DNA from: Acidobacteriota bacterium
GTDB lineage: Bacteria; Acidobacteriota; Terriglobia; Bryobacterales; Bryobacteraceae
Assembly: GCA_016178945.1 (NCBI GenBank)
Contig: JACOSH010000537.1
Coordinates: 1-40,542, forward strand
Direction: 5' to 3'
DNA: 40,542 nt
The notes under the pieces were generated by a model that saw only the letters and a list, made by a program, of their open reading frames with translations, made no database searches and had not been told where the DNA came from. The position numbers and the translations under genes are program-made. Every line of letters starts with the position of its first letter. The stretch's first letter is position 1. Below are positions 1 through 40,542 of this stretch, in pieces.

Positions 1-508
1 AGCGGTGCTGCGGGCGTTTGCCAACCGCGAATTCGGTCTCGGCGCGGCCGATTGGGGCCACCATCGCGGCTTCGCGTGGCCGTGGGGCGGGATGGTGGCG
101 GGTCTCCTCGACCCAGTGCCGCCAAGCCAGGCTGATCACACGAAAGACTTCCAGGGCATCGAAGGGGATGGGCAGAACGTCATAGCCGCCCAGGTTGAGG
201 ACTTCCGCCCACAGGAGGTCGTCGGCGTGGCGGGTGGTGACCACCAGGCGCGGGGGATGGGATTCCGCCTCGAAAGCCTGCAACAGATCCTTCCAATCCC
301 CATCGGGCAAATGGCGCGCGCACAGGACCACGGGGACCTGGCCGGCGCGGCAATGCTCCACGGCTTCACGACCGTCGCGAGCCGTGCGAATGGTCCAGTT
401 GGAGTGAGTGAAGATCCGGCGAAGCGCGGCTTGGTCGCTCTCGTCGGGACTCACCGCCAGCACCACGACCTGGCGGCAGGGAAACTCGGGGAGATTGCTT
501 AGGGGCAT
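1..508 (-). CDS. Response-regulator receiver-like protein, partial (runs off left edge)
   Basis: This reading frame opens with ATG at 508 and stays open to the left edge, so only the first ~169 residues are visible; the ORF track misses it because it has no stop in the window. It resembles a CheY-like receiver domain: an early hydrophobic strand (VVVLAVSPDES) with acidic residues, a strand ending in VPVVLCARHLPDGDW, then a VVTTRHADD strand and a final strand before PIPF, where receivers carry the conserved Lys-Pro. In canonical receivers the phosphorylated Asp lies three residues before the Leu-Pro; here that position is Ala (CARHLP), so phosphorylation at the usual site looks impossible. The region after about residue 125 is Pro/Arg-rich and may be a linker to an unseen output domain. 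It is divergent from the M14 peptidase. The fold assignment is fairly sure; the output function is unknown. Confidence 0.65.
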   Translation of the reverse strand, partial: MPLSNLPEFPCRQVVVLAVSPDESDQAALRRIFTHSNWTIRTARDGREAVEHCRAGQVPVVLCARHLPDGDWKDLLQAFEAESHPPRLVVTTRHADDLLWAEVLNLGGYDVLPIPFDALEVFRVISLAWRHWVEETRHHPAPRPREAAMVAPIGRAETEFAVGKRPQHR

Positions 509-656
509 GGTCGTACGGTTCCTTGTTAGGTAGGGCAACTGGAGGGCCGTGCGGAAGGCGTTTGGATGCATGGCCGGACCGGCTGCGCCCGGCCCGCATC
601 GAGCGATTTGCCCCACTGGGGCGCGATATGCCCCGTTGGTGCGGTATGCTCGTGCC

Positions 657-1844
657 ATGTTCCTGCCGGCGCTGGCGCTTCTGGCCGCCAGTATTCATAC
701 CGATTTTGAAGGCGGGTCGCTGGGGAAAGTGGTGTGGGTTTCCGGCACACATGCCCGCTGCGCGGTGGCGGGGGAATCCGACCAGGACAAGCGCAACCGG
801 CAGGCCAACTGGTATTTCTTCCGGGTCGACGGCGCCAAGGGTCAAGAGCTGACCATCGACCTGGTGGATCTGCCGGGAGAGTACAACTACAAACCGAATC
901 GCGGGGCGGTGACCCAGGACACCATTCCGGTGTACAGCGAGGACGGCGGAGAGTGGCGCCACCTGGACCGCGTGGACTACGATCCGCAAGAGCCGCGTCT
1001 ACGCTTGCGGATCAAGCCCGCGGCGGATCGGGTGTGGATCGCGCATGTGCCGCCCTACACCAATCGAGACCTGGACAAACTGCTGGCCGAGTTCCGGCGG
1101 CATCCGCACTTGCGGCGGGCGGTGATCGGCCGCAGCGTCGAGGGAAGGGAGATCCTGCTGCTCACGGTGACCAATCCGGCCATCGGCGAGGCGTCCAAGA
1201 GAATCGTCTGGCTGATGGCGCGCCAGCACAGTTGGGAGGCGGGATCGTCCTGGGCGGCGGAGGGGGCGCTGCGGTTCCTGCTCTCGGCGGAGGCCTCGCG
1301 CCTGCGCGACGAGGCGATTTTCCTGATCTTTCCGATGTGCGATCCGGACGGGGTAGCGCGCGGCGGAGTGCGCTTCAATCGTCACGGCTACGACCTGAAC
1401 CGGAACTGGGACCGGGTGGATGCCGATCGGATGCCCGAGATCGCCGCGCAGCGGAAGGCGGTGCTCGAGTGGGTGGACGCGGGCCGCCGGCTGGACTTGT
1501 TCCTGTCACTCCATAACACGGAGACCGGCGAGTACCTGGAAGGGCCGCCGGACGACCGGCACGCCGCCTTGCGCGACCGCTTCTTCCGGATGCTGAAAGA
1601 GGCGACCGATTTCAATCCGACCCAGCCGGCGCGGAGCGGTCCGCCCTCGTCCACGCCGGGGATGGCGGGCCGGATGGGGGTCCACCAAGGCCTCTCGCGG
1701 GACCGGGACGTCCCGGCCTTCGTCATGGAGCAGATGATCGCTTACAACTCCAAGCTGGGGCGTCTTCCCACCGCCGCCGACCGCCTGCGGTTCGGCGCCT
1801 CGCTGGCGCGGGCGATGATTGCCGCCGCAAGTATCGCTCCCTGA
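657..1844 (+). CDS. M14-family zinc carboxypeptidase, probably exported
   Basis: A 395-residue protein with the hallmarks of metallocarboxypeptidases (M14). The first zinc pair is the HxxE in RQHSWEAGSSW. The substrate-binding stretch DPDGV...RGGVRFNRHGYDLNRNWD matches the family's NPDG...R.N..G.DLNRN pattern. The third zinc ligand is the His of SLHNTETGEYLEG, and the Glu of AFVMEQM is the likely catalytic base. About 110 residues before the catalytic domain form a beta-rich segment, as in the M14 subgroup with an N-terminal beta-sandwich. I chose ATG 657 because a short hydrophobic stretch (FLPALALLAAS) follows directly. An in-frame GTG at 639 would add VRYARA and make a better signal peptide; the track's 549 start is too long. 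Substrate is not predictable. It stands alone, followed by a repeat-rich gap. Confidence 0.85.
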   Translation: MFLPALALLAASIHTDFEGGSLGKVVWVSGTHARCAVAGESDQDKRNRQANWYFFRVDGAKGQELTIDLVDLPGEYNYKPNRGAVTQDTIPVYSEDGGEWRHLDRVDYDPQEPRLRLRIKPAADRVWIAHVPPYTNRDLDKLLAEFRRHPHLRRAVIGRSVEGREILLLTVTNPAIGEASKRIVWLMARQHSWEAGSSWAAEGALRFLLSAEASRLRDEAIFLIFPMCDPDGVARGGVRFNRHGYDLNRNWDRVDADRMPEIAAQRKAVLEWVDAGRRLDLFLSLHNTETGEYLEGPPDDRHAALRDRFFRMLKEATDFNPTQPARSGPPSSTPGMAGRMGVHQGLSRDRDVPAFVMEQMIAYNSKLGRLPTAADRLRFGASLARAMIAAASIAP

Positions 1845-1858
1845 GAGGTGAAAAATAG

Positions 1859-1992
1859 CGGCAACCGCTCCGTCACCGTCGCGGCTCGGTACCATTTGTG
1901 GAATGCACTTTCAGAGCCGTGCGCGTTCACGTCACAGCTCGGTAACCTTGTCGTGTACCGGTTCAGAGCCGCACGCGTAAGCAAGCGGTGTT
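1859..1992. repeat. Dispersed intergenic repeat cluster (AGCCGCG/CGCGGCTC type)
   Basis: The gap between the peptidase and cydB holds three related units: one containing CCGTCGCGGCTCGGTACC, one containing CAGAGCCGTGCGCGTTCACG, and one containing CAGAGCCGCACGCGTAAGC followed by AAGCGGTGT. The same vocabulary (GAGCCGCG, CGCGGCTC, TAAGCGGTGTCTG) recurs downstream of the second TonB receptor at 12130-12195, partly in inverted orientation. This points to a dispersed, palindrome-containing intergenic repeat family. No protein is encoded here. Confidence 0.6.
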
Positions 1993-2045
1993 TGAACAAC
2001 CGCTAGTCGCTTGGAAGCCTGCTTGCATCATCAAAGGTGGAGTCC

Positions 2046-3005
2046 ATGGAAGCCCTGTGGTTTTGCCTGATCGCCTTGATGATCACCACCTACGTGGTGC
2101 TGGACGGGCTCGACCTGGGGGCGGGGATCGTCCATCTGGGCGTGGCGCGGAGCGAGGCCGAGCGGCGCGAGGCGCTGGGCGCGGTTGGGCCGGTGTGGGA
2201 CGGCAATGAGATCTGGCTGGCGGCCGCCGTGGGCGCGGTGTACGCCGCCTTTCCCACGGCCCGCCTGAGCGGGTTCCACTTGCCCCTGATCGCGGTGCTG
2301 GGGCTGCTGATTGCGCGCTGGATCGCGATCGGGCTTCGCCGGCATGTGACCATAATGGGGTCGAGCGCGCTGCTGGCGATTCTGCTGGGGGCCACGCTGG
2401 GCAACGTGATGCGCGGCGTGCCGTTGGATTTCTCCGGCCAGTTCATCCTGCCCTTATGGACCGGTTTCTTCAACTGGTATTCGCTGCTGGTCGGATTGCT
2501 GGCCGGCTTCACGCTGACCGTGCACGGGGCGCTGTGGCTCGCCGGCCGGACGGGAGGGGAGGTGGCCAAAAGGTCGTTGCGCGCCGCCCGGCTCGGCTGG
2601 TGGGCGGTTGCGCTGCTGACCTTCGTGGCGACGGCCTGCACGCTGCGGGTCCAACTCCAATTGTGGGCCAACCTGGAGGCGCAGCGCTGGGGGTTCGTCT
2701 TCCCGGCGCTGGCGCTGGGAGGGCTGGCGGCCGTGCGGTACTGGGTCGTTCGGGGGGCGGCGCCCCGGGCATTCCTGGCGTCGTGCGCCTACATCGCAGG
2801 GATGCTCGGCAGCGCGGCGTTCGGCCTGTTTCCGAATGTGCTGCCTTCCAGCACCGGGCTGGGGCCGGCCCTGACGGTCTACAGCACGGCGGCAAGCGGC
2901 GGTCTATTGAAGGCCGGGTTGCTGTGGTGGATTCCCGGCATGATGCTGGCGGCGGGATACTCGGTCTACATGCATCGCGCTAGAACCTGTACTCCGGGGG
3001 CTTGA
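2046..3005 (+). CDS. cydB: Cytochrome bd ubiquinol oxidase subunit II (CydB)
   Basis: A 319-residue polytopic membrane protein with CydB signatures: the N-terminal TM with VLDGLDLGAG, then GPVWDGNEIWLAAAVGAVYAAFP (family pattern GPxWDGNxxWL..G...FAAxP), WTGFFNWYSLLVGLL, and a late FPNVLPSS segment before the last helices. Subunit II supports the haem-carrying subunit I in quinol oxidation and O2 reduction at the inner membrane. The start is ATG 2046, preceded by AAAGGTGGAG; the track start (GTG 2037) lies inside that ribosome-binding region. It is a little shorter than E. coli CydB. No cydA is adjacent: an M14 peptidase and a repeat lie upstream and a convergent DinB gene downstream. The gene looks intact. 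Its 3' end overlaps the DinB gene by 26 bp. Confidence 0.88.
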   Translation: MEALWFCLIALMITTYVVLDGLDLGAGIVHLGVARSEAERREALGAVGPVWDGNEIWLAAAVGAVYAAFPTARLSGFHLPLIAVLGLLIARWIAIGLRRHVTIMGSSALLAILLGATLGNVMRGVPLDFSGQFILPLWTGFFNWYSLLVGLLAGFTLTVHGALWLAGRTGGEVAKRSLRAARLGWWAVALLTFVATACTLRVQLQLWANLEAQRWGFVFPALALGGLAAVRYWVVRGAAPRAFLASCAYIAGMLGSAAFGLFPNVLPSSTGLGPALTVYSTAASGGLLKAGLLWWIPGMMLAAGYSVYMHRARTCTPGA

Positions 3006-3513
3006 TGCCTTTCACTCGCAGGTAGACCTCGGCCTGTCCGCGGTGATGCGCGGTGTGCGTGAAGTATGCCCACAGCCATTCGAAACCGGTCAAATTGCGG
3101 GCCGGCGGGCCGGCCACCGTATCCAGACGGGCGGGGGTCATCGCGGCCACGGCCTGGTTGCAGAAATCGAAGGAGTCCTTCATGAACTGGAGGGCCGTCT
3201 CCTTGTCGACTTCCACCTTCCCGGTGTCCTTGGCCCACTCGGCGATCTTGGGCGGGAGCGCCGGCCGCGCCAGGCCGCTGGCATTGGCGCATGCGCCGAG
3301 ATTTATCCCCGCGATGTGCGCCATCAACTGCCCGAAACTCATCTCCTCGGGGTTGGGACGAAACCTGTAGCCCTCAGCGGGCATGGCCGCCGCCACCGCG
3401 AGGGTGAATTCGCCGGAGACCTTCCAATGTTTGACCAGGGCGTCCTTGACGGTGGTTTGGGCCAGCGCGGGAACGGCCAGCGCCAGGATCGGGAATAGGT
3501 GTGCTTTCATCAT
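2980..3513 (-). CDS. Secreted DinB-family protein
   Basis: A 177-residue protein with a clear signal peptide (MMKAHLFPILALAVPALAQ) followed by a DinB/YfiT-like four-helix bundle. The family's three metal-binding histidines are recognisable: one in LMAHIAG and the pair region in FTHTAHHRGQAEVYLR, the strongest single motif. DinB-like proteins are often thiol-dependent metalloenzymes or of unknown function; exported versions are frequent in acidobacteria. No thiol-transferase partner gene is adjacent, so a precise reaction cannot be given. It converges on cydB with a 26-bp overlap of the coding ends, so neither gene has its own terminator between them. Confidence 0.82.
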   Translation of the reverse strand: MMKAHLFPILALAVPALAQTTVKDALVKHWKVSGEFTLAVAAAMPAEGYRFRPNPEEMSFGQLMAHIAGINLGACANASGLARPALPPKIAEWAKDTGKVEVDKETALQFMKDSFDFCNQAVAAMTPARLDTVAGPPARNLTGFEWLWAYFTHTAHHRGQAEVYLRVKGIKPPEYRF

Positions 3514-3554
3514 CGGCCTTCAGGTCGCCGCCATCTCACCCTCAGCGTTTCCGG

Positions 3555-3700
3555 TTAGCTGTCGGCATCAACGTCACCGCGCATCCGCATGCCTTCGACA
3601 TGGAACTCGATCGCCTCTCGCAGGAGTTGACGAGTCTCTTCCAGCGTCGCGGCAGCAGCGACGCATCCAGGAAGATCCCATTTCAGCCCTGCCTGTTTCA
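3555..3700 (-). pseudogene. HicB-like antitoxin remnant
   Basis: On the minus strand, 40-odd codons read DLPGCVAAAATLEETRQLLR, then EAIEFHVEGMRMRGD, then a stop at 3555-3557. This matches the second half of HicB N-terminal domains (PDLPGCVA.G.T.EEA..LI.EAI..HLEGL...G). Upstream in the same frame the typical beta-strand start is missing and no credible ATG with a ribosome-binding site is seen. A neighbouring frame carries EIYTETG, which recalls the lost N-terminus, so a frameshift is plausible. No HicA partner was found. I read it as a decayed solitary fragment. Confidence 0.5.
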
Positions 3701-3913
3701 GTATAGATCTCTCGGACTTCGGGTCTGTCGGACTCGATCCGCTCGATTCGCGTCTCTGACCTTCATCACCACTATTCTGCCCTACGAAAAACGAATGTTG
3801 GGCTAGCGAGGCCGATCCGAAGCAAGTCCGACCGGCTCGGAGTCATACATTTGGGCCAAGTAGCACGCAACAGTGGAGTTGCCGTCCCGATAAGTGACCC
3901 ATGAGGCAATAAC
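3701..3913. other. Non-coding stretch upstream of the unknown gene pair
   Basis: No convincing ORF, RNA gene or terminator is seen here. The reverse ORF that overlaps it (3772-4107) lies antisense to the next gene and has no recognisable content. The promoter of the 3914 gene should lie here, but no clear -35/-10 pair could be picked out. Confidence 0.4.
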
Positions 3914-4585
3914 ATGAACGTCGCCTTTAGCAGCCCTCCGAAAGTCAAATGGAACGCGCCCGTAGGCGAGATTCCACGGCCCCCTCGACCGACGCCTCCG
4001 GCGTTCCAGGCCCCCCGGCGTCCCCCTCTGGATACAGTCTGGCTGACCCGGGTTCCCCCGGACGACTTGTCCAAGATCAACAGCGTGGTCTCACAGCTTG
4101 TTGCCAAGTGTGGATTGTCCGCCCAGGAAGCGCGGGCTCTGACCGTCGCCCTGGCGAGCCAGCCGCCTCAAAACCTGGATGCGGAGATCGCCATGCTTCG
4201 CCGGGTCATTAACGGTTACACGCAAATGACGCCCATCGAGATGGACTGGACCAGGGACGTCACTCGCAGAATTGTGACCGCATACAGTCAGTTGCAGGGG
4301 TTCAGAGACTGGAAACCGGATCGGATCAACCCCTACGTCGTGGAGGTGCTCCTGTCTTACGCCGCCTCAATGGTGAACGTTCCGGCGGCGATAAACGCGG
4401 CCAGAGTGCTTGCCAACACCACCGAGGAGGCCTTTCTCAAACTCCGGCCGGAGTTGACACCGCCTGATGCGGGTTGGGCAATCGACGCCATCCTGGAAAA
4501 GGCGGCCGATCTGATGGGCCGGGGCCAACAAACTCCGCTTCAGGCGGCCGAGGAAATCGTGCAGCGTCTGCACAAGAGAAGATAG
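3914..4585 (+). CDS. Unknown protein with Pro-rich N-terminus
   Basis: I do not recognise this 223-residue protein. There is no signal peptide and no long hydrophobic segment, so it is probably cytoplasmic. Residues 1-40 are a Pro/Arg-rich, probably disordered tail (PPRPTPPAFQAPRRPP). The rest looks helical, ending in a charged helix (EEIVQRLHKRR). No catalytic motif is visible. It precedes another unknown ORF of similar size by 26 bp with a strong ribosome-binding site, suggesting a two-gene unit. Codon choice here is less GC-extreme than in the flanking receptor and peptidase genes, which could mean later acquisition; this was judged by eye only. The long open frame, clean start and spacing support a real gene. 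Confidence 0.65.
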   Translation: MNVAFSSPPKVKWNAPVGEIPRPPRPTPPAFQAPRRPPLDTVWLTRVPPDDLSKINSVVSQLVAKCGLSAQEARALTVALASQPPQNLDAEIAMLRRVINGYTQMTPIEMDWTRDVTRRIVTAYSQLQGFRDWKPDRINPYVVEVLLSYAASMVNVPAAINAARVLANTTEEAFLKLRPELTPPDAGWAIDAILEKAADLMGRGQQTPLQAAEEIVQRLHKRR

Positions 4586-4611
4586 CACCGTCCAAGAAGG
4601 AGACTACACCC

Positions 4612-5274
4612 ATGCAAATCGCCGCCACCCTAGCCCGCTCGTCGTTCTCAAACTTTCTTCCGCCGGCATCCAAGCCCTTGCTGAAACCGGCCAAACCCGT
4701 GACGTACAGCATGAAGGCGGTGGCGGCGCAGATGGTCGCCCTGTCGCGGCTGAATGCTCCGAGCGCGCTGGCGGGCGCTCTGGAGCGGCGGGAGAAGCTC
4801 ACGACGGTCCTCGAGTACGCAAATCAAAACGGGTTCTCAGCGAGCGAAATCGACCAGCTCAAGCAGATGCTGACCAATCCCTTGGACCCGGCCGCCGACT
4901 CGAAGCTGGAAATGGCGAGAATCCTGACGAAACAGCCCCACAGCGGAGGGCTGAAGGCCTTCCTCGCTCTCGACAAGCTGAGCCAGGCGAATCCCAACCG
5001 GCTTCCACTGGGTCTTGTCAGCGCCCTGTCGTTGTCCACGGGATTGGGCTTACTCACCTTCGACAGCGCCATGGCTACGTCCGGCGCCCTGGTGAAAATG
5101 TTCGAAGAGCCCTATCAGCGCTTCAAGACCGCCTGGTCGTCCCTGCGATCGCCGGCTGCCGAGGAAGACCTGATGGCCCGCCTCTCCCAAAACGCCCACG
5201 GCTTCGACATACCGCTCGTCTCGTACCAGAATATGCTGATGGATCAGGTCCTGCGGGGTTTCGCCAACCAGTAA
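4612..5274 (+). CDS. Unknown helical protein, second gene of the pair
   Basis: A 220-residue protein that I do not recognise. The start is ATG 4612, directly after a strong AAGAAGGAG at 4594-4602; the track start at 4474 runs through the previous gene in another frame and is rejected. It has no classical signal peptide. The first 35 residues are rich in Ser, Pro and Lys, followed by mostly helical sequence with one moderately hydrophobic stretch (LPLGLVSALSLSTGLGLLTF, about residues 126-145) that could be a buried hairpin or membrane-active helix. A shared layout (flexible N-terminal tail, helical body, near-equal length) links it to the preceding gene, though I see no clear sequence homology between them. 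Function unknown. Confidence 0.68.
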   Translation: MQIAATLARSSFSNFLPPASKPLLKPAKPVTYSMKAVAAQMVALSRLNAPSALAGALERREKLTTVLEYANQNGFSASEIDQLKQMLTNPLDPAADSKLEMARILTKQPHSGGLKAFLALDKLSQANPNRLPLGLVSALSLSTGLGLLTFDSAMATSGALVKMFEEPYQRFKTAWSSLRSPAAEEDLMARLSQNAHGFDIPLVSYQNMLMDQVLRGFANQ

Positions 5275-5370
5275 CGCAGTCACGGCAACCCGCCCGGCGA
5301 GGTCCAGCCGTCGTGTCTGGCCCCTCCGGGAGGATTGCGCCGCCGGGCCGCTTCTGGTAGATTGCGAACC

Positions 5371-8300
5371 ATGAGGACTCACAGTCTCTGCGTCACGGCC
5401 TGGATCGCGCTCGCGGTCGGGGCTTCCCTTTCGGCTCAGGTCACCACGGGAACCATTCTGGGATCCGCTCGCGACAACTCCGGCGCGGTGGTGGCCGGCG
5501 CCCGAATCACCATTACCGAAACCAGCAAAGGCACCGTCCAGCAGTACTCGACCGACGACACCGGCGCCTACAGCGCGCCCTTTCTGATCCCGGGCGTCTA
5601 CTCGGTGTCCGCCGAGAAGGAGGCGTTCAAGAAGCAGGTGCGCGAGGGCGTGATCCTGCAGGTCGATCAAAAAGCGCGCATCGATTTCACGCTGGAAGTC
5701 GGGGCGGTCACCGAAACCGTGAGCGTGACGGCCGCCGCGCCATTAGTGCGCTCGGACAGCTCCGAGCTGGGCGAGGTGATCGAAGAGCGCGCCGTCCGCG
5801 AGCTGCCGCTGAATGGACGGAACTTCGCGCAGCTTGTCTACCTGACGCCGGGCGTGACCGCCGGACAAATTGGCGAGAATCTTTCCGGCGCCAGCACCTT
5901 CAACCCGCGCGCAGGGTCCAACTTCAACGCGCTGGGCCATCACGGCAACTCCAACGGCTGGCTGGTCGACGGCATCGACAACAACGAGTACACCTTCAAC
6001 ACGGTGATCGTGCAGCCCTCCATCGAGTCGGTGCGCGAGTTCAAGGTCCTGACGGGAGTCTACTCGGCCGAGTTCGGACGCGGCGCGGGCGTGGTCTCGG
6101 TCTCCACCAAGTCCGGCAGCAACGAGCTCCACGGCAACGCCTTCAATTTTCTGCGCAACGACAAGCTGGACGCGAAGAACTATTTCGCGGCGCCCAATGT
6201 GCCCAAAGCGCCGTTGCGGCGCAACCAGTACGGCGCGGCGGTCGGCGGTCCGGTGCGCATCCCCAAGGTCTACGACGGCAAGAATCGCACCTTCTTCTTC
6301 GGCGACTACTTCGGCCTGCGCGAGATCCGCGGCCTGACCTTCGTCAACTCCGTGCCGACCGCGCGGGTAAGAGTGGGCGATTTCAGCCAGTACGAGCGCA
6401 CGCCGGGCAGCCTGATCCGGGTGTATGATCCGCTGACCACGCGGCTCAATCCGAACTTCAACCCCGCGCAGCCGGTCAGCGCCGCCAATCCGCAGTTCCT
6501 GCGCGATCCGTTCACGGGCAACATCATCCCGGCCAACCGCATCAATCCGGTGGGACGGAATGTCGCCAGCGTGTATCCGCAGCCCAACCAGGCGGGCAAC
6601 TTCAACAACTTCACCATCAACGCCAACCGCGTGGTGGAAGACAACGGCTTTACCACGCGTCTGGATCACCGCGTGAGCGAGAAAGATTCGCTGTTCTTCC
6701 GCTATAGCTGGGAGCTGTATAAGCTGGACGCGCCCCAGGGCCAGGCCAACTGTTGTTTGCCCACCCCGCCGGAGGCGGCGGCGAAATTCGAGCTGGGCCC
6801 GTTCGTGGCCGGCATCCAGAACACCCGCCTGACCACGCAGGGGGCCGCGCTGAACAACACCTACGTCTTCAAGCCGAACCTGCTGTACGAGGTGCGCGTG
6901 GGTTTCGCCCGCACCAATCCCTTCACCACCGCCTCCGATTACGGCCGCAACGCCGCCACCTCGCTCGGTATTCAGGGGGTCAACGTCAACCTGCTGACCT
7001 CAGGCATCCCCAACGTCGGGGTACAGGATTTCACGGGCTTGAGCGGCGGCCCGGCCTTTCTGCCGGTGAATCCGAAGCAGACGCACTACCAGATCGACAA
7101 CCAGCTCTTCTGGACCGTCAGCCGGCATTCGCTGAAATTCGGGCAGCACTACATCCGCCGGGACACGTCGCCGTACACGAACATCTCGCCCCGCGGCACG
7201 CTCAACTTCAACAACAATTTCACCAACGACCCGGCCACCAACGCCGGCGGCAGCGGCATGGCGACCCTGCTCACCGGCTACGTCAACAGCGCCAGCCGCG
7301 GCGCCCTGCTGGAGCCGTACTACCAGAGCAACAACGAGATCGCCTTCTTCTTTCAGGACGATTTCAAGGTCTCCCGGCGCCTGACGCTCAACCTGGGAGT
7401 CCGCTACGAGATATACACGCCGGACGTGGAGATCCGAGACCGGCTGGTCAACGTGGATCGGGTGGGCCTGCGGCTCATCTACGCCAACGAGGACGGCGCC
7501 AGCCGCACGGCCAACAAATCCACTCAGCACGGCAATTTCGCTCCGCGCATCGGGTTCGCCTACGATCTTCAGGGCAACGGAAAGACGGTGATCCGCGGCG
7601 GATTCGGCATCAGCTACTTCCCCGAGCCGGTGACGGCCAACGGCCAGCTCGGCATTCAGGTGCCCTACATCTTCTCGCAGAACCTGACCACCGAAACCAA
7701 CCCCACCGATTTCACGCGCGTGCCTCAGGTGCAGAATCCGTTCCCGCCGATTCAGGTGGTCAAGCCCAAGACCACGGCCGAGTACAACGCCCTCAATCCG
7801 TCGGCGCAGGGGCACGATTACAACAATCTCACCGGCTATGCCGAGCACTGGAGCCTGAACGTCGAGCGGCAGCTCCACTCGTCGCTGCTTTGGGAAGGAG
7901 CCTACGCCGGCAGCCGCGGCATTCACGTGATGATCAACCTGCCGCTCAACGAGGTGCAGCCGGGCCTGGGTTCCCAGCCCTCCCGGCGGCTGATCCAGCC
8001 GTTGAACAACATCACCGCGACCAGTATCTTCGCGCCGCGCAATATGAGCAGCTACCACAGCTTGCAGAACAAGGTGGTCAAGCGCTTCTCCCACGGCCTG
8101 CAAGCCCTGTTCAGCTACACCTATGGGAAGGCCGTGGACTTCGGCGGCTCGGCCGGCTCCGGCGGCGGCTCGACCGGCGGGCCGCAGACCATCACCTGTA
8201 TCCGCTGCGGGCGCGGCGCCTCCGGTTACGACATCAAGCACCGCGCGGTGGCCAGCTACGTCTACGACCTGCCTTTCGGTGCGGGCCGCAAGTTCCTCAA

Positions 8301-8760
8301 CCACAAAGGCGTCGTTGACTACGTCTTGGGCGGCTGGCGCCTGACCGGCATCACCACCCTGTCCACGGGCCGGCCCTACAACGTGGGCTTGAACACGGGC
8401 GTCAACAACGGCGCTCCAAGCTGGCCGAATCGCATCGGTCGCGGCACGCTCTCCAACGCGGACCCTTACAAGTGGTTTGACGACAGCGCGTTTGTGGCGC
8501 CTCCGGCCAACACCTACGGCAACGTCGCCCGCGGCGTTCTCTATGCGCCGGGACAAGTCAACTTCGATACGTCCTTCGTGAAGAACTTCAAGGTCACCGA
8601 GCGGGTCAACCTGCAATTCCGGCTGGATGCCTTCAACTTGTTCAACACGCCGGCCTTTGGCTTCCCGAACGCCAACATCGGCTCGCCCACCGTGGGCCGC
8701 ATCACCAGCACCATCGCCGATAATCGCGATCTGCAGTTTGCGCTGAAGGTCGAGTTCTAA
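5371..8760 (+). CDS. Oar-like TonB-dependent outer-membrane receptor
   Basis: A 1129-residue outer-membrane protein. A signal peptide (about residues 1-23, ending LSAQ) leads into a carboxypeptidase-regulatory-like (CarboxypepD_reg) domain, about residues 24-105, with VTTGTILGSARDNSGAVVAGA and a GVYSVSAEKEAF strand. A plug-like domain follows with LPLNGRNFAQLVYLTPGV, the acidobacterial hallmark, and VDGIDNNEYTFN. The remainder is beta-barrel, rich in Asn, Tyr and Phe, ending in LQFALKVEF, whose terminal Phe fits BAM recognition. Such proteins import or bind large substrates in acidobacteria; the ligand cannot be read from sequence. I chose ATG 5371 over the upstream GTG/TTG options because the signal peptide starts there. 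No SusD-like partner is adjacent. A second receptor of the same class follows in tandem. The long antisense ORFs are shadows. Confidence 0.9.
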   Translation: MRTHSLCVTAWIALAVGASLSAQVTTGTILGSARDNSGAVVAGARITITETSKGTVQQYSTDDTGAYSAPFLIPGVYSVSAEKEAFKKQVREGVILQVDQKARIDFTLEVGAVTETVSVTAAAPLVRSDSSELGEVIEERAVRELPLNGRNFAQLVYLTPGVTAGQIGENLSGASTFNPRAGSNFNALGHHGNSNGWLVDGIDNNEYTFNTVIVQPSIESVREFKVLTGVYSAEFGRGAGVVSVSTKSGSNELHGNAFNFLRNDKLDAKNYFAAPNVPKAPLRRNQYGAAVGGPVRIPKVYDGKNRTFFFGDYFGLREIRGLTFVNSVPTARVRVGDFSQYERTPGSLIRVYDPLTTRLNPNFNPAQPVSAANPQFLRDPFTGNIIPANRINPVGRNVASVYPQPNQAGNFNNFTINANRVVEDNGFTTRLDHRVSEKDSLFFRYSWELYKLDAPQGQANCCLPTPPEAAAKFELGPFVAGIQNTRLTTQGAALNNTYVFKPNLLYEVRVGFARTNPFTTASDYGRNAATSLGIQGVNVNLLTSGIPNVGVQDFTGLSGGPAFLPVNPKQTHYQIDNQLFWTVSRHSLKFGQHYIRRDTSPYTNISPRGTLNFNNNFTNDPATNAGGSGMATLLTGYVNSASRGALLEPYYQSNNEIAFFFQDDFKVSRRLTLNLGVRYEIYTPDVEIRDRLVNVDRVGLRLIYANEDGASRTANKSTQHGNFAPRIGFAYDLQGNGKTVIRGGFGISYFPEPVTANGQLGIQVPYIFSQNLTTETNPTDFTRVPQVQNPFPPIQVVKPKTTAEYNALNPSAQGHDYNNLTGYAEHWSLNVERQLHSSLLWEGAYAGSRGIHVMINLPLNEVQPGLGSQPSRRLIQPLNNITATSIFAPRNMSSYHSLQNKVVKRFSHGLQALFSYTYGKAVDFGGSAGSGGGSTGGPQTITCIRCGRGASGYDIKHRAVASYVYDLPFGAGRKFLNHKGVVDYVLGGWRLTGITTLSTGRPYNVGLNTGVNNGAPSWPNRIGRGTLSNADPYKWFDDSAFVAPPANTYGNVARGVLYAPGQVNFDTSFVKNFKVTERVNLQFRLDAFNLFNTPAFGFPNANIGSPTVGRITSTIADNRDLQFALKVEF

Positions 8761-8815
8761 CGGTAGAAGGCGAGTAAGTCAGGAGCCGGAAGTCTGAATG
8801 GCGCGGCCCAGCAGC

Positions 8816-8845
8816 TTGACAACCACCAGCCTTCATCCCTACAGT
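8816..8845 (+). promoter_or_regulatory. Putative sigma70-type promoter of the second receptor
   Basis: A perfect TTGACA at 8816-8821 is followed after 18 bp by TACAGT (4 of 6 matches to the -10 consensus). Transcription would begin about 40 nt before ATG 8894. This suggests the second receptor can be transcribed independently of the first. Prediction from sequence only. Confidence 0.4.
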
Positions 8846-8893
8846 AAGCGTTATACATCGCCGGGGCGCCGATTGGCATGTGAGGGGGTTAGT

Positions 8894-11800
8894 ATGCTTC
8901 GAAAGATTTCTCGTGCGCTGGTATTGATGGGCCTGTTTGGTCTCCATGGATTTGGACAGCAGACCGGTCAAATGGTTGGGTCGGTCACCGACAGCAGCGG
9001 CGCGGTTGTGCCGGGCGCCACGATCAAGGCTACCGAAGTCGGCACCGGATTCGTCCGCACCACGATCGCGGGCAGCGACGGCGAGTACGTCTTGACGGCG
9101 CTGCGTCCGGCGCACTATGAGGTGACCGTCGAACATGCCGGTTTCCGGACATTCCGCCGTACCGGTATCGAGTTACTGGATAACCAGAGCCTGACGATCC
9201 ATGTCGCGCTGGATGTCGGCGCGGTGACCGAGACCGTCAACGTGGCGGCGGCGGCGGTGCAGGTGAATACGAGCACATCCGCGCTGAGCGAGGTCGTGGA
9301 TAACGCGCGCATCCTGGACCTGGTGCTGAACGGTCGCGACGTCGCCAAGTTGGCGGCCGTGATACCCGGCGTGGCCGTAATCTCGGTGAGCACGGAGACC
9401 GGTAAATCGATTCCGGGCGGGTTGCAGCTCTCGTCCAACGGCACGCGAAACGGCCAAGTCGCTTATAAGCTCGACGGGACCACCAATACCGATCCGTATT
9501 TCCAGGAGAACCAGACCTTCCCGTTCCCCGACGCCGTGCAGGAGTTCTCGATCACCACCAGCAACTATTCGGCGGCCCAGGGAAACAACTCGGGAGCGAT
9601 TGTGAACGTGGTCACCCGCTCGGGGAACAACAGCCTGCACGGCGGCGCATTTGAGTTCGTGCGCAACCGCGTGTTCAACGCGCGGCCTTACTTCTCGCCG
9701 GCCAAGGACTTTCTGAAACGCAACCAGTTCGGAGCCTACGGCGGCGGGCCGGTGCGCCTGCCCGGGTACGACGGGCGGAACAAGACGTTCTTCTTCATGG
9801 GCTGGCAACGAACAGAGATCCGCAACATTGGGAACCCGCTGTCGACGTTTGCCCCGACCAACGACGAGCGGAACGGCAACTTCAGCACCTGCGGGGCGCC
9901 TTGCAACCGCGTGCTTCGGGATCCGCTCGGCGGCAACTTCCCGAACAATCAGATTCCGGTGAGCCGGTTCGACCCGGCCGCCGTGAAGGTGAACTCGTAT
10001 ATCCCGGCCGTGGGAGGCGACGGCTTCATGGTGGTTCAGCGGCCCATCAACTGGCAGCAGGACCAGGGAGTGGCCAAAGTCGACCACCAGGTGACCCTCA
10101 AGGACCGGCTCAGCGCGCGGTACTTCATCGACCACTTTGTGAACGCCGGGAGTTTTGATCCGAAGAACCTGCTCTCGTACCGAAACCCGGTTCTGGCCTC
10201 GCGGGTGCGCAGCCAGAGCGCGGTCCTGACCTACACGCGTACGATGAGCGCGACGCTGCTCAACGACTTCCACCTCGGGTTTAACCGCATTCACGCCGCG
10301 CGAGGTCCCTTCTTCTCCGGCGTGCCGAGCATGCAGGACCTGGGCGTGCGGCTCCCCGTTTATCCGAGCCTGCCGTCGATTTCCCAGATCGAGCCGTCCG
10401 GGTTCTTCAGCATCGGCGACAACCTGGAAGCGAAGTTTCCGCGGACCGGGTTCGAGTGGGCCAACCGGACAAGCTGGGTGCGCGGGCGTCACAGCCTGCA
10501 ATTCGGCGGAGAGGTCAACTTTCAACGGGCGGACATCGCCAATCAGTTCCGCCGCGCCGGACACTTTGTGTTCAGCGGCGATGTCACCGGCCTGTCGATG
10601 GCGGACTACTTCCTGGGCTCCATCCGCACGTTCGACCAGGGGACCGGCGAGTACAAGGCCAACCGGAATGCCTACCCCGCCCTCTATTTCCAGGATGACT
10701 GGAAGGTGCGCCCGCGCCTGACTCTGAACCTCGGGATCCGGTACGAGCCGACCCCGCCGTGGCGCGAGGAGCGGGGCCGCATCCAGATCTTCCGGATTGA
10801 GGACTTCGCCGCCAAGGTGAAATCGTCGAAGTTCGCAAACGCCCCGTTCGGAGAGACGTTCCGCGGGGACCCGGGCGCGCCGCCGGATGGGACGCTGGGG
10901 GATTACAACAACTTCGGAGGCCGCGCCGGCTTCGCCTGGGACGTGTTCGGCGACGGCAAGACCAGCCTGCGCGGCGGCGCCGGAATGTTCTACGACCAGC
11001 ACCTGCAAGGGGACTTCAACAACAACGCGGTCAACGCTCCGCCGTGGAGCATCCGGCTGAGCGTAACCCAGCCGCAGGGGCCCTTCTCCGACCCCTACCG
11101 GGGGCGAACGGATTTCAGCTTGGTCCGAGTTGAGTCCATAGGGGACCCGAACGCGCCGTTCCCGCAGCCGGTTCTGATCTCGACCTATGATCCTCGCCAG
11201 GAAACACCGCTCACGTACAACTGGAATCTGACGCTGGAGCGGGAGGTCCGGCCCGAGTGGCTGGCGCGGGCGGCTTACGTGGGATCTTCGTCCTTGTACA
11301 ACCGGACCACCAAGCAGCTCAACCCGGCACAATACATCCCGGGATCCCCGCTAGGCACCGACGCCCGGCGGCTGTTCGCACCGGTGATCGGCAACGTCGA
11401 TTACTACACGCAAGACCGGCGGGCGCATTACCACTCTCTCCAGCTCTCGCTGACCAAGCGATTCTCGCACGGCTTTACCGTGCTGGCCGGCCACACCTAT
11501 TCCAAGAGCATGGATACGTTCGGTGACTTTGTGAAGCCGTGGTACTTCCCCAACGGCGACGCGATGCAGCAGGGTCCCTCCGATTTCGACCACAAGCAGC
11601 GCTTCGTCCTTTCGTGGGTTTGGGATGCGCCGAAAGCGCGGACCGGCAACGGATTCCTCAAGCACGTGTTGAACGGCTGGCAGTGGTCGGGCAACGGTCA
11701 ATACCAGACCGGCGCGCCGTTTAATATCAAGAGCGGTCGAGACAACTCGCTCACGGGCCTCGGCAACGACCGGCCGAAGCTGACCGGGGTGAGCACGGAT

Positions 11801-12124
11801 CCGGTCGCGGGGGCGGACAAGCGAGTCTGGTTCAACCCGGCGGCATTCGCCATCAACGACGCCGGCACTTTCGGGACTCTGGGGAGAAACGCGTTGTACG
11901 GTCCACGCCTCCACGGGTGGGACCTCGGCTTCTTCAAGAACAATCAGTTCGGCGAGCGAGTGAGGACGCAGTTCCGGGCAGAGATGTTTAACATCTTCAA
12001 CCAGGTGAACTTCAACAACCCCAACACCACGGTGACCGGCGGCGGATTCGGCACCATCACCAGCAGCAACCCCGCCGGGGGCGATTCGCGCATCATCCAG
12101 TTTGGCTTGAAAGTGACATTCTGA
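8894..12124 (+). CDS. Oar-like TonB-dependent outer-membrane receptor, second copy
   Basis: A 1076-residue receptor of the same architecture as its upstream neighbour but clearly diverged. The signal peptide MLRKISRALVLMGLFGLHGFGQ starts at ATG 8894, preceded by GAGGGGG; the track's 8798 start adds an unlikely leader. The regulatory-like domain follows (VGSVTDSSGAVVPGATIKAT, about residues 25-110), then a plug with LDLVLNGRDVAKLAAVIPGV and LDGTTNTDPYFQENQTFPFPD, then a large barrel ending IIQFGLKVTF. The LVLNGRD in place of the usual LPLNGR and the DAVQEFSITTSNYSA segment place it in a different receptor subgroup from the first. Tandem receptors of this type typically reflect paralogue expansion. 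No substrate-processing enzyme is adjacent. Confidence 0.9.
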   Translation: MLRKISRALVLMGLFGLHGFGQQTGQMVGSVTDSSGAVVPGATIKATEVGTGFVRTTIAGSDGEYVLTALRPAHYEVTVEHAGFRTFRRTGIELLDNQSLTIHVALDVGAVTETVNVAAAAVQVNTSTSALSEVVDNARILDLVLNGRDVAKLAAVIPGVAVISVSTETGKSIPGGLQLSSNGTRNGQVAYKLDGTTNTDPYFQENQTFPFPDAVQEFSITTSNYSAAQGNNSGAIVNVVTRSGNNSLHGGAFEFVRNRVFNARPYFSPAKDFLKRNQFGAYGGGPVRLPGYDGRNKTFFFMGWQRTEIRNIGNPLSTFAPTNDERNGNFSTCGAPCNRVLRDPLGGNFPNNQIPVSRFDPAAVKVNSYIPAVGGDGFMVVQRPINWQQDQGVAKVDHQVTLKDRLSARYFIDHFVNAGSFDPKNLLSYRNPVLASRVRSQSAVLTYTRTMSATLLNDFHLGFNRIHAARGPFFSGVPSMQDLGVRLPVYPSLPSISQIEPSGFFSIGDNLEAKFPRTGFEWANRTSWVRGRHSLQFGGEVNFQRADIANQFRRAGHFVFSGDVTGLSMADYFLGSIRTFDQGTGEYKANRNAYPALYFQDDWKVRPRLTLNLGIRYEPTPPWREERGRIQIFRIEDFAAKVKSSKFANAPFGETFRGDPGAPPDGTLGDYNNFGGRAGFAWDVFGDGKTSLRGGAGMFYDQHLQGDFNNNAVNAPPWSIRLSVTQPQGPFSDPYRGRTDFSLVRVESIGDPNAPFPQPVLISTYDPRQETPLTYNWNLTLEREVRPEWLARAAYVGSSSLYNRTTKQLNPAQYIPGSPLGTDARRLFAPVIGNVDYYTQDRRAHYHSLQLSLTKRFSHGFTVLAGHTYSKSMDTFGDFVKPWYFPNGDAMQQGPSDFDHKQRFVLSWVWDAPKARTGNGFLKHVLNGWQWSGNGQYQTGAPFNIKSGRDNSLTGLGNDRPKLTGVSTDPVAGADKRVWFNPAAFAINDAGTFGTLGRNALYGPRLHGWDLGFFKNNQFGERVRTQFRAEMFNIFNQVNFNNPNTTVTGGGFGTITSSNPAGGDSRIIQFGLKVTF

Positions 12125-12129
12125 AAAAG

Positions 12130-12196
12130 CCGGTTCCGAGCCGCGACCGTAACGGTCGCGGCTCTGCACGGAGCCGCGCACGTTAGTAAGCGGTGT
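12130..12196. repeat. Dispersed repeat overlapping the 3' end of purN
   Basis: After the palindrome comes CACGGAGCCGCGCACGTTAG and then TAAGCGGTGTCTG, closely matching the unit at 1965-1990. The repeat runs into purN: on the minus strand its last bases encode the final PDTAY residues and stop of PurN. The repeat therefore appears to have replaced or extended the original gene end. Confidence 0.55.
12138..12164. terminator. 13-bp perfect palindrome, terminator-like or REP-like
   Basis: The arms GAGCCGCGACCGT and ACGGTCGCGGCTC are perfect reverse complements separated by one A. It lies between the convergent receptor and purN genes. It lacks a clear T-run, so it may be a bidirectional structural terminator or simply the core of the dispersed repeat family also seen at 1859-1992. 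Confidence 0.5.
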
Positions 12197-12797
12197 CTGG
12201 GGACCGCACGACCCTTCGCCCTTCCACGCGGTACTTGCCCTCCAGGACAATGCGGATGGCCTGACTGTAGATCCGGTGCTCCTGCTCCAGGATCCGGGCC
12301 GAGAGAGAGTCCACGGTGTCGCCGTCCAGAACCGGAACGGCGGCCTGCAACACGATGGGCCCCGCGTCCAGGTTCTCGTCGACGAAGTGCACGGTGCAGC
12401 CGGCGATCTTGACGCCATGATCGAGGGCCTGATGCTGGGCGTCAAGGCCGGGAAAGGCCGGCAGCAGCGAGGGATGGATATTGAGGATGCGCATCGGGAA
12501 CTGGCGCACGAACCAGCCGCTCAACAAGCGCATGAAGCCGGCCAGGCAGACCAGATCGACCTGGTTGTCCCGCAACACGTCCGCCAGTTGGCGGTCGTAC
12601 ACCTCGCGCTCCAGGTTCTTGGAGGGCAGGCAGACGGCGTTGAGCCCGCGCCGGTGGGCGATTTCCAACCCCGGCGCCTGTGTCCGGCTGGAGATGACGA
12701 CCGCGATCCGGGCATCCAGGGCGCCGGCGCCGATCTGATCGGCGATGGCCTGGAAATTGGAGCCGCGGCCGGAGAGCAGAATGCCCAGCCGCTTCAT
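12183..12797 (-). CDS. purN: Phosphoribosylglycinamide formyltransferase (PurN)
   Basis: A 204-residue GAR transformylase, which transfers the formyl group of 10-formyltetrahydrofolate to GAR in purine synthesis. N-terminal LSGRGSNFQAI is the phosphate-binding loop. NIHPSLLPAFPG carries the conserved Asn and His of the active site. GCTVHFVDENLDAGPIVLQ carries the catalytic Asp region. It overlaps purM by 4 bp (ATGA), so the two are translationally coupled. Length is normal for the family. The last few residues are encoded within a dispersed intergenic repeat, so the tail is probably not ancestral. It is the last gene of the cupin-dtd-GHMP kinase-purM-purN operon. Confidence 0.95.
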   Translation of the reverse strand: MKRLGILLSGRGSNFQAIADQIGAGALDARIAVVISSRTQAPGLEIAHRRGLNAVCLPSKNLEREVYDRQLADVLRDNQVDLVCLAGFMRLLSGWFVRQFPMRILNIHPSLLPAFPGLDAQHQALDHGVKIAGCTVHFVDENLDAGPIVLQAAVPVLDGDTVDSLSARILEQEHRIYSQAIRIVLEGKYRVEGRRVVRSPDTAY

Positions 12798-13822
12798 CGG
12801 TAATCCACTCGGGGAGCGCCGCGCTTGCGGGCCGCCACTTCACCGATGCGAAAGCAGGGCTCCTTCATGCGCCGGAGCAGACGGACGGCCGCGGCCGCGT
12901 CCTTGGCCCCCACCGCCAGGATCATGCCCACGCCCAGGTTGAAAGTGCGGCGGAAGTCGTCTTCCGGGATATCGCCGAGCCGCCGCAGCACCTCGAAGAC
13001 GGGAGGAACGGTCCACGAGCGGGTCTCGATTCGCACCGCCAGCTTGTCCGGCAGCATGCGCGGCGTGTTATCGGTGATGCCGCCGCCGGTGATGTGCGCG
13101 GCGCCCTTCAGGAGGCCCGCCGCGAGCAGCTTGCGGATCGGCCGGAGATAGCTGCGGTGGACTTTCAGCAGCTCGTCGCCCACCGTGCATCCCAGATCGG
13201 GAAGAAAGGTCTTGGGGCAGTAGCCGGCGACCTCGAAGAGCAGCTTTCGGGCCAGCGAGTAGCCGTTGGTGTGGAGACCGGTGGAGGGCAGGCCGAGCAG
13301 CACGTCCCCGGCGCGGATGAGGCCTCCGGTGAGCAGGCCGGAGCGCTCGGTGGCGCCGACGATGAACCCGGCCAGGTCATATTCGCCGGGCGCGTACAGG
13401 CCCGGCATCTCCGCCGTCTCGCCGCCGATCAAGGCGCACCCGTTGCTCCGGCATCCTCGGGCGATGCCGGAGATCACGCCGGCCGCCACGCGCGCGTCGA
13501 GCTTGCCCGTGGCGAAGTAGTCGAGGAAGAACAGCGGAGCGGCGCCCTGCACCGCGATGTCGTTCACGCAGTGGTTGACCAGATCCTCGCCGACTGTCTG
13601 GTGGCGCCCGGTCAGGAAGGCCACCTTGAGCTTGGTGCCGACGCCGTCGGCCGAGCTGATCAGAACCGGCCGCTTCCAGCCGGACAGCGCGTAGGAAGCC
13701 CCAAACGCTCCTATCCCGGTGAGCACGCCGCGCGTGAAGGTGCCGCGGGCCAGTTTCTTGACGGAGGCGACGGCGCGGTCAGCTTCGTCGATGCTGACGC
13801 CGGCGTCTTGATAGCGAATCAC
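12794..13822 (-). CDS. purM: Phosphoribosylformylglycinamidine cyclo-ligase (PurM, AIR synthetase)
   Basis: A 342-residue AIR synthetase, which closes the imidazole ring using ATP. Family motifs are clear: YQDAGVSIDEAD at the N-terminus, GVGTKLKVAF with the following GEDLVNHCVNDIAVQGAAPLFFLDYFATG, ALIGGETAEMPG and the C-terminal HITGGGITDNTPRMLP. Length matches the usual ~345. It overlaps purN by 4 bp and begins 4 bp after the GHMP kinase stop, so it sits in a compact operon. Cytosolic and presumably dimeric, as is typical of the family. No anomalies seen. Confidence 0.96.
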   Translation of the reverse strand: MIRYQDAGVSIDEADRAVASVKKLARGTFTRGVLTGIGAFGASYALSGWKRPVLISSADGVGTKLKVAFLTGRHQTVGEDLVNHCVNDIAVQGAAPLFFLDYFATGKLDARVAAGVISGIARGCRSNGCALIGGETAEMPGLYAPGEYDLAGFIVGATERSGLLTGGLIRAGDVLLGLPSTGLHTNGYSLARKLLFEVAGYCPKTFLPDLGCTVGDELLKVHRSYLRPIRKLLAAGLLKGAAHITGGGITDNTPRMLPDKLAVRIETRSWTVPPVFEVLRRLGDIPEDDFRRTFNLGVGMILAVGAKDAAAAVRLLRRMKEPCFRIGEVAARKRGAPRVDYR

Positions 13823-13826
13823 CTTC

Positions 13827-14822
13827 CTATGGTATTACCTTGGGCTTGATCACAGCCACCCCGATGGGCTTGAGCGCCCGCACCAGCTCCTGGTAGACGC
13901 CCTCGTCCGGGTAGGTCCCCACAATCGCTCCGCCGGAGCCGGCGAACTTCGAGGTCGCCCCGCAGCGGCGCGCGGTGTGAATCATCTCCAGATTCCCCTG
14001 GTCGATCTTGTAGATCCTCGATCGCAAGTCGAAATTGGCGTTGATCAGCGCGTCTAGCCGGGCGTAATCGCGCGCCTGGAGGGCCGACGCGCCCTGCTCG
14101 GCGTATCCGGCCCAAGTCTTCATGGCCTCGACCACTTCCTGATCTCCGGCCCGCCAGCGCTCCCGAATATTGTTGTGAAAGACCTCGGTGCCCTCGCTGA
14201 GCGAAGTGCGATAGGCCACATACACGTTGGGCAGCAGCGCCGGGTCGAGGCGCCGGTAATCGCCATAACCCTGGCGGTCCATGATCTCCTTGGCGAAGTC
14301 CATGTAGACGAGCCCTTCATAGGCCTGGATCACGCGATCCTGCAGACCGGCCGGAACGCCCAGCTCGCGGGTCTCGGTCTCCAGCACCAGGTTGGCCCTG
14401 ACGGGCAGCGGAATATCGACGTTATAGTAGGCGCACAGCGCGCGCAGTGCGGCCGTGACGATGGCGCTCGATCCGCCCATTCCCAGCCGCTGCGGGATGT
14501 TGGAGTCGTACTCGATGGTGAAGTTGCGTTCGTCCAGCTCGATCCCGCGCGCGCGGCAGTCGTCCATGAAGCGCACGATCAGGGCCTGGATGATGCGGAT
14601 GCCTCCGTAGTAGCCGCGCCAGCGGGTGGTCTTGTAGAGGTCGTCGAGATTCTCCCAGACCGGGGTGTCGCCCTTGGAGAGCTTGATCTCCAGGCGCGCG
14701 CTGGGATAGAGGAGCACGCGGGCGCGAAAATTGCGGACGGAAAAGGAGATGGTTTTGCCGAAATAGCCGTCGCTGGGATTGCCGAGGAACCCGGCGCGGG
14801 CATAGGCATAGGTTTCGATCAT
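13827..14822 (-). CDS. Glucuronokinase-like GHMP kinase
   Basis: A 331-residue GHMP-superfamily small-molecule kinase. The N-terminal [20 protein letters not shown] and the P-loop-like motif [19 protein letters not shown] are the superfamily's motifs 1 and 2; [16 protein letters not shown] near the C-terminus is motif 3. The N-terminal pattern (YAR.GLLGNPSD.Y.GKTIS), the YYGGIRII segment and overall order strongly resemble plant glucuronokinase, which makes glucuronate-1-phosphate from glucuronate and ATP. Other sugar or mevalonate-type substrates cannot be excluded. It overlaps dtd by 4 bp (ATGA) and is 4 bp from purM, so it is co-transcribed with housekeeping genes rather than with a uronate pathway; no uridylyltransferase is nearby. 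Confidence 0.8.
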
Positions 14823-15262
14823 GGGACTGAATCACATACTAGCGTCACCGGCCCGTCGTTCACAAGATGAACCGCCATGCGGGCCTGGAAGACGCCGGTC
14901 CGCACATCGGCCAGGCGGGCGCGGGCCGCGGCCACGAACTCCTCGTACAGGGCGCGCGCCGGGCCGGCGTCCGCCGCGGCGTCGAAGCTGGGGCGGCGGC
15001 CTTTCCGGCAGTCGCCGTAGAGGGTGAACTGGGAGACGATCAGCAGCCCGCCTCCAGTGTCGGCCAGGCTGCGATTCATCTTTCCCTCCTCGTCCGGAAA
15101 GATGCGCAGGCCGGCAACTTTCTCCACCAGGTAGTCCACATCCTTCCGGGAATCGCTCTTGGCCACGCCGAGCAGGACGACCAGCCCCTGGCCGATCGCG
15201 CCGGTGACTTCGCCGTCCACTTCGACGCGGGCCTCGCGGACCCGCTGAATCACAACTCGCAT
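14819..15262 (-). CDS. dtd: D-aminoacyl-tRNA deacylase (Dtd)
   Basis: A 147-residue DTD-family enzyme that hydrolyses D-aminoacyl-tRNA (and Gly-tRNA-Ala) in the cytosol. It begins [19 protein letters not shown], the family start, so ATG 15262 is used and not the much longer track ORF. The conserved [17 protein letters not shown] (family SQFTLyaDt.kG.RPSF) and the C-terminal [13 protein letters not shown] (family M.V.L.NDGPVT) form the two active-site motifs, including the Gly-cisPro-type cross-subunit region around NDGPVT. It lies 17 bp after the cupin gene and overlaps the GHMP kinase by 4 bp. Confidence 0.95.
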
Positions 15263-15279
15263 GGCGGATTCCTGCCGGT

Positions 15280-15672
15280 CTAGACCTTCCATTTGTAGAA
15301 GTAGAATAGCAGCGGCGTCTTGCCCGTATTGACGATGCCGTGCAGGCGGCCAGCGGCGCAGTACATCATGGAGCCGGGACCGGCCTTGAAGATCTTGCCG
15401 TCGAGCGAGATCTCTCCGGCGCCTTCCGTGATGACCATAAATTCCTCCTCCGGGTGCCGATGCGGCGCATGGGGCGTCATGCCGGGCTTCAGCAGGAGGC
15501 TGCCGGCGGTCATGGATCGAACCTGTTCGGTCGCGCCGTCGAAGTAGATTCGCAGGTCGCCGAAGGGCTCGCGGGTGAGCTTGGCATCGCCGGCGGAGAG
15601 CGTGTGGTTGGGGAGTTTGGCGGCCAGCGCGGGGAGGCCGGCCAGAATCAGCAATTCGCGTCGGGTGGGCAT
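15280..15672 (-). CDS. Exported cupin-domain protein
   Basis: A 130-residue single-domain cupin with an N-terminal Tat-like leader ([19 protein letters not shown]). Cupin motif 1 is seen in [22 protein letters not shown], giving the HxH...E metal set, and motif 2 in the [20 protein letters not shown] stretch with its His. The fold and probable metal site are clear; the substrate or role is not. Small exported cupins in this group are often of unknown function. First gene of the minus-strand operon leading to dtd, GHMP kinase, purM and purN, with a 51-bp divergent gap to the repeat-helix gene. Confidence 0.82.
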
Positions 15673-15723
15673 AGATTCTCATGATACGCGAGCGGGCGAT
15701 AAGATAAGGGCGGAGGCTGCCGC

Positions 15724-16008
15724 ATGAAGAGATTGGCGATCGCGCTGGTGGTGCTGGGAATCGCGCTGGCGCAACGGGCGGATAAGAAAGACGACAAGCC
15801 GGTGGCCAAACCGGCGGCGGCGGAAACCGCCACGTTGCAGATGCAACAGCTCTTGACCAACCAGGTGGAGCAGCAGGTGCGCGAACAGATCCTGCGCCTC
15901 AAGCAGGAGCTCAAGATGGAGCTGCGCAACGAGATCAAGCAGGAATTGCGCTACGAGCTGAAGAATGAGCTGCGCATGGAGCTGAAGATGGAGCTGCGGC
16001 AGCCATGA
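15724..16008 (+). CDS. Small exported protein with eight E-L-K/R-x helical repeats
   Basis: A 94-residue protein I cannot assign to a family. It has a signal peptide ([16 protein letters not shown]), a Lys/Ala/Pro-rich linker (residues 17-35), then a Gln-rich helix ([20 protein letters not shown]) that runs into eight exact tandem tetrapeptides of the form E-(L/I)-(K/R)-x, residues ~62-93, encoded by eight 12-bp units at 15907-16002. A four-residue period differs from the seven-residue coiled-coil rule, so it would form a long, highly charged helix with a slowly winding Leu stripe. Its stop overlaps the start of the macrodomain gene by 4 bp, implying translational coupling. Role unknown. Confidence 0.72.
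15907..16002 (+). repeat. Eight tandem 12-bp coding repeats
   Basis: Eight in-frame 12-bp units of pattern GAG CTG AAG/CGC NNN encode E-L/I-K/R-x each. Synonymous codons vary (CTC, CTG, TTG; AAG, CGC, CGG), so the array is not a very recent replication slip but is maintained at protein level. Confidence 0.8.
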
Positions 16009-16544
16009 CCCAGACGCTGCCCAACGGCAGGGTCCTGCGGCTGATGCAGGGCGACATTACCCGGGTGGCGGTGGACGCCATGTGCAACGCGGCCAACTCG
16101 GCGCTGGCCGGAGGCGGAGGAGTCGATGGAGCGATCCACCGCGCCGGCGGTCCGTCGATCATGCGCGAGCTGGACCAGATTCGCGCGCGCATCGGGCACT
16201 GTCCCACGGGAAGCGCCGTCGCGACCGGGGCCGGCAACCTGCCCGCCAAGTGGGTGTTCCACGCGGTGGGGCCGGTCTACCAGGACGGCCGGCATGGCGA
16301 AGCCGGGTTGCTCATGTCCTGTTATGCCACCTGCCTGGCGCTGGCCGAGGAGCGCGGCGCGGAGACCCTCAGCTTCCCGTCGATCAGCACCGGTGTGTAC
16401 GGCTATCCGGTCGACGAAGCGGCGCCGGTGGCGCTGCGCGCGGTGAAGGAGCATCTGGCGCGGGAAGACACAAGGGTGCGGGAAGCCGTCTTCGTGCTGT
16501 TCGATCAGTGGACCCTGGAGGCGTACTCCCGGGCGTTTTCTTGA
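16005..16544 (+). CDS. Macrodomain protein, O-acetyl-ADP-ribose deacetylase-like (YmdB class)
   Basis: A 179-residue stand-alone macrodomain. Motifs: LMQGDITRVAVDAMCNAANSALAGGGGVDGAIHRAGG (GDIT, NAAN and GGGGVDGAIH bind ADP-ribose), CPTGSAVATGAGNLPAKWVFHAVGP, and LSFPSISTGVYGYP (the phosphate-binding loop). These match MacroD/YmdB enzymes that remove acetyl from O-acetyl-ADP-ribose or ADP-ribose from proteins. The Asn and Asp of the active site are present (NAANS, VDGA). No signal peptide, so cytosolic, although the gene is coupled by a 4-bp overlap to an exported repeat protein. No ADP-ribosyltransferase or sirtuin is adjacent, so I infer housekeeping use rather than a toxin-antitoxin role. 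Confidence 0.92.
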   Translation: MTQTLPNGRVLRLMQGDITRVAVDAMCNAANSALAGGGGVDGAIHRAGGPSIMRELDQIRARIGHCPTGSAVATGAGNLPAKWVFHAVGPVYQDGRHGEAGLLMSCYATCLALAEERGAETLSFPSISTGVYGYPVDEAAPVALRAVKEHLAREDTRVREAVFVLFDQWTLEAYSRAFS

Positions 16545-16603
16545 GCCCATCCGCCTCGAAGATGGCAGAAGTGCGCGAGAATAGAAATGACACAGAGGCA
16601 TGA

Positions 16604-16822
16604 ATGACCACGAAGGATGCCCTTCACCAACTCGTCGACGAACTGCCGGAGGATCAAGCGGAACTGGCTCGCCAGTGGCTGGAGGATCTGCGTCATGCGG
16701 CCGACGACGGCGGTCCACCGCTCGACTCGGACACCCTGGCTTCGCTCGATCGCGGTCTCGCCGACATCTCCGCCGGCCGGGTGAAGGCGCTCGATGAGTA
16801 CGAGCGCGAACGCGGATTGTGA
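16604..16822 (+). CDS. RelB/ParD-like antitoxin
   Basis: A 72-residue acidic protein beginning MTTKDALHQLVDELPEDQAELARQWLEDLR and ending in a charged helix (KALDEYERERGL). This fits small antitoxins that pair with RelE/ParE toxins: an N-terminal dimerising and DNA-binding part and a C-terminal toxin-wrapping helix. It overlaps the following toxin-like ORF by 4 bp (GTGA), the usual arrangement. Since the toxin is internally deleted, this antitoxin may now be orphaned, or may still neutralise a related toxin elsewhere and repress its own promoter. Confidence 0.72.
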   Translation: MTTKDALHQLVDELPEDQAELARQWLEDLRHAADDGGPPLDSDTLASLDRGLADISAGRVKALDEYERERGL

Positions 16823-16965
16823 ACTACCGCGTCGTTATCGCGCACGAAGCCGAGAAGGTGCTCGACCGTCTTGGCTGGCGCATCCTGTTCACGGTTGACC
16901 GCGACGCGAGGGTACTCTTCGTGGCGACCGTCGATACTCGCGGTCAGGTGTACAAACACTCGTGA
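16819..16965 (+). pseudogene. Internally deleted RelE/ParE-type toxin
   Basis: The frame from GTG 16819 encodes only 48 residues: NYRVVIAHEAEKVLDRL, typical of RelE N-termini, then directly GWRILFTVDRDARVLFVATV, typical of the final two beta-strands. The family normally has about 35-40 residues between these blocks (the R...L...P....KKLKG..G.WR region with catalytic Arg/Lys). The frame is preserved across the join, as expected for one in-frame deletion. The ORF is too short for the track. Probably inactive as a ribonuclease. Confidence 0.7.
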
Positions 16966-17186
16966 CTATCGGGAGCCCCTCCAGCGCGCCCGCCCGGCCG
17001 CGTCCTCTCCTGGTGTTCCGAACAACGATCGCCTCGTGGACTCCTTCCCGCGTTCCATTCCCTGCCCGTAACCGCCTCAGGTAAAGAGCGTTCGCTCGCG
17101 ACTTATGCGCGTCCGGTTTGCGCATCCTTTATTCCCTGTGGTAGAGTGCTCATGCGCATCGGCTGGCGGCGCCAAGGGGAAGACAA

Positions 17187-19904
17187 ATGACCTGTCAAGT
17201 AACGAAGCGCTGTTTCTATTGGGTGGCAGCGGTTCTCTTGCTGGCCGCAACGTCGAACGGATTGTTCGGCCAGATGTTATACGTCGGGAATTTCGCCGAC
17301 GCCACGATCTCGGCATATGTCATCGATCAGGAGAGCGGAATTCTCACCGAGATCTTGCCGCGAGTTGCCACGCCCGGGCGTCCCACGTCGGTGACAGTCC
17401 ACCCGAGCGGAAAGTTCGCCTATGTGACGAACGGTGGCGACCCCGCTATTGGCGGACCGAACCTCGCCGCGTTTTCGATCGACGCCAACACCGGCGCATT
17501 GACGCTGCTCGGCAGTGCGCCCGTGACGCCCGGAAGCAGCCCTCAATCGGCGGTGGTCGACCCCTCTGGAAAATTCGTGTTCGTTGCGCACCAGGGGGCC
17601 AACAACGTCTCGGTATTCTCCATCGATACATTGACGGGCGCCGTGTCGCCGATCCAGGGTTCGCCGTTCGCTACGCCGCAGGGCCCCAGCAGCCTGGTGG
17701 TCCATCCGAACGGCAAGGTCGTCTATGTTTCAGCCGGCGGCGCGGGCCAAATCGCGGCCTTCAACATTGGCGCCAACGGAGCGCTGACCCCGGTCGCGGG
17801 ATCGCCGTTCGCGGCCAGGAATAACCTGTTCTGGATGGCCATGGACGCGGCCGGCAAGTTCCTCTTCGCAGTCCAGAGGCAGCAGAACGGCGTCCTGGTG
17901 TACTCGGTAAACGACACGACCGGCGCATTGACGCTGGTGATGGGGTCGCCATTCCCGGTGTCGGGAGCAGTAGCGGGGGTGGCCGTGGACCCGGCAGGCA
18001 AGTTTCTCTATGCATCGAACGTCGGCGGAACGGTCCATGGGTATCGGATCGGCGCCACGGGCGCGCTGACTCCGATTCCGCCCGGGTTCTATCCGGCGCC
18101 GTTCGGGGCCTTTGCCGTGATCCTGGACCCGTCGGGCAAGTTCCTGTACGTCCCGGCGCAGCAATCCAACGTTGTTGGGGGGTACGCGATTGACGCCGAC
18201 AGCGGCGCCCTGACCCCGCTCCCGGGAGCGCCGTTCCCGGCCGGTGTTCAACCGCAGCGCGGCGCCACGGTTCTGTTAACGCCGCCCGTTATTCCACCGA
18301 TCAGTGCGGATTCCGCGCTCAGCCTCTTCAGCCACGCGCTTCCGGGCATGCCTAACGCCGCCATTGCGCAGGGCTCCAGGTTGGCCATCTCGGGCAAGAA
18401 CATCGGGCCGGCGGCAGGAGTAACCAGCGATTTTCCACTCAAGACCGAGCTGCGCGGCGCATCGATTCAGATTCAGTCCGGCGACGTGACCACAGCGGCA
18501 CTCATGATATACGCGTCGAACGGATTCGTAACGGGCGTCGTCCCATCCACCACGCCCCTCGGCGACGCCACGGTGACAGTCACCTATAAGGGCCGTATGA
18601 CCGCGCCGCTCCCGATCACGATTGTGAAAACGTCGGTTGGAATACGCACGCTGAACGGTCGTGGCAACGGACCCGCCAAAGCGTGGACCGTACCGCCGGA
18701 TACAGTCCTGCGTCCGGATCCGTCGATTCTTCAGACTCCTAACACGTTGAACCAGTCAGCCAAGCCCGGGCAGTTGGTGGTTGTCCACGCCACGGGACTT
18801 GGGCCGGTGACCTTCGATGAGACGCAGGATCTGTCGCAGGAGCTGGGCGTTCCGGCGGATGTGATCGTCGGGAATAAGCTTGCTACCGTGATGTACGAGT
18901 TGGGCGCTACATGGGGTACCGACTACATCGTGTTCAAACTTCCGGCCGACGCGCCGGAAGGGTGCTACGTCCCGATTGCGATCCGGGCGGGCGGCGTGAC
19001 CAGCAACGCAGCCAGCATTTCCGTCTCCGCTACGGGCGGGTCGTGCTCCGACGCAACCGGCCTGGCGGCATCCGATATCGATGCGGCGCAGAAGTCAGGA
19101 CAGATCCGCATGGGGACGATCCTGCTGAACCACATCGACTTTGCGCAGTTTGGCGCGGATGATGAAGCGGCCGGCATCTTCGCGCGCTATGATTTCAATG
19201 CACTACTGGAGGGGTTTTCGCCCGGAAACAACGGGGCAGGGATAAGACCGGCGTTCGGAACTCCTCCACTCGGGACTTGCACGGTTTCGCCGGGAACGCC
19301 TACCATTACGAGCCGCTTGTTTGATCTGCCGTCGGATCAAACGCCGTTTCAATTCCTAAACGCGGGGCCGGCGCTCAATCTGAGTGGACCGAAGGGAACG
19401 GTGCAATTGCCAGCGCCGTCATATTACGTCCACCAGCACGACAGCGTCATCACACCGGGCGATTATACGGTCGACAACGGAACCGGGACGCAGGCCGTGG
19501 GGCCGTTCAAGGCCGTTCTGAATTTGCCACCGATGGTGACGTGGACCAATAAGGACGACCTGGCTTTCCCGGACCGCACTCAGGATCTCACGGTCACCTG
19601 GAGCGGCGGCATTCCGGACAAGGAATTCGCGCTTATTGTGGGACTTGCGGTTAGCAATCAGGTCACCGCGGGCTTTCTCTGCGCGGAGAAGGTCTCGGCG
19701 GGCCGGTTCACCGTTCCTGCTTGGGTGCTTTCGAGCCTTCCAGCGTCGGACGCGTTCACAGACGGAGATCAGATCCTGCCAGGCGGACTGCTCGGTGTGG
19801 GCACGGCTCCGCTCACCAGTGTCGGCCGCTTTACCGGGCCTGGATTGGACTTTGGAGTCTTCACGTACGAACAGGCGACGGTAAATCTGGTTTACTACCG
19901 GTGA
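17187..19904 (+). CDS. Secreted lactonase-type beta-propeller with Solibacter-type C-terminal domains
   Basis: A 905-residue exported protein. A signal peptide (about residues 1-29, ending LFGQ) precedes roughly seven propeller blades (about residues 30-365), each with HPSGKF-type or DPSGKFLY motifs and NVSVFSIDTLTGAL-like strands, as in 6-phosphogluconolactonase-like (Lactonase) propellers. Residues ~370-630 resemble the Ig/TIG-like and TIGR03437-type domain abundant in Solibacter (LNQSAKPGQLVVVHATGLGPV). The last ~250 residues are beta-rich with DLTVTWSGGIPDKEFALIVG. No lactonase active site could be verified; many such proteins are surface binders. ATG 17187 follows AAGGGGAAG. It converges with the serine hydrolase gene, with only one base between the stops. 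Confidence 0.82.
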   Translation: MTCQVTKRCFYWVAAVLLLAATSNGLFGQMLYVGNFADATISAYVIDQESGILTEILPRVATPGRPTSVTVHPSGKFAYVTNGGDPAIGGPNLAAFSIDANTGALTLLGSAPVTPGSSPQSAVVDPSGKFVFVAHQGANNVSVFSIDTLTGAVSPIQGSPFATPQGPSSLVVHPNGKVVYVSAGGAGQIAAFNIGANGALTPVAGSPFAARNNLFWMAMDAAGKFLFAVQRQQNGVLVYSVNDTTGALTLVMGSPFPVSGAVAGVAVDPAGKFLYASNVGGTVHGYRIGATGALTPIPPGFYPAPFGAFAVILDPSGKFLYVPAQQSNVVGGYAIDADSGALTPLPGAPFPAGVQPQRGATVLLTPPVIPPISADSALSLFSHALPGMPNAAIAQGSRLAISGKNIGPAAGVTSDFPLKTELRGASIQIQSGDVTTAALMIYASNGFVTGVVPSTTPLGDATVTVTYKGRMTAPLPITIVKTSVGIRTLNGRGNGPAKAWTVPPDTVLRPDPSILQTPNTLNQSAKPGQLVVVHATGLGPVTFDETQDLSQELGVPADVIVGNKLATVMYELGATWGTDYIVFKLPADAPEGCYVPIAIRAGGVTSNAASISVSATGGSCSDATGLAASDIDAAQKSGQIRMGTILLNHIDFAQFGADDEAAGIFARYDFNALLEGFSPGNNGAGIRPAFGTPPLGTCTVSPGTPTITSRLFDLPSDQTPFQFLNAGPALNLSGPKGTVQLPAPSYYVHQHDSVITPGDYTVDNGTGTQAVGPFKAVLNLPPMVTWTNKDDLAFPDRTQDLTVTWSGGIPDKEFALIVGLAVSNQVTAGFLCAEKVSAGRFTVPAWVLSSLPASDAFTDGDQILPGGLLGVGTAPLTSVGRFTGPGLDFGVFTYEQATVNLVYYR

Positions 19905-19905
19905 T

Positions 19906-21948
19906 TCAATCTCTCGCAAAGACGCCAAGATCGCCAAGAAGCTGCCAGGACTCGTCGAACAATCCCGCCAGCGCCACGTCGGGGACGTCGGCGCCCTCCT
20001 TGACCTTCAGGACCGCGAAGTCGCCCAGCCGCGGCATGCTGTAGTCGGCCTGGTATTCGCGTTCGTCGATGGTCAGGCCGGAGTTCAGGACCACGTAGCG
20101 CGAGGGGCGCAGTGGGTTGGGATAGATCAGCGCGGGGAGGTGTTCGGCGGAAGGGAAATCGCGGCCGCCCAGGCTGACCGACTCCCGGGTCCAGCGCACC
20201 GGCAGCTTGCCCCCGAGGCGCGCGATCCAGCGGTTGCTGCCGGGATCACCGAACAGGGCGACATTGTATTGCGCGAAATCGGCCTCAGTGACGTCCTTGT
20301 CATCCTTCATGCGGGGGTGGGCGCGATACCATCGGGCGTACACCCGATCGAAGCGCGCCAGGATCCGCAGGGCTTGCTGGTGAGCCGCCTCGTTCCACGG
20401 GGTGCCGGTGGGGCGCACCAGCAGGAACGGGTCGAGGAAGGCGTCGTCGATGGGGCCTTGCAGCCCGTGTGTCTTGCGCAAGCCGGATGGTTTGCGCGCG
20501 GCAACCCGCCAGGCGGCGCCCGCCTTCTCCAATTGGATTTCGGGCGCCGGTTTCACGCGCAGGTTCTGGCCGTCGATCCGGATGACGGCGGCGTGGCGGG
20601 TCTCCCGCAGGGTCAGGCGCGCCAGGTTCCGGGTGGCGACCTGGTAGCGCCGGCCGTCCCGGTCGCGGATCGCGTCCACCTCCGCGCGCTCGTAATGCTT
20701 TTCGAGCCCGTCGAGCGACACCCAATACGACTGGTTGTAGCGCGTCGTATAGGTCAGGAAGCGAACGTGGTCCGGAGACGTCTGGCCGCGGTCGCCCCAC
20801 TCCTTGAGAAAGGCGTCCACCTGCTCGCGAACCAGCGGGCTGACGTTGTGGCCGGTATTGGCGGAGATCAGGAAGATGGACGGCGTGCCTTTGGCCCGCA
20901 GGAAGTTCGGCTCTCCTTCCGGTGGAAAGCCTTCCTTTTCCAACTGCGCGCGCACCTGAAGCGAGGATTCCAGTTGGCCCCGCGTCTGTTTGCCGGGCTC
21001 CGGCGGAATCCCCGCGACGCCCGTGTCGCTGTCGCCGTCGTGAGCCGCAATCGGGATGTTGAAGGCGTTCAGCGACCAGTCGATGATGTTCTCCCAGATG
21101 CGCAGCGTGGCCTGCTGGTAGGGCGGATAGCCGGGCATTTGCGACCGGCGCGGGTAGGTTCCGGCCCCAATGTCGGCGGCGACGAAGCGGTCCGGGTGGT
21201 GCAGCGCGATGTGCCAGGCGCCGGCGCCACCGAGGGAAAAGCCCCGCAGCACGATGCGGGCGGGATCGATCTTGTAGCGTTTCCGCACCGCCGCGATCGC
21301 CTCGAACACGTCGACTTCACCGGCCCAGTGATTGGCGTTGTTCCAGCGGCCGTAAGCGTCGAGCGTAATCTGGCCGGCGTCGGCGGTGCTGTAGGTCAGG
21401 CTCCTGCTGGGAGTGGGGAACCGGAAAATGAAATTGGCTTCGCTCAGGCGCTGATCGCGCCCGTGCAGCCATACATAGAGCCGGACCGGGCGCGTTCCGT
21501 CGTAGGAGGCGGGGACGGTCAAGCCGTAGGGCTGGACCGAGCCGTCCAGCGCGGAGTAGTAGCCGTGGATCTTGCGGCCCTGTTGCGCCACCCAGGGCGA
21601 TTGCCCGCTCTGCAACAGGCGCGCCCGTTCGAGCCCCTGGTCCAGCACCGCCAGCGCCTGATCGATCCCCTCCTGCGTGAAGAAAGTCTGCGGAAACTCC
21701 AGCAGCCAGCGGCCCGACTTTGCGTAGACGTCGATATCCGCGAGCAGGTCTTCTTCCAGGCGGCCGGCTCGCAAGGCGCGAATCAGGGCGTCCAACTGGT
21801 CCACCTTGGCCTGGATGTGGCGCAGCTCTTCCGGCTTGGGCTGAATGGAGGGAACTTGGAACCCTCCGCCCTTCTTCTGCTGGGGAGGCTGCGCCTCGGA
21901 CCGCCACGCGGCGGCAATTAGGAAGATCGCTATCGCCAATCGGTTCAT
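19906..21948 (-). CDS. Secreted prolyl-oligopeptidase-like serine hydrolase
   Basis: A 680-residue exported alpha/beta hydrolase. The signal peptide is MNRLAIAIFLIAAAWRSEAQ. Residues ~35-125 are a helical extension; the hydrolase domain follows with YGLTVPASYDGTRPVRLYVWLHGRD (oxyanion region), and the nucleophile elbow GFSLGGAGAWHIALHHPDRF (G-x-S-x-G-G). The His of ISANTGHNVSP is the likely catalytic His; the Asp is not certain. The C-terminal ~270 residues form an additional beta-rich part. Such proteins are annotated as prolyl oligopeptidase or esterase; the substrate is open. The last residues, LGDLGVFARD, are encoded by a dispersed intergenic repeat (copies at 19911 and 22081), so the native C-terminus was probably replaced. 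Long antisense ORF 20140-21921 is a shadow. Confidence 0.82.
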   Translation of the reverse strand: MNRLAIAIFLIAAAWRSEAQPPQQKKGGGFQVPSIQPKPEELRHIQAKVDQLDALIRALRAGRLEEDLLADIDVYAKSGRWLLEFPQTFFTQEGIDQALAVLDQGLERARLLQSGQSPWVAQQGRKIHGYYSALDGSVQPYGLTVPASYDGTRPVRLYVWLHGRDQRLSEANFIFRFPTPSRSLTYSTADAGQITLDAYGRWNNANHWAGEVDVFEAIAAVRKRYKIDPARIVLRGFSLGGAGAWHIALHHPDRFVAADIGAGTYPRRSQMPGYPPYQQATLRIWENIIDWSLNAFNIPIAAHDGDSDTGVAGIPPEPGKQTRGQLESSLQVRAQLEKEGFPPEGEPNFLRAKGTPSIFLISANTGHNVSPLVREQVDAFLKEWGDRGQTSPDHVRFLTYTTRYNQSYWVSLDGLEKHYERAEVDAIRDRDGRRYQVATRNLARLTLRETRHAAVIRIDGQNLRVKPAPEIQLEKAGAAWRVAARKPSGLRKTHGLQGPIDDAFLDPFLLVRPTGTPWNEAAHQQALRILARFDRVYARWYRAHPRMKDDKDVTEADFAQYNVALFGDPGSNRWIARLGGKLPVRWTRESVSLGGRDFPSAEHLPALIYPNPLRPSRYVVLNSGLTIDEREYQADYSMPRLGDFAVLKVKEGADVPDVALAGLFDESWQLLGDLGVFARD
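19911..19941. repeat. Dispersed repeat CGCAAAGACGCCAAGATCGCC, copy 1
   Basis: This copy lies at the 3' end of the serine hydrolase gene and on the minus strand encodes its LGDLGVFAR tail and stop. It matches the copy at 22081-22111 except for one extra base there, in the same orientation, so the two copies directly flank the hydrolase gene. Confidence 0.7.
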
Positions 21949-22080
21949 CGCTCAGGTCTCCTGGCTAGCTTAACGACCCAGGCTACCATGCGGGAACCGC
22001 TCACCAACCCGGCGTAGCCGGAACCCCAGGCCAAGGCGATTCTGGCTGAGAGTAGGCGTCCTTGGCGGGCTCCGGATCTA

Positions 22081-22111
22081 TCTCGCAAAGAACGCCAAGA
22101 TCGCCAAGAAG
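22081..22111. repeat. Dispersed repeat CGCAAAGAACGCCAAGATCGC, copy 2
   Basis: It lies in the gap upstream of the serine hydrolase and downstream of the GNAT gene. It is near-identical to copy 1 and directly oriented, with one inserted A. The remainder of the 21949-22153 gap shows no gene or clear promoter. Confidence 0.7.
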
Positions 22112-22153
22112 AACAGCACCGGGAAGCTCGGCACGGACCTAAGTTCGGGCTGG

Positions 22154-22765
22154 TTAGCCGCCGATGATCGGAATGTCCGGCGCGGCGGTGCGAGGAAGCT
22201 TGCCGGTCAACCTGGGATCGTCGGCCACCTCGATGCCGCGCTTGTACGGCGTGAAGCCGGATTTGAGGTAGAAGGCCAGCGCCTTGGGGTGGTCGAGCGA
22301 GCAGGTGTGGAGCCAGAAGCGCATGGGCCGGTAGCTCCAGGCCAGATCGATGGCCTGCGCCATCAGGAAGCGGCCGGCTCCGCGTCCGATCAGGTCGCGC
22401 GTTACGCCCAGGAAGGCCAGCTCAATGTCGGGGAACCGGGTTCGGTCGAGTTCCAGAATCCCCTTGCGGAGCCCGTCGTGCAGCAGGAAGTAAAGATCGG
22501 CGTGCGGGCTCGCCAGGGTCGCTTCAAGCTGGGAATCGGTGAGGAGCAGGCGGCTGAACCAGAGCCAGTCTTCCCCGATCCCGCGGAACAGCTCGCGGTA
22601 CTCGTCGGGCCTCACGCGCCCGGCCTTCTCCAGACGGAATTCCTGGCCTTCCGGACCGGCTCGGGAGGCGGGAGGGGCGGTCATTTCCAGGTAGGTGACT
22701 ACGGCGGCGATCTTGCCAGGCGGCAGATCGGCGTAGCCGTCGAGGGTGAGGATTCCCTGGGTCAT
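22154..22765 (-). CDS. GNAT-family N-acetyltransferase
   Basis: A 203-residue GNAT enzyme. The central block IELAFLGVTRDLIGRGAGRFLMAQAIDLAW contains the acetyl-CoA pyrophosphate loop (R.....GRGAG; family Q/R-x-x-G-x-G/A), followed by the C-terminal strands FWLHTCSLDHPKALAFYLKSGFTPYKR, typical of small-molecule or peptide N-acetyltransferases. The N-terminal 60 residues are an extra region with YADLPPGKIAAVVTYLEM. Substrate unknown. It overlaps the preceding secreted-protein gene by 4 bp, so the two are probably co-translated. Cytosolic. Confidence 0.88.
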   Translation of the reverse strand: MTQGILTLDGYADLPPGKIAAVVTYLEMTAPPASRAGPEGQEFRLEKAGRVRPDEYRELFRGIGEDWLWFSRLLLTDSQLEATLASPHADLYFLLHDGLRKGILELDRTRFPDIELAFLGVTRDLIGRGAGRFLMAQAIDLAWSYRPMRFWLHTCSLDHPKALAFYLKSGFTPYKRGIEVADDPRLTGKLPRTAAPDIPIIGG

Positions 22766-23262
22766 TCCGCCCTCTTGCTCGCCGTGGCCTCAATATAGGA
22801 TGAAAAGGCCTCCGGCTTGCCGGGCGGCGCGATTTCAAATTTCAACGCCAGCTTGCCGGGGCCGGTGCGGCGGTAGCTCAGCCGGAAGCGCGGGCCGGCA
22901 GGCGCGGGGTCGCTCAGGAACTCAACCGAGTCGGCCGACGACGCGACCGCGTAGTGGATCACGTGCCCTTCATTGTCGAAGTAGATGGCGCGCAGCTTGT
23001 CGCCCGCGGGCTCCGGGTAGACCACCATCAGGTCCTCGTGGGAAAAGGCGGGCCGCTGCGGCGTAGCGGGGTAGCTGGCGCGATTCTTGCGGACCAGGAT
23101 CTTCCGATCCAGATCCAGCCGGAAAGAAAAGCTGCCGGTCCCTTCGCCCGGTTGGCCCGTGCCGGCGCCCGCCCAGTCTCCGATCAGGAATCGGAGAGGG
23201 TCCCAGCGGTCGGTGGCCGACAGCGAACCGAGAAGCAGAAGTGCGAGTGTGAGGGTCTTCAT
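22762..23262 (-). CDS. Small secreted beta-barrel protein of unknown function
   Basis: A 166-residue protein starting at ATG 23262 with a short signal peptide (MKTLTLALLLLGSLSA). The mature part begins DRWDPLRFLIGDWAGAGTGQPGEGTGSFSF, a pattern typical of lipocalin-like or DUF1579/nitrobindin-like barrels (IGDWxGxGxG...GxGxxxF), with LMVVYPEPAGDKLRAIYFDNEGHVIHYAV in the middle. No haem-binding His could be assigned with confidence. The longer track ORF starting at 23910 is rejected because its upstream part lacks coding character and overlaps a divergent gene. It overlaps the GNAT gene by 4 bp. Confidence 0.72.
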   Translation of the reverse strand: MKTLTLALLLLGSLSATDRWDPLRFLIGDWAGAGTGQPGEGTGSFSFRLDLDRKILVRKNRASYPATPQRPAFSHEDLMVVYPEPAGDKLRAIYFDNEGHVIHYAVASSADSVEFLSDPAPAGPRFRLSYRRTGPGKLALKFEIAPPGKPEAFSSYIEATASKRAE

Positions 23263-23358
23263 CTGGAGGCGAAGATAGCACAGTGGCTTCCGGCCCGGCG
23301 GGGGGAGGGCGGCCGCTGGCGGCCTGTCCTCCCAGCCTCCGTGATAACGTATATGGTT

Positions 23359-23808
23359 ATGAAACGACTTATCGCATGCGTTGTGTATCTTCTCAGCCTG
23401 AGCCCGATCTTTGGAGCTGACAGTCTCATGGTTGGGACCTGGGTCCGCCGCGATACAAAGGAACGGGTTCACGTCACCCTGAAAGTGGAGGCGGCGGGCG
23501 CCGGCCTGAAACTCACGTACACGGTTACCGCTGCACAGGCCCCGGCGGGCCAGATCATGACCGTGTTGACTCAGCTCGACGGTAAAGACGCTGTCGCAAT
23601 GGTCGATGGCAAGCCAAGTGGTCAAACGATGGCGATCAGGTCCATCGATAGCCGTCACATGAGTGGAATCGTAAAAATGGCGGGGGACCAGATTGGCGCC
23701 TCGAAATCGGAGATTTCGCTGGACGGCAAGGTGTGCAAAGTCGAGAACACCTCCAAGGGACCCGATGGGAAACCCACCACATCCGTCGAGTATTGGGACA
23801 GGAAATAA
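23359..23808 (+). CDS. Small secreted protein of unknown function
   Basis: A 149-residue protein with a clear signal peptide (MKRLIACVVYLLSLSPIFGA); ATG 23353 two codons upstream is an equally possible start. The mature region is beta-rich with regularly spaced strands (VGTWVRRDTKERVHVTLKVE, ISLDGKVCKVENTSKGPDGK), reminiscent of the lipocalin-like small secreted proteins common in acidobacteria. One Cys remains in the mature part. It sits divergently from the 22762-23262 gene. The track ORF beginning at 22954 is a composite of antisense and real sequence and should be trimmed to this start. Function unknown. Confidence 0.65.
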   Translation: MKRLIACVVYLLSLSPIFGADSLMVGTWVRRDTKERVHVTLKVEAAGAGLKLTYTVTAAQAPAGQIMTVLTQLDGKDAVAMVDGKPSGQTMAIRSIDSRHMSGIVKMAGDQIGASKSEISLDGKVCKVENTSKGPDGKPTTSVEYWDRK

Positions 23809-23860
23809 TCGAGTGCCCTGGTGGACGCCGGCGGCCGTCCACCCAGCCTCCTTATGACAT

Positions 23861-24027
23861 GACCTGCTGCTCACCCACGGCCACGTGATCGATCCCAGAA
23901 ACAGGATCAAACGCCCCGCGCGACGTGGCGGTCAAGGAAGGCAAGATCGCCGCAGTCGCCGCCCACATCGATCCAGCCCAGGAGCGCATGGTGATCGAGG
24001 TGGGCTCCCTCTACGTGCTCCCCGGAC
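23861..24027 (+). pseudogene. N-terminal remnant of an amidohydrolase/dihydroorotase-like enzyme
   Basis: From 23861 one frame reads DLLLTHGHVIDPRNRI and, after a frameshift near 23918, the next reads RDVAVKEGKIAAVAAHIDPA then VIEVGSLYVLPG. Together these match the N-terminal beta-sandwich of amidohydrolases (GG.VIDP.N.ID...DVAI..GKIAAVA..I......VID..GLYV.PG). The metal-binding HxH that should follow LPG is absent; the sequence then degenerates. So it is a frameshifted, truncated fragment. Confidence 0.6.
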
Positions 24028-24179
24028 GGTGCTTTGCCCTGGAGCTAGGCATGTGTTCGGCGCGAAACTGACTGGGAATCAACGGCTTGCATGCGAGATG
24101 ACGCTTGGGGAAGGTCCCGGCCAATGGGCACCAGGGGGACTGGGTGTGGGACAAGATACTTGAATCTCGCTAAAACAAC
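24028..24179. other. Non-coding stretch upstream of the hsp20 promoter
   Basis: No gene or strong structure seen. CTTGAATCTCGC at about 24159-24170 resembles a heat-shock sigma -35 element, but no matching -10 could be fixed. Confidence 0.35.
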
Positions 24180-24208
24180 TTGACAACATTACACTAAGAC
24201 TATATGAT
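24180..24208 (+). promoter_or_regulatory. Strong sigma70-type promoter of hsp20
   Basis: TTGACA at 24180-24185 and TATGAT at 24203-24208 are spaced by exactly 17 bp, and the surrounding DNA is far more AT-rich than the rest of the window. AGGAG at 24216-24220 lies 9 bp before ATG 24230. No CIRCE-type inverted repeat was found in the leader. Confidence 0.7.
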
Positions 24209-24229
24209 GGCTTATAGGAGAACAAAACA

Positions 24230-24664
24230 ATGTCAATCAGCCATTACGATCCACTTGCTGCGCTGCCGGCCGGTTTCCGTCTGTTCGAAGACGCCGTCAC
24301 CCGGATGCTCAGCGAGCCCCGCGGCGCTCGTCCGTGGTCGCCGGACGTCGACATCCTGGAGACGGAAAACGAGTTGGTCCTGAAGGCCGATCTGCCCGAG
24401 GTGAAGCTCGAGGACATCGAGGTCCGGGTGGAGCACGACACCCTTTCGCTGAAGGGCGAGCGCACGTTCGAAAAGGAGGAGAAGGCCAAGGGCTATCACC
24501 GGATCGAACGCAGCTACGGGAGTTTCTCGCGCAGCTGCACCCTGCCGGACTCGGTGGACAGCGAGCAGGTCCGGGCGGCCTACAAGAACGGCGTCCTGAC
24601 CGTCACGCTTCCGAAAAAGGAAGCGGCCAAGCCGCGACAGGTTAAAGTAGAAGTGAAGGGATGA
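24230..24664 (+). CDS. Small heat-shock protein, Hsp20/alpha-crystallin family
   Basis: A 144-residue Hsp20 chaperone that holds unfolding proteins in an ATP-independent way in the cytosol. The alpha-crystallin domain spans about residues 38-130: WSPDVDILETENELVLKADLPEV, then VRVEHDTLSLKGERTFEKEE, YHRIERSYGSFSRSCTLPDSVD and the closing AAYKNGVLTVTLPKKE (family consensus A..NGVL.ITLPK). It has a strong promoter and ribosome-binding site. It is followed, after a large inverted repeat, by clpB and htpX, so the cluster is devoted to protein quality control; Hsp20 feeds substrates to ClpB/DnaK. Confidence 0.95.
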   Translation: MSISHYDPLAALPAGFRLFEDAVTRMLSEPRGARPWSPDVDILETENELVLKADLPEVKLEDIEVRVEHDTLSLKGERTFEKEEKAKGYHRIERSYGSFSRSCTLPDSVDSEQVRAAYKNGVLTVTLPKKEAAKPRQVKVEVKG

Positions 24665-24670
24665 AGAAGA

Positions 24671-24767
24671 GGTGTCAGGTGTCAGGTGTTAGGTGTCAGG
24701 GGTGGTGGGCCTTACCCTCACAGGTTGAAACGAGCACCAAGCCACCTAACACCTGACACCTGACACC
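24671..24767. repeat. 25-bp perfect inverted repeat with 47-nt loop (GTGTCAG iterations)
   Basis: The left arm (24671-24695) begins GGTGTCAGGTGTCAGG and is the exact reverse complement of 24743-24767. Each arm contains iterated GTGTCAG/GTGTTAG units. A transcript would fold into a very stable hairpin ending 16 nt before the clpB start codon. It may attenuate or insulate clpB, or be a dispersed repeat element; no U-tract follows. Confidence 0.85.
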
Positions 24768-24783
24768 CAACACCTGCTCAGCT

Positions 24784-26058
<1,275 letters not shown>

Positions 26059-26076
26059 ATCGAGCGCCAGGCGCTG

Positions 26077-27428
<1,352 letters not shown>

Positions 27429-27432
<4 letters not shown>

Positions 27433-28280
27433 CGTCCGCGAACACGCTGAGAACCGTCCTGCTGCTGGGGCTGCTGAGCGGGCTGCTGCTGTTCGGCGGC
27501 CAGATGATCGCCGGACGAAGCGGCCTCTTCCTGGGACTGGCGCTGGCGGTGGCGATGAACTTCGTCAGCTACTTCTTCTCCGAGAAGATCGCGCTGTCGA
27601 TATACTCGGCGCAGCCGGTGACCCCCTCGGTGAACCGGGACATCTACTACCGGGTGGGCCCGATGGTGGAGAATCTGTGCCGCCGCATGGGACTGCCCAT
27701 GCCGAAGCTGTGGGTGATTCCGGAGGAATCGCCCAACGCCTTCGCCACCGGCCGCAACCCGTCGCACTCGTCGGTGGCCTTTACGCACGGGCTGCTGGAG
27801 CTGATGGACGACGCGGAAGTGGAGGGCGTGATCGCCCACGAATTGGGCCACGTGCTGCACCGCGACATCCTGACCAGCTCGATCGCGGCGACCCTCGGGG
27901 CCGCCATCACCAGTCTGGCCCAGTTGAGCTGGTTCTTCGGGATGCGCCGCGACGATGACGACGAAGGCGGCGGCGGGTGGGGCGGCCTGTTGATGCTGAT
28001 CCTGGCGCCGATCGCCGCGATGCTGATCCAGATGGCGATTTCGCGCACGCGCGAGTACGCCGCCGACGCGGCCGCGGCCAAGTACACGGGCACCCCGCAG
28101 GGCCTGATCGCGGCGCTGCGGAAGCTGGAGAGCGGGTCGCACCGCCTTCCCATGGACGCCTCCCCGGCCACGGCCCATATGTTCATCATCCAGCCCTTCA
28201 CCGGCCAGTCGCTGATGCGGCTGTTCTCGACGCACCCGTCGACCGAAGAGCGCATCGCCCGACTGCAGGCGCTCCGTTGA
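27429..28280 (+). CDS. htpX: HtpX-like membrane zinc protease (M48)
   Basis: A 283-residue inner-membrane metalloprotease that degrades misfolded membrane proteins. Two N-terminal TM segments (about residues 8-27 and 31-50) precede the M48 domain. [14 protein letters not shown] contains HELGH (137-141, two zinc ligands plus catalytic Glu). A further hydrophobic stretch ([20 protein letters not shown]) and [17 protein letters not shown] carry the third zinc ligand (Glu). [14 protein letters not shown] is the family C-terminal signature. The start ATG 27429 overlaps the clpB stop by 4 bp; the much longer track ORF 26424-28280 is a shadow joined to the real frame. With hsp20 and clpB it forms a stress-response cluster. 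Confidence 0.93.
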
Positions 28281-29428
28281 ACCAGGTCCGCGTCACTCGT
28301 AAGGGCGCCGATCGGGTGGCTTCGGGCCACCCCTGGATTTTCGCAAGCGACGTCACCGACCGCGGCCAGGCAGCTCCGGGCGATGCGGTGAAGGTGGTGG
28401 ATCCCAAGGGCCGCGTGCTGGGCACGGCTCACTATAGCTCGATCTCGCAGATCTGCCTGCGCCTGCTCTCGCCGCGCGTCGAGGAGATCGACGCGGCCTG
28501 GTTCCAGGCGCGAATCGCCGCCGCCGAAGACCACCGGCGCCGGGTGGTCCACGATACCGACGCCTACCGGCTGGTTCACGCGGAGGCCGACGGGCTGCCC
28601 GGTCTGATCATCGACCGCTACGCGGACTACTTCGCGGTCCAGACGCTCAGTCAAGGGATGGATCGCGCCAAGGAGTGGATCCTGGCGGCGCTGCCGCCGT
28701 CGCGCGGCGTGGTCTTCCGCAACGACGCTCCGGTGCGCGCCAAGGAAGCGCTGGCTCTGGAAACCGTGGCCGCCTCGGGGGAAATCCCCGAGACGGTGGA
28801 GGTGGGAATGAACGGCCTGCGCCTGCACGCCGACCTGCTGCGCGGCCAGAAGACCGGCATCTTCCTCGACCAACGCGAGAATTATCTGGCCGCCGCCCGC
28901 TACGCTCAGGGCGCCGCGCTCGACGCCTTCACCTCGACCGGAGGATTCGCCCTGCACCTGGCCGCGCGCTGTGAGCACGTGGAGGCGGTGGACTCCTCGG
29001 CCGCCGCGCTGGAGACGGCGCGCCGGAATGCGGCCGTCAACGGCATCGCCGGCGCCGATTTCCGCGAAGCCGACGTCTTCGACCTGCTGGCCGGCTACGT
29101 CTCCGCCCGGCGCCAGTTCTCCACCATCGTGCTGGATCCCCCGGCCTTCGCCAAATCGCGCGGCGCGCTGGACGGCGCCGCCCGCGGCTACAAGGAGATC
29201 AACCTCCGGGCGCTGCGCCTGCTCTCGTCCGGCGGGGTGCTGATCACCTGCTCCTGCTCGCATCACATGAGCGAAGCCAGGCTGCTCGAGATCGTGGCCG
29301 AAGCCTCACTCGACGCCGGGCGCACTCTGCGCGTGCTGGAGCGCCGCACGCAGGCCCAGGATCATCCCATCCTGTTGACGGTTCCAGAGACGCACTACCT
29401 GAAGTGTCTGATCCTGCAGGTGGTGTAG
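28277..29428 (+). CDS. RlmI-like 23S rRNA (cytosine-5) methyltransferase
   Basis: A 383-residue class I SAM methyltransferase with an N-terminal PUA domain (VTRKGADRVASGHPWIFASDV, the standard GHPWIF start). A central RlmI-type linker carries ADGLPGLIIDRYADYFAVQ. The Rossmann domain has LDAFTSTGGFALHLAARCEHVEAVDSS (SAM motif I; the usual Cys is Thr-Ser here), then TIVLDPPAFAKSRG (motif IV, DPPxF) and LITCSCSHHMSE. The TTG start at 28277 overlaps the htpX stop (TTGA) and keeps the PUA domain whole; later ATG/GTG starts would remove it. RlmI methylates C1962 of 23S rRNA; by homology a similar role is likely. It ends 2 bp before the convergent 29431-30621 gene. Confidence 0.88.
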   Translation: MNQVRVTRKGADRVASGHPWIFASDVTDRGQAAPGDAVKVVDPKGRVLGTAHYSSISQICLRLLSPRVEEIDAAWFQARIAAAEDHRRRVVHDTDAYRLVHAEADGLPGLIIDRYADYFAVQTLSQGMDRAKEWILAALPPSRGVVFRNDAPVRAKEALALETVAASGEIPETVEVGMNGLRLHADLLRGQKTGIFLDQRENYLAAARYAQGAALDAFTSTGGFALHLAARCEHVEAVDSSAAALETARRNAAVNGIAGADFREADVFDLLAGYVSARRQFSTIVLDPPAFAKSRGALDGAARGYKEINLRALRLLSSGGVLITCSCSHHMSEARLLEIVAEASLDAGRTLRVLERRTQAQDHPILLTVPETHYLKCLILQVV

Positions 29429-29430
29429 GC

Positions 29431-30621
29431 TCAGCGCCGGATGCGGCGCATGCCCTCGCCCCAGGCCAGACCCAGGCGCACCGAGAGCACCGCCGCCACC
29501 GCGGCCAGGGCCATGCGGGTCCAGAACTCGGCCGGCGTCTTCTCGATGGCGGTGAACACGCCGAGCGTCACGTCGTTTCTGGCGGGCACGAAGTAGGGCA
29601 GGTAGTGCGCCCCGAAAACCCAGTTGCGCGCGGCCGGCGATTGCAGGAAAGAAGCGAACGGCCATTGCACGGCCAGGAAGGTCCCGAGGAATAGCGCGCC
29701 GCCCGCCAACGCCAGCTTCCAACGGTTCCACGGTTCGGCGCGCCGCCGGAGCAGGTCGAGGGCCAGGGCCGGGGCGAGCAGCAGCATGGGGAATCCGCCC
29801 ACCGGGATGAAGTGCGTGACCTGGCGGTAGACCGGGCCCAGCTTCGGCTCGGCGGGGAACAGCGGCAGAATCCACAGGAAGCCCAGCCCCAGGACCGTCA
29901 GGATGGCGGCCACGATGGTCGTGCCCCAGCGATGCCGCGACGCGCGGGCCACTGCCGTCAGCCCCAGCGGCGCGGTGAGCGAGACCACCAGGTAATAGCG
30001 CGCGCTGTGCATCTGGTTGCGGCTCAGGTATTCGAGGAAGACCCCGACCATGTCCCGCGCCATGAGCGCGCCGACATACAGGAAAACCCATTCCAGCCGG
30101 GCGCGCAACGCGCCCGAGGCGCGGTTCATGGCGCCCAGCGCCAGCAGCAGCGCGCCGAATTTGATCGCCACGATGCCGAAGATCAGGATGGAGTGGGGCG
30201 GGCTGAGGATCTTGACGTCCAGCCCGTAGGCGTTGTGCCACCAGTCGTCGAACGGCGCGGAAGCCAGCATCGCCACCGCGCCCCAGGTGGCGAGGAAGGC
30301 GCCCAGCGGTCCGCGGAATCCCCACATCCGCACCGACGCCGCGCGCAGGCGGCCGCTGCCGAAGGTGGTGTCGAGGATCAGGTATGCCGAGCCGAAGCCG
30401 GCCAGCAGGCCGCACAAGTAAATCGCCATGTGGGCGGGCGTCCAGAAGGTGTCGCGCCCGATGCTGGCGTGCCAGGAGATATCCCAGGTGCCCCCGATGG
30501 TCGCCGAGGTGGCCGCCAGCGCGAAATTCCAGATGTACCAGGGGACCCGTACCGCCTTCTCGGATGCGATATCCTGACTACTCGCCGCCAGGTGTCCTGG
30601 CAGCGAAACGGAGTGAGCCAC
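29431..30621 (-). CDS. Polytopic membrane protein of unknown function
   Basis: A 396-residue integral membrane protein with about ten hydrophobic segments. A polar N-terminus of ~25 residues is followed by VPWYIWNFALAATSATIGGTWDISWHASIGRDTFWTPAHMAIYLCG. His and Trp are conspicuous near the membrane faces (DISWH, TPAHMAIYL, FDDWWHNAYGLD, SPPHSI), which in other families mark metal or haem binding. I cannot place it in a characterised family; it looks like the large uncharacterised membrane proteins of acidobacteria. It stands alone, divergent from the enolase-superfamily gene by 34 bp and convergent with the methyltransferase gene. Confidence 0.78.
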   Translation of the reverse strand: MAHSVSLPGHLAASSQDIASEKAVRVPWYIWNFALAATSATIGGTWDISWHASIGRDTFWTPAHMAIYLCGLLAGFGSAYLILDTTFGSGRLRAASVRMWGFRGPLGAFLATWGAVAMLASAPFDDWWHNAYGLDVKILSPPHSILIFGIVAIKFGALLLALGAMNRASGALRARLEWVFLYVGALMARDMVGVFLEYLSRNQMHSARYYLVVSLTAPLGLTAVARASRHRWGTTIVAAILTVLGLGFLWILPLFPAEPKLGPVYRQVTHFIPVGGFPMLLLAPALALDLLRRRAEPWNRWKLALAGGALFLGTFLAVQWPFASFLQSPAARNWVFGAHYLPYFVPARNDVTLGVFTAIEKTPAEFWTRMALAAVAAVLSVRLGLAWGEGMRRIRR

Positions 30622-30655
30622 GGCGAACCTCCTCTCCGATTATAAGGGAGACGAC

Positions 30656-31885
30656 ATGAAACGACGCGAATTCTTCCATAGCGCGACCGGGCTGGGAGCG
30701 GCGCCCTTCCTGCAAGCGGTCCAGGTGGGTTCGAGGCCCGCGCTGAAGATCACCGATATCAAGACCTTTCTGGCGGGAGCCGGCGGGCGCAACCTGGTGT
30801 TCGTCAAGGTGGAGACCGATCAGGGCATTCACGGGATCGGCGAGGCCTACTCGTGCGGTCCGGACGAAGCCACGGTCAAGGTGATCGAAGACTTCAAGAC
30901 CTGGCTGGTGGGCCAGGACCCGCGCAACATCGAGCATCTGTGGGCGATGATGTACAACTTCACGCGCTTCCCCGGGGGGCTGGTGGTGAACGCGGCGATC
31001 AGCGGCATCGAGCACGCCTTGTGGGACATCTCGGGCAAGGCGGCCGGACTGCCGGTCTACATGCTGCTGGGCGGCAAGTGCCGGGAGAAGGTGCGGGTCT
31101 ACCAGTCGATCGGCGGCAGCACGCCGCAGCAGGCGGACGAGAGCGCCCGGCGCCTGATCGGCAAGTACGGCTACACGGCGGTGAAGATGTCGCCGCATCC
31201 GCCCAAGGACAACGCCAGCCCCTACAACCTGGTGACGCGCGCGGCGGGCGATCGCGTGCGGGCGGTGCGCGAGGCGGTCGGCCCGGATGTGGATATCGGC
31301 GTGGACATCCACGCCCGCTTCTTCGAAGTGAACCGGGCTATCCGTGTGGCCAAGGCCATCGAGCCGTACAATCCGATGTGGCTGGAAGAGGCGATCCGCT
31401 GCGAGAACGAGGACGTGATGGCCAAGCTGGCCGATCACGTCAACATCCCGCTGGCCAGCGGCGAATGCAACTACACGCGCTTCGAGTTCCAGAAGATCAT
31501 GGCCACCCAGGCGCTGGACATTGTGCAGCCGGATGTGTGCCTGTGCGGCGGCCTGCTGGAGATGAAGAAGATCGCGGCCATGGCCCAGGCGCAATACGTG
31601 GTGGTGGCGCCGCACAATCCGATGGGCCCGGTGGCGACCACGGTCAACGTGCACTTCGCGCTGTCGACGCCCAACTTCTTCATCCTCGAGTACCATCCCG
31701 ACGACGAGAGCCCGCGCAAGGATTTCCTGAAGGAGCCGCTCATGGTGAAGGACGGCTACATCCCGGCCCCCACCAAGCCGGGTCTGGGCATCGAACTGAA
31801 CGAAGAGGCGCTGCCGAAGTATCCGCCCCGGCGCTGGCATCGGGGATTCGACTACCGGGCGGACGGGAGCGTCGCGTATATTTGA
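30656..31885 (+). CDS. Mandelate racemase/enolase-superfamily dehydratase, Tat-exported
   Basis: A 409-residue enolase-superfamily enzyme. The leader MKRREFFHSATGLGAAPF is Tat-like, so it is probably exported folded. The N-terminal capping domain spans about residues 28-150, then the TIM barrel: a Lys in YTAVKMSPHP, metal ligands Asp in GVDIHARF, Glu in PMWLEEAIRCEN and Glu in PLASGECNYTRFEF, and the catalytic His in VVVAPHNPMGPVATT. The PHNPxGP motif and general order match the galactonate dehydratase subgroup of the mandelate racemase family. The exact sugar acid cannot be set. AAGGGAG precedes ATG 30656. No other sugar-acid pathway gene adjoins, so it may act alone on extracytoplasmic acids. 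Confidence 0.88.
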   Translation: MKRREFFHSATGLGAAPFLQAVQVGSRPALKITDIKTFLAGAGGRNLVFVKVETDQGIHGIGEAYSCGPDEATVKVIEDFKTWLVGQDPRNIEHLWAMMYNFTRFPGGLVVNAAISGIEHALWDISGKAAGLPVYMLLGGKCREKVRVYQSIGGSTPQQADESARRLIGKYGYTAVKMSPHPPKDNASPYNLVTRAAGDRVRAVREAVGPDVDIGVDIHARFFEVNRAIRVAKAIEPYNPMWLEEAIRCENEDVMAKLADHVNIPLASGECNYTRFEFQKIMATQALDIVQPDVCLCGGLLEMKKIAAMAQAQYVVVAPHNPMGPVATTVNVHFALSTPNFFILEYHPDDESPRKDFLKEPLMVKDGYIPAPTKPGLGIELNEEALPKYPPRRWHRGFDYRADGSVAYI

Positions 31886-31973
31886 AGTGGGGATCATCGA
31901 AGGGGCCAAAGGCAACGGCAGGGTCGCGCGTACTTGAGCTTGTACCCGATTTGGGAACGCGCTACGATAGGGT

Positions 31974-32306
31974 TTGCGGGTCATGGCCAGGAGCACGCTC
32001 ACCCGGTTCGTCGGTAGGCTGGGCGGGTATAAGGCACAGGCCGCAGTCGCGGCTGCTCTGGATGCATGGTTTCACGAAACAAAGCGTGCGGTGTGGCGGA
32101 GTTCAGCCGATGTGAAGAGACACTATTCGACGGCGAGCATTCTCGATGCGGAGCGGGTAGTATTCAACATCAAAGGCAACGACTATCGACTGGTGACGGC
32201 GATCGACTACCGTCGTCAGGTTGTGTACGTGAAATGGATCGGGTCGCACGCCGCCTACGACGCGATTGACGCGAGGGCAGTGAGGTATGAAGGTAAAGCC
32301 AATTAG
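31974..32306 (+). CDS. higB: HigB-type toxin (mRNA interferase)
   Basis: A 110-residue HigB-family toxin, which cleaves mRNA on the ribosome. The start TTG 31974 gives RVMARSTLTRFV, matching the family opening MRVIAK...; ATG 31983 is the alternative. The core DVKRHYSTASILDAERVVFN, then IKGNDYRLVTAIDYRRQVVYVKWIGSHAAYDAIDA matches HigB strongly (ADIK..Y..ASI....VVFNI.GN.YRLV..I.Y....V.I..VGTHAEYD.ID). Unlike the RelE pair at 16604-16965, no deletion is visible. It precedes higA and overlaps it by 20 bp, the usual toxin-first order. A weak promoter-like pair (TTGTAC at 31940, TACGAT at 31963, 17-bp spacing) lies just upstream. Confidence 0.87.
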   Translation: MRVMARSTLTRFVGRLGGYKAQAAVAAALDAWFHETKRAVWRSSADVKRHYSTASILDAERVVFNIKGNDYRLVTAIDYRRQVVYVKWIGSHAAYDAIDARAVRYEGKAN

Positions 32307-32670
32307 GACCGGAGCGGACCATGAGGCGGCGCTGCTCGAAATCCAGCGTCTATGGCGAGCGAAGGAAGGAACAACTGAGGGCGACCGGCTGGACGTGCTG
32401 CTCACGTTGGTGGACGCGTATGAAGACGCTCACTTCCCCATCGATCTGCCCGACCCCATCCAGGCCATCAAGTTCCGTTTGGAGCAACAGGGGCTCGACT
32501 ACAAGGCTCTCATCGGGGTAATCGGCACGCGGACCCGGGTCTACGAGGTCATGCGGGGAGACCGCCCGCTGACTCTCCGCATGATCCGCCGGCTGCACGA
32601 GCGATTCGAGATCCCGGCCGAAGTCCTTATCCGGCCGACCGGCAAACGCAGCCGCGGCAAGGCCGCCTGA
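32287..32670 (+). CDS. higA: HigA-type antitoxin with XRE-like HTH
   Basis: A 127-residue antitoxin. The N-terminal ~60 residues (HEAALLEIQRLWRAKEGTTE, then LDVLLTLVDAYEDAHFPI) match the HigA-associated region that contacts toxin. The C-terminal half is a helix-turn-helix of the XRE type: IQAIKFRLEQQGLDYKALIG, then TRTRVYEVMRGDRPLTLRMI and LHERFEIPAEVLI. It neutralises HigB and should repress the operon through palindromic operators. It overlaps higB by 20 bp. The last residues GKRSRGKAA form a basic tail. Confidence 0.9.
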   Translation: MKVKPIRTGADHEAALLEIQRLWRAKEGTTEGDRLDVLLTLVDAYEDAHFPIDLPDPIQAIKFRLEQQGLDYKALIGVIGTRTRVYEVMRGDRPLTLRMIRRLHERFEIPAEVLIRPTGKRSRGKAA

Positions 32671-32699
32671 TCTTCGCAGCCGGACCTACACGTCCCGCG

Positions 32700-32989
32700 A
32701 ACTGAGCACGGTGCGGGTGCATTGTCCGTCGCTCGAAATGAGTCGCCAAACCTCGTATAGCTCCGAGGCGTAGTCGACACCCACCGGACCAGGAAGAGTG
32801 CGTCGGGACGCCGGAGGTACTCGACCAGCCTGTCATGGTAGTGCTCGACGATATCGGGTGGCGGGCAGAAGAGCGGTAGGTGCTCCTCCACCCACTCCGC
32901 AAGTATCCGCCGAAACGGCGATCAAAACTTCGGAAACGGTCGCCTGCAAATGCGCCGGAAATCGAGCACGCGGCACTCCTCACTTGCAT
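32700..32989 (-). pseudogene. Frameshifted remnant of an uncharacterised protein
   Basis: On the minus strand, from ATG 32989, one frame reads ISGAFAGDRFRSFDRRFGGYL and then, after a one-base shift near 32910, another continues LAEWVEEHLPLFCPPPDIVE, HYHDRLVEYLRRPDALFLVR and RATDNAPAP. Joined, they form a smooth amphipathic protein sequence of the kind seen in conserved hypothetical proteins, so I infer a frameshifted pseudogene; I cannot name a family. The rest of the 32671-33085 gap shows nothing further. Confidence 0.4.
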
Positions 32990-33085
32990 TGTAGTCCCTG
33001 TAGTGGTTCTTCCCAAGCTCTCCGTCGACAGCTCGCGATCACAGTTCGATCGCCTTGAGCGCGCCAGCTTGGGCAGGCCGGCGCC

Positions 33086-33443
33086 GCCTACCCCAGACAA
33101 AAAACTTTGCCGTCCTGCGAGCCGATGACGAGTTTGCCCGCGCCGATGGCGGGCGAGGCGGAGAGCGGTGCGCCGGCCTCGAACTCCCAGAGTTTGGCGC
33201 CGGTGGCCAATCGAGGACCTACAAGCGGCCGTCGTTGGAGCCGATGTAGACGCGGCCTTCGGAGATGGCCGGGGAGGAGTCGACGCGGGCGCGGGTTGGA
33301 AAGCTCCAGACGGGCTTGCCGGTCGAGGCGTTGAGGCAGTGGACCAGCTTGTCGCGGCCGCCCAGCACCACTTTGCCGGCGGCGACGGCGGCCGATGAAT
33401 AGAAGGGGAACTTGCGCTCGGGATGCTCGTAGCGCCAGATCAC
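33086..33443. repeat. Left copy of a ~358-bp direct repeat
   Basis: This block matches 36574-36932 at well over 90% identity in the same orientation, with one net base deletion near 33208-33230 and a handful of substitutions. Similarity begins at the stop codon of the PQQ gene and ends abruptly after GCGCCAGATCAC. Confidence 0.9.
33088..33443 (-). pseudogene. Truncated, frameshifted copy of the PQQ-propeller gene 3' end
   Basis: It encodes the last ~118 codons of the 36576-37658 protein in two frames: IWRYEHPERKFPFYSSAAVA through ISEGRVYIGSNDGRL in one, and LATGAKLWEFEAGAPLSASP to the stop in another. A short patch (CCAATCGAGGACCTACAAG here against CCAGATCGAGCACGTAGAG in the intact gene) holds the one-base loss that breaks the frame. 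There is no 5' part, so it cannot be expressed as a propeller. Confidence 0.88.
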
Positions 33444-33448
33444 TCACG

Positions 33449-33565
33449 CCGCTCACACTGCCGGTGGTCACGGCCATCGCCGTCGACCCCACCAATCCGT
33501 TAAACGTCTATACCAACACCAGGCCGAACGCTGGCGACGCGTTCGTCGCCAGGATACTGGAGTAG
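33449..33565 (+). pseudogene. C-terminal remnant of an SBBP-type beta-propeller protein
   Basis: Thirty-eight codons read PLTLPVVTAIAVDPTNPLNV, YTNTRPNAGDAFVARILE and stop at TAG 33563-33565. The pattern VTAIAVDPTNP...VY..T....GDAFVAKI resembles the last blade of SBBP-repeat proteins common in this bacterial group. There is no start or upstream part; it abuts the PQQ fragment. Confidence 0.5.
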
Positions 33566-33717
33566 AACCGCCGCGCGCGCGCCAGCTCCGGTGACGCCAG
33601 CCCCAGCAGCTAGCGCGCCAGCGTCTCCTGGCCCGCCCGCAGTGTGCGCCGAGGCAGAGCAGATCGAACAGCGAGCCCTTGCCGGACAGATCCAGGCTTC
33701 CTCGCAACGCTTGCAGA
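33560..33717 (-). pseudogene. MutS-family core fragment with frameshift and nonsense codon
   Basis: The minus strand reads LDLSGKGSLFDLLCLGAHCG in one frame and, after a shift, RAGQETLAR-stop-LLGLASPELARARR in the next. Together this matches the MutS lever-domain start (LDLFG.GSLFELL...RTRAGEETLARWLL.PA....ARQ). The internal TAG replaces the conserved Trp codon (TGG). Nothing else of MutS remains nearby. Confidence 0.55.
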
Positions 33718-33908
33718 GATGATTCCCGGCATGCTTCGCCTAAACCGGTTGGGAATTGAGGAGCATGCGACCTCGGCGCGGTAGCAACCCGGTTTGCGCA
33801 CGTTCTGACGCGGCAGCGTAGGCCGGCATGCATACTCGACCTTCTCTTCGATATACTGATGGCGGCCGCACAGGCAGTGAAGTCCCGGGCAATGAAAGGC
33901 GGAGAACG
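33718..33908. other. Non-coding stretch before the caspase-like gene
   Basis: No gene is supported here. The minus-strand ORF 33610-33801 is the MutS remnant extended upstream by sequence without recognisable content. GGAG at 33901-33904 is the ribosome-binding site of the following gene. Confidence 0.4.
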
Positions 33909-35045
33909 ATGAAACCTAGAGTTCTGGCCCTCGCGCTACTTTCAGCGTCGCTCCCGGCGGTGTTCGCTCAGAGCACTACCATCCGCGTCGCCATCATCCC
34001 CGACAGCCAGAGTCTGACCGTCACGCCTCAGACCGAGACCGTGCTGCGCGTCACCGTCTTCGGGTCCGACGGCAAAGTCGCGCCGGACCTCGGGGTGGTG
34101 TTTGTGGCGCCCGAATCCGGCGCTACCGGCTCCTTTCCGGAGGCCCCTTCCGACGGAGCCACGCTCTACTGGACGAAGACCGACTCCGATGGCAGCGCGT
34201 CGGCGCGCTTCCTTCCCAACGGAACGGCGGGCATCTACCTGCTGGCCGCCGCAGTGGACGGCAGCGATGCCAGCGTAACCTTTGCGGTGACCAGCTCGGC
34301 CGATGCCCCCTCCAACACGCTCTCCGGCGACGAGGCGCGAGCCGCTCTGCGAGCGCAGCTCACCCTGAAAGCCTTTGACGATGAATCGCAGCGCCTCCAC
34401 GGCCCCGTGCTTCTGCCGGCCGGCTCCACCGTCAAGGCCGCCGGGCAGAGCAGCCGGCTCTTTCCCACCACGCCCGCGACCACGGAGAGATCCTCCTGGT
34501 TGTTCTGGATCGACGACAACCCTCTGGCCCGCTTCGAGCATCCCACGCGCTTCGTCATCCTCGACGCCGCCTCGGGCAGCTCCGATTTCAACGACTTCAC
34601 CCGTATCGCCACCCTCACGCGCCAGGGCTGGTGGCCCGAGGTTATACTGCCCGGCGCGGACACGCCGGTATCTCTGCTCTCTCCGCTGCGCACTAACAGC
34701 GGTCTCACCGTTTCACGCGCCGCCCGAGCCCGCCCCGCGGCCGTCGAGCTGGCGCGCGCCCCCTTCGCCAACGTCAGCCCCGACCAGACTTGCGCCATTG
34801 TGATTTATGGCCCCTCCGATACCGCCATGTCCATCGATGCCGACGACATGAGCAAATTCTTCCACGAGAAACTGCTCATCCCCGAGACCAACATTTTCCG
34901 GGGCACGAATCTGTTCGGATTCTCCCGCCCCACCAACGGCTCCATGCTGCAGGCTTTTGTCCGCGGCGCGGTGCGTCAGGGTTGCAAGAAAGTCTACCTG
35001 TACGTCTCGGCCCACGGTTCGCTTGGAGCCAACGGCAACTCTTGA
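33909..35045 (+). CDS. Secreted caspase-like protein, N-terminal part (ends at in-frame TGA)
   Basis: The first 378 residues of a large exported protein. The signal peptide MKPRVLALALLSASLPAVFAQ starts at ATG 33909, just after GGAGAACG. Residues ~22-135 form an Ig-like domain (TVTPQTETVLRVTVFGSDGK, then TKTDSDGSASARFLPNGTAG). After a linker comes a caspase-hemoglobinase-like fold: CAIVIYGPSDTAMSIDADDM, then AFVRGAVRQGCKKVYLYVSAHGSLG, where His369 is the likely catalytic His. The frame ends at TGA 35043-35045 ten residues later, but the same frame continues with TGDSGSSVEDCQ and reaches the catalytic Cys. So the enzyme is cut between its two catalytic residues. Either a nonsense mutation or a sequence error; selenocysteine is not supported. 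Confidence 0.75.
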   Translation: MKPRVLALALLSASLPAVFAQSTTIRVAIIPDSQSLTVTPQTETVLRVTVFGSDGKVAPDLGVVFVAPESGATGSFPEAPSDGATLYWTKTDSDGSASARFLPNGTAGIYLLAAAVDGSDASVTFAVTSSADAPSNTLSGDEARAALRAQLTLKAFDDESQRLHGPVLLPAGSTVKAAGQSSRLFPTTPATTERSSWLFWIDDNPLARFEHPTRFVILDAASGSSDFNDFTRIATLTRQGWWPEVILPGADTPVSLLSPLRTNSGLTVSRAARARPAAVELARAPFANVSPDQTCAIVIYGPSDTAMSIDADDMSKFFHEKLLIPETNIFRGTNLFGFSRPTNGSMLQAFVRGAVRQGCKKVYLYVSAHGSLGANGNS

Positions 35046-35096
35046 ACCGGCGATTCAGGGTCCTCGGTCGAGGACTGCCAAAGCGGTTACATCTGT

Positions 35097-36542
35097 TTGG
35101 ATAATGAGAACAACAACGATGGTTCCACGGAGTTCGACTATCTTTCTTATCAGGAGCTCGGCCAGTTCCTCCAGCCCCTGAAGGACCAGGCCGAGGTCTG
35201 CATCATCCTCGACGTCTGCTTTTCGGGCGGGGCCATCGCCCACATGCAGAATATCAACCTGACCGGCGCCATCGTCACCGGCGCCGATACGAGCGGCTAT
35301 ACAGTCGAGCTGAATCTGCCGCTCATCGGCGGCGGCTACTTCACCAGCGCTCTCATCAGTTGCTGGAAGGACCTCCTGGGCCAGCGTCCCGGCCAGCCGG
35401 CCGGTTTGGACGAGGTGACCCGCTGGGTCACCGCGAACGGGGGCGCGAGCGCCAATAACGGGCATCCTCAATTCGCAACCATCGATGCCAAGGGCGGCGT
35501 ATTTCCGCTGAATACCGCGATTATTGAAAAGGTCGACGACCCCAAGAGTAACCCGGTGACTGTGAGGATCGACCGGCCGGCCGGGGCCAACGGCGGGCTG
35601 GTCGTCAAGCTGACGATCTCCGATCCCACGGTGGCGAATTTCGGCGGGGAAACAACCGTTGTCAAGGCGCTCCCGGCCGGAGTGAATTCCACCACCATCC
35701 AGATCACCGGTCTGCGCGACGGCGTCACCACGTACACGGCTGAGACCCAGGACAGCAACAACAAGCCGTATAAGGGTCTGGGAACCGTGCGCGTGGGCGA
35801 CGGCTACTTCGTGCAGCCCAACCCGATCCGGATCAAGGCCGGCGACAAAGTTTCCGCGACCCTGTTCCGGATGTTCGGCGTCGCCAACGTGACCGGTCCG
35901 GTAAAGTGCACGTTCATTCCCAAGGACCCCACTCAGACCGGAATCGCCGGGGTTACACCCGATGTCACCTTCAACACCGGCGAAACCCAGAAGACTTTCA
36001 CAGTGGAGGGACTACGTCCCGGAACCGTGATCATCAAGGTGACCGACAACCTCGCGTTTCCGCTGGGCACCACGTTCCAGGTGATCGTGGAAGGAACTCC
36101 GCAGACCGGGTGCCTGTTCCAGGGCACGGCGGATTCCACCTTCGTGGTGAGCTTCGATCCGCCTCCGATGCATGATCCGTTCATCGGAATCCGCCGCGCG
36201 GTGCTCCAGTACAACTCTACCGCCCAGGGCGCGGTCACCATCTCCAGCGATCAGCCCCAGGTGGTGCGCGCCACCGGAACGCTGAACCAGACCACCTGCG
36301 TGTTCAATGCGTCGGGAACGGGAACCGTCGCGGGCTTCCAAAACGTCTCGTGCCAATACCGGAACGTCAAGGTGGATCGCGCCACCAACAGAATCCAAGG
36401 CGATTACGCGCTGGGCGTCAGTCGCGAGCTGCCCAGCGGCCACGAGATCGTCTACAGCTTTACGGGAACGTTCCGCGCCGGCACTACCGCCTCGGCGCCC
36501 GCACGGCCGCTTGCCGGACCAAGCCTGCCAGCGCCGCGATGA
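35097..36542 (+). CDS. Secreted caspase-like protein, C-terminal part (after in-frame TGA)
   Basis: The in-frame continuation of the 33909 gene; if read through, the product would be 877 residues. It contains DNENNNDGSTEFDYLSYQEL and then EVCIILDVCFSGGAIAHM, in which the Cys (residue 437 of the full frame) is the expected caspase/metacaspase nucleophile (family DSCHSGG). After the peptidase domain (to about residue 530) the rest is a chain of beta-sandwich regions (NPVTVRIDRPAGANGGLVVK, VTPDVTFNTGETQKTFTVEG), probably for surface binding. TTG 35097 is the earliest track start, but it has no ribosome-binding site and the product lacks a signal peptide, so this part is unlikely to be made correctly alone. 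It ends 33 bp from the stop of the convergent PQQ gene. Confidence 0.72.
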   Translation: MDNENNNDGSTEFDYLSYQELGQFLQPLKDQAEVCIILDVCFSGGAIAHMQNINLTGAIVTGADTSGYTVELNLPLIGGGYFTSALISCWKDLLGQRPGQPAGLDEVTRWVTANGGASANNGHPQFATIDAKGGVFPLNTAIIEKVDDPKSNPVTVRIDRPAGANGGLVVKLTISDPTVANFGGETTVVKALPAGVNSTTIQITGLRDGVTTYTAETQDSNNKPYKGLGTVRVGDGYFVQPNPIRIKAGDKVSATLFRMFGVANVTGPVKCTFIPKDPTQTGIAGVTPDVTFNTGETQKTFTVEGLRPGTVIIKVTDNLAFPLGTTFQVIVEGTPQTGCLFQGTADSTFVVSFDPPPMHDPFIGIRRAVLQYNSTAQGAVTISSDQPQVVRATGTLNQTTCVFNASGTGTVAGFQNVSCQYRNVKVDRATNRIQGDYALGVSRELPSGHEIVYSFTGTFRAGTTASAPARPLAGPSLPAPR

Positions 36543-36573
36543 AGGCGTCGATCCCCAATCACATGCGGGCGCG

Positions 36574-36932
36574 GCCTACCCCAGACAAAATATCTTGCCG
36601 TCCTGCGAGCCGATGACGAGTTTGCCCGCGCCGATGGCGGGCGAGGCGGAGAGCGGCGCGCCGGCCTCGAACTCCCAGAGCTTGGCGCCGGTGGCCAGAT
36701 CGAGCACGTAGAGGCGACCGTCGTTGGAGCCGATGTAGACGCGGCCTTCGGAGATGGCCGGGGAGGAGTCGACGCGGGCGCGGGTTAGAAAGCTCCAGAC
36801 GGGCTTGCCGGTCGAGGCGTTGAGGCAGTGGACCAGCTTGTCGCGGCCGCCCAGCACCACTTTGCCGGCGGCGACGGCGGCCGAGGAGTAGAAGGGGAAC
36901 TTGCGCTCGGGATGCTCGTAGCGCCAGATCAC
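36574..36932. repeat. Right copy of the ~358-bp direct repeat (within intact PQQ gene)
   Basis: The intact partner of 33086-33443. It covers the last ~118 codons and stop of the 36576-37658 gene. The two copies start 3488 bp apart and bracket three gene remnants and the caspase-like gene. Confidence 0.9.
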
Positions 36933-37658
36933 CTTTTTCTGCTTGAGGCTGGCGGCGGCCACGTCGTTGGCGAAGGTGCCGAAGTAGGCGACCTCGGCCA
37001 CCAGCGCGGGCGAGGCGCCGGTGTAAGCGCCGGAGGGGAATTGGAAGAGCTCTTCGCCGTCCGAGACGCGGATGCCGCGGACCACTTCATCGCATCCGGA
37101 GATATAGGCGATGCCGCCGGCCACCGCGGGCGTGCCGTGGACGTAGTTCTCGGTGCGCAGTTTCCAGAGCGCCGCGCCGTTCTTCACCGCCAGGCAGTAC
37201 AGGGTGGCGTCATAGGAGCCGATCAGGACGCGATCGCCCACCACCACGGGCGAGGACTTGATCTCGCTGCCGGTCTTGTAGGTCCACAGGGCCTTGCCGG
37301 TTTGCGCGCCGACGGCATGGAAGACCCCGTCGAGGTCCCCGATGTAGACCACGCCGCCGGCCACGGCGGGCGAGGATTCGCCGATGCCGTTCTTGGTGGC
37401 GTGATATTTCCAGCGCAGCTTCCCGGTGGCCAGATCGAGCGCGATCAGATCGCCGGCCTGCGATCCCACGTAGACTGCGCCGCCGGCAATCGCCGCCGAG
37501 GATTCGATGGACTCGCCCCCTTCCCAGGTCCACAGCAGCTTGAGGGTCTTGGGAAGCGTGGCGGTGGTGACGCCGGTCAACTGCGGGTTTCCCCGGAACT
37601 GCGGCCAGTCCTGGGCGGCGGCTGCCAGGGCGAGGAGCAGCAGGACTAGTAGGCGCAT
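36576..37658 (-). CDS. Secreted PQQ-type beta-propeller protein (360 aa)
   Basis: A 360-residue exported propeller with the leader MRLLVLLLLALAAAAQ, followed at once by DWPQFRGNPQLTGV, the opening of PQQ-binding-like/BamB-type proteins. About seven repeats follow the pattern AGGAVYVGSQAGDLIALDLATGKLRWKY, with Trp-docking motifs (LRWKY, ALWTY, LWKLR, VIWRYE, VWSF, LWEFE). A true PQQ enzyme also needs Ca-binding and disulfide residues that I cannot confirm, so it may be a scaffold or binder. Its start overlaps the alcohol dehydrogenase gene by 13 bp, so it is the last gene of the cluster. Its 3' third is duplicated at 33086-33443. Confidence 0.85.
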   Translation of the reverse strand: MRLLVLLLLALAAAAQDWPQFRGNPQLTGVTTATLPKTLKLLWTWEGGESIESSAAIAGGAVYVGSQAGDLIALDLATGKLRWKYHATKNGIGESSPAVAGGVVYIGDLDGVFHAVGAQTGKALWTYKTGSEIKSSPVVVGDRVLIGSYDATLYCLAVKNGAALWKLRTENYVHGTPAVAGGIAYISGCDEVVRGIRVSDGEELFQFPSGAYTGASPALVAEVAYFGTFANDVAAASLKQKKVIWRYEHPERKFPFYSSAAVAAGKVVLGGRDKLVHCLNASTGKPVWSFLTRARVDSSPAISEGRVYIGSNDGRLYVLDLATGAKLWEFEAGAPLSASPAIGAGKLVIGSQDGKIFCLG

Positions 37659-38740
37659 CGGTAGATCTCCAGGGCGCCCGCCTCATCGAAAGGCCGGGGA
37701 TTGAAGCGGCCGGTCCACTGGCCGGCGGCGTCTTGGGCCAGGCGCGGCAGATCGTCAGCGGGGATGGCGAGGCCGGACAGTCTCGGGGACAGGCCGCCCG
37801 CCTGGGCCAGCTCCAGGAGCCGCGCGGGCAAGTCCGCGGCCAGCTCGCGGTAGAGCGCCGCTCCGTTCCATTCGACGACATGCGCCAGCAGCGCGGCGAT
37901 GGCGATCCCGTGGGTGGTGCCGTAATGCGCGGTCAGCGGATTGGCGCAGGCGTGCGTGGCGCCGAGCATGGAATGCTCGATGGCGATGCCGGCGCAGTGC
38001 GCGCCCAACTGCATCGCGCCGACCGCCTCCAGATCCTGGGGAGCGGCCATGGTCCTTTCGTAGTTCGCCGCCAGCAGCCGCCAGGCCTCGCGGGAGAAAC
38101 ACAGCGACAGCGGATTCCGCCGCGTGGTGACCGAGGTTTCGACCGCGTGCGAGATGGCATCGTAGCCGGCCGCGGCGCGCACGGCCGGCGGCTGCGAGGC
38201 GGCCAGGGTGGGATCGAGAATGGCCACGCGGAACGAGGCCTTGGGATCGCCGCAAGCCATCTTGACGTGGGTCCGCGCCTCGGTGATCAGGGCGTAAGAC
38301 TGCGCTTCGCTGCCGGTGCCGGTGGTGGTGGGGATTCCGATCATAGGCAGCATCGGATGGGCGGCCTTGCCGTAGCCCCAGTAGTCGCGCATGCTGCCGC
38401 CGTTGGTGAGCAGGAAGTTGATGCCCTTGGCGCAATCCATCGAGCTGCCGCCGCCCAGGCCGACGATGGAGTCGACTTTGAGCGGCGCGGCGAAGGCGCG
38501 GCCGCGCTTCACCATGCCGGTATTCGGGTTGGGGCCGAAGTCGTGGAACGGGAGCACCTCAATGCCGCTCGACTCCAGAAGTCCGGCGGCGCGCGCGACG
38601 TGGCCGGCCTCGACCAGGCCATGGTCGGCGACCAGCAAGGTGCGTCGAAAGCCCAGCTCGCGCGCCAGGTCTCCCAGCCTGTCGAGGGAGCCGGGACCGA
38701 AGACCAGGCGCGTGCGCGCGTGGAACTCGAACGGCGTCAC
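37646..38740 (-). CDS. Iron-containing alcohol dehydrogenase
   Basis: A 364-residue group III (iron-dependent) alcohol dehydrogenase. GTG 38740 is the start (VTPFEFHARTRLVFGPGSLD), 2 bp after the upstream PQQ gene ends; the track ORF extends wrongly into that gene. The NAD(P) region has SIVGLGGGSSMDCAKGINFL and IPTTTGTGSEAQSYALIT. Metal ligands fit AGYDAISHAVETSVT (Asp and His) and EHSMLGATHACANPLTAHYGTTHGIA (two His). No signal peptide, so cytosolic, unlike its secreted PQQ neighbours. It probably oxidises or reduces a small alcohol or aldehyde; which is unknown. The 13-bp overlap with the next gene indicates co-translation. Confidence 0.93.
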   Translation of the reverse strand: MTPFEFHARTRLVFGPGSLDRLGDLARELGFRRTLLVADHGLVEAGHVARAAGLLESSGIEVLPFHDFGPNPNTGMVKRGRAFAAPLKVDSIVGLGGGSSMDCAKGINFLLTNGGSMRDYWGYGKAAHPMLPMIGIPTTTGTGSEAQSYALITEARTHVKMACGDPKASFRVAILDPTLAASQPPAVRAAAGYDAISHAVETSVTTRRNPLSLCFSREAWRLLAANYERTMAAPQDLEAVGAMQLGAHCAGIAIEHSMLGATHACANPLTAHYGTTHGIAIAALLAHVVEWNGAALYRELAADLPARLLELAQAGGLSPRLSGLAIPADDLPRLAQDAAGQWTGRFNPRPFDEAGALEIYRCAY

Positions 38741-38742
38741 AG

Positions 38743-40167
<1,425 letters not shown>

Positions 40168-40169
40168 GA

Positions 40170-40542
40170 TCAGTTCGCCGCCACCTTCAGGTTATCGAAA
40201 TAGACCTCGTACGTCGCGTCGGCGTAAATTCCCGGCGCGCCCTGCTTGTTGGGGATCGGATCGACGCGCTCGATCATCCAGCCGGCCGGCTCCGGGTCCG
40301 AAGCCAGCCAGGCCTTTCCCTGAGCGCGCGTCTTGCCGCCGGGCAGATTCTCCACGCGCAGCTTGACGCGATACCAGGTATTGGATTTCCACTTGAACTC
40401 CTTGGCCACGGTGCGCGCGGTCTCGGGCTGCCAGGGCTGCAGCTCCAGCCGCTCGTGGTTCCCGAACAGGACCAGCGCGTAGCGCTGCGCCACCACGCCT
40501 CCGTCGCCCATCTGGCGGCGTTTCTCGGTGGCGAACACGTCC
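40170..40542 (-). CDS. Partial protein with LamG-like C-terminal domain (runs off right edge)
   Basis: Only the last 124 residues are in the window; the frame is open to the right edge, so the track's internal GTG is not the start. It reads DVFATEKRRQMGDGGVVAQRYALVLF..., then LPGGKTRAQGKAWLASDPEPAGWM and GIYADATYEVYFDNLKVAAN. This matches the concanavalin/LamG-like beta-sandwich found at the C-terminus of PQQ-type propeller proteins and DUF1080 hydrolases. The rest of the gene is probably a further propeller, but that part is not visible. It lies 2 bp upstream of the 474-residue gene, so it belongs to the same operon. Confidence 0.7.
   Translation of the reverse strand, partial: DVFATEKRRQMGDGGVVAQRYALVLFGNHERLELQPWQPETARTVAKEFKWKSNTWYRVKLRVENLPGGKTRAQGKAWLASDPEPAGWMIERVDPIPNKQGAPGIYADATYEVYFDNLKVAAN

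Follow-up and report, generated by a model that had tools for sequence, protein, structure and literature searches.

The two adjacent genes at positions 3914 to 5274 of the window (the whole analysed stretch of 40,542 nucleotides, from a 7.3-Mb acidobacterial assembly that comprises 606 contigs), hereafter A and B, are best explained as diverged tandem relatives that belong, as free-standing members acting by binding, to a new effector-type protein family of patchy distribution. We assign this reading a probability of about 0.4. Members of the family would have a disordered N-terminal tail rich in Pro, Ser and Thr followed by an all-helical domain of approximately 130 residues, and in distant acidobacteria the same tail and domain appear to front a C-terminal C39/papain-like peptidase-like domain, in proteins that we refer to as E-type. 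In effector-type proteins, the tail and helical domain together may serve for targeting or docking, in which case the short members, A, B and a paralogue of B (hereafter C), would bind a partner rather than perform catalysis. The effector nature, the secretion and the action of A and B by binding a partner are inferences.

An initial sequence-only reading of this region had described two open reading frames of about 220 residues each, 26 bp apart and with a strong ribosome-binding site between them, and the features of the pair agreed with that description:

3903–3906, plus strand: ribosome-binding site of gene A (GAGG, 7-nt spacer, moderate), from the sequence
3914–4585, plus strand: gene A, a 223-residue stand-alone protein of tail and helical domain; open reading frame with an in-frame E-type profile match
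3914–4039, plus strand: disordered Pro/Arg-rich N-terminal tail of A; 12 Pro in 42 residues, no predicted helix before residue 39
4097–4459, plus strand: helical domain of A (residues 62–182), probably in common with the E-type proteins; hhalign
4597–4602, plus strand: ribosome-binding site of gene B (AAGGAG, 9-nt spacer, strong), within the A–B gap
4612–5274, plus strand: gene B, a 220-residue stand-alone protein of tail and helical domain; open reading frame with paralogue C
4612–4713, plus strand: N-terminal tail of B; 5 Pro in 34 residues, low pLDDT
4759–5130, plus strand: helical domain of B (residues 50–173), in common with C and the E-type proteins; HMM and hhalign

The genes are arranged head to tail, separated by 26 nt (4586–4611), and are probably co-transcribed. 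Comparisons at the protein level confirmed both as coding genes, as B has a paralogue and A gives an in-frame match to an independent profile. No signal peptide was seen in either protein by inspection, as had been proposed, and the Pro-rich N-terminal tails that had been noted were strong in A and weaker in B. Residues 131–150 of B are fairly hydrophobic.

Upstream of A is a DinB-family gene (2980–3513, minus strand) and downstream of B is the gene of an Oar-like TonB-dependent receptor. Promoter and terminator scans were uninformative, and nothing that would mark a mobile insertion was found, be it a long flanking repeat, a tRNA or an Rfam RNA. A HicB-like antitoxin remnant (PF15919, E 2.2e-6) adjoins A at 3555–3701 on the minus strand; it has stops in its upstream part, no HicA was seen alongside, and it looks degraded. 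Other observations in the window were of cydB (2046–3005; PF02322, E 9.8e-54) without an adjoining cydA and with an M14 peptidase gene upstream, and of two consecutive open reading frames at 33906–36542 that resemble one caspase-like protein split near 35045–35097. The latter have HGSLG and DVCFSGG motifs by inspection, with nothing convincing in Pfam.

The pair had also been thought less GC-biased than the flanking genes. This was the case within the window, where GC3 was 0.73 for A and 0.81 for B against 0.84–0.92 for most neighbors, but compared to 152 open reading frames in 290 kb of this genome both were ordinary, with codon adaptation at the 19th percentile for A and the 55th for B. The codon difference is real in the window and unremarkable genome-wide, and thus is not, alone, proof of recent acquisition; a recent horizontal gain of A and B, as a candidate explanation of the bias, was unsupported by the genome-wide set.

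Scans of A and B against Pfam, NCBIfam, PHROGs and PADLOC gave nothing above chance, which upheld the view that neither protein has a recognized family. Two candidate identities for B, glycoside hydrolase family 114 (11.1 bits, where the cut-off is 27) and RT_UG13a (10.3 bits), were rejected as chance matches. No close relatives were found in IMG/VR and GTDB-220 contigs using A, B and a B+C profile as queries, nor any close relatives of A or B in plasmids; searches of viral contigs, phages and plasmids with the E-type proteins found nothing, and PDB sequence searches gave no match. The weak single-query matches (L004, L006, L009, L011, L013, L014, L016, L017 and L020) were parts of unrelated proteins or frames and were rejected, CheA-like kinases and a porin-like protein among them. 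Single-sequence AlphaFold models of A and B were all-helical, and the helix patterns predicted separately for the two proteins had the same order at low confidence. The helical character expected of them was thereby reproduced, but at a pLDDT of only 54. As expected at that value, a fold search with the A model returned nothing at E 0.001 or better, and the models are too poor to back any fold.

Relatives outside the known families were found when an A+B+C profile was run against 396 genomes of the phylum. Two matches were obtained, with E-values of a few 1e-6 per genome, or roughly 1e-3 after correction for genome number. The two proteins are from different families and show mutual homology (43% identity, E 1.5e-75), which argues that they were not random profile matches. 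The genome of the first carries further copies, and the E-type proteins, of approximately 490 residues, were named E1–E4; they are encoded in two distant acidobacterial genomes, G564 (L027, L028 and L029) and G588 (L030). An HMM built from E1–E4 alone, with A, B and C excluded, gave E-values of 2e-7 for C, 9e-4 for B and 0.03 for A (Z=5000), in the same domain and register. In profile–profile comparisons (hhalign, with E-values for a single comparison), B+C aligned to the E-type profile with a probability of 96.2% and E 2.6e-9, and A with a probability of 61% and E 8.1e-5. When A was fully shuffled 5000 times, its score against the E domain was never reached; with 5000 shuffles in 11-residue blocks, it was reached three times. 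In addition, few non-E segments in a set of 1663 from six-frame translation scored against the E profile, and C, B and A were among them.

Based on the E1–E4 HMM, the profile–profile scores and the shuffles of A, these comparisons place B and C securely in the E-type domain family, a strong homology, and A probably so, a moderate one with modest scores. There was no significant direct sequence signal between A and B or between A and C, and the relatedness of A and B as judged from these alignments runs mainly through the E-type domain family. The matching layout of the two genes, which had been remarked upon, is meaningful, as A and B most likely have one helical domain in common. The suggestion that both lack any family did not survive, as B has a paralogue and both proteins relate to the N-terminal half of the E-type proteins.

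The paralogue, C, is encoded on another contig of the same genome (L007:1399–2064) and has 29% identity to B (E 2.5e-21). B and C are of equal length and have an identical end point despite that low identity, which indicates that the short form predates the split of B from C. The short, peptidase-less form looks stable, given this common end point and the lack of a nearby peptidase remnant; a six-frame scan showed no such remnant in the window. No partner of the A/B type adjoins C. C and an Oar-like receptor gene flank a HigB-like toxin and an HTH antitoxin, both recognized by inspection (L031, about 3102–3799, minus strand). The A/B pair likewise has an Oar-like gene on one side and the HicB remnant on the other, a resemblance that may be coincidental given how common Oar-like genes are. 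Low-identity paralogues such as these fit the picture of Candidatus Solibacter usitatus, a related large genome rich in old, diverged paralogues (PMC3174227).

The distribution of the domain across acidobacteria, which the sequence-only reading had put forward as a check, proved to be sporadic. The only genome with a convincing score for the helical domain, among 237 from its taxonomic family, was the carrier genome itself (G000), in a search where several assemblies were fragmented and the first-look step can miss distant copies. No E-type protein was found in the carrier genome, and among the 396 genomes of the phylum E-type proteins were found only in the two far relatives.

The E-type proteins consist of a disordered tail, the helical domain and then a C-terminal half of approximately 200 residues. 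In E1, E2 and E4 this half keeps SC-x-x-T, then [AG]H, then TDP, which is a C39-like Cys-His-Asp pattern, and we infer from the motif pattern alone that it adopts a C39/papain-like peptidase-like fold; no Pfam family matched it even at E 10. E3 has lost the catalytic Cys and His and kept the helical domain. A and B have no Cys-His-Asp catalytic domain, as both end before the peptidase half. Some of the E-type copies elsewhere are stop-interrupted or contig-cut, and the 5′ part of the E4 gene (L030 1–400, G588) is interrupted by stops and frame changes, with a LysM-like end (by inspection) just upstream.

Conserved small partner open reading frames of 124–141 residues occur after E-type genes in three places, directly after two of the genes (one a contig-cut copy) and near a third. 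No partner gene was found for E1 in the 332 nt up to the contig end, and none of the E-type kind was found in the window or on the C contig. In L029, E3 and its neighbor have approximately 100 N-terminal residues and leader DNA in common and then differ, as expected of a common targeting module. A small PAAR-like gene was seen only near E3, following in the same cluster (L029 7027–7347, minus strand), and its weak matches to PF05488 (E 0.0045) and NF033420 (E 0.0025) were far below the cut-offs. A search for the phage-type contractile sheath family PF04984 found no match in G000, G564 or G588, and this weakens a model of contractile delivery.

A serious rival to a docking module is that A and B are stand-alone prodomain-like inhibitors. 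By analogy with the eukaryotic I29 inhibitors, the helical half of the E-type proteins would be an inhibitory prodomain, and free copies would block the peptidases of attackers. The position of the helical domain N-terminal to a papain-like peptidase-like domain is consistent with this, as is the failure to detect an E-type peptidase in the carrier genome, which would fit orphan immunity. Stand-alone propeptide-like inhibitors are also an established kind, with examples in crammer (PMC3551606), the I29 family (PMC6010012) and subtilisin propeptide-like inhibitors (PMC6993865). However, the domain exceeds I29 propeptides in size and no such Pfam model matched it, E3 keeps it despite the loss of its catalytic residues, and A, B and C retain effector-like disordered tails; we consider inhibition unlikely. 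Similarly doubtful is that A, B and C are decaying remnants, that is, effector-type genes that lost their peptidase half and are now drifting. Such decay would accord with the sporadic distribution, the weaker codon adaptation of A and C, the degraded HicB remnant beside A and the interrupted or truncated E-type copies, but the frames of A, B and C are all intact and B has a good ribosome-binding site. The equal length and common end of B and C, and the lack of a downstream peptidase remnant, also argue against drift.

It is quite improbable that A and B work inside the cell as a lineage-specific pair with no part in delivery, for instance as a small hetero-oligomer. The lack of a signal peptide, of a PF04984 sheath and of an effector-type gene nearby would suit such a pair, as would the operon-like spacing, but their homology to the N-terminal half of peptidase-type proteins speaks against it, as does the sporadic pattern with paralogues. 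That the two form a toxin–antitoxin pair is scarcely credible: they are small, co-directional and adjacent, and toxin–antitoxin-type genes adjoin both A (the HicB remnant) and C (the HigBA-like genes, by inspection), yet A and B carry the same domain in about 220 residues each, neither matched a toxin–antitoxin or PADLOC family, and C lacks an adjoining partner of their type.

On the reading of A and B as binding members of an effector-type family, two genes that looked like orphans join an unlisted family, which occurs in a short and a peptidase-fused architecture. This reading also links lineage-specific genes of soil acidobacteria to possible protein effectors, a little-described area of acidobacterial biology; should the function stay unproven, the gain would be a modest one in annotation. 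A more far-reaching possibility, which we regard as speculative and rather unlikely, is that the helical domain is a new module governing papain-like effector peptidases in Acidobacteriota, either through delivery and docking or by serving as an inhibitory prodomain. A, B and C would then be separate copies of it, in competition with such effectors or neutralizing them.

The E-type proteins and A, B and C have the disordered N-terminal tail and the helical domain in common, whereas only the E-type proteins add the C39/papain-like C-terminal half and, often, a downstream partner. In comparison to known systems, A and B are similar to the MEROPS I29 inhibitors such as crammer (PMC3551606) in being a stand-alone helical domain that is otherwise found N-terminal to a papain-like peptidase; A and B are larger, no sequence relation was found, and any inhibition by them is putative. 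The E-type proteins are similar to polymorphic toxins with the papain-like domains Tox-PLC39 and Tox-PL1 (PMC3482391) in having a variable N-terminal part, a C-terminal papain-like domain with Cys, His and Asp, and a small downstream gene. They differ from those toxins in having no Pfam or NCBIfam match and no classical trafficking domain, and A and B differ further in having no catalytic domain. The arrangement of the E3 cluster, by analogy, resembles the common targeting part and variable ends of polymorphic toxins and effectors (PMC3482391).
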